Below, one piece after another: positions 1-64,000 of a DNA stretch of 64,000 nucleotides; position 1 is the stretch's first letter, and every line of letters begins with the position of its first letter. The position numbers and the translations under genes are program-made. A model generated the notes under the pieces. The model ran no database searches, had not been told where the DNA came from, and saw only the letters and a program-made list of their open reading frames with translations. Origin of the DNA: Candidatus Cloacimonadota bacterium (GTDB lineage: Bacteria > Cloacimonadota > Cloacimonadia > Cloacimonadales > JAJBBL01); NCBI GenBank assembly GCA_019429305.1, contig JAHYIR010000002.1, positions 107,574 to 171,573 on the forward strand. Reading direction: 5' to 3'.

Positions 1-246
1 ATTAGATAAGTTCTCCTTGTTTAAATGTCTGGTAAAGCGTTCACATGTCTTCTTTACTGTAATGGTCTCAAAAAGCTTTTGAGCAATTCGATGATTGATT
101 ACAGAACAACTCTTTAGAATACCTAAGCAAATAGTTTCAAGAAATTTATATTCAGGAACAGTCCGTATTTCGCGGTATCTTCTGAAATATCTTAAAAATT
201 TTACTTGCAAGATTTCTTTGGTTTTAGTTTGAGTCGTATTAATCAT
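1..246 (-). CDS. Transposase, N-terminal part (cut by window edge)
   Basis: An uninterrupted 82-codon reading frame starts at the ATG at 246-244 and leaves the window at position 1, so only the N-terminus is visible. It is basic and helical, with stretches such as KFLRYFRRYREIRTVPEYKF and LKKTC-like turns (VKKTCERFTRHL). This resembles the N-terminal region ahead of the DDE catalytic core of IS4-like transposases. A good ribosome site (AAGGAG, 251-258 on the minus strand) precedes the ATG, but it lies inside a hairpin (see 250-289). No catalytic residues are visible, so the IS family and whether the copy is intact cannot be decided here. Confidence 0.55.
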   Translation of the reverse strand, partial: MINTTQTKTKEILQVKFLRYFRRYREIRTVPEYKFLETICLGILKSCSVINHRIAQKLFETITVKKTCERFTRHLNKENLSN

Positions 247-249
247 GTG

Positions 250-289
250 TGGCTCCTTTTCTGTTTTAACGAGCAGATAATAGGAGCCA
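250..289 (-). promoter_or_regulatory. Hairpin covering the transposase ribosome-binding site
   Basis: TGGCTCCT (250-257) and AGGAGCCA (282-289) form a perfect 8-bp inverted repeat around a 24-nt loop. On the minus-strand transcript the proximal arm is the Shine-Dalgarno sequence of the transposase. A transcript reading in from outside would therefore hide the ribosome site. This is a known way for insertion sequences to avoid activation by outside promoters; its use here is inference. Confidence 0.45.
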
Positions 290-693
290 TTCTTTTTTGT
301 AAAGTAAAATCATAATATATACTCATTATTATTAACGTTTATCAAAATTATATATTTAATGAATGGTGTATCTCCATAATAGATAAGTGGTTATTAAAAT
401 ACCATTCTTTCTATGCCATACAATAATCTGAACTTGAGCTGTTCAAATACTTTTTCAACTTTCAAAATCAGTTACTTGCCACTAATAGTAAGTCTTTCGA
501 GCAATCTAAAACTAAAATTTCGGGGGGATGTGAGATTTTCAAATTCTAGAACAGAACGCTCAATTTTATCTCTTTAGAAGCTTGCTCAAACACTATATGT
601 GATAAAATCTTTATCGATACTCTTTACTTCAGCAAATTATGCTGACATATATCTCCTTCTGGACTAATTATCTGATTAGTTGTGGATTTGTTA
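290..693. other. Non-coding stretch, nothing recognised
   Basis: About 400 AT-rich bases lie between the transposase start and the first chromosomal gene. Translation on both strands gives only short frames broken by stops. One end of the insertion element may lie here, but no second copy is in the window to define it. Confidence 0.5.
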
Positions 694-1650
694 TCAATAG
701 TTTTGTTTTTTTGTTGTTAGTATAAAAAACAGACCTACTATTGCCGGTAAAACTGAATTGATCAGAAAAATAATCAAAGAAGCAGTTACTGCGATCTCCG
801 GTTGAATATCAAAATCTCTCAACAAATAAATGGCAAAGGTTTCTCTCAAACCGAGACCTGCATAAGTAATCGGGATTATGTTGGCTATTAATATTAGAGG
901 TACGCTTATTAATAGTTTAACTAAGCTAATTGTATAAAACTGATTTATTATTAGAAAATATTGAAATACCGTGAGAAAGACAAACAAGATTTGCCTGAGA
1001 GTGATCACCGGCACTATTCTGATATATTGACTAAAATAATCTTTCCAAGACTCCATTTTCAAAGCTCTTGACGACCAATAAACAGCAACCGGTATAAGAG
1101 TTATTATTACAACACCCCCTAATCTCATATAGAAAGGAAACTGCTTGAAATAAAAAAAGCCGGCAAAAGAGGCAAACCATAGGTTTGTCCATGTTTGCAT
1201 AAATCTTTCTATCCCTATCGAAAAAAGGGTAGCTCTCTTCTTGTTAGTAACAAAATATACTTTGGCAAAGGTTGCGTGACCACCAGGTATTAAAAAACGT
1301 AATGCTTGTCCGATAAAATGAGATTTTAAGATCTCATTTTTTGCAGGTTGGTATTCCGTAGTTATTTTCAGACAGGACTCCCAGTTCTTGTATTGAGTCA
1401 CAAACTTAATTATAGATATTAATATTAAAAGCATGAAAATTGTTAAGCTAATTCCTGAAGCAGCAAGAAATACCTCGTTAAAATCTATTTTACGGAAAAT
1501 TAACCATAAAATTATTGTTGTTATGATTACTTTGAACAGAAACAGTATTTTTCTATTAAACAACTTATTGTTGGAGCTAGCAGAAGATCCGGTTTTAGTG
1601 TTTTCTAAATAGTGTTTAGAGGTTTGTTTTTCTTTTTTTAACTTTTCCAT
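694..1650 (-). CDS. YbhN/UPF0104-type flippase-like membrane protein
   Basis: A protein of about 318 residues with a charged N-terminus and roughly seven to eight hydrophobic segments (for example LFLFKVIITTIILWLIF and LLISVPLILIANIIPITYAG). It matches the lysylphosphatidylglycerol synthase transmembrane region family (UPF0104/YbhN), including the family-typical PITYAGLGLRE and late ALIIFLINSVLP-like segments. Such proteins sit in the inner membrane and are thought to move or modify lipid-linked substrates. The ATG at 1650 is preferred over the TTG at 1656 because AGGTGA lies 6 nt upstream of it. The gene overlaps the end of the GT2 gene by 13 nt, so the two are co-translated. The substrate is unknown; the neighbouring glycosyltransferase suggests a glycolipid. 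Confidence 0.75.
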   Translation of the reverse strand: MEKLKKEKQTSKHYLENTKTGSSASSNNKLFNRKILFLFKVIITTIILWLIFRKIDFNEVFLAASGISLTIFMLLILISIIKFVTQYKNWESCLKITTEYQPAKNEILKSHFIGQALRFLIPGGHATFAKVYFVTNKKRATLFSIGIERFMQTWTNLWFASFAGFFYFKQFPFYMRLGGVVIITLIPVAVYWSSRALKMESWKDYFSQYIRIVPVITLRQILFVFLTVFQYFLIINQFYTISLVKLLISVPLILIANIIPITYAGLGLRETFAIYLLRDFDIQPEIAVTASLIIFLINSVLPAIVGLFFILTTKKQNY

Positions 1651-2708
1651 TGCCAATCACCTTTTGTACCGAGAACAGTATAATAGATCACCTGATAAGG
1701 ATAGATCAGAATAAAAACAAGATCGAGCAAGCAAAACCTCTCACTGTGTTTAAAAAGATTTACACTCCAGACGAGAAGAGCAGAGAAATAGAAAACAAAA
1801 AAACTTAACAAGTCTTTAAAGACAAATAGTCTTATTGGTAGATAGATAAAGAACCCGATAACTAATACTGTTAAGATTAAGTATAGTTTTGAGGACATAT
1901 GGAGTTTGCCGAATCTCCTCTTCTGTTGGTCTTTGTAGTTTTTTAGTTCAGGATAAGTTATAACATTTTTTATTGGAGAGTATCTTATTTGACCTGGCTG
2001 TTTGTTCATAAGATTAAGAATTTGCTTGTCATCTCCGGCTTGAGAACCAGTCAAATTCTTGTAACCACCAGCTTTTAACAGCATCTCCTTCGATATAGCC
2101 AGATTTCTACCGTAACAACTAAATGGTTTTCTCAATCCAATAGTAGCGGCAAAAACACCTCCCGTAGCAATCTGAGAGAATCGTCTTAGTAAAAAAACAA
2201 ACTTCTTTCTTAAGGTTGCTTCTTTTAAAATACCTGAATAATCTTCCGGTGCGTATCCAACAACCATTTTTGTATTATTTTCCCAGAAACTTGATACATC
2301 ATTTAGCCAATTTTGCGAAAAAATACAATCAGCGTCAGTTAATAGAAAAATCTCCTTACGCGCTAATTCCAAAGCTTTTTGCAGCCCCTCTTTTTTCCCG
2401 AGTAATGTCTTCTCTTCTTTTCTTAACTTTACTACGAAGACATTATCCCTAACACTGGCAAATTGCTCAAACAACTGCAATGTGCTGTCTGAGGAACAAT
2501 CATCAACAAGGATTATCTCATAAAACTCTTTGGGATATTTTAACTTATCAATGGATCTCAAGGTAAATGGGAGATTTTTTTCTTCATTACGAGCCACAAT
2601 CGCAACTGAGATCGTTTTCAAATCATATTGCCTGCCTCTTTTATTAAGTATAATACCAATACAACCAAGCAGAAGAAAAGCGGAGAAAACTAATATCACC
2701 AAACTCAT
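1638..2708 (-). CDS. Membrane-anchored GT2 glycosyltransferase
   Basis: A protein of about 356 residues with an N-terminal membrane segment (MSLVILVFSAFLLLGCIGII) and a GT-A fold catalytic domain. The domain starts at VAIVARNEEKNLPFTLRSI and carries the nucleotide-binding acidic patch VDDCSSDST and the metal-binding LLTDADC. Two or three C-terminal membrane helices follow. This layout is typical of inner-membrane GT2 enzymes that act on lipid carriers. A TTG start at 2771 would add 21 residues and overlap the upstream gene; the ATG at 2708, 20 nt after that gene's stop, is more natural. It is coupled to the YbhN-like gene downstream. The sugar and acceptor cannot be read from the sequence. 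Confidence 0.8.
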   Translation of the reverse strand: MSLVILVFSAFLLLGCIGIILNKRGRQYDLKTISVAIVARNEEKNLPFTLRSIDKLKYPKEFYEIILVDDCSSDSTLQLFEQFASVRDNVFVVKLRKEEKTLLGKKEGLQKALELARKEIFLLTDADCIFSQNWLNDVSSFWENNTKMVVGYAPEDYSGILKEATLRKKFVFLLRRFSQIATGGVFAATIGLRKPFSCYGRNLAISKEMLLKAGGYKNLTGSQAGDDKQILNLMNKQPGQIRYSPIKNVITYPELKNYKDQQKRRFGKLHMSSKLYLILTVLVIGFFIYLPIRLFVFKDLLSFFVFYFSALLVWSVNLFKHSERFCLLDLVFILIYPYQVIYYTVLGTKGDWQWKS

Positions 2709-2728
2709 TATTTCTTTTTTCTGTTCGC

Positions 2729-4288
2729 TTAGTACATCGCTTGATAACCAAATATCAGATTCTGTTGCCAATCATTTTGATCTACTTTCAAAAGTTCCAG
2801 CCCGATCCGGAACTTGTGATGTGTTAGCATATTCCAGCTAAGAACACTACGGTTTAACCATCGTTCTGATTTGTCACCTTCCAACCATTTAGCAGTATCA
2901 GAGGGGCGGTCATTGTAATTAATAGAAAAATCATTACCGACACTACCCTGTTTCGTATAGGAAAGAAATTGATTTAGTTTTAATGAGGCGATCAAAGGCA
3001 AACTGACTTCTCCTGCTACCTGCAGTAAATTACTCCCTTCAGGAAACCCTAAACCAAAACCATCGTGAGAAAACGTAGTCAGTGCAGTTTGATGAGTATA
3101 CATCCAAGGACGAATTGCAGTAAACTCCACAGTAGTCCTAATCGGTTCATTATCCTTTACAATAAGTCCTTCGCCATATAACCAAGATATTCCTCCCTGT
3201 ATAGCATATTTATTACCCCACCAATCACCAAAAATTTCGCTCTTTCTTAATTCATCGAGGGAGATACTTCCATAAAGAGTTAATAAATTCCTGATCGTCC
3301 ATTGCATTCCGGCATAAATAAGAACATTATCCCGATCTTGAAGATTATGTTCTGTAATACGATAGAATGTATGAGGAAGAAGATAACTTGGATCGATGCT
3401 TCTGTTAGCATAGATGATTTGTTCTCCAAAGTAAAAATCGAGTTGTGGGCGTGGTTGATAGTTCAAATGGTGCATTACCAAGTACTTATCTTGATAGTCA
3501 AAATCACCAAAATCGCTAAGACCATCTGGTATCAATGTAGCATGTAGAAATGAGAGAGATAGTTTACCAAAATAAATTTCAGTACTGAAATAGCCATAGT
3601 CGTTAACAGCATCATTTAACACAATACTCCCGCTAATATTATCACCTACTAAGTGAGTCCCCCTCCCGATAGCTACTTTACCGAAATTAAATAGATATGT
3701 GATATTACCGGAAATCTTATTGAGATGAGTGTAGGGTGGATGAAGATGATGACTCTTATAAAATCCTTTAATCAAAGGAGAATTTGCTTCTGCATAATCC
3801 AAATCACCCTGGAACCTACCTGCCCACCAATTACCCCATAAAACTAAGCGATTATAAATATTTCCCCTGACTTGAACACCTCGATAGAGATGAAGATATT
3901 GTTCCTTAAAATCTGTGTGATAATCAACACCGGCAATAAGACTAATCTGTAATCTCCCTGATATACTGTTATCAACAACAGAATACTCTAAAAAGCTCTT
4001 TTGTCGTTCTCTATCAGTTAGAAAATGTGAGAGAGCTTCCTTAAAAGACTCAAGACCATAAAGAACAAAACTAAAACTTCCTTCTGGAAATTCATATTTC
4101 TCAATCAATGCATCTTCATTCGGTTCTTCCTGCAAGTTAAACAAATATACTTCATTTTTGATCTGAGGTTTCATCATACTCAGTTCAAAGAAACGGGTAG
4201 AATTAGCTATATTTTCTGTTAAAGCGGACAAAAAATTTATCTTCAATCCTATCATTATGATAGTTATCATCATAGTTCTAACCTTCAT
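2729..4288 (-). CDS. Wzi-like outer-membrane beta-barrel protein
   Basis: A 519-residue protein with a hydrophobic N-terminal export signal and no other membrane helix. The body alternates aromatic and polar residues as in an outer-membrane barrel, with motifs such as GKVAIGRGTHLVGD, KLSLSFLHATLIP and LDFYFGEQIIYANR. The last strand ends in a tyrosine (IFGYQAMY), a common terminal signature of barrels. The pattern and length fit the capsule-assembly Wzi family (PF14052), which binds surface polysaccharide at the outer membrane. A good AGGGAG ribosome site precedes the ATG. It sits directly upstream of the GT2 and YbhN-like genes, which supports a surface-glycan role. The family call is from recalled sequence patterns and is moderate. 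Confidence 0.5.
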   Translation of the reverse strand: MKVRTMMITIIMIGLKINFLSALTENIANSTRFFELSMMKPQIKNEVYLFNLQEEPNEDALIEKYEFPEGSFSFVLYGLESFKEALSHFLTDRERQKSFLEYSVVDNSISGRLQISLIAGVDYHTDFKEQYLHLYRGVQVRGNIYNRLVLWGNWWAGRFQGDLDYAEANSPLIKGFYKSHHLHPPYTHLNKISGNITYLFNFGKVAIGRGTHLVGDNISGSIVLNDAVNDYGYFSTEIYFGKLSLSFLHATLIPDGLSDFGDFDYQDKYLVMHHLNYQPRPQLDFYFGEQIIYANRSIDPSYLLPHTFYRITEHNLQDRDNVLIYAGMQWTIRNLLTLYGSISLDELRKSEIFGDWWGNKYAIQGGISWLYGEGLIVKDNEPIRTTVEFTAIRPWMYTHQTALTTFSHDGFGLGFPEGSNLLQVAGEVSLPLIASLKLNQFLSYTKQGSVGNDFSINYNDRPSDTAKWLEGDKSERWLNRSVLSWNMLTHHKFRIGLELLKVDQNDWQQNLIFGYQAMY

Positions 4289-4347
4289 TATATACTCCCT
4301 TTACGCTATCAGATTAGATGTAACGATCATCTGCTTTTTAACTTATC

Positions 4348-6447
4348 TCAATCCTTTATTAGATGAATTTCGATTGCTAGATCTTCTATATTTAAAGTCT
4401 GCCACTCGAAATAATGGACAAACATTCTTTTAGAACTAACTGAATAACCTCTCTCTTTGTAGATCGAAAAAGGTTGATATCCCCTATTAGCAATTACAAG
4501 AAAGAGATTATCCGGCAATGGTACATCAGGAACAGAAAAATTTATAAAATCATCACCATTGCTAAAACTTCTTGTCTGATAAATTTTGTCTGCTGCTGCA
4601 TACAAAATCAACTCTAAATTATCAGAACGAAAATTTTCATTACCGGCTATTCGAACTTCCTTGATCAGATAATCATTATTTCCTGCAGGATAAAGACTAT
4701 AGTCGATACCAATCATTGTTTCCGGATGTAAGTACCAAGAATTTAGAGGATTATAGTCGCTTGCATAAGTCAATATTTCGTTTTTATCTTGTAGAAAGAT
4801 TATCTTATTTTCCAGTTTATCATTGTCATTATCTAAGAATCGATTTCTTTCATAAGATTGGATCGTTAAGAAACCTTTGTCCGTAAGGTTTGTAGGTATC
4901 CAAGGAAAATTGAACTCTCCATCAATTTCGATTATCATTTCTTGCCGATATAAAAGGGACAAACCCTTTGAGAGTGTAAGGTATAAAGATCTTATTGGAC
5001 CGTCATTATCATCTTGATTATTCTCAATCCTCAAAGGTGGAAAGTACTGAAACACAGGATTGGTCATTATGATTGCTTCACCATTATTGACTCTTTCTTT
5101 AAACACGGGAAGCTCTTTTTCCGTATCAATATAGAAGGAATACTCAATTCGCTGATCTTCTTCTTTGAGAATCAAGAATTCCAAGTTGTTTATTAAGATG
5201 TTGAAAGGTGTTTCAGATGGTTTTAGATAGTAGAAAAAGTAACCTCTCTGGTTAGTTAAAAGATTTTTCTTATAGGGATTTTGTTTAGATCCGAATATAA
5301 TTTCAGTATTGCTAAGAGGTAATTCGTAATATCCCTTCACTTTACCAATGAGAAGATTCTTATCATACTCTTGAAGAAGCCTTAACATTGCCCTTGTATG
5401 CTTTCTTTTAATCTCTTGCAGAACATTATTGGGAGGATTAACGACTCCCTCTCCATAAGGTGAATTCCCGCCAACTTCAATTAACATGGCTAAAGTTCCA
5501 TGTTCTGAATAAATATAATCTCGTGCAAAACCAGTTCTAGAAGTATTAAATCTATGAACATTATAATTCCCTCTGGTGTAGGTTCGAGGCAAATTCTGAG
5601 CTAAAATTTCAGCAAGATAAAGCATCTCGTAGTAATCGGGAGACATTTCTTCACCCCATCTCCATGGGAAAAAGATCCTTTCCGAGTATGTTCCGGAAGC
5701 AGAACTATGATAGAAAAAAGCTAATTGGAAACGTTTTTGTTTGTAAAAATCTATCATTGCTCTGACTTCTGATTGTGACACTGGTTCGTATCCTTTAAAA
5801 TAAGGACTTTCCGGATCATCCATTTCGTCTTCTTCCCAGTTAAAGGGATAGTTGCGATTCAAATCAACTCCATCTCGATCAATTTCGAAAACTCCATTCA
5901 TATTGGTATCAGTGTTATTCTTTCTTTTCAACCGATAATACCCTTGATTTACTATCCTAAATCCTTCAGGATTCATTGTGGGTACAAACCATAAATTATA
6001 ATTATCTAACAGAAAGGTTATAAAGTTGTCTTTACCGTATTCTGATAGAAAGTACCTACTCAAAAAGAAGATTATTTCAACGCCGATCGGTTCTTCAGAA
6101 TGATGCTGTCCATGGAAAAGTACCGATGGTTTGCTAAACTCTGAACCAGTATTTGGATTAGATATCATAAATGCATAAATAGGGAGTTTTTCATTACTGC
6201 TGTGGCCAATCACTTCCCAATGGACAAATTCCGGATTTATATCAACTAACTCCCATAATGATGGCAATATATCTTCCTGTCTATGATAGATAGAATCTAA
6301 AGGATATTTGTTGATAATCTCAGCATATAAATTCCCCTGAAAGTTATCAGTTAATCCTGGATAGAAAAAGAAGCAAAGCAATAATAGACCTAAGGTTTGA
6401 AGATGCTTTTTATTAGGGTAACTAACTGAAATGGAGTTATTAATCAT
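4348..6447 (-). CDS. Secreted M14-family zinc carboxypeptidase
   Basis: A 699-residue protein with an export signal (hydrophobic LGLLLLCFFFYPGL, about residues 19-33) and an M14 peptidase domain. The zinc ligands are visible: HSEEP (His116 and Glu119) and the later FFYHSS histidine near residue 246. The substrate-binding DLNRNYPFNW segment is near residue 197, and the catalytic glutamate is in LIEVGG near residue 320. All key residues are present, so it should be active. After the peptidase domain (about 50-360) comes a short carboxypeptidase-regulatory-like region (GKVKGYYELPLSNTEIIF) and a beta-rich C-terminal part. It probably trims peptides in the periplasm or at the surface. It is followed by the Wzi-like gene 59 nt downstream. 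Confidence 0.85.
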   Translation of the reverse strand: MINNSISVSYPNKKHLQTLGLLLLCFFFYPGLTDNFQGNLYAEIINKYPLDSIYHRQEDILPSLWELVDINPEFVHWEVIGHSSNEKLPIYAFMISNPNTGSEFSKPSVLFHGQHHSEEPIGVEIIFFLSRYFLSEYGKDNFITFLLDNYNLWFVPTMNPEGFRIVNQGYYRLKRKNNTDTNMNGVFEIDRDGVDLNRNYPFNWEEDEMDDPESPYFKGYEPVSQSEVRAMIDFYKQKRFQLAFFYHSSASGTYSERIFFPWRWGEEMSPDYYEMLYLAEILAQNLPRTYTRGNYNVHRFNTSRTGFARDYIYSEHGTLAMLIEVGGNSPYGEGVVNPPNNVLQEIKRKHTRAMLRLLQEYDKNLLIGKVKGYYELPLSNTEIIFGSKQNPYKKNLLTNQRGYFFYYLKPSETPFNILINNLEFLILKEEDQRIEYSFYIDTEKELPVFKERVNNGEAIIMTNPVFQYFPPLRIENNQDDNDGPIRSLYLTLSKGLSLLYRQEMIIEIDGEFNFPWIPTNLTDKGFLTIQSYERNRFLDNDNDKLENKIIFLQDKNEILTYASDYNPLNSWYLHPETMIGIDYSLYPAGNNDYLIKEVRIAGNENFRSDNLELILYAAADKIYQTRSFSNGDDFINFSVPDVPLPDNLFLVIANRGYQPFSIYKERGYSVSSKRMFVHYFEWQTLNIEDLAIEIHLIKD

Positions 6448-6472
6448 ACTGCTCTATTTATCAGACTACCAT

Positions 6473-7264
6473 TTAAACAAAGATTGAATAGAGGATATAA
6501 AAAGCGGGAGCTGCAATAACAAAGCTGTCAAATCGATCCAATACTCCACCATGACCGGGGATAATATTTGAACTATCTTTTACACCTACATCTCTTTTAA
6601 TCAAAGATTCCAGTAAATCACCAAATTGCCCAAAAATCCCGGCTGATATAGCAGCCAAGAACATAATCCTCATAGTAACGAATTCCCTGAAAAGAAGGTG
6701 TAAGATATAAGCACCAACAAAGGCAAAAATTATTCCAAAGATAAAACCTTCGATTGATTTTTTAGGACTGGCTTTTAGAAGCCCCCTATGCTTCCCGAAT
6801 GCCATACCCAGAAAATAGGCAAATGTATCTGTAGTCCAGATCAGTATTATTAATGAAATGACCAGATATTCACCATTTTCAAGACCTCGAAGTCTATAGA
6901 CAAAAGAGTAGAGTAATGGTTGATAAACAATGGCAAAGGTAGCTAAAGCCAATCTATTGGTTGCACCTTCAATTCTGTTGGCAAAAATGTCATAGGCGGC
7001 AATAATGAGCAGTATAGCAAGAAATGAGATTATAATACCTTCCTGCCCAAAAAACAATACCAACCAGAGAAAAATCAAACCGAGTGGTATAACGCAACAT
7101 GGTATCACCCCGTATTTCTGTTTAAAAAGCTGCCTTAATTCATAAAGCCCAACAACAGTAAAGATTGATAGCATAATCATAAGAGGAATATCTCCCCTCA
7201 ACAACGCTACTAAAATCAGGGGGATAAAAATAACTGCTACTATGATTCTTTTCAGGACTATCAT
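6473..7264 (-). CDS. cdsA: Phosphatidate cytidylyltransferase
   Basis: A 263-residue integral membrane protein that makes CDP-diacylglycerol from phosphatidate and CTP, the entry point to phospholipid synthesis. The family signature is clear near the C-terminus: GIFGQFGDLLESLIKRDVG followed by KDSSNIIPGHGGVLDRFDS. Several hydrophobic helices precede it, and its length is normal for CdsA. The start codon overlaps the stop of uppS (TAATG), so it is translationally coupled. The uppS-cdsA order is conserved in many bacteria. Confidence 0.93.
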   Translation of the reverse strand: MIVLKRIIVAVIFIPLILVALLRGDIPLMIMLSIFTVVGLYELRQLFKQKYGVIPCCVIPLGLIFLWLVLFFGQEGIIISFLAILLIIAAYDIFANRIEGATNRLALATFAIVYQPLLYSFVYRLRGLENGEYLVISLIILIWTTDTFAYFLGMAFGKHRGLLKASPKKSIEGFIFGIIFAFVGAYILHLLFREFVTMRIMFLAAISAGIFGQFGDLLESLIKRDVGVKDSSNIIPGHGGVLDRFDSFVIAAPAFYILYSIFV

Positions 7265-8004
7265 TATTCTGACGCTCCAAATCTTCTTTTTCTTTTCTGA
7301 TAATCTAATATTGCCTTAATGAATTCTACTCGGTTAAAATCAGGCCAAAGTGTTTCAGTGAACCATAACTCAGCATAGGCAGATTGCCAAATGAGAAAGT
7401 TGGAAAGCCGTAGCTCACCACTAGTTCTTATCAATAGATCGGGATCGGGCATATCACCGGTATAGAGATATTTCCGCAGCAGTTTATCATCTATCTCTTC
7501 CTCTTTGAGAAGACCTTTTTGATGATCTTTGAGCATCTTCTGAGCCATCTCTACTAACTCTTGCCTGCCACCGTAGTTCATTGCTACATTAAGATTTAAA
7601 CCTGTATTATCCCAACTCTTTTTACAGGTTCTAGTTATCTTGTGGTAATACTTTTCATCCAATCCCTTCTTACTCCCGATAAAACGGACTACAATATTGT
7701 TTTTTGCTAGTTCATCTATCTCTTTTAGAAGTGTATCCATAATCAGTTTCAGTAATCCATGCACTTCCGTTTTGGGACGTCGCCAGTTCTCTGTTGAGAA
7801 GGCATAAATAGTCAGATAATGCAACCCAATCTCTACACTAGATTCTACCACTTCTCGGACTGCATTTGCCCCATGTTTGTGACCATTCAAGCGAGTAGTG
7901 TTATGACGTCTAGCCCATCTCCCATTGCCGTCCATTATAATCCCGATATGCTCTGGTAGTTTATCTTGATTCACTAAAGCCAACAACTCTTTGTATTTTT
8001 CCAT
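7264..8004 (-). CDS. uppS: Undecaprenyl diphosphate synthase (cis-prenyltransferase)
   Basis: A protein of about 246 residues that extends farnesyl diphosphate to the C55 carrier used for peptidoglycan and LPS. The catalytic motif HIGIIMDGNGRWA and the later YAFSTENWRRP and DLLIRTSGELRLSNFL signatures are all intact. The ATG at 8004 is preferred to the GTG at 8010 because AGGAAG lies 5 nt before it and would overlap the GTG. It lies between prfB and cdsA on the same strand, 44 nt after prfB. Confidence 0.95.
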   Translation of the reverse strand: MEKYKELLALVNQDKLPEHIGIIMDGNGRWARRHNTTRLNGHKHGANAVREVVESSVEIGLHYLTIYAFSTENWRRPKTEVHGLLKLIMDTLLKEIDELAKNNIVVRFIGSKKGLDEKYYHKITRTCKKSWDNTGLNLNVAMNYGGRQELVEMAQKMLKDHQKGLLKEEEIDDKLLRKYLYTGDMPDPDLLIRTSGELRLSNFLIWQSAYAELWFTETLWPDFNRVEFIKAILDYQKRKRRFGASE

Positions 8005-8048
8005 ACCCACTTCCTTATAAAATCTAACCCGTAAACTTTTTGTCTCTA

Positions 8049-9159
8049 TTACTTTCTTTCAAGTGCTTTATTCTTGAGAAACTCATAAATAAAACCGTCT
8101 AGATCACCCTCCATTACTGCACTCAAATTTCCTGTTTCATAATCAGTACGATGATCTTTAACCATCTGATACGGATGAAAAACATATGAACGGATCTGAT
8201 TTCCCCATCCGATATCTGTTTTTTGCTTTTCTACTGCTTCCTTTTCCTGATCTTGAATCTCTTCGTAATATTTATAAAGCCGAGAGCGAAGTAATCTCAT
8301 TGCTGTCTCACGATTTTTAATCTGAGATCTCTCTTTTTGGCATTGTACAATGATCCCGGTCGGTAAGTGTGTTATTCTGACAGCAGAGTCAGTAGTATTA
8401 ACATGCTGACCTCCTGCCCCACTAGCCCTGTAGGTATCAATCTTTAAGTCGTTAGGGCTAATCTCTACCTCTATCTCATCTTCAACAATGGGATAAACAA
8501 ATATTGAAGCAAAGGAGGTCTGTCGTTTTCCCTGTGCATTAAAAGGTGAAATACGAACTAATCTATGAACTCCAGACTCACACTTTAAAAAACCATAAAC
8601 ATAAGATCCACTGATCTCCATTGTTACACTCTTTATCCCTGCCTCTTCTCCGGGAAGCAGATCATCTATAGAAACCTTGAAACCTTTATTGTCTGCCCAA
8701 CGACGATACATTCTCATCAACATCTCTGCCCAATCTTGAGATTCTGTGCCACCAGCTCCGGGATGAATTGTCAAGATAGCATCATTGCTATCATCTGGCT
8801 CATTCAAAATAAATTCAATTTCTATTTTCTTGCTTATATTTTTGTACTCTTTATACTTAGATATTGCTTCGTTAAGAAATTCCTCGTTATCTTCTTCTTC
8901 TATAAGTAGTTGATAGGTTTCCAGATCACTGATGATTTTCTGTAATTCATTATCTTTTTCTATCTTCTCACGTAGAAGGGTTAACTCCTTAGTAATGGTT
9001 TTTGCAGCTTTTTGATCTGACCAGAATCCGGGTTCATTGGTTTTTATTTCTAATTGAGAAATATTGTGAGATATTCCCTTTATATCAAAGATACCTCCGA
9101 ATTTCCTGTAATTTCTCTACTAAACTCTCAATTTCTCTAATTAACTCTTGTGAATCCAT
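8049..9159 (-). CDS. prfB: Peptide chain release factor 2 (programmed +1 frameshift)
   Basis: RF2 recognises UGA and UAA stop codons. The gene starts at the ATG at 9159, 6 nt after GAGGAG. It reads 24 codons to an in-frame TGA (9087-9085), then continues in the +1 frame to the stop at 8049, for about 369 residues in total. The second frame contains the RF2 tripeptide SPF (VRISPFNAQGKR) and the catalytic GGQ loop (RASGAGGQHVNTTDS). The shift site (9085-9098) has the classic form, so this is normal autoregulation and not a broken gene. A simple reading of one frame would wrongly start this gene near 8807. Confidence 0.95.
9085..9098 (-). promoter_or_regulatory. prfB programmed +1 frameshift site
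   Basis: On the minus strand the sequence is GGAGGT-AT-CTT-TGA-T. An internal Shine-Dalgarno-like GGAGGT sits just before the slippery CTT and the in-frame TGA at codon 25. When RF2 is scarce the ribosome slips from CTT to TTT and reads GAT. The spacing and codon number match the well-known E. coli site. Confidence 0.95.
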
Positions 9160-9246
9160 ATTGATCTCCTCAATTATTGTTTATATCTTTCGTTTATTTT
9201 TCTTAAGACTTTTCTGCCCCTTCTTTGACTCGACAAACAATATTAA

Positions 9247-10404
9247 CTACTTCCAAGGGATCAAATAATCCTTCGCTTCTTCGTTAAAATACCTGTCGGT
9301 CATTGTTGCTATAAAATCTCTCACTTGTTCTGGAGGCGAGAAATGCTGTAAATACTCTTCACTTTTGTTGTCTAAAAAATGTTTGAATACCTTTGAATCC
9401 CTGTTCTCCTTCTCAATATCAACCATATATTTTTCAAAGAGGAGCGCCATAGATCTTTCAATCATATCATTATACGCTTTGACATTGTCATTATGATAGA
9501 TTCTCTCATAATTGAATTTCTTCAGTTTTTCCAGATAGTGAGAAGTCTCCTCATCAAAGGAAACATAATCTTTTTCGTAACTATTTTGAACAACGCTCTT
9601 TATCAAAGTATCAACAATATCACTATTCCTATTGCCTAGATATTTAGCACAATCTTCAGGCAACTCTTCTCGTTTCAATATATTAAATCTAATCGCATCC
9701 TCAATATCCTGCCCTATATAGGCAACTGTATCGGTTATTCTTACTACGCAACCCTCCAAATTAGCCGGCATCCAATTTTCTACTTTGTTTCCTCTATTTA
9801 CTACTTGGATATAATTTTGCAGATCTTGCTCTTTTTTTGTTCTTTTGGGATATAATCTCGTATTATGTACTTCACCGTCATGAGAAAGAATTCCATCTCG
9901 AACCTGAAAGGTTAGATTAAGCCCGTTACCACGTCTCGCTATATAATCTACGATGTGAAGACTTTCGATATTATGATGGAACTCTCCTATGCCGTATTTT
10001 AGGCAGCAATCGTTCAATGCCTTCTCTCCATCATGCCCAAACGGAGGGTGTCCTAAATCATGCCCCAAAGCAATAGCTTCGATCAGATCTTCATTTAATC
10101 TCAATAACTTGCCGATTGTACGAGATATTTGTGAAACATAAGTTGTATGCAGACTCCTGTTAGTCATCTCTTCATCGAACATATTAGAAAATGAAAAGAC
10201 CTGTGTTTTACCTTGATAACGTCGATACGAGCCACTATAGAGGATTCGGTCTCTATCGAGCACAAAATCTGTCCTTAATCTTGTTCGCGTTTCTTCTCTT
10301 AACCTATATGCTTCTCTATTTCTGCAAGCATAGGGTGATAAATGCTCTTCTGCTATTTTATGGCTTTCTTCGTAAATCTTCTTTAATTCTTGTCTCTTGA
10401 TCAT
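9247..10404 (-). CDS. dgt: dGTPase-like HD-domain deoxynucleotide triphosphohydrolase
   Basis: A 385-residue HD-superfamily protein that removes triphosphate from deoxynucleotides. The metal-binding pattern is visible: an early His in NRSLHTTYVSQISRTIGK, the HD pair in ALGHDLGHPPFGHDGE, and a later Asp in RITDTVAYIGQDIEDA. The N-terminal segment RDRILYSGSYRRYQGKTQVF is typical of the type-2 Dgt group. Its length is normal. It begins 5 nt after trmB ends, with an AGAGGT ribosome site, so it belongs to the same transcript. Substrate range cannot be told from sequence. Confidence 0.88.
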   Translation of the reverse strand: MIKRQELKKIYEESHKIAEEHLSPYACRNREAYRLREETRTRLRTDFVLDRDRILYSGSYRRYQGKTQVFSFSNMFDEEMTNRSLHTTYVSQISRTIGKLLRLNEDLIEAIALGHDLGHPPFGHDGEKALNDCCLKYGIGEFHHNIESLHIVDYIARRGNGLNLTFQVRDGILSHDGEVHNTRLYPKRTKKEQDLQNYIQVVNRGNKVENWMPANLEGCVVRITDTVAYIGQDIEDAIRFNILKREELPEDCAKYLGNRNSDIVDTLIKSVVQNSYEKDYVSFDEETSHYLEKLKKFNYERIYHNDNVKAYNDMIERSMALLFEKYMVDIEKENRDSKVFKHFLDNKSEEYLQHFSPPEQVRDFIATMTDRYFNEEAKDYLIPWK

Positions 10405-10409
10405 CTTTA

Positions 10410-11015
10410 TTACCTCTTGATAAATCGCATATAGTATGGAGGATAGCCCTTTTTCTTTAGTTTTTGTTCAAAATGAGTCTCAATATGGCCATCAAACGGT
10501 TCTCTACTAAATCCTTCCGGATAAAAAGACGTAAATCGGTCATTATCCCTGAAGTGTTTGACTATCCATTTCATATATTCCTCATGATCCGTAGTTACAA
10601 GGACCTCTCCCTCATCCTGTAATATCTTAAACAGACTCACCAAAAATCCATTTTGAATGAGACGGTTTTTAAAATGTTTCCTTTTCGGCCATGGATCAGG
10701 ATGAAAGATATAAATCCTCTCAACAGATCCGGATTCTATCATTTTTAGAAACTCTTCATCAACTTTCACTTTCATCAATCTAACATTAGAATGTTTTTCC
10801 ATATCTAACTTTTTTAGCATTGTAACAATTCTTTTATGCTTCAGTTCTAGACCTAGGAAATTTCTATCAGGTTCTAAAAGAGCTATTTCGACAATGAACT
10901 CTCCTCGCCCACATCCTATCTCAATGTGCACGGGTCGATCATTATGAAAAATCTCCTCAAACCTAATTTTATTCCTTACTGCTTCACACAGGAAGAATTC
11001 TTCTTTATCTTTCAT
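10410..11015 (-). CDS. trmB: tRNA (guanine-N7-)-methyltransferase
   Basis: A protein of about 201 residues that methylates G46 of tRNA using S-adenosylmethionine. The cofactor loop is HIEIGCGRGEFIVEIA, and the family signature YIFHPDPWPKRKHFKNRL is intact. A C-terminal substrate region (EPFDGHIETHFEQKL) follows. The ATG at 11015 is preferred to the TTG at 11036, which would add seven residues and has no ribosome site. Even the ATG has only a weak one. It is followed closely by dgt. Confidence 0.92.
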   Translation of the reverse strand: MKDKEEFFLCEAVRNKIRFEEIFHNDRPVHIEIGCGRGEFIVEIALLEPDRNFLGLELKHKRIVTMLKKLDMEKHSNVRLMKVKVDEEFLKMIESGSVERIYIFHPDPWPKRKHFKNRLIQNGFLVSLFKILQDEGEVLVTTDHEEYMKWIVKHFRDNDRFTSFYPEGFSREPFDGHIETHFEQKLKKKGYPPYYMRFIKR

Positions 11016-11199
11016 TGATATATTCTCGCTTGTCAAGTCTATTTTATCAGATAACCTTTTTTAATCATATGCTAAAATTGATTAGGGTTTTCTTAATTGT
11101 TAAAAGGTATAAGCTTGATTCCTAAACACCTGTTCAAAACATGGATACATTCGTTATACCTTTGTATTAAAGAAGAACATTAAGTTGGATGACTCAAAG

Positions 11200-12096
11200 T
11201 TAATCTTTACTCCTCGGATGCGCCTGTTTATAGATTTTCAATAGATCTGTATGAGAAATATGGGTATATTTCTCTGTCGTTGAAAGGTTACTATGCCCGA
11301 GCATCTCTTGGATGGCTCTTAGGTCAGCACCTCTGGAAAGCAAATGCGTTGCAAAGGAATGTCTTATTGTGTGAGGAGTATATCCCTTTGTACGAGCTAC
11401 TAATCTAATATATCTATCCAAAATAGCTCTAATTTCATCTGGATGTAGAGGTTTCCCGCTTTTAGAGAGAAACAAGGATTCATCACTATATTTGGATAAA
11501 AACTTATACCTTATCTTTTCATATTCTTCCAAATGTTCCTTAGCTATTTTGCCAATCGGTACTAACCTTATTTTATTCCCTTTCCCCAAGACCCTTATCA
11601 TACCTTTTTTCAGATCAATATCTTTTCGCTGGCAACCGGCTATTTCTGAGATACGTAATCCGCTGGAATACATCAATTCCATTATAGCTCTATTCCTTTT
11701 CCCAAATTTACTTGTAGTGTCAGGTATATTTAAGAGAGTTTCCATCTCCTTTTCGGTAAAATATGTAGGAATATAAGATTCTGTCTTAGGCATTGACATC
11801 CCTGTCAGCGGATTATGTGTTAAAATACCTTGTCTTACAGCAAAAATAAAGAAATTATTAATTGCTGTCATTTTACGCGAAAGGGTTTTATTACAGCGTT
11901 TAGTAACACTCAATTCCCTCAGATAGTCACGCATCATTAACTTTGTTATCACTTCAGGTATGACTACTTCACCTTCAAAGTACTTAGATACATAACCAAA
12001 AAACTGCTCTATATCACTGACATATGCTCTTACAGTATGCTCTGATGCACCCGTAGATTTCAGATATTGCCTGTAAAGATCTATCTTATCTTTCAT
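11200..12096 (-). CDS. XerC/XerD-type tyrosine recombinase
   Basis: A 298-residue site-specific recombinase. The N-terminal core-binding SAM-like domain covers about residues 1-95. The catalytic domain carries the first Arg in YSSGLRISEIAG, Lys in VLGKGNKIRLVP, HTIRHSFATHLL (His and second Arg), LGHSNLSTTEKY (last His and the nucleophilic Tyr). All are present. The length and compactness match chromosomal XerC/XerD, which resolve chromosome dimers at dif, more than phage integrases. The neighbouring housekeeping genes support this. Whether it is XerC, XerD or a single-recombinase system is not decided. Confidence 0.88.
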   Translation of the reverse strand: MKDKIDLYRQYLKSTGASEHTVRAYVSDIEQFFGYVSKYFEGEVVIPEVITKLMMRDYLRELSVTKRCNKTLSRKMTAINNFFIFAVRQGILTHNPLTGMSMPKTESYIPTYFTEKEMETLLNIPDTTSKFGKRNRAIMELMYSSGLRISEIAGCQRKDIDLKKGMIRVLGKGNKIRLVPIGKIAKEHLEEYEKIRYKFLSKYSDESLFLSKSGKPLHPDEIRAILDRYIRLVARTKGYTPHTIRHSFATHLLSRGADLRAIQEMLGHSNLSTTEKYTHISHTDLLKIYKQAHPRSKD

Positions 12097-12391
12097 ATCG
12101 TTAAACCTGATTTACTAATGTAACTCTATCTACTAATTTAGTTTCCTCGTCAAGAATTCTCTTCTTACACATATCCCTGCGACAATAATACTGTGAGAGG
12201 CTGAACTTTTATTGAGGCAAAAATGGCGGACGATTATAGAATAAAAAATCAATAATTACGATATAATTTCAAATATTTATTGACTTTTTCCTCAATGTAT
12301 CTTCATTACCAACATGTTCAAAAATGAAAAAAGAAAAAATGATGTTGGATCTATTGAGAGCATTGATTTACTTTAAGGATTGTAGATAAAT

Positions 12392-13804
12392 ATGTTATCA
12401 TTCGAATTTAAAGCAAGTGAATATTATCCTGACCTGATTACTAACAAGGCAATCTTTCAGCAAACAGCTTTTACGGAAAGAGAGATACCCCGTTTTGTTG
12501 CCGAATCGATTATTGCAGATTTCATGAAGGAAGGCACAGAACTAACAGATATTATTCGGGATCAAATAAACGGTTTTATTGAGAATCATGTACCCCACAA
12601 GTCACAAAGAGGTGAACTCAAACAAAAATTTCTTAGTTTTGAAGTAGTAAACCTATTAGATAATTATTCTGTTGCAGTAAACAATAATAATGACGAAAAG
12701 TACCTACGGATACCATTTTTAAACCTCAATTATGCCGGAGTGATAGCAAAGATTGTTCAAGACAATGAAAATCTTCTCAAACAAGGGGTCTGGGGAATTG
12801 GTGAACTTTTTTATGTTCCTTCACCAGACAAATCGGGCGAAGGACAAGTCTGGATGCTTAACTTTCAACCATACAAAACAAAACCAGTAGATCTAATTGC
12901 CTTTATTGAGTATCGTAAATTTTTCAATATCACTGAATGGATAGATTTACTTATTTCTTCAATGGGGATAAATCCCGTTGATAATGAAGAACAACAAAAG
13001 TTAATACTGCTATCAAGACTAATCCCTTTATTAGAACCAAGTATCAATTTAATTGAGTTGTCATCAACAAAAGATAGATCTTTGAAGATGGATCGGTTCT
13101 CACATTATGCAAGTGTTACTCAAGGACCCAGAATCTCGCATGAAACTCTCTTCTATAACCCAAAGATTTTTGTCTCAGGACTCTTAAAACGCTATGATAC
13201 AATTATGATTGATAATACAAAACATATTAAAGATGATGATAGCGGAAAACTCCTTACTAAGTTGATTACATATCTTAAAATAGGCAAATTCTTTGACGGT
13301 AGTTCTGAGACCACTGCCAATACAAATTTAGTGTTATCAACAGACATTAGTTTAGATGAGCATAATATCCCGGTTAATTACGATATGAGCTGCTTCCAAG
13401 AACTCCCTCCATTTCTTCAGAAAACCGAGTTAATAGAACTATTCGATGGTGTTATTCAAGATTGGCATCTTCCTACTCCAATCCATGATACACCATCCGA
13501 ATATATCGGTCTTAAGGGTTATATCTTTGCCGAATTACTTCACGAGCTCAGAAGACACAAGTATTACTCTAACTGTGTTAAGCAAAATATTCGGTTGAAC
13601 GGATCAGAAGATATGAAAGACCAAAAAGCGATTCTCAAAATGGCTACAGCCTACTATAAACTTTTATTCCCACATCAACAACTTACACTTGCTGAATTCA
13701 ACCATTACTGTTTGCAACCTGCGATAGAGTTAAGACAAACCCTCCGTGATGAACTTCATAAACTAAACAAATGCGTACCAAAGGTTACACTTGCTATAAA
13801 ATAG
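12392..13804 (+). CDS. BrxL-like protein (TIGR02688 family) lacking ATPase motifs
   Basis: A 470-residue protein that stands alone on the plus strand. Its order of motifs follows BrxL, the Lon-related AAA+ protein of BREX phage-defence systems. There is an N-terminal helical region, then NITEWIDLLISSMGINP (179-195), SRLIPLLEPSINLIEL (208-223), a core, and the C-terminal YIFAELLHELRRHKYY and KLLFPHQQLTLAEF (377-436). In BrxL a P-loop (G-x-x-G-T-G-K-S) follows the IEL motif; here the place is taken by SSTKDRSL (224-231). The Walker B acidic pair is replaced by IMIDN (271-275). It ends where the Lon-like protease domain would begin. No other BREX gene is near. The fold call is from recalled family patterns; the missing motifs are read directly. 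It is likely a non-catalytic paralogue; function unknown. Confidence 0.72.
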   Translation: MLSFEFKASEYYPDLITNKAIFQQTAFTEREIPRFVAESIIADFMKEGTELTDIIRDQINGFIENHVPHKSQRGELKQKFLSFEVVNLLDNYSVAVNNNNDEKYLRIPFLNLNYAGVIAKIVQDNENLLKQGVWGIGELFYVPSPDKSGEGQVWMLNFQPYKTKPVDLIAFIEYRKFFNITEWIDLLISSMGINPVDNEEQQKLILLSRLIPLLEPSINLIELSSTKDRSLKMDRFSHYASVTQGPRISHETLFYNPKIFVSGLLKRYDTIMIDNTKHIKDDDSGKLLTKLITYLKIGKFFDGSSETTANTNLVLSTDISLDEHNIPVNYDMSCFQELPPFLQKTELIELFDGVIQDWHLPTPIHDTPSEYIGLKGYIFAELLHELRRHKYYSNCVKQNIRLNGSEDMKDQKAILKMATAYYKLLFPHQQLTLAEFNHYCLQPAIELRQTLRDELHKLNKCVPKVTLAIK

Positions 13805-13917
13805 GACAAACTCCTACAACTGGTAACAACTCTCGCAGATTTCATTTTCTTCATTATTGCTTTCATACTATACCACTCGTTGTAGCTAATTCTTTATCAA
13901 CGTTGCCTCCCTTCATT

Positions 13918-13979
13918 CATTAGGCACCCTACGAGTCGGCCCTATCCGACTCGTAGGATGCCTAAAGGTTGACCTAATG
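13918..13979. repeat. Palindromic element, copy A
   Basis: The left arm (13918-13939) ends in CCCTACGAGTCGG, the loop is CCCTAT, and the right arm starts CCGACTCGTAGG and ends in CCTAATG. The 19-bp inner stem has a single G-T mismatch. It shares the core AGTCGG-N6-CCGACT and the CATTAG ends with the elements at 32140 and 51662. It lies between the convergent BrxL-like gene and tRNA-Asn. Confidence 0.8.
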
Positions 13980-14025
13980 TTAAATATTTGATAATCAGAG
14001 ATAAAACAAGTTGAACCAAAACAAA

Positions 14026-14048
14026 AAAGCCCTCTTTAAGAGGGCTTT
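14026..14048 (-). terminator. Rho-independent terminator after tRNA-Asn
   Basis: AAAGCCCTCT and AGAGGGCTTT form a 10-bp stem around a TTA loop, followed on the minus strand by a run of T. It lies just downstream of the minus-strand tRNA. Confidence 0.85.
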
Positions 14049-14052
14049 AATA

Positions 14053-14127
14053 TGGCTCCGGAAGAGGGATTCGAACCCCCGACCTAGTGGTTAACAGCCA
14101 CCCGCTCTACCGCTGAGCTATTCCGGA
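14053..14127 (-). tRNA. tRNA-Asn (anticodon GTT)
   Basis: A 75-nt cloverleaf on the minus strand. The acceptor stem is TCCGGAA/TTCCGGA, the D-arm is GCTC...GAGC, the anticodon stem is GGTGG/CCACT around the loop CTGTTAA (anticodon GTT), and the T-arm contains GGTTCGAATCC. The 3' CCA is encoded. It is followed by a terminator at 14026-14048. Confidence 0.96.
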
Positions 14128-14241
14128 ATATTAACTAAGAACGAATACAGCAAAAAAAAGTCGGTATCTTCGTCAAGTAGTATTTTTCAATCTTAATTGT
14201 TTTGATGAAGATCCAGGCTGTATGGTCTTCCGATCTGTTTA

Positions 14242-16272
14242 TTATATCTTTTCTATGATACAGAGAACTTCGTCTTTACCCGCATTATCTCCGGCATTCT
14301 TGGTAATGAGTTTCACTATACCGTCACTGTGAGCAGTAAGGTTATTATACATCTTCATTGCTTCCAGAACAACAACTGTATCTCCTGCTTTAACTGTATC
14401 TCCGACTTGAACTTTATACTCAACCACCATTCCGGGAATAGGAGCAACGATTTCATCTTCACCTACATCGGCATGAACTTCATCTTTAGCCGGTTGGGCT
14501 GGTTTTGCCTGCGGTTTAGCAGGTGTCGGAGCAGGTCTCTTAACTACAGGAGCAGTTTTAGGAGTTGCTATAGTGCCTGGATTGGCTGAAACCTTAACAG
14601 GATGATGTTGATCAACTTCTACTTCAACTTTAAAATATTCATCGTCAACAAAGACATTAAAACTTCTGAGGTTTTCCGGTTTTTGAATAGTTTCTTTCTT
14701 TGACTTTTCTACTAATTCCCCTGCTAATGCTTTCTTGATCAATTCTTGTTCCCTTTGGCAATCTTCATCAGTACGAGGTTTGACTTCAGCAGGTATCTCT
14801 TCCAATCCGTATTTCCACTTAAGGAATTTTTTACCTGTTACTGGATAGAGTGCTACTATCAAAACGTCATCCAGATCTTTTGCTAATCCCTCAACCTCTT
14901 TTTCAACTTTGGGTAGTTCAGGTTCCAATACATCACCGGGACGAACAGAAATCGGTTTTTCACCTCGTGGATAGTCTTTTAGTGCCCTTTTCTGTACTTC
15001 AGGATTTATTGGAGCGGGAGTTGCGCCATAGAGACCATAACAAAGATCTTTTACCTGTTCTGTGATATTCTTATATTCACCTCGGTATGAATCAAACAGG
15101 ACGTTATTGACTGCTTGAATACCGACGATCTGACTCGTTGGAGTTACCAAGGGAACCTGCCCCAGATCTTTTCTGACCTCCGGAAGAATCTCGAACACTT
15201 CATCAAGCTTATCTAAAGCATTCATCTGGCGCAGTTGATTGACAAGATTGGAAAGCATACCACCGGGAGTTTGATGTAATATAACATTTGTATCAATGAT
15301 CGACATTTTCGTGTCATCTAGGAAACAGCGATATTTAGGAGTTACTTTTTCTAACTGTCGGTCAATCTCAGCTAAGAGTTCGATATCGAAACCTGTATCT
15401 CTGGAAGTACCGTATAGAGAGACAACAATCGGCTCAACAGCAGGATGAGAAGTTCGATAAGCATAAGGTGCTAAGCAAGTATCGACAAGATCGACACCAG
15501 CTTCTATAGCTTTGAATATTGCCAGATCACCCATACCGGAAGTAAAATGAGTATGAAGATGAATAGGAACGTTCAAATGAGCTTTGAGTGCTTTCACAAG
15601 ATTATAGGCATCATATGGTGAGATCAATCCCGCCATATCTTTGATACAGACGGTTTCTGCACCCATTTCTTCTAATTGTTTACCTTTCTGCAGATAATAA
15701 TCAATATTATAGATTTCTCCACCCATTCTATATTCGGTTAAAGAATAACAAATCGTCCCTTGAAAATGTTTACCGTTCTTCTTGATTATTTTTAGTGCAG
15801 TCTCAAAATTTCGAAAGTCATTAAGAGCATCAAAGACACGAAAAATATCAATACCATTATCACAGGCACGTTGGACAAAAGCTTCAACTATATCATCGGC
15901 ATAATTACGGTATCCAACAAGATTCTGACCGCGGAGTAACATAGAGAAAGGGGTATTTTTAATATGTTTCTTGAGGGTTCTGATCCTCTCCCAAGGATCT
16001 TCTCCCAGAAAACGATGCATGGTATCAAAAGTAGCTCCTCCCCAGACTTCCATGGAATAGAAACCTACCTGATCTATCAATTCTGCAACCGGCAACATAT
16101 CTTCCGTTCTACCTCGTGTTGCGAAGATCGATTGATGTCCATCCCTAAATGTTAGATCCTGTATTTTGATAGGATTTGGAGCTTGGGGTCTATCCTTTTT
16201 ATATTTCATATCTGTCATCGTAACAGCATTATGTTTATCGAAGTTAAATTTCTTAATCTCCTCTTGATTCAT
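14242..16272 (-). CDS. Biotin-dependent carboxyltransferase, pyruvate/oxaloacetate type with fused biotin domain
   Basis: A 676-residue protein. The carboxyltransferase domain (about 18-300) has the DLTFRDGHQSIFATRGRTED motif and metal/substrate residues such as LHTHFTSGMG. It is followed by the conserved PYC/OadA domain, a Pro/Ala/Lys-rich linker (about 575-610) and a biotinyl domain with the acceptor lysine in EAMKMYNN (near 638). This is the make-up of pyruvate carboxylase subunit B, OadA, or a transcarboxylase 5S subunit fused to its 1.3S biotin carrier. The operon also encodes an MmdA-like subunit but no membrane beta subunit and no biotin carboxylase. That favours carboxyl transfer between methylmalonyl-CoA and pyruvate (inference). 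Confidence 0.85.
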   Translation of the reverse strand: MNQEEIKKFNFDKHNAVTMTDMKYKKDRPQAPNPIKIQDLTFRDGHQSIFATRGRTEDMLPVAELIDQVGFYSMEVWGGATFDTMHRFLGEDPWERIRTLKKHIKNTPFSMLLRGQNLVGYRNYADDIVEAFVQRACDNGIDIFRVFDALNDFRNFETALKIIKKNGKHFQGTICYSLTEYRMGGEIYNIDYYLQKGKQLEEMGAETVCIKDMAGLISPYDAYNLVKALKAHLNVPIHLHTHFTSGMGDLAIFKAIEAGVDLVDTCLAPYAYRTSHPAVEPIVVSLYGTSRDTGFDIELLAEIDRQLEKVTPKYRCFLDDTKMSIIDTNVILHQTPGGMLSNLVNQLRQMNALDKLDEVFEILPEVRKDLGQVPLVTPTSQIVGIQAVNNVLFDSYRGEYKNITEQVKDLCYGLYGATPAPINPEVQKRALKDYPRGEKPISVRPGDVLEPELPKVEKEVEGLAKDLDDVLIVALYPVTGKKFLKWKYGLEEIPAEVKPRTDEDCQREQELIKKALAGELVEKSKKETIQKPENLRSFNVFVDDEYFKVEVEVDQHHPVKVSANPGTIATPKTAPVVKRPAPTPAKPQAKPAQPAKDEVHADVGEDEIVAPIPGMVVEYKVQVGDTVKAGDTVVVLEAMKMYNNLTAHSDGIVKLITKNAGDNAGKDEVLCIIEKI

Positions 16273-16292
16273 GAAACCTCCACAAATATATT

Positions 16293-16481
16293 TTATCTTT
16301 TTACTATTCTTCTTTGAAATCTATCCCGATTGATCATCGTCATCTGCCTACTATATGCAGACCAATTAGTCGGTTGATTTGTTAATTCTCTATCAATTGT
16401 CGCAGAACTTCTTTCTTTCTCTTCCTGTAGATAATACATAACTCCTGCAACTGCTGCTTTTTTCTTCTTATCTTGATCCAT
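16293..16481 (-). CDS. Small basic protein between carboxyltransferase subunits
   Basis: A 62-residue soluble protein. It starts with a lysine-rich head (MDQDKKKKAAVAGVMYYLQEE), has a middle rich in Thr, Asn and Trp, and a basic tail (RDRFQRRIVKR). A strong AGGAG ribosome site precedes the ATG, and the gene lies 9 nt after the MmdA-type gene and 20 nt before the biotin protein gene. Small extra subunits are known in related complexes (epsilon subunits of acyl-CoA carboxylases, MmdE of methylmalonyl-CoA decarboxylase). Its position suggests a similar assembly role; no homology can be claimed from sequence alone. Confidence 0.7.
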   Translation of the reverse strand: MDQDKKKKAAVAGVMYYLQEEKERSSATIDRELTNQPTNWSAYSRQMTMINRDRFQRRIVKR

Positions 16482-16490
16482 ATGTAACTC

Positions 16491-18050
16491 CTATACGGGT
16501 AAATTGCCGTGCTTCTTAGGTGGCAGTGACTCGCTTTTATATATCATAACTTCCAAGGCATCTATTATGCGTGCTCTGGTTTCGGAAGGACGAATGACTG
16601 CATCTATGTATCCTCTTTCGGCAGCTATATATGGATTATTAAACGCTTCCTCATATTCTTGGATCTTTTCCTGACGCTTTTTAGCGGGATCTTCTGCCTC
16701 TTTGATCTCTTTACGATAGCTGGATATAATATTCGCCGCACCCTGTGCTCCCATAACAGCTATTTCCGCAGTAGGCCAAGCAAAGACCATATCAGCTCCC
16801 AGATGTTGAGAACTCATAGCAATATAAGAACCACCATAATTCTTGCGGGTTACTATCGTCAGTTTGGGTACTGTTGCTTCTGAATAACACCAGAGTAATT
16901 TAGCTCCATGTCTGATTATACCACCCCATTCCTGATGTGTTCCGGGAAGGTATCCGGGAACATCGACCAGGGTTAGTAGTGGTATATTGAAAGCATCACA
17001 AACTCTTACAAAACGAGATGCCTTATCAGAAGCGTCAATATCGAGACAACCAGCTAATACAAGCGGTTGATTAGCTACAATACCGACCACTCTGCCATTC
17101 AAACGGGCAAAACCAATGATTACATTAGTTGCATAATACTGATGTGGTTCAAAAAAGATACCGTCATCCACGATAGAATGGATAACATCCTTCATATCAT
17201 AACCGGTTTTGGGGTTATCCGGTATAAGAGAATCTAATTCCGGACACAAGCGATGAGGATCGTCACTGCACTTTATCATTAGAGGATCTTCCATGTTATT
17301 GCTGGGGAGATAGCTTAAAAGATTTTTTACCTGCTCTATTGTGTCAGCATCATCCTCACAAGCAAAATGGGCGTTTCCACTTTTAGTGTTATGCGCCATT
17401 GCTCCACCTAAATCCTCGAAGTTCGTATCTTCGCCTGTTACCGTTTTAATAACTTCAGGACCAGTAATGAACATATAGCTGGTATGTTTTACCATAAAGA
17501 CAAAATCGGTCATGGCTGGTGAATAGACAGCACCACCGGCACAAGGTCCCATAATCACTGATATTTGAGGAATAACACCCGATGCTCTGGAATTACGGAA
17601 AAAGATATTACCATAGCCATACAGAGAATCCACTCCCTCCTCTACTCTGGCACCACCGGAGTCATTCATACCAACAACAGGAACTCCCGCTTTGAGAGCT
17701 AAATCCATTATCTTGACTATCTTCTGAGCATGCTTTTCTCCCAAAGAACCACCACGGGACGTAAAATCCTGCGCATAAGCAAAGATCGGTCTGCCATTCA
17801 CTAAACCATGCCCAGTGATCACTCCGTCAGCCGGGATTTCTATCTTTGGCATACCAAAATTATTGCAGCGATGCTTGACAAACATATCTATTTCACGAAA
17901 AGACCCTTCATCAAATAGTAGATTAATTCTTTCTCGGGCTGAAAGCTTTCCTTTATCATGCTGTGCTTGAATTTTATCAGCACCACCCATTTCCAAAATC
18001 TTTTTTTCTCTCTCTAAGAGCTGCTCAATCTTTTCATTATTAGTACTCAT
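16491..18050 (-). CDS. Acyl-CoA carboxyltransferase subunit (MmdA/PccB/transcarboxylase 12S type)
   Basis: A 519-residue protein of the crotonase-fold carboxyltransferase family that binds propionyl- or methylmalonyl-CoA. Typical segments are KGKLSARERINLLFDEGSF, the first oxyanion region DSGGARVEEGVDSLYGYG, GPCAGGAVYSPAMTDF, and the second half GYLPGTHQEWGGIIRHGAKL and AVMGAQGAANI. The ATG at 18050 with AGGAGT 6 nt upstream is preferred to the TTG at 18077. It is the first gene of a three-gene operon. Without a biotin carboxylase nearby it may be the 12S part of a methylmalonyl-CoA:pyruvate transcarboxylase; propionyl-CoA carboxylase beta is the alternative. Confidence 0.88.
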   Translation of the reverse strand: MSTNNEKIEQLLEREKKILEMGGADKIQAQHDKGKLSARERINLLFDEGSFREIDMFVKHRCNNFGMPKIEIPADGVITGHGLVNGRPIFAYAQDFTSRGGSLGEKHAQKIVKIMDLALKAGVPVVGMNDSGGARVEEGVDSLYGYGNIFFRNSRASGVIPQISVIMGPCAGGAVYSPAMTDFVFMVKHTSYMFITGPEVIKTVTGEDTNFEDLGGAMAHNTKSGNAHFACEDDADTIEQVKNLLSYLPSNNMEDPLMIKCSDDPHRLCPELDSLIPDNPKTGYDMKDVIHSIVDDGIFFEPHQYYATNVIIGFARLNGRVVGIVANQPLVLAGCLDIDASDKASRFVRVCDAFNIPLLTLVDVPGYLPGTHQEWGGIIRHGAKLLWCYSEATVPKLTIVTRKNYGGSYIAMSSQHLGADMVFAWPTAEIAVMGAQGAANIISSYRKEIKEAEDPAKKRQEKIQEYEEAFNNPYIAAERGYIDAVIRPSETRARIIDALEVMIYKSESLPPKKHGNLPV

Positions 18051-18235
18051 AGACACTCCTATACAGCGATTAATCAAATCATGTAATATTTTTAAGAACT
18101 AAGTTTTTAAGCAAGTTTTTTATCAGAATTGATTGGTTTCTAAATCGAATGATATTATTTAAGCAAGATATATACTGGGAAATTACATGGAGAGGGTTTG
18201 AATCAAAAGTATGATGGAGAAATACTTGAGAAAAA

Positions 18236-18256
18236 ACCCGCCTTAACAAGACGGGC
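18236..18256 (-). terminator. Rho-independent terminator after RHH gene
   Basis: On the minus strand CCCGTCTT and AAGGCGGG pair (one G-U) around a 3-nt loop and are followed by six T residues. It ends the transcript of the 71-residue regulator. Confidence 0.8.
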
Positions 18257-18278
18257 TATAATAATACTTTTTAAGTAA

Positions 18279-18494
18279 TTAGCCTATTTTAGACTGGAGA
18301 TTCTGGAGAAGAGGGACATACTTCTTAATCAAGTCGTCAATTGCTTCTTTCCCTAATTCTTCTAATTTTAATCTCTTAATAGCAGCAACTGTCTTGAACA
18401 TAGCTACTGTGTCTTCATCGAGTCTGAATGTCAAGCGAACTGCTTTTGATTCATCAAACTCGGTAGTTGTTTTTCTTGGTCTTCCTCGTGGCAT
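18279..18494 (-). CDS. Small ribbon-helix-helix-like DNA-binding protein
   Basis: A 71-residue protein. It opens with the AT-hook-like MPRGRPRKTTT and continues with AVRLTFRLDEDTVAMFKTVA, which fits a ribbon-helix-helix strand and first helix, then a second helix (KRLKLEELGKEAIDDLIKKY). Such proteins bind DNA as dimers and often repress their own gene. It is a single-gene unit with its own promoter (18525-18553) and terminator. No toxin partner is adjacent. The target is unknown. Confidence 0.7.
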   Translation of the reverse strand: MPRGRPRKTTTEFDESKAVRLTFRLDEDTVAMFKTVAAIKRLKLEELGKEAIDDLIKKYVPLLQNLQSKIG

Positions 18495-18524
18495 TTTTAC
18501 ACCTCACAATTTTTTGTACGAGAC

Positions 18525-18553
18525 CTATAAAAATGCAGAGGAAAAAACGTCAA
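18525..18553 (-). promoter_or_regulatory. Sigma-70-type promoter for RHH gene
   Basis: TTGACG (18553-18548), a 17-nt spacer and TTATAG (18530-18525) on the minus strand, about 30 nt before the ATG at 18494. Confidence 0.6.
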
Positions 18554-18790
18554 GTTTTTTCCGAAAATAAAATCTCATTTTGATTAGTTAATAGACACAT
18601 CAGAAAAGGATTTTGACTTGATGGTCGCATATTAAGTATTTTAATCAATAAAGTGGATAAAAATTATCAAACAAAAAGCTTTACAAAGAATTGCCCCTAT
18701 TAGTATGAAATGTTTAAAGAAAATACTGGTTCTAATATGATGTAGTATTGATAGTATATATTGATTACTAGGATTGCGAGATAGAAAAAT

Positions 18791-19279
18791 ATGTTAATAA
18801 AACCAAAGTTGATAAAGATAATAGTTCTTCAATGTTTGATCGTGCTTGTAATTTGCCCCTTTGTGTATGCAACCATTGAGATCAATAATGAGGTTTATTT
18901 TGAAGATCTAACCAAACGTCAATTAGAACGATACTTACAAAAGAATTATCATGATAGTTACGACCAATTTGTTAAAAGCAGTATTTTTTACGATTTTATG
19001 ACCTTTAATTATCAAGAGAGTTATAAGTTCTATCATTTTGAGACAAGAATTATTCGTAGTTCTTTCTTTAATCTTGATTTCCTTACAAAGCCCTTTAATA
19101 ATTTTTTTGAAATGATCCCTTACGAAGATTATTATGATATCTTTGATCAATACTATTTAAGTGATATTGAGATTCTTTCGCTCAGTGATTGGGGAAAATT
19201 ACGCATCAACTTGAGTGATTTGACTCAAGGTGATTATTTTATGAAGTTAAATATTAACTTCTTCCGCATCAGAAATTAA
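18791..19279 (+). CDS. Secreted protein of unknown function
   Basis: A 162-residue protein with a clear signal peptide (LIKIIVLQCLIVLVICPFVYA, then a likely cleavage after VYA). The mature part is very rich in Tyr, Phe and Asp (for example YEDYYDIFDQYYLSD) and has no cysteine or known motif. The ribosome site is weak. It ends 15 nt before uvrB, so the two are likely co-transcribed, though a functional link is not evident. I do not recognise the family. Confidence 0.65.
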   Translation: MLIKPKLIKIIVLQCLIVLVICPFVYATIEINNEVYFEDLTKRQLERYLQKNYHDSYDQFVKSSIFYDFMTFNYQESYKFYHFETRIIRSSFFNLDFLTKPFNNFFEMIPYEDYYDIFDQYYLSDIEILSLSDWGKLRINLSDLTQGDYFMKLNINFFRIRN

Positions 19280-19294
19280 GAGAGAAACTGATTA

Positions 19295-21304
19295 ATGAGT
19301 GATTTCAAACTCTTTTCAAAATATCAACCGACAGGAGATCAACCTGAAGCTATAGAAGAACTCTTAACCAGTTTAAAGGAGAATCGCAAATATCAGGTAC
19401 TGTTAGGTGTAACGGGCTCCGGAAAAACATTTACTATAGCTAATGTCATTGCCAAAATAAACAAACCTACATTAATCATTTCTCATAATAAAACTCTGGC
19501 TGCTCAGCTCTATGGAGAATTCAAGCAGTTGTTTCCCGAGAATGCCGTTGAGTACTTCATCAGTTATTATGATTATTATCAACCGGAAGCTTATGTCCCT
19601 ACTAAAGATCTGTATATCGAGAAGGATACTGATATCAACGAACAAATAGATAAACTTCGCCTTAGGGCTACTATGTCTTTGATGGAACGCAGAGATACAA
19701 TTATAGTGGCAAGTGTCTCCTGTATCTATGGTTTGGGAATTCCTCAAGATTATAAAGAAGCGCTAATATCACTCAAAACAGGTGATGTTATAGAAAGACA
19801 GGATCTATTAGAAAGGTTGATAACTATACACTACGGTAGAAATGATATAGCTTTTGAAAGAGGGACATTCAGAGTGCTCGGTGATGTAGTAGAGATCTAT
19901 CCTGCTTATATGGAACACTCTATCAGGATCGAGTTCTTTGATAATGTTATAGAAAGAATTACTAGAATAAATCCTATCGATAATAAGATTTTGGAAGTAG
20001 TCGATAATTACTCTGTATATCCCGCAAAGCACTTCATTACGACACAGGAAAAACTTGAAAGAGCAATAGAATCGATCAAACAGGAATTAGATGAGCAAAT
20101 AAGGATTTTCATTAGTCAAAATAAGCTTATAGAAGCCCAAAGAATAGAACAACGCACACTCTATGATATTGATATGTTAAAAGAGTTGAATTATTGCTCG
20201 GGGATTGAAAACTATTCTCGGCATCTTAGTGGAGTACCTGCCGGTTCACCACCCTTCTGTTTAATGAATTACTTCCCCGAAGACTATCTCGTTATAATTG
20301 ATGAGTCTCATGCAACCATTCCGCAAATAAATGCTATGTATGGTGGAGATGTATCAAGAAAGAGAAATCTTGTAGATTATGGGTTTCGTCTTCCTTCTGC
20401 TTATGATAACCGCCCACTAACTTTTTATGAATTTGATCAATTACTTAATCAAGTAATCTTCGTTTCAGCCACTCCCGGTGATTATGAATTGGAAAAGACA
20501 TATGGTGTCTTTGTGGAACAGATTATTAGACCTACAGGTTTACCTGATCCACAGATCGTAATTAAACCATTAGCAACCCAAGTTGACGACTTGTTAGAAG
20601 AGATTCGGCTCAGAGTAAATGATCGAGATGAAGACAATGGTTTGGGCGGTAAAATACTTGTTACAACCCTTACAAAAAGAATGGCTGAAGATCTAACCGA
20701 TTATTTAAAAGAAGCAGGAGTTAGAGTAAGATACCTACATAGTGAAGTCGAGACGATTAAGAGATCTAAATTGATCAGAGAACTACGACTTGGAGAGTAT
20801 GATGTTCTTGTTGGAATAAATCTGCTTCGTGAAGGACTCGATCTGCCCGAAGTTTCTTTAGTCGCAATTCTTGATGCGGATAAAACTGGTTTCTTAAGGT
20901 CAGCAAGATCTCTGATCCAGACCTCCGGAAGGGCAGCAAGAAACATAAGTGGCAAAGTGATCTTCTATGCTGATAAGGTTACTCCCGCTATTAAAACTGC
21001 TATTGAGGAGACCAATAGACGTCGTGAAAAACAGTTAGCTTATAATAAAGAACATAATATTACTCCCGCTTCTATACTGAAAAGTATAGAAGAGATCATG
21101 GAATCGACTACGGTTGCAGAAGGTTATCAAGAATATGAACCTCAAAAGAAGAGATCTAATTTCGAGCAATATCTAAATCTGGAATCTAAGGAAGAGATCA
21201 TAACTCTGTTAAAAAAAGAGATGAAAGCTGCTGCTGAACAATTAAGATTCGAAGATGCTGCTGAACTGAGAGATCGTATCTTTGAATTGGAACATATGGT
21301 GTAA
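19295..21304 (+). CDS. uvrB: UvrABC excision nuclease subunit B
   Basis: A 669-residue helicase-like damage-verification subunit of nucleotide excision repair. Visible motifs: Walker [11 protein letters not shown], the beta-hairpin [12 protein letters not shown] that clamps damaged [12 protein letters not shown], the DEAD-like VIIDESHAT, the helicase part [15 protein letters not shown] and QTSGRAARN. The C-terminal UVR motif ([21 protein letters not shown]) contacts UvrC. Length and order are normal. Confidence 0.97.
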
Positions 21305-21376
21305 AAAATAACAACAGTCTCGTTCTGATACAGAATTATTGAAAACTTATTACTCCTCGTACCGATGACTTTTTCT

Positions 21377-22360
21377 TTATCCCTCTTTTAATCCAGCTGT
21401 TGCATAACTACCGATAATTTGACGTTGAGCTATCAAGAAGAGAATCACCAACGGCATAATACTGAAAGTAGAGGCAGCCATTAGAAGAGTTGTTAGGGTC
21501 GAAGATTCTTGCGAGAAATAACTCAATCCTACCTGTAATACTCGTAACTCCTCAGAATTGATCATAACCAAAGGCCACATAAAGCTGTTCCAACTAGTGA
21601 TAAAAGCAAATATTGACGAAGTAACCAATATTGGTTTTGAAATTGGTAAGACAATACGCCAAAGTATACCAAAACGACTGCAACCGTCAATCTCCGCTGC
21701 ATCAAACAATTCCTGTGGTATTGCTTTAAAGTGTTGCCTGAGTAGGAAGATAGTGAAAATATGAGCTAGCCAAGGCACTATAAGGGCATAGTAGGTATCT
21801 ATCCAACCTAAATAATTCAACAGTACGTATGAGGGGATAAGATAGATCGGTTGAGGTACCATCATCATACTGATAAAGAAACTAAACAGCAAATTATTCC
21901 CCTTAAACCGCATACGGGCAAAGGCATACGCAGCAAGTGACGATGTAATTAAAATCCCAAAAACAGTACAAAGAGCCACTAAAATAGTATTGAAAAAATA
22001 ACGGGCAAAAGGAACTCTGTTCCAAGCATTAATAAAATTCGACCAGTGTATGCGAAACTCTCTTCTCTCTTCAATCTTATCATTCGGTATCTTGGCATAA
22101 GCACGCTCAATTTCTCCGAGTTCGTTGAAGAAGTGAACATAAGAACTATCACCTACAGTTTGTACTATACTGATAATAGTCTCTTGATCTCCATCAACAT
22201 AGAGAGTGAAGTTATCTATGGGAATAAATCCGACATTACCCTTATTAAACTCTATCTGTGAACGTACTGCTGTTGTCATCATCCAGACAAAAGGAATAAC
22301 CATTGCCAGACCAAATAATACTAATAGAAAATATGCTATGAATTTGCCGAATAAAGTCAT
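21377..22360 (-). CDS. Sugar-type ABC transporter permease (MalG/AraQ-like)
   Basis: A 327-residue inner-membrane protein of the binding-protein-dependent permease family. The ATPase-contact EAA loop is AAEIDGCSRFGILWRIVLPISKP. Six hydrophobic segments are visible. Between the first and second lies an extra periplasmic stretch of about 75 residues (roughly 35-110: FIPIDNFTLYVDGDQETIIS onward), longer than in typical MalG-like proteins. It pairs with the upstream permease gene, 23 nt away. No substrate-binding protein or ATPase gene is next to them, so these must be supplied from elsewhere. Confidence 0.88.
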   Translation of the reverse strand: MTLFGKFIAYFLLVLFGLAMVIPFVWMMTTAVRSQIEFNKGNVGFIPIDNFTLYVDGDQETIISIVQTVGDSSYVHFFNELGEIERAYAKIPNDKIEERREFRIHWSNFINAWNRVPFARYFFNTILVALCTVFGILITSSLAAYAFARMRFKGNNLLFSFFISMMMVPQPIYLIPSYVLLNYLGWIDTYYALIVPWLAHIFTIFLLRQHFKAIPQELFDAAEIDGCSRFGILWRIVLPISKPILVTSSIFAFITSWNSFMWPLVMINSEELRVLQVGLSYFSQESSTLTTLLMAASTFSIMPLVILFLIAQRQIIGSYATAGLKEG

Positions 22361-22383
22361 TATCTCATCTCACTATAAAGTTC

Positions 22384-23316
22384 TTAATAATGCACATATT
22401 TTTCCAATTTCTTCTGGATCAAAGTCAAAGTCAGAATTATCGCGAACAGAACTAAAGCTATAGCACTGGCATAACTTAGATTCTGTGCTTCACCAAAACC
22501 CTGCTCAAATATATAATACACAATGACTTTCGTAGTCCCCAAAGGTCCTCCAATGGGTGGTCCAGTCATTAAATATACTTGAGAGAAAACCTGAAAAGTT
22601 ACTATAGTAGTCATGATCAAGACATAAAATGTTGTTGGAGATATCAGTGGCAAAGTGATCTTGAAAAATTGTCTTATCTTACTGGCTCCATCTATCTCTG
22701 CTGCTTCATAATATACTTTCGGAATGTTTTGAAGTCCTGCCAGATAAATAATGACATTGTACCCGACACTTTTCCATACAGTAACAATTATTATTGCAAA
22801 GAGAGCCAGAGATGGACCTCCCAATGAATCAGGTAAATTTATACCAAAGTTTTGAAAGAATAGTTGAAATATGCCGGTACTTTCTGCCAACCAGCCAAGT
22901 GGAGCAATCCCTATCTTTTGGAGTAAGAAATTCGCCAGTCCACTCTGTTGATTAAAGATGATTCTCCATACAATCGAGACAGCTACCAATGAAGTAACGG
23001 TAGGGATAAAATATACGGTACGAAAAAGACCCCTGATGAATGATATAGTATTCAATAGAGCAGCAAAAAGAAGAGAGAGGATTATCGTTGAAGGAACAAC
23101 GAAAATAACTAAATAAAATGTATTGAGCATTGATTGCCAGAATTCTGCATCAATAAGTAACAGCTGATAATTCTCCAATCCAACAAAACCAGCAGGACCG
23201 GTTATTGTCCATTCAAAAAAACTTATTAAGAAAGATAGAACTATCGGTATAAAGCGAAACAGCATTATTATAATCAATGCCGGTAACAAGTAAAGAAAGG
23301 GTGTTAATTTACCCAT
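22384..23316 (-). CDS. Sugar-type ABC transporter permease (MalF/UgpA-like)
   Basis: A 310-residue inner-membrane permease with six predicted helices and the EAA loop EAAEIDGASKIRQFFKITLPLIS. The N-terminal FLYLLPALIIIMLFRFIPIV and later GLENYQLLL are typical of the UgpA/MalF group. It forms a heterodimer with the product of the next gene. The substrate is probably a carbohydrate or glycerol-phosphate derivative, but the specificity-giving binding protein is not in the window. Confidence 0.88.
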   Translation of the reverse strand: MGKLTPFLYLLPALIIIMLFRFIPIVLSFLISFFEWTITGPAGFVGLENYQLLLIDAEFWQSMLNTFYLVIFVVPSTIILSLLFAALLNTISFIRGLFRTVYFIPTVTSLVAVSIVWRIIFNQQSGLANFLLQKIGIAPLGWLAESTGIFQLFFQNFGINLPDSLGGPSLALFAIIIVTVWKSVGYNVIIYLAGLQNIPKVYYEAAEIDGASKIRQFFKITLPLISPTTFYVLIMTTIVTFQVFSQVYLMTGPPIGGPLGTTKVIVYYIFEQGFGEAQNLSYASAIALVLFAIILTLTLIQKKLEKYVHY

Positions 23317-23503
23317 ACTGATCCAGTCTCCCGTTTCTCCTTTTTCTATTAGCTATTTGCTGGCAATCTTGAGAATTTCTTTATCACTGTCAACTTAAAA
23401 AGAGTTTTTTAGATTCAATATTCGGTTATAGGGGTTCAATCTTAGTAAAGCGTTTATTATTTAAGCACAATTGCGTAAACAAAAGGATTAAGTAACAGGT
23501 AAG

Positions 23504-26500
23504 TTATTTACTAAACCAGCTAGAAACAAGATCACAAATCTCTATCGGTGTCTCGGCACTATATATCTTTGTTGGAATTATCTCTCGAAAATATCCTCCA
23601 TAGAACTTGTTAATAACTCTACTATCGGCTATTAGAACAACTCCTCTGTCCCTCTTATTTCGGATCAATCTTCCGAATCCTTGTCTAAAACGCAGCATGG
23701 CATTCGGTAAAGTCGAATACATAAAAGGATCTTTACCTTCCTTCCTGAGTTTTTCATAATAAGCTTCTATAATAGGCTCCGAAGGAACTTGGAACGGTAA
23801 TTTATAAAGAATCAAAAGTGATAAAGATTCTCCGGGAACATCGACACCTTCCCAAAATGAGCTTGTTCCAAGCAATACAGCTCTACCATGATCCCTAAAT
23901 TCATTTAAAGTAACTGTCCGACTATATCCTCTACCTTGAGCCAAAAGGAGAATATCTTTCTTGTATAGATCTTCACTGATTTGTTCATAAACTGTGTTAA
24001 GGTCTTTATAAGACGTGAAGAGAACCATGGAACCGACTTTGGCACTATCTATAGCCATTTTGAGTAGCTCTATGCTTTGAGGTGTAAAGTATTCATCGGA
24101 CGGTATTGGTAAGTAACTAGCCGCTAGAACAAGAGTTTGTTTATTGTAATCAAATGGTGAAGGAATAATAGATTCTCTAATAACCTTTTCTTCGTCAAAT
24201 GGGAGACCCATTCTCATTGTGAAGAACTTGAAATTATTTCTTAAGGCAAGAGTTGCTGAAGTAAATATAAGTGAGTTCATTCTATTATAGAGTATCTTTT
24301 GCAGATAACTTGAGACATCCAAAGGTGCATAATTGATAACCCCGGAAGGAAAGTTTGGTTCAGAGGTAGTAAAACTACTCAACCAGAGAGCAAAGTTATC
24401 AAAATCAGGTTCTTTTAAGATTTTTAATGCTTCAATGATGTCTTTCACTTTCTCCAAAGCACCGGATAACTTTTCCTGATGTTCATCATGATCAGCTATC
24501 TGACTCTGATTGATCTGTGAAAGAAACTGTGATAGATTAAACAATCCCTTTTGTATAATTGTTAAATACTCTATGAGTTGTTCTATTCCGCTCAATAAGT
24601 TATCTTCTTGTTGTTTAACTCTCTGTTTACCAAAACTACCCTGTTTACCAACTCTTTCGCCAATAGTTCTAAAATAATCAGCACCAAATTGTTTAGGATC
24701 TTCCAGAGACAAGATCAAACGGTCTATGTCACTATGGAAAATTGTTTTCTTCTTATCATCGATAACACTCTTTTGAATTGCTCCCTTTAAATTGGGCAAA
24801 ATTCCCGCTTGGAGATTTCTTCGAACATTGATATTTGCCAATTGGTGAATGTAGTTAGTTATATCAGTGTAAGATATTGATATTCCCAGATAGCTGGAAG
24901 CCATCTCGGGTAGATTATGAGCTTCATCAATAATGAGATAATTCTCTTCGTCGTTGTTAAATCTGTCAAAACTCAGATCGGTTAGTAATAAAGAATGATT
25001 TGTTACAACAAGACTTGATTTTTCTGCTTTTTGACGAATACCCATATAATAGCACTGATTGTAATCAGCACATTTTCTTCCGGAACAGAAATATCTTTCA
25101 GAAGAAATTTTCCTCCAAATTGACGAATATTGACGTCTGATATCGGTCTCTGATTCTCTAACAAAAGAACTGTTTTCTGAAATATCACCAGAACGCGTAT
25201 ATTTCTGCCAAACGACCAGATTAAGCAAAGCACCAGCTTCGTAAGGTGTTACTAGTTTACGATATCCCGTATGAGTCTCTTTCCATTTACGGTAACAGAG
25301 ATAATTTTCACGTCCTTTGAGAATTACCGCTTGAAAAGGCACCGGAACGCATTGTTTAATAATTGGTAAATCTTTATAAAACAGCTGTTCCTGCAAGTTC
25401 TTGGTATTTGTCGAGATATTTACTTTACGTGATTTCTTGATAGCAAAATGTAGCGCTGTAACAAGATAGGCAAGAGTTTTACCGATTCCAGTCCCTGCTT
25501 CAATAATCAGAAATTCATCATTATTGAGAGCATTGTCGATAGCATGTGCCATCTCTACTTGCCCTTCCCGATACTCATATTCCGGAAACTTATGAGCAAA
25601 AAAACCATCTGGTTGAAAACTTAAATTCACTATAGATTCTTCGCTCTTCATTTTCTTATAATCTTCTATAGGATTTGGTTCTGTCGAATCACTTGAGGTG
25701 AAATCCATAGTTGATAGCTGATTACCGGAAAGTTTTTCGGCTTCTTTCTCCTGGTACCAGTTTTCGGTTCTGATCAGATTGTGTGATTGTGTAAATCCGA
25801 GCGTTTTTGCATAAGGAGATTGATAGAGTCGATAATAATCATCTGATTTTCTATCTATCAGGGCGAATTGTCTCTGATGTTCGACTATTTTTTTGAAAAA
25901 TCTTTCTAAATCAGCATCTTGTTCTGCGTATTCAGCAAGCTCTAACAAAGCTGTATTTACTTCAAACGGCATGTTTTCAATTATGAATTCAGTTAATCTG
26001 ATAAAGACATTACCAGTTATTAAAGCGTCATTGAGTGCACGGTGATATTTATTAGGTGGTTTTATTTGTAAGGCATCGGCTACAGTTTCTAGTTTATGAT
26101 TTCTGATAAAGGGGAGATAAATTCTGCTAACCTCCAAAGTATCAAATGAAGAGTTGGTCAATGATGGCATTAGATGCATTGTAAGATTATTCTGTATGAA
26201 GGTTAGATCAAAACCTGAATTATGGCAAATAATGGGATCTTTTTGTATGAACTCGAGAAGCTCTGTCAGTGCCTTCTTGATGTTGACACCGTTTTCCAGA
26301 TCACTCTCTTTAATACCGGTCAACTGTTTAATAAAGGTTGGTACTTCTTGTGTAGGTTTAATCAGAACAGAAAATTCTTCTGCTTCTTTGCCCTCTTTAA
26401 ATCTAACAGCACCTATTTCAATGATTTCACAGTTTTGAGGATCTAAACCGGTTGTTTCAATATCAAGAGCGACAAATGCAAAAGATTTCCAAAATTTATT

Positions 26501-26515
26501 ATTTTTCAAGGTCAT
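23504..26515 (-). CDS. dinG: DinG-family helicase fused to a DnaQ-like 3'-5' exonuclease
   Basis: A 1003-residue protein. Residues about 10-175 are a DEDD exonuclease: FVALDIETTG, HNSGFDLTF and YHRALNDALITG give the acidic metal ligands and the final His-Asp. The helicase part has Walker A EAGTGIGKTLAYL (near 341), four cysteines for a 4Fe-4S cluster (YLCYRKW near 407, then C-x5-C and C-x-x-x-x-C near 478), the DEAH box IIDEAHNLPEM (near 530) and the late GRLIRNKRDRGV. This arrangement is known in Gram-positive DinG proteins. It overlaps the end of the sigma-54 activator gene by 17 nt, so the two are co-translated. Confidence 0.9.
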   Translation of the reverse strand: MTLKNNKFWKSFAFVALDIETTGLDPQNCEIIEIGAVRFKEGKEAEEFSVLIKPTQEVPTFIKQLTGIKESDLENGVNIKKALTELLEFIQKDPIICHNSGFDLTFIQNNLTMHLMPSLTNSSFDTLEVSRIYLPFIRNHKLETVADALQIKPPNKYHRALNDALITGNVFIRLTEFIIENMPFEVNTALLELAEYAEQDADLERFFKKIVEHQRQFALIDRKSDDYYRLYQSPYAKTLGFTQSHNLIRTENWYQEKEAEKLSGNQLSTMDFTSSDSTEPNPIEDYKKMKSEESIVNLSFQPDGFFAHKFPEYEYREGQVEMAHAIDNALNNDEFLIIEAGTGIGKTLAYLVTALHFAIKKSRKVNISTNTKNLQEQLFYKDLPIIKQCVPVPFQAVILKGRENYLCYRKWKETHTGYRKLVTPYEAGALLNLVVWQKYTRSGDISENSSFVRESETDIRRQYSSIWRKISSERYFCSGRKCADYNQCYYMGIRQKAEKSSLVVTNHSLLLTDLSFDRFNNDEENYLIIDEAHNLPEMASSYLGISISYTDITNYIHQLANINVRRNLQAGILPNLKGAIQKSVIDDKKKTIFHSDIDRLILSLEDPKQFGADYFRTIGERVGKQGSFGKQRVKQQEDNLLSGIEQLIEYLTIIQKGLFNLSQFLSQINQSQIADHDEHQEKLSGALEKVKDIIEALKILKEPDFDNFALWLSSFTTSEPNFPSGVINYAPLDVSSYLQKILYNRMNSLIFTSATLALRNNFKFFTMRMGLPFDEEKVIRESIIPSPFDYNKQTLVLAASYLPIPSDEYFTPQSIELLKMAIDSAKVGSMVLFTSYKDLNTVYEQISEDLYKKDILLLAQGRGYSRTVTLNEFRDHGRAVLLGTSSFWEGVDVPGESLSLLILYKLPFQVPSEPIIEAYYEKLRKEGKDPFMYSTLPNAMLRFRQGFGRLIRNKRDRGVVLIADSRVINKFYGGYFREIIPTKIYSAETPIEICDLVSSWFSK

Positions 26516-29500
26516 AGCGTTTAATCTTCTTGATCAAGCCCTGTCGACTTAAGCCGAGCTCCTTAGCTGTCTGGGTTTGATTCCAAGCATTACGCTGTAG
26601 CGCTTTCAAGATCATGCTTCTCTCAAGATCTTCTATAGCATCTTTTAAAGCAGCATTTTCATTAAAACTCATAGATTCTTCTGTTATAGTATGGCGGAAA
26701 ATATCTTCCGACAGATCCGATGGTTTAATATAGGCATCATTTTCTACCAAAGTAACTGCGCGTTCTATTTCATTCTCCAGTTGTCGAATATTGCCTGGCC
26801 AATCACAATCCATGAAGTATTTCATTGCTTCGTCGGTTATGCCTTTGATATTCTTAACCATTTTTTTGTTATATTTATCGAGGAAATGGATCGCTAAAAG
26901 TGGAATATCCGATTTTCTCTCACTTAATCTCGGTACTTCGATCTTGATAACATTCAATCTATAGTAGAGATCCAAGCGAAATTCTCCCTTTTCGATCTTT
27001 TCTTTCAAAGGAACATTTGTTGCACAAATAACTCTAACATCAACTGTTTGAGTTTTAGTTGAACCGACTCTTTTGATCTCTCCCTCTTGCAGAAATCTCA
27101 GAAGTTTGGCTTGAGTAGATAAACTAATATCGGCAATTTCATCTAAAAAGAAAGTACCACCATCGGCTATCTCGAACAACCCTTTTTTATCATAAGTAGC
27201 TCCGGTAAAAGAACCTTTAACATGTCCGAACAATTCACTCTCTAACAGCGTTTCAGGTAAAGATCCACAATATTGAGCTACAAACTTCTTGTTGCGTCGA
27301 ACACTGTTATAATGAATAGCTTTGGCAATAAGCTCTTTTCCAGTCCCACTCTCTCCTTCTAACAATACGGTAGTTGGAACATCTTTTACCTTTTCTATTA
27401 TATCAAATATCTCCTGCATCTTCTCACTTTTACCGATGATATTTGTAAAGATCTGTGGAGAGCTCAGCTCTTCGCGTATACTAGCGTGAGACAAAGACAA
27501 CGCGGAATGCCGAAAATTTTCTATGATAACAACTGTTTGATTAGAAAGAGCATTAAGAAGATTACAGATTTGTTCGGAAAAATAGTGTGAGCCATGCTTA
27601 CTAAAGAGTAACATAACTCCTAAAACCTGATTATGAAAACTAAGCGGGAATGCGACAATATTGTTATAGTCTGCAGCAAAATGCGGTTGTTTGTAGTTTT
27701 GAAACTTATTTTCCATAAAGGTTTTTTGAACAATATTCATCATGTTATCATAATCTTTATCGTCATTAGAAAAGTGATTAAAGAGTTTATATTCCCAGCT
27801 TTCCGGATTTGCACGACTATTATAGAGACAGAATATACCCCCATCCGCTTCAGAAAGGTCAATAAAGCTATCCAAGGCATATTCTAATAACGAATCAAAA
27901 CTTGTTATCGATTTTAAGTTTTGTGTTGTTTCGTTGAACTTAATCAGCAAAGATTCTTGCTTGCGACTCTCTTGTATTTCCGGTTGGAATGTTTTTTCTA
28001 TTTTCTGGATAAAGAGATCATTCTTTTCAATCAGACTGATCGCACCATATTCCTTAAGAATCTTCTTGTTATTGTTCAAAATCTCTAATGCTTGTTGCCA
28101 TTCCTTGTTCTCATAAAGAATCGTAGCAAACTCATAATTAGCAAGAGCTAATTCATAGTAATTTTTTGTCTCGACAAATATTTTAATCGCTTTTTCGAAA
28201 TATTCTTGCGCCTTTTCGGCATCTTTATGCTCTAATTGTCCTTTCAGGAAATATGTATTCCCTATCTCAAATATACTGTTAATCTCTTCCGCTTTTTCTA
28301 AAGCCAGATCCAGATAATAAGAAGCACTTTCGTAATTTCGGCTGACGATGAAATAGTAAGCCATTTTATGGCACCCTTCAATGATCCTATCGTGAGCATT
28401 CAGAGCTTTAAAGAAATCCAAACTCTCTACCAAATAACCGTACGCTTCACTAAATTTATGAAGATTGGTGAGTACGCTTCCCATGTTTCCAGATATCTCA
28501 GCTCTTAGATATTCGTCATTAAGTTCCGGAATAATCTTGGTTGCTTTAAAATAGAGATCATAGGCAAGTTCATATTCACCCCTTTTTTCATATAACTCAC
28601 CCAAATTATTATATGATGTGCATAACCCTTCTAAGAAGTTATTCTTGTTGGATTTTTCAATAGCTTCCTCGTAGCATTCTACTGCTTTAGCCCATTTCCC
28701 AGACTTGAAGTATAGAGCACCCATATTATTCAGCACTGCTATCAAGTTTTTCAGTAAATTAAAGTTTTTGGCTATTTCCAGAGTTTTTTCAAAAGCTTCA
28801 GCAGCTTTCTCAAATTCTCCGTTATCCATGTAAGTCACTCCGATGTTATTATAAATGTTGCAGATGTTATAACGGTCACTGAGCAGCTTTTTGATTGTGA
28901 GAGCTTCGTTGAAATAATTGAGCGATTTTTTATAGTCTCCCCTATCTTCCCACAGACCCCCTAAATTGTTATAGCAGACTGATATACCGTCTAAATTATA
29001 TCTTTTCTTTTCTAAATTGAGACTCTTAAGATAATACTCTTCTGCCTCTTTCCAATCACCTTTATACATTTTGAGAATACCGAGATTATTATTGATCGCT
29101 GCTTGACCGGCAATATCTTTTATATTACTATATATTTTTTCTGCTTCATTAAAGGCGGCTTCCGCCTTATCCCATTGGCTGGTATAATAGTAGATTTTTC
29201 CTAAAACCTTTTTAGTTTCAGCAAATATAATCTGCTTTTTGTCTCCATCTTTGATGTTTTCATATTCTTGATAAATCTGGTCAGTGAATTCTTTTGCCTT
29301 TTTATCGTTATTAAGCTCGATATTGATCTCTGCCTGTAAAAGTATGATTTTACACAACCAATACTTATCATTTAATGATCGTTGATACTTTTTAATAACT
29401 TCCAGAGCATAGACGTATGAATTCATCTTGTAGAGACTTTCGGCTAATTCATAGATGATTTCTTCCAGCGGTATTTTGTTTTTACCGGCAATCTGCAATG

Positions 29501-30809
29501 CTTCCCGAAGATTCTGTCCTGCTGTTTCGTAACGGTTTAGTTTCTTATTAACTCTACCGATCCTAAGTTGAAGAGCTACCTTCTTTTTTTCCGATTTAAA
29601 AATCTTATCCAGTATATGCAACACATCTAACAAATTATCATAATCATGAATCTGTTCCAAATAAAAACTGACACTGGAGAGAACTTTCTCTTCGGGCAAC
29701 CTCGCCTCTTTATCATAGAGATATTGCTTGATCTGGTAAGTTTCTATTAACTTATGTTGATCACTGTCGTACTGAGTATAAAAACCATGAAAATACTGAT
29801 AGAATCTTTTCTTTTCTTCGCGATCAAGATTAAAAAAGTATTCTTTGAAACAATCCAATTTCAAGATCCAACAACAGCTCTCTGTATCTTCAATAATTAT
29901 TTCTTTTAAAAGATCTTTCTTCAGATCTTTCAGTTTTGCCATCTCAATTTTTATTCCCTTTTGAGAAAAAAATTGCTTTAGTGTTTCTTCGGAAGATTTT
30001 TTATCAAGCAGGAAAATCGCTTTGAGTAAATCCTTTTGTTGATTATTTAATCTATCTAATTTCTCTTTATATATCATATGAATATTGATCTTCTTGTCTA
30101 AATAACCTGTTAAGTTAAAATCCTTAGGTTTTTCTTTCTTATAGAACTCATTTAAAATATGCTCGATTATATAAACATTACCTTGTGTAAGGTTGTATAA
30201 GATCTCACTCTGTGACTGAAGTCCTTCCTCTTTCTGATTGAAAAGCTCTTGCAAGATGCCTAAAATATCTGATATATTAAAAAACTCTAATTTCTCTTTG
30301 GTTGAAAAGGGAAATAACTCTTTGGTAGAGAATACTACTATCTTTATCTGACGATTCGTTGAATACTGGATAAAATACTGGATGAAATCCAAGGAGTAAC
30401 TATCGATTTCTTCTCCGCTGTCTATCAACAGTACCAGATCATGTAACTTCTTTTCCTTTCGCATCTTCTCTGTTAGCTGATAAAAGAAATCATACTTTCC
30501 TACGGTTTCTAGTTCTGATGCTTGTTTGATAACTCTATCAAATTCTTTATCTGTTAAATTGAAAACCAACTTAAAGATGTTCCTGAACTGATTGATATCA
30601 AAAACAGAGGGATAGTATTTTATATATTTGATCTCTTTTTCATCTAACTCTTGACAAAGCTTTTTGTAAAGATAGGATTTACCGGATCCTGAGGCACCAT
30701 TTACTTCAATTAGCTCACTGCTCTTTAAGTCGATCTTGCGCAGTAGTTCGTTAATGATCTCACTTTGCCCTATATGTTGTAATATTGTCTTATTAATAAC
30801 CCTATGCAT
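26499..30809 (-). CDS. Sigma-54 activator with N-terminal ATPase, TPR array and GAF domain
   Basis: A 1436-residue regulator. Residues about 10-330 are a STAND/AAA-type ATPase (Walker A GASGSGKS at 38-45, LVLLIDSGEEID as Walker B). From about 365 to 960 come tandem TPR repeats (repeated AINNNLGILKMYKGDWKEAE-like units). A GAF-like sensor domain covers roughly 955-1105. The sigma-54 AAA+ domain follows: GESGTGKELIAKAIHYNS near 1150, GSFTGA near 1198 (first Ala of GAFTGA is Ser), GGTFFLDEIADI. It ends in a Fis-type HTH (NQTQTAKELGLSRQGLIKKI). It should activate RpoN promoters after sensing through the N-terminal part. Signal and targets are unknown. Confidence 0.88.
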   Translation of the reverse strand: MHRVINKTILQHIGQSEIINELLRKIDLKSSELIEVNGASGSGKSYLYKKLCQELDEKEIKYIKYYPSVFDINQFRNIFKLVFNLTDKEFDRVIKQASELETVGKYDFFYQLTEKMRKEKKLHDLVLLIDSGEEIDSYSLDFIQYFIQYSTNRQIKIVVFSTKELFPFSTKEKLEFFNISDILGILQELFNQKEEGLQSQSEILYNLTQGNVYIIEHILNEFYKKEKPKDFNLTGYLDKKINIHMIYKEKLDRLNNQQKDLLKAIFLLDKKSSEETLKQFFSQKGIKIEMAKLKDLKKDLLKEIIIEDTESCCWILKLDCFKEYFFNLDREEKKRFYQYFHGFYTQYDSDQHKLIETYQIKQYLYDKEARLPEEKVLSSVSFYLEQIHDYDNLLDVLHILDKIFKSEKKKVALQLRIGRVNKKLNRYETAGQNLREALQIAGKNKIPLEEIIYELAESLYKMNSYVYALEVIKKYQRSLNDKYWLCKIILLQAEINIELNNDKKAKEFTDQIYQEYENIKDGDKKQIIFAETKKVLGKIYYYTSQWDKAEAAFNEAEKIYSNIKDIAGQAAINNNLGILKMYKGDWKEAEEYYLKSLNLEKKRYNLDGISVCYNNLGGLWEDRGDYKKSLNYFNEALTIKKLLSDRYNICNIYNNIGVTYMDNGEFEKAAEAFEKTLEIAKNFNLLKNLIAVLNNMGALYFKSGKWAKAVECYEEAIEKSNKNNFLEGLCTSYNNLGELYEKRGEYELAYDLYFKATKIIPELNDEYLRAEISGNMGSVLTNLHKFSEAYGYLVESLDFFKALNAHDRIIEGCHKMAYYFIVSRNYESASYYLDLALEKAEEINSIFEIGNTYFLKGQLEHKDAEKAQEYFEKAIKIFVETKNYYELALANYEFATILYENKEWQQALEILNNNKKILKEYGAISLIEKNDLFIQKIEKTFQPEIQESRKQESLLIKFNETTQNLKSITSFDSLLEYALDSFIDLSEADGGIFCLYNSRANPESWEYKLFNHFSNDDKDYDNMMNIVQKTFMENKFQNYKQPHFAADYNNIVAFPLSFHNQVLGVMLLFSKHGSHYFSEQICNLLNALSNQTVVIIENFRHSALSLSHASIREELSSPQIFTNIIGKSEKMQEIFDIIEKVKDVPTTVLLEGESGTGKELIAKAIHYNSVRRNKKFVAQYCGSLPETLLESELFGHVKGSFTGATYDKKGLFEIADGGTFFLDEIADISLSTQAKLLRFLQEGEIKRVGSTKTQTVDVRVICATNVPLKEKIEKGEFRLDLYYRLNVIKIEVPRLSERKSDIPLLAIHFLDKYNKKMVKNIKGITDEAMKYFMDCDWPGNIRQLENEIERAVTLVENDAYIKPSDLSEDIFRHTITEESMSFNENAALKDAIEDLERSMILKALQRNAWNQTQTAKELGLSRQGLIKKIKRYDLEK

Positions 30810-30942
30810 ACAAATATCCTCAACATTTATGGGTTCTATTTTTTTTCACCCTCCTTCTTTTTGTCAACTATTTTTACATCGGCTGTAAAAACTGATTACA
30901 ATCTGTCTTTTAAGCGATTTTTTTTATTCGCTAAACAATCTG

Positions 30943-30971
30943 TTGACTGATCAATAAGAAAAAATTATAAA
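30943..30971 (+). promoter_or_regulatory. Sigma-70-type promoter for aldo/keto reductase
   Basis: TTGACT (30943-30948), a 17-nt spacer and TATAAA (30966-30971), about 32 nt before the ATG. Near-consensus boxes with ideal spacing. Confidence 0.75.
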
Positions 30972-31003
30972 GTTGTACAAATTTTACATAAGGATGAAGA
31001 GCT

Positions 31004-32134
31004 ATGCAATATCGAAAGATGCCAAATTCCCCTGACTTCATATCTTCACTAGGTTTTGGTTGTATGAGATTTCCAACTAATTCTGAAGGGAAAATAGACG
31101 AAGAAAAGAGTCTCGAGATGCTCCACTATGCATATAAAAAGGGAATAAACTACTATGACAGTGCCTGGGCTTATCATAATGGAGAGAGTGAACCATTGTT
31201 GGGTAAATTCATAACAGAGGTTGATCGCAAGAAGATTTATGTTGCTACTAAACTCCCCTGCTGGTTGATCAAGAGCCGGGAGGATATGGATGAATATCTG
31301 AACAAGCAATTAGAGAGATTACAAACTGATTATATTGATTATTATCTGTTACATTCACTCAATAAAAAGAGCTGGTCAGAAATGCAAAAACATGGTGTAA
31401 TCGACTTTTTAGAAAGAGCTAAAGCTGATGGAAAGATCCGTTTTGCCGGGTTCTCCTTTCACGATCATTATCCTATCTTTGCCAAGATCACTAAAGCGTA
31501 CGATTGGGATTTTACTCAGATCATGCTCAATTATCTTGATACCCACTATCAAGCTGGACTGAGAGGATATAGACTAGCAATGGAGAAAGGGATGGGCGTT
31601 ATCTCCATGGAACCTTTGCGTGGAGGTAAACTGGTTACTCCTATTCCAGCAGAAGTAGAGAAAATCTGGAAAAAGAGCAGATTTGACCGTAAAGCTGTCG
31701 ATAGGGCACTTCGTTGGCTCTGGAATCTTGAGGGAGTAACTATCGTCTTGAGCGGGATGAGCAGTATGAATCAATTGCAAGAAAACATACATTTAGTAGA
31801 TCAATGTCACGTTAATGAACTCGATGAAGACGAGTTGCAGATCTATAAAAAAGCACGCAGAGAGTATATAAAAAGAATTGTCATTCCCTGCACCGAATGC
31901 CGTTACTGCCTACCTTGCCCGGCTGGTGTAGGAATTCCCTTCGTTTTGGGTATGTATAACGAGGCAATTATGTTCAATGATAAAGAAAGGCACAAGAAAG
32001 AGTACTTCAGTTTTCTTCCTGAAGCAATGCGGGCTGATAAATGCACGAGATGCGGAGAATGCCTCCCAAAATGTCCTCAAAAGATCAAAATAACTGATGA
32101 AATGAAGAAAATTGATGACTATTTTAAAGATTAA
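31004..32134 (+). CDS. Aldo/keto reductase with C-terminal iron-sulfur domain
   Basis: A 376-residue oxidoreductase of the COG1453 type. The aldo/keto reductase barrel (1-270) has the catalytic Asp and Tyr in YYDSAWAYHNGESE, Lys in YVATKLP and His in YYLLHSL. The C-terminal part carries two cysteine clusters, CTECRYCLPCP (near 296) and CTRCGECLPKCP (near 347), suited to bind 4Fe-4S clusters. It may exchange electrons with ferredoxin as well as NAD(P)H; its substrate is unknown. It has its own strong promoter and is a single-gene unit. Confidence 0.88.
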   Translation: MQYRKMPNSPDFISSLGFGCMRFPTNSEGKIDEEKSLEMLHYAYKKGINYYDSAWAYHNGESEPLLGKFITEVDRKKIYVATKLPCWLIKSREDMDEYLNKQLERLQTDYIDYYLLHSLNKKSWSEMQKHGVIDFLERAKADGKIRFAGFSFHDHYPIFAKITKAYDWDFTQIMLNYLDTHYQAGLRGYRLAMEKGMGVISMEPLRGGKLVTPIPAEVEKIWKKSRFDRKAVDRALRWLWNLEGVTIVLSGMSSMNQLQENIHLVDQCHVNELDEDELQIYKKARREYIKRIVIPCTECRYCLPCPAGVGIPFVLGMYNEAIMFNDKERHKKEYFSFLPEAMRADKCTRCGECLPKCPQKIKITDEMKKIDDYFKD

Positions 32135-32139
32135 GAACT

Positions 32140-32212
32140 ACTAAGTAACCTTTGGTCACCCTACGAGTCGGCTAGATCCGACTCGTTTGGCTCTGAAAGG
32201 TAAGACATTAGT
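32140..32212. repeat. Palindromic element, copy B
   Basis: The left arm reads ACTAAGTAACCTTT then CACCCTACGAGTCGG, the loop is CTAGAT, and the right arm is CCGACTCG then GAAAGGTAAGACATTAGT. The inner stem is shorter than in copy A, but the ends again pair (ACTAA/TTAGT and ACCTTT/AAAGGT). It lies between two convergent genes. Confidence 0.75.
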
Positions 32213-32263
32213 AAAAAGAAAGATTACTTTCCTTTGATATCTAAAACAATAATGGAGTAATCT

Positions 32264-33262
32264 TTAACTGGAATAAAAGCTGAAAAGAGCTTTCTTGAGC
32301 ATATCCGGGGTAATATTCTTCATACATTTAAAATGAATGCGGGGACATGTACTCCCACCGTGAAGAGAACAAGGTCGGCAAGACAGATCGATCTGAATTA
32401 TCTTGGCTTTGTCGTTTAATGGTCGGAATCCGAGTTTAGGGTGCGTAGCACCGAAGATAGCGATCTGTTTTTTGTTCAAGGCAGCTGCCATATGCATGGG
32501 TCCACTGTCATTGGTGATAATAACATCAAACATAGAAATGAACTCTATCAGTTGTTTTAATTCAAATTTTCTGCACCAATTGAGTGGTTTGACCTGACAG
32601 AGATCCTCAATTTCTCTGGCTAATGGGGAATCTTTTTCAGAACCGAGGAGAACAAAGCGAAATTTATTTCCCTGTGCACATAGATCAATAAACTCTGCAA
32701 ACTGTTTTATGGGATACCGTTTGGTCTGATGTAAAGCACCGGGAAAGATCCCCACCATTTTTTTCTGTTCTTCATCATCACCAATCTTCATTTTGACTCT
32801 TATATCTTTGCGGTCAGTATTGATTGTTAAGCTGGGCTGATATTCTTTTCCCGAAACATCAAGTTTTAATTTGGAAAAGATGCTCATATATAGTTGCAGA
32901 GTCGAATCTATTGATTTCTTCGTCAGTTTTTTAACTATTAAACGTCTCTGCAGATGTTGTTTATTATAAGTAACTTTGACTTTTGCTTGCAGCTTATTTT
33001 TCAAACACCATGTTTTGTATTTTCCATGCAGGTCGATTAAAATATCATATTGTTTATCCTTCAATAAATTTGCTGTCTGATTATTGTTCGTATAAGGAAT
33101 TATTTTACTTACACCTTGAAAAAACTCAATTAATGGTTTGTATTGTTCTTTAGTAAGATACTCGATCTCAGCATCGGGATAGAACTCTTTTAAGCAACGA
33201 ACTACCGGCTCTGTCAGAACAATGTCCCCTATCGAACTCAAACGAATAATTAGTATTTTCAC
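32264..33262 (-). CDS. GT9 heptosyltransferase-family glycosyltransferase
   Basis: A 332-residue protein of the ADP-heptose:LPS heptosyltransferase family. The N-terminus KILIIRLSSIGDIVLTEPVV and the C-terminal donor site VIITNDSGPMHMAAALNKK and IAIFGATHPKLGF are typical. A cysteine-rich stretch (CRPCSLHGGSTCPRIHFKC) near the end is seen in many members. It starts with GTG, preceded by AAGGGA. It probably adds heptose or another sugar to the LPS core; the GmhB-like gene at 54238 fits this. It lies 21 nt downstream of alaS. Confidence 0.85.
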   Translation of the reverse strand: MKILIIRLSSIGDIVLTEPVVRCLKEFYPDAEIEYLTKEQYKPLIEFFQGVSKIIPYTNNNQTANLLKDKQYDILIDLHGKYKTWCLKNKLQAKVKVTYNKQHLQRRLIVKKLTKKSIDSTLQLYMSIFSKLKLDVSGKEYQPSLTINTDRKDIRVKMKIGDDEEQKKMVGIFPGALHQTKRYPIKQFAEFIDLCAQGNKFRFVLLGSEKDSPLAREIEDLCQVKPLNWCRKFELKQLIEFISMFDVIITNDSGPMHMAAALNKKQIAIFGATHPKLGFRPLNDKAKIIQIDLSCRPCSLHGGSTCPRIHFKCMKNITPDMLKKALFSFYSS

Positions 33263-33283
33263 CTTTTAATTCCCTTGGGATAC

Positions 33284-35911
33284 TTAAGTTTTGTTAACTA
33301 TTCCACTAACGATATTAGCTACTTCATCTATTGCAGAAGAGAGCTTGTGTAGATCTTTACCACCTGACATAGCCATATCGGGTCTTCCTCCACCTTTACC
33401 ACCAACCAAGACAGCCAATTGAGCTGCAATATCTCCCGCTTTTATAACTGCGGTTAGATCAGAAGTCACAACAACCAGAAAAGATGCTTTGTTTTCAATA
33501 GCTGCTCCTAAGACACCAATACCGCTTTTGAGCTTCTCTTTTAATACATCTCCCAGATTTCTCAGGGCTGAACTGTTTGAGACTTCTGCTATACCCGTAA
33601 CCACCTTTATCCCTTTGATTTCAGAAGCAGTAGCCAGAATATCATCTAAATCCTTTCCGGCATGCTGTTGTTGCCTGCTCTCTTTCTCTTTGATTAGTTT
33701 TTTATGCTCTTCTGATAATTTGATAACCTTGTCTGTCAGTTGTACCAATGGGACATTCAACACTCCGGCAATGTAAGACAACTCCTTTTCAATTTTCCTG
33801 ACGAAATCTTCTGCAAAAGAGCCGGTGATGGCAACAATTCTCCTGATACCAGAAGCAGAAGCAGATTCAGAGATTATCTTAATGAGCCCGATTTCACCGG
33901 TACAACGAATGTGTGTACCTCCGCATAATTCATGAGAATAATCTCCTATTTTAACCGCACGAACCTGATCTTCGTATTTTTCACCAAAAAGAGCTATTGC
34001 TCCCTCTCTTTTAGCTTCTTCGAACTGTTTATATTCAACATGTAGTGGAATACATTCTCTAACCTTTTGATTGATGATCTTTTCTACTATTTCGATCTCT
34101 CGTTCATCTAATGCTTTAAAATGGGTAAAATCGAAACGGAGATGATCTGCAGCTACCAAAGACCCTTTCTGTTGGATATGAGGACCGAACACCTCACGCA
34201 AAGCAGCATGTAATAGGTGTGTAGCCGTGTGATTTCTCTGGATATTGAGCCGATATTCAATGTTAATTGAGGATTCTAATTCTTGATCAGAAATCTCACC
34301 TTTGACTATCTTACCATAGTGGACTATGAGCTCATTCTCCTTTTTTACATCATAGATATCTATCTCTACATCGTTATTAACAATCTTTCCTTTATCAGCG
34401 ACTTGTCCTCCTGCCTCATGATAAAACGGAGTTTTATCGAGAACAATTTTTATCATTCCATCTGGCAATTTGATATATTTGAGGATCCTGCTCTTTGTTG
34501 AAGTGGTTTTATATCCCATAAATTCGGTAGCAGCGACGGATGAGAACTCTGACCAATTTTCTTCTTCATTCTTCATTTTAAAAGAAGAACTTTCACGGGC
34601 TAATTGACGCTGCTTCTCCATTTCTTCGGCAAACCCCTGTTGATCGACCAGCATATTTTTCTCTCTTGCTAAAAGCTCTGTCAGATCGGGAGGAAATCCA
34701 AATGTATCATAAAGGATAAACAGATCTTTACCTGTAATAGTATTATTCTGGGCAGTTTTGCAGATCTCAGCAAATTTTTCCAGACCTTTATCGAGAGTCT
34801 CGTTGAAGCGTTCTTCTTCCGCTTTGATCACAGTTTTTATATAGACCTCTTTCTCTTTTAGCTCCGGATATGTATCTCCCATAATATGTATAACATTGTC
34901 AGTAAGTAGATAGAGAAAAGGTTTTTTCAACCCTAACAATCTGCCAAAACGAGCAGCTCTCCTCAATATTCTTCGTAAGACATATCCTCTACCATCATTA
35001 GAGGGGTATCCCCCGTCAGCTATAGCTATACAGAGAGTTCTGATATGATCGGCTATAACTCTATGTTCGATGTTCTTGATGCTTTGCTGATCTTCTTCTG
35101 GTTCATAGTTTTTACCTGAAATATCTATTATAGCTTTGATGATAGATTGAAAGACATCGGTATCGTAATTTGATTTTTTATGTTGTAAGACCTGACATAG
35201 TCTCTCAAAGCCGGCTCCCGTATCGACAAACTGTTTTTCTAAGGGATTTAATTTTCCCTCTTCATCTCGAAAGAACTGGATAAACACGAGATTCCAGAGC
35301 TCAAAAAACCTGTGACAATCACCGTTAACACGGCACTGGTGATCTTTTTGACCTTTTAGGTTACAGAATTCTTCACCGTAATCTATATGTATCTCCGAAC
35401 AGGGACCACAGGGACCGGTCTCCCCCATCTCCCAGAAATTATCTTTATCGCCATGATATTCAATATGTGTCTTATCTATATCGGTTTCTTTTTCCCAGAT
35501 ACGATATGCCTCATCATCTGTTTGGTGTACTGTTGCATAAAGTTTCTCTGCCGGTATCTTCCAAAGTTTCGTTAGCAGTTCCCATGCCCAGATTATGGCT
35601 TCTTTTTTGTAATAATCCCCAAAAGACCAATTACCAAGCATTTCGAAGAAAGTATGATGATATCCATCCAGCCCCACCTCTTCCAGATCGTTGTGTTTGC
35701 CTCCAGCCCGAATACACTTTTGACTATTGACAACTCTCTTGTGCTGAGCAGCTTTCTTACCAAGAAAGATATCTTTAAACTGATTCATTCCGGCATTTGT
35801 AAAGAGAAGAGTAGGATCTTCAAAGGGAATTACCGGTGCTGATCTAACCTCAACATGGTCTTTCTCTTTAAAGAAATCAATAAACTGTTTTCTTATCTCA
35901 TTTCCTGTCAT
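33284..35911 (-). CDS. alaS: Alanyl-tRNA synthetase
   Basis: An 875-residue class II synthetase of normal length. The catalytic part starts at RKQFIDFFKEKDHVEV, with motif 1 region LLFTNAGMNQFKDIFLG and motif 3-like GRGYVLRRILRRAARFG. The editing domain holds the zinc/His motif NHTATHLLHAAL (near 565) and CGGTHIRCTGEIG (near 663). The C-terminal glycine-rich VGGKGGGRPDMAMSGG is the C-Ala domain signature. The ribosome site AAGGAAG precedes the ATG. Confidence 0.97.
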   Translation of the reverse strand: MTGNEIRKQFIDFFKEKDHVEVRSAPVIPFEDPTLLFTNAGMNQFKDIFLGKKAAQHKRVVNSQKCIRAGGKHNDLEEVGLDGYHHTFFEMLGNWSFGDYYKKEAIIWAWELLTKLWKIPAEKLYATVHQTDDEAYRIWEKETDIDKTHIEYHGDKDNFWEMGETGPCGPCSEIHIDYGEEFCNLKGQKDHQCRVNGDCHRFFELWNLVFIQFFRDEEGKLNPLEKQFVDTGAGFERLCQVLQHKKSNYDTDVFQSIIKAIIDISGKNYEPEEDQQSIKNIEHRVIADHIRTLCIAIADGGYPSNDGRGYVLRRILRRAARFGRLLGLKKPFLYLLTDNVIHIMGDTYPELKEKEVYIKTVIKAEEERFNETLDKGLEKFAEICKTAQNNTITGKDLFILYDTFGFPPDLTELLAREKNMLVDQQGFAEEMEKQRQLARESSSFKMKNEEENWSEFSSVAATEFMGYKTTSTKSRILKYIKLPDGMIKIVLDKTPFYHEAGGQVADKGKIVNNDVEIDIYDVKKENELIVHYGKIVKGEISDQELESSINIEYRLNIQRNHTATHLLHAALREVFGPHIQQKGSLVAADHLRFDFTHFKALDEREIEIVEKIINQKVRECIPLHVEYKQFEEAKREGAIALFGEKYEDQVRAVKIGDYSHELCGGTHIRCTGEIGLIKIISESASASGIRRIVAITGSFAEDFVRKIEKELSYIAGVLNVPLVQLTDKVIKLSEEHKKLIKEKESRQQQHAGKDLDDILATASEIKGIKVVTGIAEVSNSSALRNLGDVLKEKLKSGIGVLGAAIENKASFLVVVTSDLTAVIKAGDIAAQLAVLVGGKGGGRPDMAMSGGKDLHKLSSAIDEVANIVSGIVNKT

Positions 35912-36056
35912 TCAATTTCTTCCTTTATGAAATTTGTTCCTCTCCAGAAACTTCAGCACTTTTTTCTGACTAAAATAGTAGTTTTATTAGCGTCATATTA
36001 GTCTCTGTTCAGCTTTTCTTTGCTTAAGTTGTACACTTGTAAATGATTTATAAGTC

Positions 36057-36079
36057 AAGCAAAAAGTCAATTTTTGCTT
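36057..36079. promoter_or_regulatory. Inverted repeat in alaS/UPF0158 divergent region
   Basis: AAGCAAAAA and TTTTTGCTT are perfect 9-bp arms around GTCAA. It lies between divergent genes, about 78 nt before the ATG at 36157. It could be an operator or a structured leader; there is no further evidence. Confidence 0.3.
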
Positions 36080-36156
36080 AATATATTTTAATGATAACTA
36101 TAAAAACATTGCCATGTTTATCTGATAGAGAAATACTTGTTATCAGGAGTTCAACA

Positions 36157-36567
36157 ATGGCTTATACAGAAGAATTATTAAACGATGTCGTTCAAGGACT
36201 AAAGAATACGGAAAAAGATATCCTATTCCTGCTAAATACAAAGGAACAGAAAGTAATCAAAACATCGCGGGATATGGCTGGTTTTTATGGAGAGAATCAC
36301 GACTTAGTCATCATTGAACCAATGCTGAAGGATATTATGGAATTAATGGAAGATTTTGCCTTGGAGCAAGATACAGAAGAGATACAGGAGCATTTGCTAA
36401 CATTACTGAAAAATAGAGAGAGATCCTCTGCTGTAAAAAGCTTCTACAGGGCTTTGTTAGACTATCCCCGTTCCAAGAAGAACTGGCAAATGATCGAGGA
36501 TAAATGGCTCAAAGAGAGAGCCCTTGAACTCCTTGACGATTATATTAAGTTAACTCCGGTCTTGTAA
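36157..36567 (+). CDS. UPF0158-like protein
   Basis: A protein of 136 residues. The ATG at 36157 has AGGAG 7 nt upstream; the earlier in-frame ATG at 36091 has no ribosome site. The C-terminal half, EIQEHLLTLLKNRERSSAVKSF then WLKERALELLDDYI, resembles UPF0158 (PF03682), whose members have a conserved AFRRFKD-like and RERALEWL-like tail. The function of that family is not established. It is acidic and soluble, and overlaps no other gene. Confidence 0.55.
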   Translation: MAYTEELLNDVVQGLKNTEKDILFLLNTKEQKVIKTSRDMAGFYGENHDLVIIEPMLKDIMELMEDFALEQDTEEIQEHLLTLLKNRERSSAVKSFYRALLDYPRSKKNWQMIEDKWLKERALELLDDYIKLTPVL

Positions 36568-36577
36568 CTTTCTATTT

Positions 36578-36874
36578 TTACCTGACTACAAGTTGAACAA
36601 TCAGCAAAATCAACAGACCAATCAGTAAGATATTACTCCAAAGTAAACGGTTTTTCAACTCTTCGATCTCTCTACGGCACTCCTGCAGCTTATTTTCTAG
36701 TTTTAGCAGCATGTTGTCGATAGTCTGAAACTGCTCACCATACTTCTCGAATTTCTTGGCTGTTCTATTGATCTCGAAATCATGAATGAAATGTTTGATC
36801 ACTTCAAATAAAACCTTAACAGCACCTGCAATTAACGGCTTACTTTGCGGTTCTTCTCTGTTTTTATTACCCAT
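36578..36874 (-). CDS. Small coiled-coil, tail-anchored membrane protein
   Basis: A 98-residue protein with a charged N-terminus, a coiled coil (about 45-72: QTIDNMLLKLENKLQECRRE) and one C-terminal membrane helix (NILLIGLLILLIVQLVV). A strong AAGGGGG ribosome site precedes the ATG. It lies just after the PorV-like gene on the same strand. I do not recognise the family. Confidence 0.6.
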   Translation of the reverse strand: MGNKNREEPQSKPLIAGAVKVLFEVIKHFIHDFEINRTAKKFEKYGEQFQTIDNMLLKLENKLQECRREIEELKNRLLWSNILLIGLLILLIVQLVVR

Positions 36875-36896
36875 AATTCGGACCCCCTTTGCTTAT

Positions 36897-37742
36897 TTAA
36901 AACCGGTAACCGATCCCGAAATGATGTGTAGTCCTCAAGACGGAATGAGTATTAAGGGCATAATCGACTAAAAAGTCATGAACGACGAAAGAAGCCCCAC
37001 AAGAGAAGCTAGCTGGATGATTTCTCAATCCTGCTCTTAAAGTCAGTACCGGATGTACTTCTACCTCTGCACCTGTATGAATTTGAGTAGGTTCGCCGAA
37101 AGGTTTTTTCAGATCTAAGGACGTCGTAACGCCGGGATATGGATTATAAGTAATGCCCATAGCTAATCTTTGAGGAATCTCATGCTTATTGTTAACTCCA
37201 ATCCTTGGATTGTTAATGTTATCGATAGCAAATCCGAGTCTAGTTCTATGATGTAAGATCACTAAAGCACCTAAATTGAGACCAAAAGTTGTTTCGCTAC
37301 CAAATCTATCGATATCCAGAACATAGAGACTCCCGCTATACCCTAAATGAAACTCGGAATGCACATCTCTCATAAGAGTAAACGAGTGTCCCAGATTAAT
37401 AACCTTTTCCGACATCATGTTTACATCTAGATATTGCACATCCATTGATTGAAAACCGATACCGATAGAGCCGGCTCTTTTTGGTAAAGGCATAGTAAAA
37501 GCTGATGTCATTAACACTTGAAAGTCATTACTGAAGATGCGTGTATAACTTCCTGTAAAATGACCCGGAGATTTGATCAAACCAGCAGGATTATAGAAAA
37601 TGCCTGTGGCATCATCTGAGAGTGAATAAAAAGCACCTCCAAGACCTCGTGCTCTAACAGAGGGCTCGTAATCATCAAAGACTGCATTAAGAGTCGTAAG
37701 GAAAACTACACTGATAATTAAGATTGTTATAATATGTTTCAT
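36897..37742 (-). CDS. PorV/PorQ-like outer-membrane protein
   Basis: A 281-residue protein with a signal peptide (MKHIITILIISVVFLTTLNA) and the early motif RARGLGGAFYSLSDDATGIFYNPAGL. That motif is typical of PorV/PorQ and UPF0164 barrels in the FadL superfamily. The rest is beta-barrel-like, ending in an aromatic residue (HHFGIGYRF). PorV carries cargo for type IX secretion in related phyla. It begins 15 nt after the gene for the large FlgD-tailed secreted protein, its possible cargo or partner. Confidence 0.65.
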   Translation of the reverse strand: MKHIITILIISVVFLTTLNAVFDDYEPSVRARGLGGAFYSLSDDATGIFYNPAGLIKSPGHFTGSYTRIFSNDFQVLMTSAFTMPLPKRAGSIGIGFQSMDVQYLDVNMMSEKVINLGHSFTLMRDVHSEFHLGYSGSLYVLDIDRFGSETTFGLNLGALVILHHRTRLGFAIDNINNPRIGVNNKHEIPQRLAMGITYNPYPGVTTSLDLKKPFGEPTQIHTGAEVEVHPVLTLRAGLRNHPASFSCGASFVVHDFLVDYALNTHSVLRTTHHFGIGYRF

Positions 37743-37757
37743 AATTATATTCCTTCC

Positions 37758-40700
37758 TTATTTTAATGGTGAACCGATAACAATTGGGGCATTGGCTGTT
37801 TTCTTCTTACCGGTATTTCGATCTATGACTTCCAGATGACAAATATATAATCCAATGGGAAGTATATGATTACTGCGATCCCTACCGTTCCAATGATAGT
37901 AATGAATCCCTTCCTGTGAGTTCGGGACATTTTCCAGAACTGTGTTAATCGGGGTAAACATCAGCTTCCCTTCTGCATTGTAGATTCTCATAATTGCTTT
38001 ATTTCCTGCTTCAGAAAAGAATCCGATAGAAATGGTCTCACTATCCCACGGGTTAAATGGTGTGGGAGGTATTTTCAACATTGCTTGATGTGATAATACG
38101 GAATATGTATAAAAATACTCATTACCATCCAGATCTTCGCTATGCATTGTAAATAGACCATCACTATCGGCTGCAAAAATAACAACCTGAACTATTGTAC
38201 CCTGTGGTTGCCCCGGCACAAAACCTCTGTATAGATCAACTCCGACTGAGTCAAAATCGGTATGATACTCCTGAGCACGATAATTCAGATAATAAAACAG
38301 TCTTGTTTCGATAATCTCAGTCTCAGGGTCAAGTGATGGCGTTACTATTGAGGCAGTTACCGAAAGTGGATCTCCCGGTTCAGGGTCACCAAATGTAATA
38401 TTATATACTATAGGCTTTCTTTTAACAACCGGAATACGCTTGGAGGCAGTTGAGATATTACCGTCATTATCGGTAGCTTTGATGGATATGATATAATTGT
38501 CTTCCCAATCTGTATAGGTTTCTAACGGAGGTATGTCAACCCTGTATATATCATTTGAAGTAAATTGCATATCCAGTGTATCTAAAATTGTAGCAACTGA
38601 TTCTAAACGGTAAGACAATTCAACGCTCTCGATCTGTCCATCATAGTCAAAAACGACTGCAAAAACTGTTATTTCATCATCAACATAGGGAACCCCGACG
38701 TACGGATTTTCTGGAGACCAATATATATCATCAATCACCGGATCGGCAATATCAATGATAATATCTTCTTGATATGCTGGTAAAAGCTGAGATTGATTAT
38801 TATAAACACCAACGGGCCCTCTGGCACGGATAGGAACACCACGGACTAATCGAGACACATTGATACCGGTGCTGTCCCAAACCCTAACAGTCAATCTTCT
38901 ACCGCTCTGATCTTCAATATTTACATTATAACCGCCACCGGCATAGTAGGGATTTTCATAGAGTCGACCACTAACCTCAGCCATAGTTCCTTCCCAAACC
39001 TGATAATTCTGGGCTTCGGCAAGGCTTAACTCAATAATATAGGGTTCGATGTTTATACCAGTTGCCAATATCTGATAGGTGTAGTCTGTCAACTGCATCA
39101 CACCCTGATACATCCCGATAGTGCCTGTAACTTCTAATCTGTGTCCTCTTTGAATATTGCCGTCAGCAGTATAGTCGAACATCATAATTCCACGTTCCGA
39201 TTCGTCTTGTATATAGGCACGGAGCTGTGTTGCATGAATTGTTCCTGATCCGACAGTAACGACTCCTTGAACAGTAACTGTTTTACCATTGTAATAATCG
39301 AAGTTTTCTCGTATTTGTCTTATTGTTGTATAACCTACCTGATAAACAGCAGTAACTATATTACTCGGAGCCATTCCTTCTTTAAAAGCTCTGACTTTTA
39401 TTGTCGTGGTTTCATCTAAATAGATCGGAGTTGTATAGGGTATAGAATTCTGAGTAGGTGTAGTATCATCTATTGTATAATATATTGAAGCATTCTCTGT
39501 CGGACAGAATATCGAAACATTAATTGGGTCAGCATATTGTCCGGATGGTGGAGATAATATTGGAGTCAAAACCTGATCTTCCGGAATGATCTCAGCAAAG
39601 TCAGCTATATTTCTTGCTGAAATGAAAAACCCTTCGGGAGGAGTAGTTCGAGCATTAGCCAGACCTGTTAGATCAATTGGTTCCTGAGGTATGACTGTTC
39701 CAATATAATCTACATTGTAGAATGTAGCACGAAAATCTATTGTTGCTGTACCATCGGTTATTTGATAGACTACTCCGTTCTCAAAGACAGCACTACCATC
39801 GGCTCCCAAGAACGTGACATTTCTGATAGTTAACAATTGAGCATCATATTGGAAATAATTCCCCGAAAATTGTGCTGCTGTAATAATTTCCGGTACAATG
39901 ACATTTCCGGTTGAATTCGCAGGTCCCGGGTCTGAGATTGGTGAAAACTGCATCATATTACCGAATGAACCCAATGTACCGGTCATGTTAACAATCCCAT
40001 CACCAACATTATAGGCAGTTGTTATTACTCCGGAATCATCATCGATAAGAATTGCAGCAGTATCATCCTGAATATATTTCTGATTTCTGAAACTCTGTTT
40101 AAAAGTTAGGATAACCTCACCAGTTACTCTATAAAGAGTCCCGTCTTGACTGCTTGCTCGTAGAGCAGCAATATTCGGAACTTCTACAGTCTGAATAAAA
40201 GTATAATTGGCAGTAGCAGTAATGCTTGGATTCCATTCCTCTTTAAATGCCTTTGCTTTCAAAGTCGTGTTTTCTGACAATTGGATCGGATTTTGAGGAT
40301 CGAAAATAGGAGATTCTTCAGTTGGTGTTGAATTGTCTGTTGTATAGTGGATCGTTGCACCCTCTGTTAAAGTCGAGATAGTGACTGATACCGGCTCATA
40401 ATAAGTGCCTCCGGGAGGGCTGAATGTTGGAGTTGATACTGTAGGCACTCCATTCCCTGTATAGCCTGACCACATGATATTGTCTAAGACAAGTTGTCTA
40501 TTCTCACTGCCACCGGTTATATGTCTTATCTCAAGAGTGAAATCACCTTCAATGTTGATGTCATTTACTTCAAACAGGTGAATCGTATCATCTGCTCCGC
40601 TTGGGGCTCCGAATTCAATTGAAGTACCCTTGGAGACACCATTTATAAACAGCTCAACTTGCCGGACTCCTGTAGATGTATGCGCTTTTCTCATCTGTAC

Positions 40701-40982
40701 TGAAAAATTTCCTATACCACCGGGAATATTCCCTGAGTAAATAGTACTCCCTTCTCCGGATCTACGGAGCATAATACCGTTTCCATCGATAGGAAATTCC
40801 TGTTGATTTCGGGCATGGACATAATTCCATGTTACGCCGTTATTACCAACGAATGACCCATCTTCATAAGCAATACCAGTATAAGTGAAGTTATCGAAAG
40901 TCTCATGTCCTTGCCCAAATAGACTCCAACTACCTGTAACAAGAACAAGAAATGCGATAATAATTATTCTTGAATGTTTCAT
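37758..40982 (-). CDS. Large secreted multi-domain protein with FlgD-like C-terminus
   Basis: A 1074-residue protein with a signal peptide (HSRIIIIAFLVLVTGSWSLFG). It contains two chitobiase C-terminal-like (CHB_HEX_C) modules, recognisable by PTFSPPGGTYYEPVSVTIS then TIHYTTDNSTPT, and by ILSPPSGQYADPINVSIFCP then SIYYTIDDTTPT. OB-fold-like segments (YIQDDTAAILIDDD; AYIQDESERGIMMFDYTADG) lie between and after them. The C-terminus (IMRIYNAEGKLMF ... LPIGLYICHLEV) matches FlgD-like Ig domains used as sorting tails in FCB bacteria. No catalytic domain is recognised; it is likely a surface adhesin or scaffold. It overlaps lspA by 4 nt (ATGA). Confidence 0.75.
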   Translation of the reverse strand: MKHSRIIIIAFLVLVTGSWSLFGQGHETFDNFTYTGIAYEDGSFVGNNGVTWNYVHARNQQEFPIDGNGIMLRRSGEGSTIYSGNIPGGIGNFSVQMRKAHTSTGVRQVELFINGVSKGTSIEFGAPSGADDTIHLFEVNDINIEGDFTLEIRHITGGSENRQLVLDNIMWSGYTGNGVPTVSTPTFSPPGGTYYEPVSVTISTLTEGATIHYTTDNSTPTEESPIFDPQNPIQLSENTTLKAKAFKEEWNPSITATANYTFIQTVEVPNIAALRASSQDGTLYRVTGEVILTFKQSFRNQKYIQDDTAAILIDDDSGVITTAYNVGDGIVNMTGTLGSFGNMMQFSPISDPGPANSTGNVIVPEIITAAQFSGNYFQYDAQLLTIRNVTFLGADGSAVFENGVVYQITDGTATIDFRATFYNVDYIGTVIPQEPIDLTGLANARTTPPEGFFISARNIADFAEIIPEDQVLTPILSPPSGQYADPINVSIFCPTENASIYYTIDDTTPTQNSIPYTTPIYLDETTTIKVRAFKEGMAPSNIVTAVYQVGYTTIRQIRENFDYYNGKTVTVQGVVTVGSGTIHATQLRAYIQDESERGIMMFDYTADGNIQRGHRLEVTGTIGMYQGVMQLTDYTYQILATGINIEPYIIELSLAEAQNYQVWEGTMAEVSGRLYENPYYAGGGYNVNIEDQSGRRLTVRVWDSTGINVSRLVRGVPIRARGPVGVYNNQSQLLPAYQEDIIIDIADPVIDDIYWSPENPYVGVPYVDDEITVFAVVFDYDGQIESVELSYRLESVATILDTLDMQFTSNDIYRVDIPPLETYTDWEDNYIISIKATDNDGNISTASKRIPVVKRKPIVYNITFGDPEPGDPLSVTASIVTPSLDPETEIIETRLFYYLNYRAQEYHTDFDSVGVDLYRGFVPGQPQGTIVQVVIFAADSDGLFTMHSEDLDGNEYFYTYSVLSHQAMLKIPPTPFNPWDSETISIGFFSEAGNKAIMRIYNAEGKLMFTPINTVLENVPNSQEGIHYYHWNGRDRSNHILPIGLYICHLEVIDRNTGKKKTANAPIVIGSPLK

Positions 40983-41503
40983 AGACTCTCCTCTATTGTT
41001 TCCAAATTAATATTTTGCTTTGCTTTTTCTTCCCTCTTTTGAGGAAAGAAAAGATCGAATAGTAATAAAATTACTGCAAGAACTATGGCACTGTCTGCGA
41101 TATTGAAAACAGGCCAACGATCTATAATGAAGCTAAAGAATTTAAAATCAAAAAAGTCAATAACCGCTCCATATGCAATACGGTCGATTAAATTGCCTAT
41201 TGCTCCACCCAATATCAAAGCATATCCACATTGAATAATCCGGCTCTTCTCCTTTGATAGTAAGTAAGCAAAAATGATGATAGCTATAGTTGTGCTAGTA
41301 ATAAAAAAGATTCTATCCAGACTCTCGTTTCCCAATGATATACTAAAAGCAGCACCCGTATTGGTTATGTAGTGAATTCTAAAAAAATCGCCAATGACGG
41401 TAATCCTTTGACCTATGCTCATTGATTGACTAACTCTTAGTTTAGTTGCCTGATCTAGTAGGATAACAAGGATTGTTATCCATAAGCAATAGAATTTTTT
41501 CAT
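40979..41503 (-). CDS. lspA: Lipoprotein signal peptidase
   Basis: A 174-residue inner-membrane aspartic protease that trims prolipoproteins. Four hydrophobic segments are visible, with the active-site motifs GGAIGNLIDRI and FNIADSAIVLAV (two aspartates) and the conserved NTGAAFSI. The start at 41503 overlaps the TraR stop (ATGA); an upstream start at 41551 would add a charged, unlikely leader. Its presence implies lipoproteins and a diderm envelope. Confidence 0.93.
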   Translation of the reverse strand: MKKFYCLWITILVILLDQATKLRVSQSMSIGQRITVIGDFFRIHYITNTGAAFSISLGNESLDRIFFITSTTIAIIIFAYLLSKEKSRIIQCGYALILGGAIGNLIDRIAYGAVIDFFDFKFFSFIIDRWPVFNIADSAIVLAVILLLFDLFFPQKREEKAKQNINLETIEESL

Positions 41504-41898
41504 CTTTTTCGCTTCTTTTTCTCTTCCTCTGATGTCTTGCAGTTTATACACATTGTTGCAAATGGTACTATCTTCAATCGTCCCTCTTCTATGAGATCAC
41601 CACACATTTCGCATAATCCATAGCTCTTTTCAAAGATTCTCTTAAGGGCTTGATTAATTTCCTTTAGTTTCTCCTGCTGGTTCTCCAGCATATAAACTTC
41701 TTTCTCCTGTGAATCTGCATCAGTTCCCTGATCTGCCTGATGTGTTGAATATGAAGAGAGATCACCGTTTTCATTTTTTACCCCTTTCCTTTGTGAGGTA
41801 TTGATATCTCGAATGATCTTTAATGTCTCTTCCTTCTCTTTTTCCAATAGTTTTTCAAATTGTTTTAACTTGGTTTTAGTTAACTCTTTGACCTTCAT
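41500..41898 (-). CDS. TraR/DksA-family zinc-finger protein
   Basis: A 132-residue protein with an N-terminal coiled coil (KLKQFEKLLEKEKEETLK) and a four-cysteine zinc finger, CEMCGD ... CINC. DksA-type proteins bind the RNA polymerase secondary channel. The acidic tip of the coiled coil (DQGTDADSQEKE) is present. It precedes lspA with a 4-nt overlap, an order also seen elsewhere. Whether it works with ppGpp is unknown. Confidence 0.88.
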   Translation of the reverse strand: MKVKELTKTKLKQFEKLLEKEKEETLKIIRDINTSQRKGVKNENGDLSSYSTHQADQGTDADSQEKEVYMLENQQEKLKEINQALKRIFEKSYGLCEMCGDLIEEGRLKIVPFATMCINCKTSEEEKKKRKR

Positions 41899-41922
41899 TG
41901 TTGTGACTCCTAATTATCAGAT

Positions 41923-42744
41923 CTATATCTTTTCTATTATTCTTTCTATTAAGACGGATATCTTGCTGAAAGCTTCCTGAGCAGTTTTTTCTATATCTGC
42001 CTGCTTATGAATCTCACCATGGAAGAGGTTGCTCATATTCGTTACCACAGAGATCCCCAAAAGTTGCATCCCACATTGGGTGCCAACTATAACTTCCGGA
42101 ACTGTTGACATGCCAACTACATCGGCACCCCAGTTCGCAAAAGTTTTACATTCACTTTTTGTCTCTAAACTTGGACCTGATACGGCAATATAAACCCCTT
42201 TTTTTAGAACGATGCCCTCAGTATGGGCTACAGATAATGCTATGTTTCTCAGATTGTCCGAATATGGTTCATTGAGACTGGGAAATCTCTCACCATAATA
42301 ATTATCATGCTCTCCTATCAATGGATTGGTTCCCATAAAGTTTATATGATCTTCCAAGAGCACTAAATCACCCGGCTGCATATCGTTATTTAAACTTCCG
42401 GCAGCATTAGTAATTATTAAAAACTTAACTCCGAGTTGATTCATTACCCTAATCGGAAAAGTTACCTGCTCCATGGAATATCCTTCATAGTAGTGGAATC
42501 TTCCCTGCATAATGAGCATTTTTTTGTCTCTAAATTCTCCCAGCCACATTTGTCCACGATGTGAAGGAGCTGTCGAAACGGGGAAACCAGGTATATCTTG
42601 ATAAGGTATGATCACTCCATTGGGTATGTTATCAGTTAGAGAGCTCAAGCCAGTGCCTAATATTAGACCACCTTCCGGTTGAAATCCGGTTCTGGCTCTG
42701 ATAAAAGCAACAGCTTCTTTGATCTTGAATTCCCTTTCCTTCAT
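41923..42744 (-). CDS. Purine nucleoside phosphorylase (inosine/guanosine type)
   Basis: A 273-residue enzyme that splits purine nucleosides with phosphate. The class I signatures are complete: GGLILGTGLSSLTDNI, APSHRGQMWLGEF, LIMQGRFHYYEGYSMEQV, ITNAAGSLNNDMQPGDLVL and the base-binding VVGMSTVPEVIVG then VTNMSN. Its length is normal for the trimeric PunA/PNP group. It lies 33 nt after divIVA. Confidence 0.93.
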   Translation of the reverse strand: MKEREFKIKEAVAFIRARTGFQPEGGLILGTGLSSLTDNIPNGVIIPYQDIPGFPVSTAPSHRGQMWLGEFRDKKMLIMQGRFHYYEGYSMEQVTFPIRVMNQLGVKFLIITNAAGSLNNDMQPGDLVLLEDHINFMGTNPLIGEHDNYYGERFPSLNEPYSDNLRNIALSVAHTEGIVLKKGVYIAVSGPSLETKSECKTFANWGADVVGMSTVPEVIVGTQCGMQLLGISVVTNMSNLFHGEIHKQADIEKTAQEAFSKISVLIERIIEKI

Positions 42745-42777
42745 TTACTTATACCTTAAATAATCAATTAATATAAA

Positions 42778-43326
42778 TCATCCCTTCGATTCTTCGACAG
42801 ATTTTTCATCAGTTTCTATCTTTACTTTGTCTTTAGGTTGAGAAGATCTACTTTTAGACATCAATTCATCTTCATTAATCTTAATCAACTGAGCTTCCAT
42901 TTCTGCTTTAAATTTTAGTAAGAACATTCTCTTTTGCTCTTCCAAATTATATATCTGGTGTTCCAAAACACTCACTAAATTTTTCGCTTCAGCTAGCATT
43001 TTCTTACCTTTTAAATCTGCTTCTTTGACAATGTTCTCCGCTTCTTTATGAGCATTTCTGATCACGTCATCTTTAGTTCTCTCAGCCATCATTAGTGTCT
43101 TGCTGATTAACTCTTCGTGTACTTTCAGTTCTTCCTCGTGTTTTTCCTCTTTCTTGACCGGTGCCTTTAGCTTTGAGTATTGTTCCAGTTGCTTTTCTAA
43201 TTCTTCGATATAAACGGCAACTTTCTCCAGAAATGCTTCTACTTCTCCCTTCTTATAACCAAACATAGATGTAGAAAAATTCCTGGTTAGAATTTCAGCT
43301 GAACTAATATCATTCTCTTTTGTCAT
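42778..43326 (-). CDS. DivIVA-domain protein
   Basis: A 182-residue protein. The N-terminal DivIVA domain is recognisable from ILTRNFSTSMFGYKKGEVEAF then LEKVAVYIEELEKQL, where FGYKKGEVEAFL matches the family consensus. A long coiled coil and a charged, Lys/Glu-rich tail follow. DivIVA-like proteins mark curved membrane at poles and division sites. Placement next to YggT echoes Gram-positive division clusters, but no sepF or ftsZ is here. Confidence 0.85.
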   Translation of the reverse strand: MTKENDISSAEILTRNFSTSMFGYKKGEVEAFLEKVAVYIEELEKQLEQYSKLKAPVKKEEKHEEELKVHEELISKTLMMAERTKDDVIRNAHKEAENIVKEADLKGKKMLAEAKNLVSVLEHQIYNLEEQKRMFLLKFKAEMEAQLIKINEDELMSKSRSSQPKDKVKIETDEKSVEESKG

Positions 43327-43355
43327 CTACTGCTCCTTATTTTTCAGAATTAACA

Positions 43356-43598
43356 TTAAACCCCTATCAAGAGTCGAATAACTAAATGAATCAATAATAT
43401 GGCAATTATAGGAGAAATATCGATCCCCTGAATCGGAATTATTTTCCTAATAGGTCCTAAAACTGGTTCTGTTATGTTCACTAATATCCTGTATAACTCA
43501 TTGCGTGGATCTTGTACAAACCATGACATTATTGCTCTGACTATTATGATAATTATGTATATATTTGCTAACCGTGCAATAAGATGAGCCAATAACAT
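43356..43598 (-). CDS. YggT-family membrane protein
   Basis: An 80-residue inner-membrane protein with two helices and the family motif IMSWFVQDPRNELYRILVNI then TEPVLGPIRKIIP. The ATG at 43598 overlaps the tdk stop (TGATG), with AGGAG in the tdk tail as ribosome site. YggT proteins have been linked to cell division and osmotic tolerance. It lies between tdk and divIVA. Confidence 0.88.
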   Translation of the reverse strand: MLLAHLIARLANIYIIIIIVRAIMSWFVQDPRNELYRILVNITEPVLGPIRKIIPIQGIDISPIIAILLIHLVIRLLIGV

Positions 43599-44155
43599 CA
43601 ATCTCTCCTATGACAATTCCGACAGCGTGCTTCATAGATATCAGCTGCTCCAACAACAACTGTTTCTTCTTCTTTTGACAACCTCTCGGTTCTGTTAGCC
43701 GGATTACCACATTGCATGCATATTGCCATAGTTTTCGTGATATATTCGGCAATAGCCAAGAGATTAGGCATTGGACCAAATGGTCGTCCTAAATAATCCT
43801 GATCAAGACCAGCAAGAATTACTCTTTTCCCGTCATCGGCAAGTTTATTACAAATATCAATTATCTTATCATCTAAGAAATGTACTTCGTCTACTGCTAC
43901 AACTTTTGTGTCTTCTTCTACTAATTCTATCAAGTCTGAAGCTTTGTTGATGTTTTCTGATGGCATCATTAACCGACTATGTGACACTATATGATTATCA
44001 TCATAGCGGTTATCAATCTCCGGTTTAAATACCTGTACCTTTTGTTTGGCATATTCTGCTCTTCTGACTCGTCGGATAAGTTCTTCGGTTTTACCACTAA
44101 ACATGCTTCCACAAACGACTTCAATCCATCCGGTACGGTGATTTATGATATTCAT
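43598..44155 (-). CDS. tdk: Thymidine kinase (type II)
   Basis: A 185-residue salvage enzyme. Walker A is GSMFSGKTEELIRR, the catalytic glutamate region is VVAVDEVHFLDD, and the zinc-binding lasso has CMQCG and CRNC. It is first in a tdk-yggT-divIVA-punA-like run. A promoter and an overlapping palindrome lie upstream (44177-44220). Confidence 0.95.
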   Translation of the reverse strand: MNIINHRTGWIEVVCGSMFSGKTEELIRRVRRAEYAKQKVQVFKPEIDNRYDDNHIVSHSRLMMPSENINKASDLIELVEEDTKVVAVDEVHFLDDKIIDICNKLADDGKRVILAGLDQDYLGRPFGPMPNLLAIAEYITKTMAICMQCGNPANRTERLSKEEETVVVGAADIYEARCRNCHRRD

Positions 44156-44176
44156 AATATTAAACTCCTGTGATGC

Positions 44177-44205
44177 TTCATATAAAAAAGTTGGATTTGT
44201 GTCAA
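44177..44205 (-). promoter_or_regulatory. Sigma-70-type promoter for tdk operon
   Basis: TTGACA (44205-44200), a 17-nt spacer and TATGAA (44182-44177) on the minus strand, about 21 nt before the ATG at 44155. Confidence 0.7.
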
Positions 44206-44220
44206 TCTATTTATAGATTG
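44203..44220. promoter_or_regulatory. Palindrome overlapping the tdk -35 box
   Basis: CAATCTAT-TT-ATAGATTG, 8-bp arms with a 2-nt centre. It overlaps the TTGACA box by three bases, a position suited to a repressor operator. The regulator is unknown. Confidence 0.45.
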
Positions 44221-44463
44221 CCCTTTACAGATAATACTTTCAGCCATTTTTCCCGACTAAATTTATCATAAATCTTGAGTTAGCAAAAATATGTGTAAAA
44301 CCATTAGTAATATCTCACCCCAAAGGTAATTCAGCAATCTTTTTCTTAATTTTTCCACTATCAGATAAATACATTCCAATCCAAGATGGTGCTATGATTA
44401 TTTTTTTATTGACCTGTTTTAAGAGCTGTTTTTCCTGTACTGGAATAACTAATTGGTGATCAC
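44221..44463. other. Intergenic region, no gene supported
   Basis: Between the divergent tdk and 44464 genes. A minus-strand frame ending at 44315 crosses the start of the next gene; it has no homology I recognise and no ribosome site in support. I see nothing else here. Confidence 0.4.
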
Positions 44464-45957
44464 ATGCTCTTAAAACAAAGATTGATATTATACATAGGGT
44501 TGATAACGATATTTTTCCTTTCTCCCTTTGCTCTAATAAGTTTCGTCCCTCAAAGGAGCAACTTCGAGAATGATTATCAGCATCAATTATACATTTCTTG
44601 GATGAAAAGAAGTGGTTTTGACCACCGTTCTCCTGCCAATATTTCTCATACACTAATAAAAATCACTTATAATGATCCCACGAATAACGATAGGGTAATC
44701 ATTGCTTGCAGCTTGAAAGATAATAGTATTGTGTCCTTGAGTGAAATGATCTCTTCAAATGTAGTCCAGACAAATCTTCCGCAAATAGAAATGGAGTTTC
44801 GCCACTATTTAGAACCGTTATTATATAGAATCAATAGTGATCAGAGCTTTTTTGTAACAGATATGCTTACTGGCTTGAATATTTCCTTGGAGATTAACGG
44901 AGAAAAGTTTGATTTAGATGACGGCACAGATGCTTTGATAAACAGAGAGAGGTTTTTTTGGCATAGTTTTTCATTTAGTAGGATTGATGAAGGGTCGTAT
45001 AAATATTCTACTCAGTTGAACGGGATTGGTGTTTTAGATATCATTTTCCCCGATTTGACAGAACTATCGAACTCATTGATCAGCTTGACTAAAAGAGAAT
45101 ACTATTCAGCAGACATAGAGAGATTAAAAGAAGAGAGAGGTACAGCACACTACTTAGTGCCATCATCACAATATTATGCTCAACCACCGATATCAGGTAG
45201 CAGAATCCCCATACCTGCTTATACTTATCAACCGATAGTTATAGATCGCAATATGCCGATCAGAGATTATATTGACACCTATCGAGACAATATTTGGGGC
45301 AGAGAGATGCTATATAACAAGATCAGTAATCCAGAGTATTTCTTATCCCAAGAGTTTCCTAATCACCAATTAAGTAGGAACCAGAATAGCTACGAGTTAA
45401 AGACTATTCCTTTTAACGGAAATATCTCAGCCGATATTCAGCTGATCAAAAGAAACATTAAAGATGGTATTACTTTCGAGGTAATAGCTGATTATACTAT
45501 AGATAGTAATAAATCTGTTAAACTTTCAACAGGTGATACTATTAAAACCACTGATCTGAATGAACAAGAGATCGAGATAATCTCTCCTTACTTAAGCCAG
45601 TTGATTACGATGCACAGAGCAATGGGAACAAAGCTGCTAAATTTTCTTCTCATACCTGCTGACGTTCCGACAATACTGGTTCTTAGAGATCCCGAGAGAA
45701 CGATATCCGAATTCACCTCTTATACCGATCTGATTTTAATGCTCTCTCATTACTGGGAAGAAAGGACTGTCTATTTCAGAATAGAGCAAGTAAAAAAAGT
45801 TAACAATTATATCGAATTGCATGGTTTTTTAGCAGCGTCGAAGTCGAATAGAGATGATTTTGATTTTGCTGAACTAAGATTTGCCCTTGATAAATCTTTT
45901 CGTATAGATTTAGCTATGATGTCTCTCTACACTAACATTACTATTGATGCAGAATAG
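44464..45957 (+). CDS. Membrane-anchored or secreted protein of unknown function
   Basis: A 497-residue protein with one N-terminal hydrophobic segment (LILYIGLITIFFLSPFALIS), then a long hydrophilic, beta-rich part with no recognised motif. It contains stretches such as NISLEINGEKFDLDDGTDAL and a proline/tyrosine-rich segment (AQPPISGSRIPIPAYTYQP) at about 238-260. It has no cysteine pairs or barrel-like ending. The ribosome site is weak (GGTGA). It lies 292 nt upstream of the pgs cluster on the same strand; a link to it is possible but not shown. Confidence 0.65.
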   Translation: MLLKQRLILYIGLITIFFLSPFALISFVPQRSNFENDYQHQLYISWMKRSGFDHRSPANISHTLIKITYNDPTNNDRVIIACSLKDNSIVSLSEMISSNVVQTNLPQIEMEFRHYLEPLLYRINSDQSFFVTDMLTGLNISLEINGEKFDLDDGTDALINRERFFWHSFSFSRIDEGSYKYSTQLNGIGVLDIIFPDLTELSNSLISLTKREYYSADIERLKEERGTAHYLVPSSQYYAQPPISGSRIPIPAYTYQPIVIDRNMPIRDYIDTYRDNIWGREMLYNKISNPEYFLSQEFPNHQLSRNQNSYELKTIPFNGNISADIQLIKRNIKDGITFEVIADYTIDSNKSVKLSTGDTIKTTDLNEQEIEIISPYLSQLITMHRAMGTKLLNFLLIPADVPTILVLRDPERTISEFTSYTDLILMLSHYWEERTVYFRIEQVKKVNNYIELHGFLAASKSNRDDFDFAELRFALDKSFRIDLAMMSLYTNITIDAE

Positions 45958-46249
45958 TTTATCTCAATATGCTCAACATTAGAGATTATTTAGCTCTATT
46001 GATGTATCACAGTTGTTTCAATGAAAGAAAATCTAAAATAGCTCGCTTAATTTCCAGTGTTTTCCTATAATATAATGTAAACTACACTTGACTCATCTCT
46101 GGCTCTTTAGATTTATTGTCAAAATTATTCTTGCAGATTCTGGCATAGAATTTGCATTGATTATTATCGGTTTAATCTTTTTTAGCTCAGATAGAGAACT
46201 TAGGTATGAAAAAGATAAAAATAAATGAGATAAAGGATAACATAACAAT

Positions 46250-47425
46250 ATGACGGTGTTGATTATCGCAACGCTAATACTTGTAACCAATTTAATCTTT
46301 GAGTATTTTCGTCATACTCGTAATGTAAAGATGATTCCCATTCGGATACATGTCAACGGAACAAGAGGGAAATCAAGTGTTACGCGACTGATTGCAGCCG
46401 GATTAAGAGCCGGTGGTATAAGAACTTTAGCCAAGACAACAGGAACTATACCGAGATTGATTCTACCAGACGGAAGAGAATCATCAATAATCCGTCTATT
46501 TGCTGCTAACATCATAGAGCAAAAGTATGTTTTTCGTTATGCTGCTTCTTTGCAACCAAAGGCAATAGTAGTGGAATGTATGGCGGTTAATCCTGTTTTT
46601 CAGTGGATAACAGAACGAAAGTTTGTCAAATCAACTCTATCGGTGATAACCAATGTGCGACTTGATCACATTGATTTGATGGGTTCAAATATCCAGAGTG
46701 TTGCAAGATCAATTGCCAATACAATACCCAATCATAGCATTTGCTTTACTTCTGAAGAAAAACAATTTCCTCTTCTAAACCAAATAGCACACAAAAGAGG
46801 AACTATGATCAGGCATGTTACCCCCGAGCAGATCACTCAGAATGACCTTACTCCTTTTGAGTATATTGAACATGCCGATAATCTATCCTTAGCTTTAGCA
46901 GTTTGTGAGCATTATGGTATTGATCGCAAGGTTGCTCTGAAGGGTATGCAACATTCTAATCCTGACCCCGGTGCTTTGCAGAAATACACAATAGAAAATG
47001 ACGGTAAAAAGATCGTTTTTTATAATGTTTTTGCTGCGAACGATCCTGAATCTAGTTTGTATATCTGGGAAAAGATTACTTCGCCATTATTAGATCAAGA
47101 AAAGATGATCGTATTAAATACTCGAGCAGACAGATTTGCTCGTTCGCATCAATTAATTGACACCTTCTGCAAAGAGAATTATGATTATTTTATCCTGACA
47201 GGCGAAAGAACTGACCAATTAGAGCATTATGCTCTTGATGGCAGAATACCCAAGGGTAAATTATTAGTATTAGGAGAAATTGAACCTTCGCTAATTTTTG
47301 ATAGAGTTTTATCATTAACAACCAAAGAATCCCATATCATTGGCATAGGTAATATAGCTGGAACCAAGAAATATGGTGCTAAAATAGTTAATTATTTCCG
47401 TAAGAAATCCAAAGGAGGAGTATAA
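46250..47425 (+). CDS. pgsB: Poly-gamma-glutamate synthase subunit PgsB/CapB
   Basis: A 391-residue ATP-dependent ligase of the Mur-ligase superfamily. An N-terminal membrane segment (VLIIATLILVTNLIF) precedes the P-loop NGTRGKSSVTRL (36-47). Typical CapB segments follow: RTLAKTTGTIPRLILPDG, PKAIVVECMAVNPVFQW and ITNVRLDHIDLMG. It should activate glutamate and extend the chain at the inner membrane together with PgsC. It is first in a tight cluster with pgsC, a Pgs-system protein and a barrel protein. Its length is close to that of Bacillus PgsB. Confidence 0.9.
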   Translation: MTVLIIATLILVTNLIFEYFRHTRNVKMIPIRIHVNGTRGKSSVTRLIAAGLRAGGIRTLAKTTGTIPRLILPDGRESSIIRLFAANIIEQKYVFRYAASLQPKAIVVECMAVNPVFQWITERKFVKSTLSVITNVRLDHIDLMGSNIQSVARSIANTIPNHSICFTSEEKQFPLLNQIAHKRGTMIRHVTPEQITQNDLTPFEYIEHADNLSLALAVCEHYGIDRKVALKGMQHSNPDPGALQKYTIENDGKKIVFYNVFAANDPESSLYIWEKITSPLLDQEKMIVLNTRADRFARSHQLIDTFCKENYDYFILTGERTDQLEHYALDGRIPKGKLLVLGEIEPSLIFDRVLSLTTKESHIIGIGNIAGTKKYGAKIVNYFRKKSKGGV

Positions 47426-47881
47426 GTGGTTGAAGCTGCTGTCGGTTTAGGGGTTATTCTTAGCTTACTCTTCAGCGAATTATTGGGTGCATCAGCAGGT
47501 GGTATTGTTGTTCCCGGTTACATTGCAATGTATCTTCATCGTCCCACACTGATAATAGGAACGATAGCTGTAAGTTTAGCTACTCTGATCATCATCAAGA
47601 TCATATCAAATTTTTCTCTTTTATACGGTAAAAGAAGAATGGTACTCTCTATCTTAATAGGATTTATCTTAGGTTGGGCAACCAGAAACATAATTTTTGT
47701 CAACATAACTATCTATGATTTAAAGATGCAATCAATCGGATATATCATTCCAGGATTAATTGCTAATTGGATGGAAAGACAGGGAATTTTCAGAACACTG
47801 TTCACAATGATCATTGCTGCCGTTCTGGTTCGATTAATATTGATAGTCATATCTGGTGGGGAGGTAATGTTTGATGTATAG
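47426..47881 (+). CDS. pgsC: Poly-gamma-glutamate synthase subunit PgsC/CapC
   Basis: A 151-residue membrane protein with about five helices. The N-terminal LGVILSLLFSELLGASAGGI then VVPGYIAMYLHRP is the PgsC signature. It begins with GTG directly after the pgsB stop, with GGAGGAG just upstream, so the two are coupled. It forms the membrane core with PgsB. Confidence 0.9.
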   Translation: MVEAAVGLGVILSLLFSELLGASAGGIVVPGYIAMYLHRPTLIIGTIAVSLATLIIIKIISNFSLLYGKRRMVLSILIGFILGWATRNIIFVNITIYDLKMQSIGYIIPGLIANWMERQGIFRTLFTMIIAAVLVRLILIVISGGEVMFDV

Positions 47882-48998
47882 ACCAACACTCAAATCTATC
47901 TGGTCACTCGCTGCTCTCGCACTAATCAGCATTGTTCTCTACTATATCTCTCAAAACAGTTACAGTGAAATCAGAGCAGAAGGTTATGAACAGAAAATTG
48001 AAGCAGGGAAGCACATGAAAGCTTGTATGGAAGTACTGCGTGAAGAATTTGATGCTCGTGGTTATATAATTGATACAACTAATGATCCGAATCAGACCGG
48101 TTTAATAGGGCTTAGTGGTTCATCAATCACAACCAGTAGAGGTATTTTATCTGACAAGCTAACCGGACTAAACCCCAATTTTGCCGCTGTTTTTGTAGAT
48201 ATGTTTCTCTCTGCTCGTGTCCGACCGGGTGATTATATTGCAGTGGGACAGACAAGTGCTAATCCCGGCCTTAATCTCGCTTTATATTCTGCAATGCACA
48301 CATTAGAGCTTAATCCCGTTGTCATTACTTCTGTTGGTTCTTCTATGTTTGGAGCAAATAGAGAAGATTTTACATGGCTCGACATGGAAAATATTTTAAG
48401 AGAAAGGGGCTTGATCAACTTCTCTTCTGTAGCTGCTTCTATTGGTGGAGGCAGTGATATAGGAAGAGGATTACCCTTAGACGGTAGAAATTTAATCATT
48501 GAAAACATAGAACATCATGAGATCATTTTGATCCATAATAACGACCTGCAAGGAAATATACGTGAAAGAATGGAGATTTATGATGATCTCATTCCCAATA
48601 GACAACGCTACCGTCTCTTTGTAAATATTGGTGGTGGGTTAGCAAATGTCGGAGCTTCTGTTAATGCTTCTCTCATTCGTGATGGTATAAATTATAGAAT
48701 AGCTGATCGTACTTTTGCTACAGACGGGGCAATAATGCTCTTTGCCCGACGCAATATCCCTATAATCCATATTTTCAGACCACAGGTAGTTGCTGAGCGA
48801 TATGGACTGGTTGTAGATCCAATTCCATTACCGGAAGTAGGTACAGGGAAAGTGTTCATTTCTGAAGTTAACAATACGACTGTAGCTGCAATTTGTTTAG
48901 GTATCTTGCTGCTCTGTTTGATAGTAGTAATTATCTTCGATCGCTATGACAGACATTTCACAACCAATATTATAGATCCAGATCAGGAGCTTATATGA
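47874..48998 (+). CDS. Poly-gamma-glutamate system protein (TIGR04332-like)
   Basis: A 374-residue protein with an N-terminal membrane anchor (SLAALALISIVLYYISQ), a large extracytoplasmic part and a second hydrophobic helix near the C-terminus (AAICLGILLLCLIVVIIF). The body has SRGILSDKLTGLNPNFAAVF, GQTSANPGLNLALYSAM and SIGGGSDIGRGLPLDG. This fits the poly-gamma-glutamate system family that accompanies pgsBC in some diderms. It overlaps pgsC; ATG at 47874 (or TTG at 47871) follows GGAGG. There is no PgsA/CapA homologue here, so this protein may take that role (inference). Confidence 0.75.
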   Translation: MYRPTLKSIWSLAALALISIVLYYISQNSYSEIRAEGYEQKIEAGKHMKACMEVLREEFDARGYIIDTTNDPNQTGLIGLSGSSITTSRGILSDKLTGLNPNFAAVFVDMFLSARVRPGDYIAVGQTSANPGLNLALYSAMHTLELNPVVITSVGSSMFGANREDFTWLDMENILRERGLINFSSVAASIGGGSDIGRGLPLDGRNLIIENIEHHEIILIHNNDLQGNIRERMEIYDDLIPNRQRYRLFVNIGGGLANVGASVNASLIRDGINYRIADRTFATDGAIMLFARRNIPIIHIFRPQVVAERYGLVVDPIPLPEVGTGKVFISEVNNTTVAAICLGILLLCLIVVIIFDRYDRHFTTNIIDPDQELI

Positions 48999-50914
48999 TT
49001 TTTTCTAACATCTCCAATAATCTCAAATCTTTCTTACTTCTGTGTCTATTCTTGGTAGTAGTAATAACAACTGGATATTCATTTATTGAAGCCCAATGGC
49101 GGATAATAAACTTCAAAGAACATGGTACTCGCCGAATAGTTGAACTAGACGATAATCGTTGGTTCTTCTATCGTTCAGAACCAAATCGTGAACTTGTTCT
49201 TGATATCGAAGGTGGAAGAATAATGATTAAATCGGCAGTCAGACAGGATGTACCCGCTCTGACCTATCAGGTTAAAATCAATAATGCCTTTCGTAACTTT
49301 ACCGTTATTCGTCGCAGCGAAAGTGGCGATTTTGTGGTGATGGAAGATATCCTATTAAATCTGGCACCAGGAAGACATACGATCAGTATCTCAACGACCA
49401 ATAGATTGGCATATTTTAAAGTTTTCAGAGAAGAAGAGGTTTGGACTGTTCCGACAGTAAGAGCTGCCTTTGAACCGCAAGTATTTATCAGTGAATACAC
49501 TCTCAAATCAGAAGATAGTGAAAACCTCTATTATTCAGCTAGCCCAACTACTCCCTTAGAGTTCATAGCAACAGGTCCCAATACAATAACAGGGTTCAGT
49601 AGATTTCTCATAAATCAAACCCAAACTGAGGGACAATTCGACATAGAGGTTAATGGTATTATTATAGAAACTGTCACTATACCAAACAGAAGGACTGGTG
49701 CCTATTGGCTGGAACAAGTCCCTGAACAGGCTCTTTCTATTGGAAGAAGAATAGAATTCTCTCTACCTGTTGGTGAACATACAGTTCGTATCATTCCTAG
49801 TTCAGGTCATTACTTTATATACCGTCTTTTTATGGATACACCTGAAGAAATACCACTCACTTCAGATCCTGAATATGATATGGGTTCTTTTTTGGAGCCA
49901 ACTATTTTTCAAAGATCTCTCACAGGGTTACGAGCAACCTTTGGCTTAACTTTTGGCTATAATGATAATATTTTTTCTCTCTCAGATTATGACAGAGATA
50001 GATTTGATGATGGAGAACAAATATTATCATTTATTGAGACTGCTGATGATCTGATCATCAATCCTTCACTCAGATTACGATATCCTATCAATTTCGGTGA
50101 ATTAACCGTGGAGCCCTATATCAATGCCAACTACTACCAGTATCTGAGCAATTCTGATAAGTCCAATTTCAGTATTCTAACAGCGCTCTTTAATAGCTAT
50201 CAAGGTTTTAATCTGAACCTCTATTACGGTTACTATGGCGATCTGTATGCCAGAGATTACCGATATCGAGATCCCGAAACGAGTGAACCGATAGATTATG
50301 AAAAATTTGAGTATGAGAAGAATCTCTATCGTCTCTATTCCTATTTTTCTTTAACGAGATATGATACACCACTCCTCTATTACCAAATTGAGGAATATTT
50401 CTATAATGAATTTTTCACCGAATATGATGGTGTAGCAACCACTTATGGATTAGGTTGGAGGCGTTCTTTTCCTACTTTCTATCTAAGATTTTTCTATTAT
50501 TACAGACAATTCGAACCCTCAAATGTTTCTTATAATATAGATGAGGTTGTCATTAGTGATCATATAACAGATCCAGCGTATGAAAGTAACATCTATGATC
50601 TTCAATTCCGTAATAAAAGGATAAACCTCATTAATAACTATGATTTCAGACCCTATTTTGGGTTTAGAGTAGAAAACAGATACTATCAGACAGAGCTTCC
50701 TGTGGAAGTTGCCCCTTTTCAGAGCACAAGAGAAGAAAAACGTTACCGTATAAACCTTGGCTGTGATCTATACTTAGTAAGAAATTTAAACATAATTCTT
50801 GACTATAAACATTACCTCCGAGATGTTCATTCTGAAAATCCAAATGTAGCAAAGTACAAAGATTATCGGCAGAATGTTTTCAGCATAGATTTCGCCTATA
50901 CGGTAAACTTTTAA
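48995..50914 (+). CDS. Outer-membrane beta-barrel protein of the pgs cluster
   Basis: A 639-residue protein with a signal peptide (FLLLCLFLVVVITTGYSFI). Residues to about 300 form a periplasmic beta-rich part with two Ig-like repeats (PGRHTISISTTNRLAYF and VGEHTVRIIPSSGHYFIY are similar). The C-terminal half is a barrel rich in alternating Tyr and charged residues (FNLNLYYGYYGDLYARDYRY). It ends in phenylalanine (IDFAYTVNF), the usual last residue of barrels. It overlaps the previous gene by 4 nt (ATGA), so it is made with the synthase. A role in exporting polyglutamate through the outer membrane is inference. Confidence 0.75.
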   Translation: MIFSNISNNLKSFLLLCLFLVVVITTGYSFIEAQWRIINFKEHGTRRIVELDDNRWFFYRSEPNRELVLDIEGGRIMIKSAVRQDVPALTYQVKINNAFRNFTVIRRSESGDFVVMEDILLNLAPGRHTISISTTNRLAYFKVFREEEVWTVPTVRAAFEPQVFISEYTLKSEDSENLYYSASPTTPLEFIATGPNTITGFSRFLINQTQTEGQFDIEVNGIIIETVTIPNRRTGAYWLEQVPEQALSIGRRIEFSLPVGEHTVRIIPSSGHYFIYRLFMDTPEEIPLTSDPEYDMGSFLEPTIFQRSLTGLRATFGLTFGYNDNIFSLSDYDRDRFDDGEQILSFIETADDLIINPSLRLRYPINFGELTVEPYINANYYQYLSNSDKSNFSILTALFNSYQGFNLNLYYGYYGDLYARDYRYRDPETSEPIDYEKFEYEKNLYRLYSYFSLTRYDTPLLYYQIEEYFYNEFFTEYDGVATTYGLGWRRSFPTFYLRFFYYYRQFEPSNVSYNIDEVVISDHITDPAYESNIYDLQFRNKRINLINNYDFRPYFGFRVENRYYQTELPVEVAPFQSTREEKRYRINLGCDLYLVRNLNIILDYKHYLRDVHSENPNVAKYKDYRQNVFSIDFAYTVNF

Positions 50915-50928
50915 GGAAGAGTGATTAT

Positions 50929-51216
50929 ATGATGCACAAAGAGACAGATCGGGGTAGAATACGAGAATTTCTCGACCTGCTTGGTGAAGAGCGGTATGAC
51001 CTGCGCAAATATAATAAACCTGTTCTGGTTTATAAAGTTGAGGATGAGACAATTTATTATTCTATGTGGGAAGAAGACCTGCTTAATAGATTTGGGTTGA
51101 AAAATGTAGATGGCTGGGACTATAAAGAAGACACTATCTTTTGTCCCGATTGGATTATCGGCATTGAAAAGGACGAGATCCTTGCAGTCCTTGATGATGA
51201 CGAAGAGAAAGAATAA
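50929..51216 (+). CDS. Small acidic protein, unknown function
   Basis: A 95-residue soluble, acidic protein (tail ILAVLDDDEEKE) with several Trp and Tyr residues. Two adjacent ATG codons follow a GGAAG ribosome site, 14 nt after the barrel gene, so it is probably last in the pgs operon. It has no recognised family. It could be a cytosolic accessory factor. Confidence 0.6.
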   Translation: MMHKETDRGRIREFLDLLGEERYDLRKYNKPVLVYKVEDETIYYSMWEEDLLNRFGLKNVDGWDYKEDTIFCPDWIIGIEKDEILAVLDDDEEKE

Positions 51217-51221
51217 CTAAC

Positions 51222-51341
51222 CTATTTCATCACCGCTTTTTCTAATGCTTCTTGTACGGCATTCATAATTGCCTTACTACTACCTGTAGCTCCCGTAACG
51301 ATCTCAAAATTAAGTGATTGTTCTATAACTTTGGACAATAT
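51222..51341 (-). pseudogene. Remnant of an FMN-binding domain protein
   Basis: On the minus strand, 39 codons read ILSKVIEQSLNFEIVTGATG then SSKAIMNAVQEALEKAVMK and a stop. The SGAT-type motif (VTGATGSSKAI) is the covalent flavin site of FMN-binding domains (PF04205, as in RnfG/NqrC). Upstream in the same frame two stops follow at once, and no start is present. A related stretch in another frame suggests decay by frameshift. Only the last part of the domain survives. Confidence 0.65.
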
Positions 51342-51440
51342 TTATCAATTAATTCCCCTATAGTCATCTACTGTTCTTTTCATTATCAAGCCATAGATCA
51401 ACCATATAGTTTCTTTCAAGATTAACTCCTATTAAACCGT

Positions 51441-51579
51441 GTGGGGGCAATTCATGAATTGCCCAGCAAATCATAATTTTACATTCAAAGGTTCTTGAGG
51501 AATTTGAAGCAGGATTTCAATATTTAACCCCTTTAATAACTATTACAACAAAAAAAGGCAATTCGTGAATTGCCCCTAC
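51441..51579. repeat. Inverted pair of GGCAATTC palindromes (MITE-like)
   Basis: The left end (51441-51463) is GTGGGGGCAATTCATGAATT then GCC; the right end (51557-51579) is its near-exact reverse complement, ending GAATTGCCCCTAC. Each end is itself a palindrome (GGGCAATTCATGAATTGCCC). About 93 bp of AT-rich sequence lie between. This fits a small non-coding mobile element. Confidence 0.65.
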
Positions 51580-51661
51580 TTAGAAAATATCTCATAGTAT
51601 CTATTAGATACCTTAAGTTACTGATCATCTTTGTGTTATGCATTAGCTTAATATCTTTTTC

Positions 51662-51711
51662 CATTAGGAAGTAATATAGTCGGATCTATCCGACTATATT
51701 ACTTCCTAATG
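51662..51711. repeat. Palindromic element, copy C
   Basis: Perfect 22-bp arms (CATTAGGAAGTAATATAGTC then GG, and its complement) around the loop ATCTAT. It shares AGTCGG-N6-CCGACT and CATTAG ends with copies A and B, but the middle of the stem differs and is still fully paired. It lies about 50 nt before the lptD start. Confidence 0.85.
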
Positions 51712-51760
51712 TTTGAGAATAACTATCAATCAGCAAATTCTTGACACATATAGTAAGGGA

Positions 51761-54232
51761 ATGAAGCCTGTTATCATAAAAAACAGTAATCATTTAAGGA
51801 GTCGTTTTCAGTTAAGAATGAGGATCAGGGTTGGCTTATTAATTATATTAGGGCTTTTTTCACTAACATCATTGTCCTATGCAGAGGAAATTGAATTATT
51901 AGATAATGTTCAAGAACCTGATTCTCTTGATGTTCCTGTAATACTCGATGATATTTCAACAGCACTTGTAGAACTAGATTCCTTGCTATATTCAGCAGAC
52001 GATATCTATTATGATGTTATCAATGAAAAGATTATCCTCACTTCTAATGCTACAATGAGATATCATAGTTCTAATATTAAAGCTAACGAGATCATAATTG
52101 ATCTGGCAAACAATCAGGCGAATACAAAGGGTGAAACATGGATGCAGGACGGCACTCAGGTCTTGTTTGGCACAGATGTCAGTTATGACATAGCAACTAC
52201 CAATGGTGTGATACATAATGGTGCTAGTAGGTTAGAAAAAGGGTTCTATTATGGTAGAGAAATACGAAAAGTGAGTGAAGATGTCTATGACATAGATCAT
52301 GGATACTTTACAACCTGTGAGATAAAAGACCCGAATTTCTTTATTTATTCAGGACGGATGCGTCTTTTTTATCGAGATAAAATTGTCGCCAAACCGATCA
52401 TCTTTTTTGTGAATCACTTTCCGATTTTGATGTTACCTTTTGGCACGTTTTCCGTAAAAACAGAGAGGGCAAGTGGGATATTAGTACCTGAACCGGGATA
52501 TAATTCAGTAGATGGAAAATTTTTAGAAAACATCGCCCTTTATTATGCTTACGATGATTATGCGGAAGTAACGACGGCTCTTGACTGGCGGGAAAGGACT
52601 GGCTGGGAAGCACGATTAGAGAGTAATTACATTAGAAGATATTATTTTAACGGTAGTTTGTTAGCTCGTTATCAACATAGAATTGACTCTCCTTATAGTT
52701 CGCGTCAAGAGTGGTATATTCGGGGAAGACATCATAGTGACTTCATTGACCGCTCTACACTCGATGCTAATTTAGAGTTTATGAGCAGTAGGACTATCTG
52801 GGAAAGTTCCGATATTATTGATGAAAGATTGATGGAACGGGTAACCTCTTCAATTGCCTATAGAAGACCTTTTTTCTCAACCACTTTGAGCTCCGGTGCA
52901 ACTTACACTGAGATACTAACAGACAATACAAAGCAGTTGATATTACCAACTCTCTCCTTTTCTTTGCCTTCTAAGCCAGTCTACGAGCTTTTCACAAGAA
53001 AAGAGACCGGTTTCGTTGATGCTTGGTGGAGTCATTTCAGTTATTCATACAGCTTTAGGGCTGTTCACTACGGATTTATTACTGATCCAAATCCAAGTTT
53101 AGCGGATATCCTATACAAAAATACTAAAGATCCGGAGGGAAATTACATCAACCAACATAATGCCGGAATTAGGCATACACTCGGTTTATCCTACAATAGA
53201 ACCTTTTTTAATTGGATGAATTTCAGCCAGTCATTGACCGGAAATGAAGTTTGGTTTGATCGTGACCGAGAAGGGAAGATCTTGGTAAGAGGACATGATT
53301 ATGGTACTAATACCCGTCTTTCTGCTCCTTTATATGGAATGGCTTCATTCCCCAATTTCAAGATCAGAACTATCAGGCATATTGTTACCCCGTCAGTCGG
53401 TTTTAATTATTCTCCTGATTTTACAGAGAATCAACGTTTCTTTTCCTTTAGCGGCATCAGTTTAAATTCCTCGTACCGCAGGAGAACCATTAATTTCGGA
53501 CTCGATCAAAAATGGTCTATGAAATATCATGAAACTCTTACAGATCGAGACCGTGCTTTAAACGATGTACTCACTCTGAATTCAACTATTTCCTATGATC
53601 TGGAAAGAGAAGGGAAAGCATTTTCTGACATTAATCACTTTGCAGGATTTCGTCCCGGCACAATTTCACTACCATGGTTCAACTTCAGATACTCCACCAC
53701 CGGTTCTGCCCGTCAAGATGCCTATAGTTTCGATATCCTTAACTGGAGGATATCCAATACATTAAGTATCTCAGGAGAAAGACCATATTATAACTATTTT
53801 CCTCAAGAAAAAAACGTTTTCTTTACCGGTGCTGCCTTTCAACCGGAAACAAGAACGGAACAGATAGCGGAAGAAGACTTACGAGATACTGCTCGGGACC
53901 TGTCTCAACTAAGCCAACGATATCCTTGGGATTTAACCTTTAATCATGATTATTCGCGGGTGACGGCAACAAACTTTTCTACGAGTAATCTCCGTTCTTC
54001 ACTCTCTTTTAGATTAACATACAACTGGTCAATAAACTACAATAATTATATCAACTTGGAAAGAAACGAACTGATCTCACAATCATTATCGATCAGTAGA
54101 GATATGCCCTGTTGGAAATTACTTATCAATTGGTCTAAACAGGGTGATTACTGGAATTTCCGAGTAATGTTCTATAATATTCAGCTTCCTGAGACTTTAC
54201 GCCTAAGACACACAGAATATCGAAGAGGATAG
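51761..54232 (+). CDS. lptD: LPS-assembly protein LptD (OstA) family
   Basis: A protein of about 823 residues that places LPS in the outer membrane. The signal region is VGLLIILGLFSLTSLSYA. Then come an LptA-like domain (DDIYYDVINEKIILTSNATMR) and the barrel start with the family motif GYFTTCEIKDPNFFIYSGRM, HFPILMLPFGTFS and ERASGILVPEPGYN. The cysteine of FTTC is present. The long C-terminal part is a barrel. The ATG at 51761 is chosen; 51818 is an alternative and the TTG at 51713 is unlikely. It is followed 5 nt later by gmhB. Confidence 0.85.
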   Translation: MKPVIIKNSNHLRSRFQLRMRIRVGLLIILGLFSLTSLSYAEEIELLDNVQEPDSLDVPVILDDISTALVELDSLLYSADDIYYDVINEKIILTSNATMRYHSSNIKANEIIIDLANNQANTKGETWMQDGTQVLFGTDVSYDIATTNGVIHNGASRLEKGFYYGREIRKVSEDVYDIDHGYFTTCEIKDPNFFIYSGRMRLFYRDKIVAKPIIFFVNHFPILMLPFGTFSVKTERASGILVPEPGYNSVDGKFLENIALYYAYDDYAEVTTALDWRERTGWEARLESNYIRRYYFNGSLLARYQHRIDSPYSSRQEWYIRGRHHSDFIDRSTLDANLEFMSSRTIWESSDIIDERLMERVTSSIAYRRPFFSTTLSSGATYTEILTDNTKQLILPTLSFSLPSKPVYELFTRKETGFVDAWWSHFSYSYSFRAVHYGFITDPNPSLADILYKNTKDPEGNYINQHNAGIRHTLGLSYNRTFFNWMNFSQSLTGNEVWFDRDREGKILVRGHDYGTNTRLSAPLYGMASFPNFKIRTIRHIVTPSVGFNYSPDFTENQRFFSFSGISLNSSYRRRTINFGLDQKWSMKYHETLTDRDRALNDVLTLNSTISYDLEREGKAFSDINHFAGFRPGTISLPWFNFRYSTTGSARQDAYSFDILNWRISNTLSISGERPYYNYFPQEKNVFFTGAAFQPETRTEQIAEEDLRDTARDLSQLSQRYPWDLTFNHDYSRVTATNFSTSNLRSSLSFRLTYNWSINYNNYINLERNELISQSLSISRDMPCWKLLINWSKQGDYWNFRVMFYNIQLPETLRLRHTEYRRG

Positions 54233-54237
54233 TCATT

Positions 54238-54825
54238 GTGTTAACTGCAAGATTCTCTGGCGCAGTCTTTCTTGACCGTGATGGGACGATCAATAAGGAC
54301 AGTGGATATATAACTCATCCGGAGGATTTTAATATCTTTCCTTTTGCAGGTGAAGCAATAAAGATCTTAAATGACCTGGGATTTTTAACCCTTATCGTCA
54401 CCAATCAATCGGGAATTGCTCGAGGATTTTATACTTTTAATGACTTAGGAAAAATACATACAAAGATGCTGTCTCAATTAGCAGAACATGAAGCAAAAAT
54501 CGACAAGATATATATCTCCCCCTATTTTCATGAGGGAACAGTAGAGCCGTACAATGTATCTCACATAGACAGAAAACCGAATCTTGGTCTTTTTTATCAG
54601 GCACAGAAAGATTATGAATTCTCAGTGCAAAAATCTTTTATGATCGGAGATCGCTATACCGATATTGAGTTTGGGAAAAGAGCCGGACTGACTACGATTC
54701 TTGTCTTGACCGGTGATGGAGAGAGTGATTTTTTAACTAATCGCCATAATTGGATATATAAACCAGATTATATAGTCAAGAACCTTTTAGTGGCTGCAAA
54801 ATTGATCAAAAAACTTAATAGTTAG
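54238..54825 (+). CDS. gmhB: GmhB-like HAD phosphatase (heptose 1,7-bisphosphate)
   Basis: A 195-residue HAD-family phosphatase: motif I FLDRDGTINKDSGY, motif II VTNQSGIARG, and DRKPNLGLF then IGDRYTDIEFGKRAGL. This fits GmhB, which makes D-glycero-D-manno-heptose 1-phosphate for LPS core; HisB-N is a less likely relative. The zinc-binding cysteines found in many GmhB proteins are absent (the region reads SPYFHEGTVEPYN). It starts with GTG, with GAGGAT 7 nt upstream, right after lptD. Confidence 0.8.
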   Translation: MLTARFSGAVFLDRDGTINKDSGYITHPEDFNIFPFAGEAIKILNDLGFLTLIVTNQSGIARGFYTFNDLGKIHTKMLSQLAEHEAKIDKIYISPYFHEGTVEPYNVSHIDRKPNLGLFYQAQKDYEFSVQKSFMIGDRYTDIEFGKRAGLTTILVLTGDGESDFLTNRHNWIYKPDYIVKNLLVAAKLIKKLNS

Positions 54826-54833
54826 ACACGTTT

Positions 54834-54856
54834 AAGAGAACTGAGATTCTCTTTTA
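54834..54856 (+). terminator. Possible terminator between gmhB and GT2 gene
   Basis: AAGAGAA and TTCTCTT pair around CTGAGA and are followed by TTTA. The stem is short and AT-rich. It lies between convergent genes. Confidence 0.4.
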
Positions 54857-54859
54857 TAG

Positions 54860-55792
54860 TCAGATGTTACTTGTCTTTTCAATAGAAATGTTATCTTCTT
54901 TACCCTGTTTTCTGCTTTGATTGACAATAAGCTCACCAATCAAGCCGATAGAGAAAAACTGTAACCCTACCATAATAAGCAGGATACTCACGAACAGCAA
55001 AGGTCTGTTGTAGAGTGGCATCCCGCCAAAGAATTTCAGATAAGAAAGATAGAGTCCGATCAGAACACCTACTAATGTTAAGAAGAGTCCTAAACCACCA
55101 AAGAGATAAAGAGGACTACGGACATAATTGGTAATCAACTTTACTGTAAGTAGATCAAAAAAACCACGGAAAAACCTCTCTTTACCGTATTTAGATTTCC
55201 CATAGGGTCTTGGTCGGTGTTCGACTTCAATTTCTGTCACTCTGAACCCTTTAGCTGCAGCCAAGACAGGAATATAGCGGTGCATCTCACCGTAGATATC
55301 GAGCTCCTTGACAACTTGTAAACGATAGGCTTTAAAACCACAGTTAAAGTCATGTAGTTTGATCTTGAAAAAAAGAGCAGTAAAAAAATTGAAAAATCGG
55401 GAAGCCAGTCTTTTTCCAAATGGATCATGTCGCTTCTTTTTCCAGCCGGAGACTAGGTCATAACCATCCTCAATTTTTTTGATAAACGTTCCGATCTCTT
55501 GTGGATTGTCTTGTAAATCGCTATCCATAGTAAAAACAATCTCTCCCGATGCTTGTGCAAAACCACTTTGCAAAGCTGCTGCTTTACCGAAATTCCGTCT
55601 TAACTTAATTATCTTTAGTGAGGGATCATTCTCGGCCAATTTTTGTAGAATCTCAAAACTCGTATCATTACTACCATCATCAACAAAAACCAACTCATAT
55701 TCATGTTCTTTAATTTCAGCAATAATTTCTTTGTATAGTTGTTCTATACTTTGAGATTCATTTAAAACAGGTATAACAAAGGATATCTTCAT
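54860..55792 (-). CDS. GT2 polyprenyl-phosphate glycosyltransferase (GtrB/ArnC/DPM1-like)
   Basis: A 310-residue protein. The GT-A domain has VIPVLNESQSIEQLY, VFVDDGSNDTS, the metal motif FTMDSDLQDNPQEI and GFRVTEIEVEHRPRPYGKSKY. Two C-terminal membrane helices (PLYLFGGLGLFLTLVGVLIG and LLIMVGLQFFSIGLIGELIV) follow. Such enzymes load a sugar onto undecaprenyl phosphate on the cytosolic face. The sugar is unknown. It is followed upstream on the same strand by the polyprenol kinase-like gene, 15 nt apart. Confidence 0.88.
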   Translation of the reverse strand: MKISFVIPVLNESQSIEQLYKEIIAEIKEHEYELVFVDDGSNDTSFEILQKLAENDPSLKIIKLRRNFGKAAALQSGFAQASGEIVFTMDSDLQDNPQEIGTFIKKIEDGYDLVSGWKKKRHDPFGKRLASRFFNFFTALFFKIKLHDFNCGFKAYRLQVVKELDIYGEMHRYIPVLAAAKGFRVTEIEVEHRPRPYGKSKYGKERFFRGFFDLLTVKLITNYVRSPLYLFGGLGLFLTLVGVLIGLYLSYLKFFGGMPLYNRPLLFVSILLIMVGLQFFSIGLIGELIVNQSRKQGKEDNISIEKTSNI

Positions 55793-55807
55793 TACAAATC
55801 CTCACAT

Positions 55808-56431
55808 TTATCGAGTTATTGGCATAATTATTGATGCAAAAGACATTACAACACCTGTTATTATAGGCATCTTAACATTATCGTTGATGGGTAGATTTAC
55901 CATTTCTGATATCGTTGCAGCTAAAGCACCAATTAAGGACATAGTAGGATGTAAACCGAAAATAAGGGCGTAAGCAAAACATGAAGCGAAACAGGCTATA
56001 GATCCCTCTAAGCTCTTTGAAGTACCCTTAATTTTTCGATAACCATAGCGAATACCAAAAATCGCAGCTAAAGTGTCACCTAAAGAGAGGAAAGACAAAG
56101 CAGCAAAAGCGATCTCTCTGGGGAAAAGTGCAATAGAGAAAACTGTTGCAGTCAATAAATAGGAGGCACCGGTCAAGTCATGCATCTCGTGTTTTCGTAA
56201 CATAATGCCGAAAATTTTATAAAAAACACGCTTAAAAGATTTATTCTCTAATCTGATCACCTCGAGTATAATAGCACCAAAGGCAAATGGGAAAAGAATT
56301 AAAATAGCTAATATTTTATTGTATCCGAGAATATATCGATAAGAAAGAGGTAATGCAATAGAACTTATATGGATTGATTTACGGTAGAGTTCTTTAATTT
56401 CGCGGTGGGTAAGTATTAGTCCTTTGGCCAT
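55808..56431 (-). CDS. SEC59/DGK1/phytol kinase family membrane protein
   Basis: A 207-residue membrane protein with about six helices. The motif LSFLSLGDTLAAIFGIRYG then KSLEGSIACF matches the CTP-dependent lipid kinases (dolichol kinase SEC59, yeast Dgk1, phytol kinase VTE5). These phosphorylate polyprenols, phytol/geranylgeraniol or diacylglycerol. It is close to a geranylgeranyl reductase gene (93 nt away), which suggests an isoprenoid lipid substrate (inference). It is less like CdsA or archaeal CarS. Confidence 0.75.
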   Translation of the reverse strand: MAKGLILTHREIKELYRKSIHISSIALPLSYRYILGYNKILAILILFPFAFGAIILEVIRLENKSFKRVFYKIFGIMLRKHEMHDLTGASYLLTATVFSIALFPREIAFAALSFLSLGDTLAAIFGIRYGYRKIKGTSKSLEGSIACFASCFAYALIFGLHPTMSLIGALAATISEMVNLPINDNVKMPIITGVVMSFASIIMPITR

Positions 56432-56524
56432 TTAGACACTCACTAAGCTATTAATAGTGTATCACAGGCATTTTTCCCGTGACTTTTCGAATCTCTTATC
56501 ACCATAGATATGACCTATTATAGA

Positions 56525-57718
56525 TCAGAAATTGATCTTGCTGACCACAAAAGCTTTTGCCATATCAGCAATTAACTTTGGATCACCTTTAATTACCTGT
56601 TTGAATAAATCGGTTAATGTAAACTGGTCAGGAGGCATATTCTTACACATTTCGGATATTTTGTTCAGTCTCTCATCTGAAGCATAAAGAACTTTTTCTT
56701 TGATCGAATACATGAACCTATGTTTAGAACCGAGTGCTTTCTCCCACTTTTGAGAATATGGTTTAAGGGCTTTAGCCGAACAATCATCTTTGCGGATCGC
56801 TTCAGCAGCAGTTTCACCGGCAATCTTACCAGCTATCATTGCCTGCTTAATTCCTCCGCCGGTAATCGGATTTACCTGATGAGCAGCATCTCCTACCAAC
56901 ATAAGATTGTCAGCTATTATATTTGGTAAAGTCGTAGCTATCGGAATACCTGCATAAACAATATAACTAACAGAAGCATTGGGAAACTTTGCACAAACGA
57001 ACTCGTCTAAGTATTCTTGGGCTCTCTTATGAGAAGCAAAACTTCCGGCAATTCCTACTCCAACATTGGCAGAAGTCTCTGACTTGGGAAAAATCCAGAC
57101 ATATCCGCCGGGAGCTATCTTTGTACCAAAAAAGAAAGATATCACATGTCTATCAACTTTTATATTGTTAATAGTATATTGGACACTGGTCGAGATATCT
57201 TCTAACTTTAAATTGGTTTTCAATCCAAACCATCTGCCAACTCTTGATTCAATACCATCTGCTCCTATTACAATTCTACACTTAACCTGCCGTTCTTCAC
57301 CAAGAAACTTATAAAACAGCGTTACAGTGTGATCATTATTTCTTTGCATGCCGGTAACATTGGATTTTGTTTTCATGATAACACCTTTGTTACATGCTAT
57401 GTCACACAGTGCACTATCAAAAATACGCCGTTCTAAAACATATCCCTTAACTTCAGACTTCATCTCCAGCATATTGCCGTCCGGAGTATATAATCGGGCT
57501 GCAGTAATCTCACTTGCTATCCATCTTTTATCGATATTGATAAAGGTTTCTAAGCCACCACCTGAGATCCCTTCTGCACAGCGAACCGGAATTCCCGGTT
57601 CTCTATCACGTTCCAACATTAATACCGAGAGACCATTCTCTGCAGCAAACCTTGCCGAAACACTACCGGCAGGTCCTGCACCAACAACTACAACATCAAA
57701 CTGATTTTCATTTGTCAT
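56525..57718 (-). CDS. Geranylgeranyl reductase-family flavoprotein
   Basis: A 397-residue FAD enzyme. The N-terminal dinucleotide fold has VVVVGAGPAGSVSARFAAEN. The substrate region has PGGYVWIFPKSETSANVGVG, with the YxWxFPK motif typical of geranylgeranyl reductases. The FAD motif is LVGDAAHQVNPITGGGI. In archaea and some bacteria these saturate isoprenoid chains of lipids or quinones. It begins 2 nt after the ferredoxin gene, its likely electron donor. The substrate here is not known. Confidence 0.88.
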   Translation of the reverse strand: MTNENQFDVVVVGAGPAGSVSARFAAENGLSVLMLERDREPGIPVRCAEGISGGGLETFINIDKRWIASEITAARLYTPDGNMLEMKSEVKGYVLERRIFDSALCDIACNKGVIMKTKSNVTGMQRNNDHTVTLFYKFLGEERQVKCRIVIGADGIESRVGRWFGLKTNLKLEDISTSVQYTINNIKVDRHVISFFFGTKIAPGGYVWIFPKSETSANVGVGIAGSFASHKRAQEYLDEFVCAKFPNASVSYIVYAGIPIATTLPNIIADNLMLVGDAAHQVNPITGGGIKQAMIAGKIAGETAAEAIRKDDCSAKALKPYSQKWEKALGSKHRFMYSIKEKVLYASDERLNKISEMCKNMPPDQFTLTDLFKQVIKGDPKLIADMAKAFVVSKINF

Positions 57719-57720
57719 AA

Positions 57721-57891
57721 CTAACTCTTGTGTTCGATGGCCTTAGCGGGACAAATAATGAGACAATTACCGCATTCAGTACAGACATTCTGATCAATCT
57801 CAGCATTAAATTCTTCTATAGTAATTGCATCAACTGGACATACGGATACACAGCTACCACAAATATCGCACAGGTCTTTTCTGATAAACAT
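57721..57891 (-). CDS. Small 2[4Fe-4S] ferredoxin
   Basis: A 56-residue protein. The first cluster is CDICGSCVSVCP and the second CTECGNCLIICP, eight cysteines in two typical motifs. The start is the ATG at 57891, with GGGAG 7 nt upstream; the stop is at 57721, 2 nt before the geranylgeranyl reductase ATG. It is missed by searches that ignore genes under 60 codons. The tight coupling says it feeds electrons to that reductase (inference). Confidence 0.93.
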   Translation of the reverse strand: MFIRKDLCDICGSCVSVCPVDAITIEEFNAEIDQNVCTECGNCLIICPAKAIEHKS

Positions 57892-57960
57892 TTAGCGACT
57901 CCCAACAATCTATATCAATGGTTCAAATATTATACTGACATGCATTAAACTAAACAACTG

Positions 57961-59529
57961 TCAGTTAATACTCTCCTTGAAATCGAGTATTAGATACTTA
58001 CCGTCCGGTTTAAAAGTAAATACTATGTCGTAATGATGATTTATCTCATAAGTTTTAAAAGAGATGGGACAGTTATTATCCAACAATTTTTCAATACGAT
58101 AATTACGGATGAGAAAAACCGGTTCGAGTGCGTTTTCTCCATAGGGAGCAAAATAACTCAGTAATTCCGGCAAGTCATTTAGATCTTCTTCTACTATCTC
58201 CGCATCAATGTTAATAACTCTTTTCTGTTCAATAAACTCTCTGTTTTGATTAGCATAGTCACTAAAAAGCTCTATAAACCTTTCAATTTTTGAATGATGG
58301 GTTAGAAATCCTGCTGCCCTAATATGTCCACCGTATTGATCGAGAGATTCTTGAGCAAAATCAAAGGCCTTGACTAAGTCGAATCCTTCTGTACACCTCG
58401 CTTCACAGACATAATTTTCCTCTTTCTTTTTAAGCATAATCACAGGTATCTTAAAAAGATAGGAGATATAGTTAGCAGCCCATCCAAGAAAAACATAGGG
58501 AATCTCATCCCTATCATCTTTGAAGATATAAAAAATTTCATCTTTGCTCGGGAGTTTCTTATCAATAATCTTCTTTACATGGTGAAGAGTATTTTCGTAT
58601 TCGTTTTTTTTCGGCAATAAAGAAGCTATAAGCTCTCTCTTTTTATAAACAGGTGCTAACAACAGATATAATGCCGTATTCTCTCCATCATCGTCACGAC
58701 CATTATTGAACAATTTTATTAAATTGGTAATAAACGCCATTTTAGAGAAATAATTATCTCCAACCAGATTGTAATTAGGACAGAGCATGAGAGTAGTATC
58801 ATCTATAGCAAACCATCTTTGGAGAGCTATCTGACATAAGACACGATTTACACCTGTCATCGGTGCTTTATCAGCGATCGTACCAATAGCAGTCCACAAG
58901 ATATAATTTTCAGGTTGCTTAACCTCTAAGAGTTCAGCCATAGCTTTGACAAGGAAGAATGTCACACCAACACCGGCTAACATATCATAAGGATAGGGAC
59001 AATCTGTCTGTTTGGGATTTACTATAGTATAGGCATCTGGTAATTTTTCCGGAACTATATGATGATCGGTTATTATAGTTTCACAACCAAGCTGATTTAT
59101 TTGTTCAACACCCTCTATTGAAGTGATTCCACCATCTACTGTAACAACTAATGAATGTCCTTCTTCTCTTACTTTATCTATAAATTTACTCTGGATCCCG
59201 TGATGTTCTTGCATTCGGTTAGGTATATAGTAGTAGTGATTCTGTGATCCAATGTAACTAAGAAAATCAAAAAGAATATATGTACTGGTTATCCCATCCA
59301 GATCATCATGGCCAAAAATGATGATCTTTTCCTGCTTTCTGACAGCTTTGATTATTCTTTGAGCTGCCGTTAGAAGGTTTTTCATAATTTTTTCATCAGG
59401 AATATTGTGACCGTAATACTCATAGAGTTTGGTCTCACTATAAATAAAAACATCTATAGTACTCTTAGTCAATCTTAGATGCTCTTTTAATGAAGGTGAT
59501 ACTCTATCAACTAAATGCCACTTCAGCAT
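57961..59529 (-). CDS. recJ: RecJ-like single-strand DNA 5'-3' exonuclease
   Basis: A 522-residue DHH phosphoesterase. Motif I is IIFGHDDLDGITSTYI, motif II VVTVDGGITS, and motif III ETIITDHHIVPE; the DHHA1-like motif is QYGGHIRAAGF. A C-terminal OB-like region follows. It is slightly shorter than E. coli RecJ. It overlaps the stop of the upstream outer-membrane gene (TAATG), so the two are co-translated. Orphan DHH nanoRNase types are smaller, so RecJ is preferred. Confidence 0.87.
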   Translation of the reverse strand: MLKWHLVDRVSPSLKEHLRLTKSTIDVFIYSETKLYEYYGHNIPDEKIMKNLLTAAQRIIKAVRKQEKIIIFGHDDLDGITSTYILFDFLSYIGSQNHYYYIPNRMQEHHGIQSKFIDKVREEGHSLVVTVDGGITSIEGVEQINQLGCETIITDHHIVPEKLPDAYTIVNPKQTDCPYPYDMLAGVGVTFFLVKAMAELLEVKQPENYILWTAIGTIADKAPMTGVNRVLCQIALQRWFAIDDTTLMLCPNYNLVGDNYFSKMAFITNLIKLFNNGRDDDGENTALYLLLAPVYKKRELIASLLPKKNEYENTLHHVKKIIDKKLPSKDEIFYIFKDDRDEIPYVFLGWAANYISYLFKIPVIMLKKKEENYVCEARCTEGFDLVKAFDFAQESLDQYGGHIRAAGFLTHHSKIERFIELFSDYANQNREFIEQKRVINIDAEIVEEDLNDLPELLSYFAPYGENALEPVFLIRNYRIEKLLDNNCPISFKTYEINHHYDIVFTFKPDGKYLILDFKESIN

Positions 59530-60767
59530 TATCTATATCCTTCAAATTCTGCTTCCGGTATTTCTCTTGGTTCTGTTCTTCTGGGTCTACTTCGGAAGAA
59601 ATCAAATCCTGCCAAACCAATTCCAAACAGTAACTGCTTGTCCTGATAAAGATTGACTGTCTTATCACCCCTCACCATATATTTAACTGCGAAATCAAGC
59701 TGACTATTGGGAGACTGAAGTGGAATTGTAAAACCAAAGGTTAATGCCATTTCCGATAATTCATTTCCATTCACATCAAAAGGAAGAGTACGATAATAAC
59801 CACCTGTTCTCAAGGGTATTTTCTGGTACCATTTCTCGAATCCCCAATATGGCTCATAAGCAAAACCAATTCCAACTTTATAAGTATCGGAAGAATTATT
59901 GTAATACTTATTATCGTTCCACAGCTCAAATTCAACATCCGCAGTAACTCTATAATTATCAGTAAACCTATAGGCAGTGCCTAGACCGATTTTATGAGGA
60001 AGTTCAAAACTACTTTCTCCTAAATCAAAAACCGAATGGACTGAGACTAGCTCTGTTTTCCCTTTCATGGATACACCATATCTATACATTCCCCCCAGAG
60101 AGAAATTTCCAAAACTTCTGTTTAGTCCAACGGTAATACCCGGGTTACGAAAAGTTTCATTGTATTCATATTTGGGATTTATGAAACCGCCAGCTCCCGT
60201 AAACTCCTGAGTCCAAGCTCTGAACCTATGCCCTAAGTAATAGTCCAGAGAAAGACCGACATTGGCAATTCTATCGGTATAAGCATAAAAGAAAGATCCT
60301 TTATACATATAGGAACGTACTTTATTTATCTCAGTATAATCGTAACTAATGTCATCTTCAGTCCAATTTTGATCGTAGCTATATACATCTGCATTACCTG
60401 ACAATATCGGAGCAAAATCAAAACCGATACGGTGTCTTTTTAGGGGAATTGTCATGTTGAAATAAGGAAAGTGTAAACCATCTTTGCGGAATTCATTGCC
60501 CTGGTTGTCATAGTAATAGTAATTACCATACAAGATCCCCGTTGCAAAGTAAACCTGATTTAAGGTAGAAGCTAAGGAAGGATTTTTATACCCTGTATTT
60601 CTCCTGTATACATCACCTAATCCGGTCTCACCCATACCAGTTCCATAAATATCGGCATTGTTTTCCTGATTGGGAATACCATAAAATGAGAAAACTGAGT
60701 TTGCATTCAAACCTGAAGCACAGAAAAAAGCAACAATAGCAGCTATTAAGATAATCTTGATCGACAT
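59529..60767 (-). CDS. Outer-membrane protein (FadL/PorV-superfamily-like barrel)
   Basis: A 412-residue protein with a signal peptide (IILIAAIVAFFCASGLNA). The mature part begins SVFSFYGIPNQENNADIYGT and goes on as a long alternating, Tyr/Phe-rich barrel with GLDYYLGHRF-like strands (LSLDYYLGHRFRAW) and FGFTIPLQ. The tail is charged (RSRPRRTEPREIPEAEF). It may belong to the PorV/OmpP1 group common in FCB bacteria. It is cotranscribed with recJ. Confidence 0.65.
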   Translation of the reverse strand: MSIKIILIAAIVAFFCASGLNANSVFSFYGIPNQENNADIYGTGMGETGLGDVYRRNTGYKNPSLASTLNQVYFATGILYGNYYYYDNQGNEFRKDGLHFPYFNMTIPLKRHRIGFDFAPILSGNADVYSYDQNWTEDDISYDYTEINKVRSYMYKGSFFYAYTDRIANVGLSLDYYLGHRFRAWTQEFTGAGGFINPKYEYNETFRNPGITVGLNRSFGNFSLGGMYRYGVSMKGKTELVSVHSVFDLGESSFELPHKIGLGTAYRFTDNYRVTADVEFELWNDNKYYNNSSDTYKVGIGFAYEPYWGFEKWYQKIPLRTGGYYRTLPFDVNGNELSEMALTFGFTIPLQSPNSQLDFAVKYMVRGDKTVNLYQDKQLLFGIGLAGFDFFRSRPRRTEPREIPEAEFEGYR

Positions 60768-60952
60768 AATCTTCGTCCATTATATTTAGTTTACTTTCTC
60801 CAAAAAAAAACGATAGAATTAGTTGTCAACATTTTGCTCTATTGACATAATTATTGATAGTTGTTCGAAAATATCGGTTTATAAAATGATCCTACTGCCA
60901 TCCTAAAAAATAAACCAAGCTATATGCTATATTCGATAGATGTCTTTTTTTG

Positions 60953-60982
60953 TTGACAAAATTAATCACCTAATGGTATGAA
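60953..60982 (+). promoter_or_regulatory. Sigma-70-type promoter before small ORF and aro genes
   Basis: TTGACA (60953-60958), an 18-nt spacer and TATGAA (60977-60982), about 49 nt before the ATG at 61032. Confidence 0.6.
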
Positions 60983-61031
60983 TATTTTAGTTGTATTTTG
61001 TAGAAAATATCTGAATTGATGGAGGTTTTAG

Positions 61032-61187
61032 ATGTTTTTGTTTTTATTTACCAAAAGAAGAGAGACTAAAGAGGAGGAGATGCCGGTAGTAAAAACTCTA
61101 AAAGATTATCAAAATGTGACATATCTTCATCGTGAAGATCCATTTTCACGATTGAAAATAATTGTACGCAGATTGTTCAGTAAGTAA
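61032..61187 (+). CDS. Small basic protein, 51 residues
   Basis: Starts at the ATG at 61032 with a strong GGAGG 6 nt upstream. It begins MFLFLFTKRRETKEEEMPVV and ends FSRLKIIVRRLFSK. The hydrophobic start followed by RR and many charges suggests a small membrane-associated protein. It has no recognised family. It lies after a good promoter and 48 nt before the aroC-aroQ gene. The strong ribosome site is the main support. Confidence 0.5.
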   Translation: MFLFLFTKRRETKEEEMPVVKTLKDYQNVTYLHREDPFSRLKIIVRRLFSK

Positions 61188-61235
61188 TACTGCTTGTCAT
61201 CTCTACATGACTTTTAACACATTCTTTATCTCGGT

Positions 61236-62549
61236 ATGAAAGGCAATCACTGGGATAAAATATGTGGTTTTACTGCTTTCGGTGAGAGTTATAGTCCTGC
61301 TGTAGGCGTAGTTATTGAAGATATCCAGCCCGGCATTGAATTTCCTTATCAGGAGATTCAGGAGGAACTAAACAAGCGTAAACCGGGTAGAGGAGAATTT
61401 ATATCTCCGAGACAAGAACCGGATGAATTAGTCGTTCTCTCTGGTGTATTTGAAGGGAAAACAACCGGTATGCCGATCTGTATGCTTGTTTATAACAAGG
61501 ACTTGCGAGCTGAAGATTATGAGGTGATTAAAGAAGTTTTCAGACCCGGTCATGCTGATCTGACCTATTTTAAGAAATTCAAAATCTATGATTACCGTGG
61601 TGGTGGAAGAGCTTCAGGTCGTGAGACTATTGCTCGAGTAGCTGCTAGTGTATTAGTTAACAAGATCCTGGAACCTATCAAAATAGATCTATATCCGGTA
61701 TCGATCGGAGAGATTTCTACTGAAATTATTGATCTTGATTTTGCTAAGAATAATGATCTTTGTTGGCCTTGTCCTCATACTTACATTAAACTTTTAGATT
61801 ATCTAAAGACTATTAAGCATTCTGGTAATTCTTCAGGAGGCATTGTAGAGGTAATCATCAGGGGTGCTCCAAGTGGACTCGGTGATCCCGTTTTTGAGAA
61901 ACTGGATGCCAATCTTGCCAAAGCAATACTCTCGATTGGTGGTGTAAAAGGGATAGAATTCGGAGCCGGTTTTGCTTTAAGTCGAATGAAAGGTAGTGAA
62001 GCAAATGACCCCATCTTAACATTAACTGATGAAGATGCTTCAGATAGGTCTGGTGGGATTAATGGTGGTATATCTTCAGGAAAACTCATAACTTTCAGAT
62101 TTGTTGTTAAGCCGACACCTTCTATAGCTTTACCACAACAGACAATAGATAAAAAAGGAACTCCCCGAATTCTTAGATTAAAGGGTCGTTTTGACACCTG
62201 TTTAATTCCAAGAGTGATTTCGGTTGCTCGGGCAATGATAAAACTGGTCTTAGCCGATGCTCTTAGTTACCAGAAGTTAATCGAGCAGAAACCTGTTGAT
62301 CTTGATACTCTGAGAGAAGCCATAGATAAAGTTGATGAAGATATATTGATATCACTGTGCCGTCGTGATAAGATCATTGCACAGATAGCTGGCTTTAAAA
62401 AAGAAAAAGGGATCGCAGTTCATCAACCGGAGAGAGAACAAAATCTCATAAAAAATCTGTTACAAAAAGCAGAGCTACTTAACCTTGAACCGAGATTAAT
62501 TATTGAAATCTGGTCAAAGCTGATAGAGCATAGTAGAAATAAACAGTGA
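61236..62549 (+). CDS. aroC: Chorismate synthase fused to chorismate mutase
   Basis: A 437-residue protein. Residues 1-350 are chorismate synthase: FTAFGESYSPAVGVVIEDIQP, RGEFISPRQEPDE, FRPGHADLTYFKKF, YDYRGGGRASGRET, and GGINGGISSGK. Residues about 355-437 are an AroQ-type chorismate mutase: LREAIDKVDEDILISLCRRD then KEKGIAVHQPEREQ. So the enzyme that makes chorismate also turns it into prephenate. The fusion has no frameshift. The next gene overlaps its stop. The start at 61236 has a weak ribosome site. Confidence 0.9.
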   Translation: MKGNHWDKICGFTAFGESYSPAVGVVIEDIQPGIEFPYQEIQEELNKRKPGRGEFISPRQEPDELVVLSGVFEGKTTGMPICMLVYNKDLRAEDYEVIKEVFRPGHADLTYFKKFKIYDYRGGGRASGRETIARVAASVLVNKILEPIKIDLYPVSIGEISTEIIDLDFAKNNDLCWPCPHTYIKLLDYLKTIKHSGNSSGGIVEVIIRGAPSGLGDPVFEKLDANLAKAILSIGGVKGIEFGAGFALSRMKGSEANDPILTLTDEDASDRSGGINGGISSGKLITFRFVVKPTPSIALPQQTIDKKGTPRILRLKGRFDTCLIPRVISVARAMIKLVLADALSYQKLIEQKPVDLDTLREAIDKVDEDILISLCRRDKIIAQIAGFKKEKGIAVHQPEREQNLIKNLLQKAELLNLEPRLIIEIWSKLIEHSRNKQ

Positions 62550-64000
62550 AAATTTTTTCTATTCCGGCTTGCAGTAACTTTCCCTACTCTGAAATTCGAC
62601 ACTATAGTTATGATCTATTAGAACTTAGGTTAGATTACTCTGAAAATCCATTAGTTTTTCCGACACGTTTGGAGAGTTTCCTTTCAATAGACTCGACAAC
62701 TATTGTCACGATTAGAGACCTTTCGGAGGGGGGAGTTAAATCAATTCCTTTCGAACAAAAATTAGCTTCATATTTAGAATTGATAAAAAGAACCAATTGT
62801 TTAGTGGATTGTGAATTTGAACTATTCATCAAACACAACCCTCCAATACCACACGAAAATCTAATTCTCTCCAAACATTTCTCTGAAGAGTGCTCGAATC
62901 TATCGGAAACAGTCTCAGAGACTATCGACAAAGCGAATAAGTTCAATGTTAGATATCTCAAGCTAATCATTCCTGTTGAAACTTATCAACAGATGCAGAA
63001 TTTCTCGAACTGGAAAAAAGCATCAAAGACTCCCCTAATAATTTTAGGATCAGGATTATTGGGCAAATTATCAAGGATTCTATGGAAACTGAACGGTTCG
63101 GTTGGGACATATCTTGCACTGGAAAATTTTAAAACATCTCCTGATCAATTAACCTTTGAAGAATATGAACTGTATGGTTGTGAACTACTGGATGAAAGAA
63201 CAATATTGGGTGGTATCATCGGAGATAAGCATGTCTATAATTCTCTGGGATTACTCTATTATAATCGGAAACTTCGTAGGATAGACAGTAGAATTGCCTA
63301 TCTACCATTTCCTGTAAAGGATCTACAAGACTTTGTTTCTTGGTTGAGATATATGAATCAACAGATCATATTTTATGGATTCTCTGTTACAATGCCTTTT
63401 AAATCTTTGTTTTCGCAATACTTTTTTACAACAGAGCAGAAATCTGATCATCATTTGTCATCAGGACAGGAACATCCATCAAAGTCTGATTCTTATCAAC
63501 AGCAAAAGATAAAACAGAGCAGCCAAACAAGTGATATCTTGACTTCACTTGCTCAAACAAACGATCTAACATCTAAGATTGCCAATCTCTTCTCTGTCAA
63601 AGTTGATACTAATCATCAATTAGAAGACATTCTGCCCGAACAATTTCTCAATACTGACCTTGATGCCTTTAGAGAATCAATAAAGATTCTGAACGTTGAT
63701 AAAGATGATTTAATTCTAGTTTTTGGTGCTGGGGCAACAGCTTGTACTTTTTTAAGAGAATTCACTAATTTCGCCAATCTCAAAATCAGTTCCAGAAATG
63801 AAGAAAAAGGAATCGCGTTGGCAAAATTGTGTAAGATTCGATATCTATCACTGAAAGAGATCGCTGACGTAACATTTGATTTAGTAGTTAACTGCACTCC
63901 TTTAGGAATGGTTGGTGAAGACTTTTTTTCTGTAACAGGTATTACTATGCCCAAGAAGTTTCTTGATCTAACATATACAAAACAAAAAACAAAAGCTATT
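62546..64000 (+). CDS. aroDE: 3-dehydroquinate dehydratase/shikimate dehydrogenase fusion (partial)
   Basis: A reading frame starts at the GTG at 62546, overlapping the aroC stop, and runs open for 485 codons to the window end. The first 215 residues resemble type I AroD: LLELRLDYSENP, TTIVTIRDLSEGG, LSKHFSEE, RYLKLIIP and ILGSGLLGKLSRI. The rest is AroE: SVTMPFKSLF (catalytic Lys, near 285), NTDLDAFRES (catalytic Asp, near 370), the dinucleotide loop VFGAGATACTF and NCTPLGM. A Ser/Gln-rich insertion of about 50 residues lies between the Lys and Asp motifs. The AroE substrate segment is degenerate (GGIIGDKHVYNSLGLLYYN). Confidence 0.85.
   Translation, partial: MKIFSIPACSNFPYSEIRHYSYDLLELRLDYSENPLVFPTRLESFLSIDSTTIVTIRDLSEGGVKSIPFEQKLASYLELIKRTNCLVDCEFELFIKHNPPIPHENLILSKHFSEECSNLSETVSETIDKANKFNVRYLKLIIPVETYQQMQNFSNWKKASKTPLIILGSGLLGKLSRILWKLNGSVGTYLALENFKTSPDQLTFEEYELYGCELLDERTILGGIIGDKHVYNSLGLLYYNRKLRRIDSRIAYLPFPVKDLQDFVSWLRYMNQQIIFYGFSVTMPFKSLFSQYFFTTEQKSDHHLSSGQEHPSKSDSYQQQKIKQSSQTSDILTSLAQTNDLTSKIANLFSVKVDTNHQLEDILPEQFLNTDLDAFRESIKILNVDKDDLILVFGAGATACTFLREFTNFANLKISSRNEEKGIALAKLCKIRYLSLKEIADVTFDLVVNCTPLGMVGEDFFSVTGITMPKKFLDLTYTKQKTKAI

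Follow-up and report, generated by a model that had tools for sequence, protein, structure and literature searches.

An orphan short-form BrxL homologue with degenerate ATPase motifs beside tRNA-Asn in a Candidatus Cloacimonadota genome

A BrxL-like gene lies alone between a xerC/xerD-type recombinase gene and a tRNA-Asn, which is followed by oadA, in the stretch of Candidatus Cloacimonadota DNA analysed here (the window, 64,000 nucleotides in full; Table 1). It runs from an ATG to a stop over 470 codons without any internal stop, and the remaining five frames of the same region hold 24-50 stops each. Its synonymous codon use and GC3 fall within the range of the genes of the window, and no match to a sigma-70-like promoter was found immediately upstream. 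oadA and tRNA-Asn are adjacent in two relatives as well, and the sequence past the 3' end of the tRNA differs in all three genomes, so the BrxL-like gene occupies a variable site. No attachment-site repeats of the tRNA-Asn end were found, and the synteny of xerD and oadA was dropped as an empty-site test, since xerD lies elsewhere in the compared relatives and the sequence next to oadA and tRNA-Asn varies. The inverted repeat between the BrxL-like gene and the tRNA is a palindromic element (CACCCTACGAGTCGG-loop-CCGACTCGT) that occurs twice in the window, with one copy just downstream of the gene; it is possibly a repeated mobile or terminator-like element, and the stretch 13805-13990 has a fold z-score of -6.4. 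The window also encodes two fusion proteins, one of which joins an RNase T-type exonuclease to a DinG-like helicase, and the other AAA_16, TPR repeats, GAF, a sigma-54 activator domain and a Fis-type HTH.

Table 1. Location of the BrxL-like gene, its domains and degenerate motifs, neighbouring features of the window, and BREX-like operons of intact relatives (in the coordinates of each locus)
Feature	Position	Strand	Remarks
xerC/xerD-type recombinase gene	11200..12096	-	
BrxL-like gene, putative pseudo-ATPase	12392..13804	+	470 aa; short (type-4-like) BrxL branch, without C-terminal Lon/HKD domain
BrxL_N region (HTH-like and OB-fold domains)	12422..12814	+	residues 11-141; Pfam PF20442, 7.6e-19
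BrxL_ATPase (MCM-like AAA+) domain, catalytically degenerate	12851..13771	+	residues 154-460; Pfam PF13337, 1.7e-61, and motif comparison
Degenerate Walker A	13061..13081	+	SST-KDRS (residues 224-230) replaces APKGTGKS; one codon deleted
Degenerate Walker B	13205..13219	+	MIDNT (residues 272-276); Asp274 kept, catalytic Glu replaced by Asn275
Degenerate sensor-1 region	13337..13348	+	STDI (residues 316-319) replaces L(G/A)NI; Asn replaced by Asp318
Degenerate conserved DR-H-G motif	13427..13450	+	ELIELFDG (residues 346-353); Arg350 replaced by Leu, His352 by Asp
Strong inverted repeat	13913..13972		between BrxL-like gene and tRNA-Asn; second related copy near 32158-32190
tRNA-Asn(gtt)	14053..14127	-	3' end faces the BrxL-like gene
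RNase T-type exonuclease and DinG-like helicase fusion	23504-26515	-	1003 aa
AAA_16, TPR, GAF, sigma-54 activator and Fis-type HTH fusion	26499-30809	-	1436 aa
BREX-like operon, L054	760-13410		
BREX-like operon, L058	162-11416		
BREX-like operon, L061 and L063	start-11404		
BREX-like operon, L059	start-11413		

The encoded protein is beyond doubt a BrxL homologue. Its two Pfam domains, of which the HTH-like and OB-fold parts of BrxL_N are named after PMC12839542, score 208 bits for PF13337 (cut-off 25) and 68 bits for PF20442 (cut-off 28.2), the PADLOC BrxL profile matches at 1.1e-79, and a sequence search of the PDB returned 8EMC and 8EMH as the sole matches (1.7e-25). The NCBIfam equivalog model TIGR02688 also matches significantly (3e-87), with 293 bits that lie below the curated cut-off of 329.3, so the protein does not qualify as an equivalog; intact relatives in the order score 356-656, one fragment excepted. 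The predicted structure (pLDDT 87, pTM 0.89) returned 8EMC/8EMH for all of its top 24 Foldseek matches, with a best TM of 0.78 by query length, followed by MCM proteins, and an intact relative from Cloacimonadota AUK288 (L055), modelled likewise, reached 0.82; as the alignment behind the model included intact homologues, these values indicate compatibility with the fold and are no proof of it. We infer from the model that the fold is retained. Compared with the Acinetobacter type-1 BrxL of these structures (AcBrxL; PMC10164562), the window protein would share the fold of the first ~460 residues at 20% structural identity, but it has neither the Lon-like domain nor the Walker motifs. Profiles and model alike agree with the sequence-only reading, which had recognised BrxL by its TEWIDLLI and KLLFPHQ regions, both of them present.

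An order-wide search recovered BrxL in two size classes, of ~690 aa with a C-terminal domain and ~490 aa without it, and type-4 BrxL is described as consisting of BrxL_N and an MCM-like AAA+ domain only, without any C-terminal domain (PMC12839542). The window protein ends at residue 470, after the helical lid, and thus lacks the C-terminal Lon-like or HKD domain of type-1 BrxL. In the tree it falls inside the short, type-4-like branch as sister to L055 and to a homologue from KSB1 MAG B21_G16 (L060), with a split support of 89, and it resembles type-4 short BrxL (PMC12839542) and the clade around it in length, domain order, start site and lack of a C-terminal domain. Because it belongs to this kind, the absence of the Lon-like domain is ancestral. 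The sequence-only reading had rightly called the domain absent, but its loss is ruled out, as the domain is missing from every short-branch homologue; correcting this likely misreading matters, since such a missing domain is normal for the branch.

Identity to the clade is 40-47%, with the AUK288 protein at 46% (its genome and the host genome belong to the same class) and the KSB1 protein at 47%, followed at 40-42% by the Abditibacteriota plasmid pIAD-21, a cyanobacterial MAG, Clostridium homopropionicum, Paenibacillus and Chloroflexota. Set against the mutual identity of intact clade members, mostly 60-70% across phyla (57-95% overall), this distance appears striking. No other BrxL was found when the host genome was searched. 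A phage or plasmid origin of the gene was rejected, as its phage matches are just 23-30% identical and the single plasmid relative 41%. Scans of viral sequences with the window protein, alone or together with the two nearest relatives then found, returned nothing, and a scan of IMG/VR with an intact short BrxL returned 14 loci, all those checked carrying the motifs. These fourteen contigs (L067-L080) are classed as viral, their BrxL homologues are motif-intact and mostly of the short form, and they may represent proviruses, satellites or misclassified islands. In addition, the gene of one short BrxL elsewhere (L018/L036, G008:C249) is intact except for an in-frame TAG.

The ATPase motifs of the window protein are replaced almost throughout. 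At the P-loop, ELSST-KDRS stands against ELAPKGTGKS of intact relatives, and at Walker B, IMIDNT against VVLDEVQ; beyond the Walker motifs the substitutions N318D, R350L, H352D and G357D are found, so the loss of Walker A and B that the sequence-only reading had claimed is borne out and extends further, to sensor-1, the Arg and His of the DR-H-G motif and one P-loop codon. Of the residues expected in a functional ATPase (Walker A GxTGKS, Walker B DE, sensor-1 Asn and the conserved Arg), all are replaced save Asp274 and Ser230. At the DNA level one P-loop codon is deleted and nearly all others are changed, and therefore neither a frameshift nor a single error is at work. A wrong frame or paired frameshifts at the P-loop were rejected, because this segment stays in frame in the alignment, where it lacks one codon and several others differ individually. 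All 58 other distinct homologues (the clade, its Chloroflexota cousins, the short and long forms of the order, and IMG/VR contigs) retain the P-loop, the DE of Walker B, the Asn of sensor-1 and the DR/ER Arg, so that among the 59 sequences compared the loss is unique to the window copy, the nearest two and the 56 others all being intact. Judged by these replacements, the protein should neither bind nor hydrolyse ATP. In AcBrxL, assembly on DNA needs ATP binding, and the Walker B Glu mutant E280Q loses phage restriction (PMC10164562); Glu280 corresponds to Asn275 of the window protein. The AcBrxL DNA contact R104 aligns with Asn in the window protein and with Lys or His in the clade, and the Leu of the AcBrxL interface residue L134 is still present as Leu129.

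Where the contig shows it, the clade relatives, which all keep the ATPase motifs, also have a BREX operon, whereas the window copy has neither. In this operon an Eco57I-type methylase, a DUF4007/SspB-like protein, a ~155-aa AAA protein, a ~1370-aa SspC/BrxC-like protein and a ~785-aa PglZ-like protein are followed by BrxL at the end (order from L054, L058, L061 and L063 and partly, where the contig allows, from L057, L059 and L062), and in L055 the C-terminus of a PglZ precedes brxL (E 6e-12). The gene set is type-4-like (DUF4007/SspB, SspC/BrxC, PglZ and short BrxL), with the Eco57I-type DNA methylase where type 4 is described with a PAPS reductase; it occurs in Abditibacteriota (on a plasmid), Clostridium, Paenibacillus and Chloroflexota, and could be a parallel to type 4 that works by methylation. 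In the 64-kb window, tblastn with the clade's own partner proteins gave no match, and the window gene thus lacks the neighbouring brxC/sspC, pglZ and modification gene of a BREX system. SspC/BrxC gave no match in the host genome, in a search that had no positive control of its own but used a query that recovers homologues in other loci; no BREX-type PglZ stood among the genome-wide PglZ-domain matches, which are a PorX-like response regulator, a phosphoglycerate-mutase-like protein and a phosphatase-like protein (named from sequence); and DUF4007 gave no match in a search of the host genome that had no positive control. The gene is an orphan, as had been proposed.

Branch and site statistics bear on whether such a gene is maintained or decaying. 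The branch of the window protein is 1.06 substitutions per site long, whereas its sisters have branches of about 0.14-0.18; the excess amounts to ~400 amino-acid changes, and no stop or frameshift accompanies them. In neutral simulation 400 amino-acid changes bring ~24 stops, 200 bring ~12 and 50 bring ~3, and with an assumed indel rate frameshifts, of which the gene has none, arise in similar numbers. The gene has kept its start codon, and nearly every column of the alignment is intact, in-frame indels being few. Among 42 deep-invariant positions (those that never vary within the clade and reach at least 90% conservation in more distant homologues), 8/21 are kept in the ATPase core, set at residues 223-357 after viewing the alignment, against 20/21 outside it (Fisher p=1.7e-4), a test that averages over the whole branch of one genome and is compatible with recent relaxation. 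Outside the core, retention is higher for deep-invariant residues (20/21) than for the remaining clade-invariant ones (85/145; p=6e-4), and therefore selection distinguished sites along the window branch. A short recent neutral phase of at most 50 changes cannot explain the 13 core losses, the chance that 50 neutral changes strike 13/21 core sites being about 2e-8. The comparison shows a motif loss targeted at the ATPase core, with constraint retained elsewhere; because of this pattern, the missing stops and the low chance of a short neutral phase, the ATP site was probably lost while the protein was under selection, in line with the earlier proposal of a 470-codon frame kept by selection.

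We consider it rather probable that the gene encodes an orphaned, ATP-independent pseudo-ATPase or binding protein derived from a short BREX BrxL and kept for a non-enzymatic role. Its ancestor would have been a short BrxL encoded in a BREX operon of type-4-like gene content, and the gene would have reached, or stayed behind at, the variable site by tRNA-Asn without its partners. The residues for ATP binding and hydrolysis and the conserved Arg would then have been erased, while selection may have preserved the frame together with residues that are structural in the AAA+ scaffold, in the helical lid and in the HTH/OB domains at the N-terminus. A protein unable to bind or hydrolyse ATP would for that reason not be expected to serve as a loaded ring or as a motor; the present one would most likely work without ATP by passively binding DNA and/or a protein partner, perhaps as a monomer or oligomer that forms constitutively, rather than as an ATP-loaded DNA ring or helicase. 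Its ligands are a guess, and binding to DNA is weakened by the Asn at the R104-aligned position. Against this explanation, the degenerate form is seen in one genome only, fast evolution equally resembles relaxed constraint, and the search for a sigma-70-like promoter just upstream gave no match. The live, and main, rival is accordingly a decaying relic, in which the remaining BREX operon was lost, constraint on brxL relaxed, and the catalytic residues went first with the frame still unbroken. The orphan state, with partners missing from the window and, where tested, from the genome, the uniquely long branch and the variable site beside tRNA-Asn all suit a relic, as do the intact relatives, which the sequence-only reading had itself taken as a possible sign of simple decay; yet the pattern of change argues against such decay, as an excess of ~400 substitutions that left no stop or frameshift is far beyond neutral expectation, and the losses cluster in the ATP site and spare the structural invariants. 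Survivorship bias from choosing an intact ORF is an unlikely source of factors of 1e-5 to 1e-11, and we regard the relic as unlikely, though still with a substantial share of the probability.

A subunit poison or decoy, which would join or compete with the active BrxL rings of incoming BREX-bearing elements or titrate anti-BREX factors of phages, seems improbable. A dead subunit with retained interface residues such as Leu129 could be dominant, and Walker-B-dead AcBrxL abolishes restriction in its own system (PMC10164562), but the host genome offers no BrxL target, co-assembly is doubtful at 40-47% identity, and no recurrent pairing with an active BrxL was seen; the anti-BREX decoy suggested earlier is thus unsupported. 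Nor does the earlier idea of a new class of DNA-binding ring find support, given the need of AcBrxL for ATP and the Asn at the DNA-contact position. Very improbable is an ATPase that is still active through relocated or non-canonical motifs: the protein does retain Asp274, Ser230 and most of the fold, and its P-loop segment holds one Lys and one Arg, but the P-loop glycines and Lys, the Walker B Glu, the sensor-1 Asn and the conserved Arg350 are gone, the loop is one residue shorter, and the 470-aa protein contains no other GxxxxGK[ST]. Overall, the observation of a motif-less orphan BrxL is confirmed, and its earlier interpretation is partly supported.

More broadly, a BREX ring ATPase may have been domesticated to an ATP-independent cellular role outside defence operons, for example as a DNA-binding regulator or scaffold, although we hold this wider reading with somewhat less than even confidence. 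In the open-access literature we came across no description of BrxL as a pseudoenzyme, as an orphan or without its motifs. If real, the case would mean that the MCM-like BrxL fold can persist in an ATP-free role after loss of the BREX system, and that the binding function of the ring is separable from its motor; nature would thereby offer a means of testing which surfaces of BrxL are important. BREX systems commonly contain inactive P-loop components, for example the iSTAND protein BrxB (PMC12839542), and in BrxB and other inactive P-loop/STAND parts a P-loop fold without Walker motifs is likewise retained for a non-enzymatic part; BrxB, however, belongs to another fold family, is conserved across systems and is encoded in the operon, whereas the window gene stands alone in one genome.
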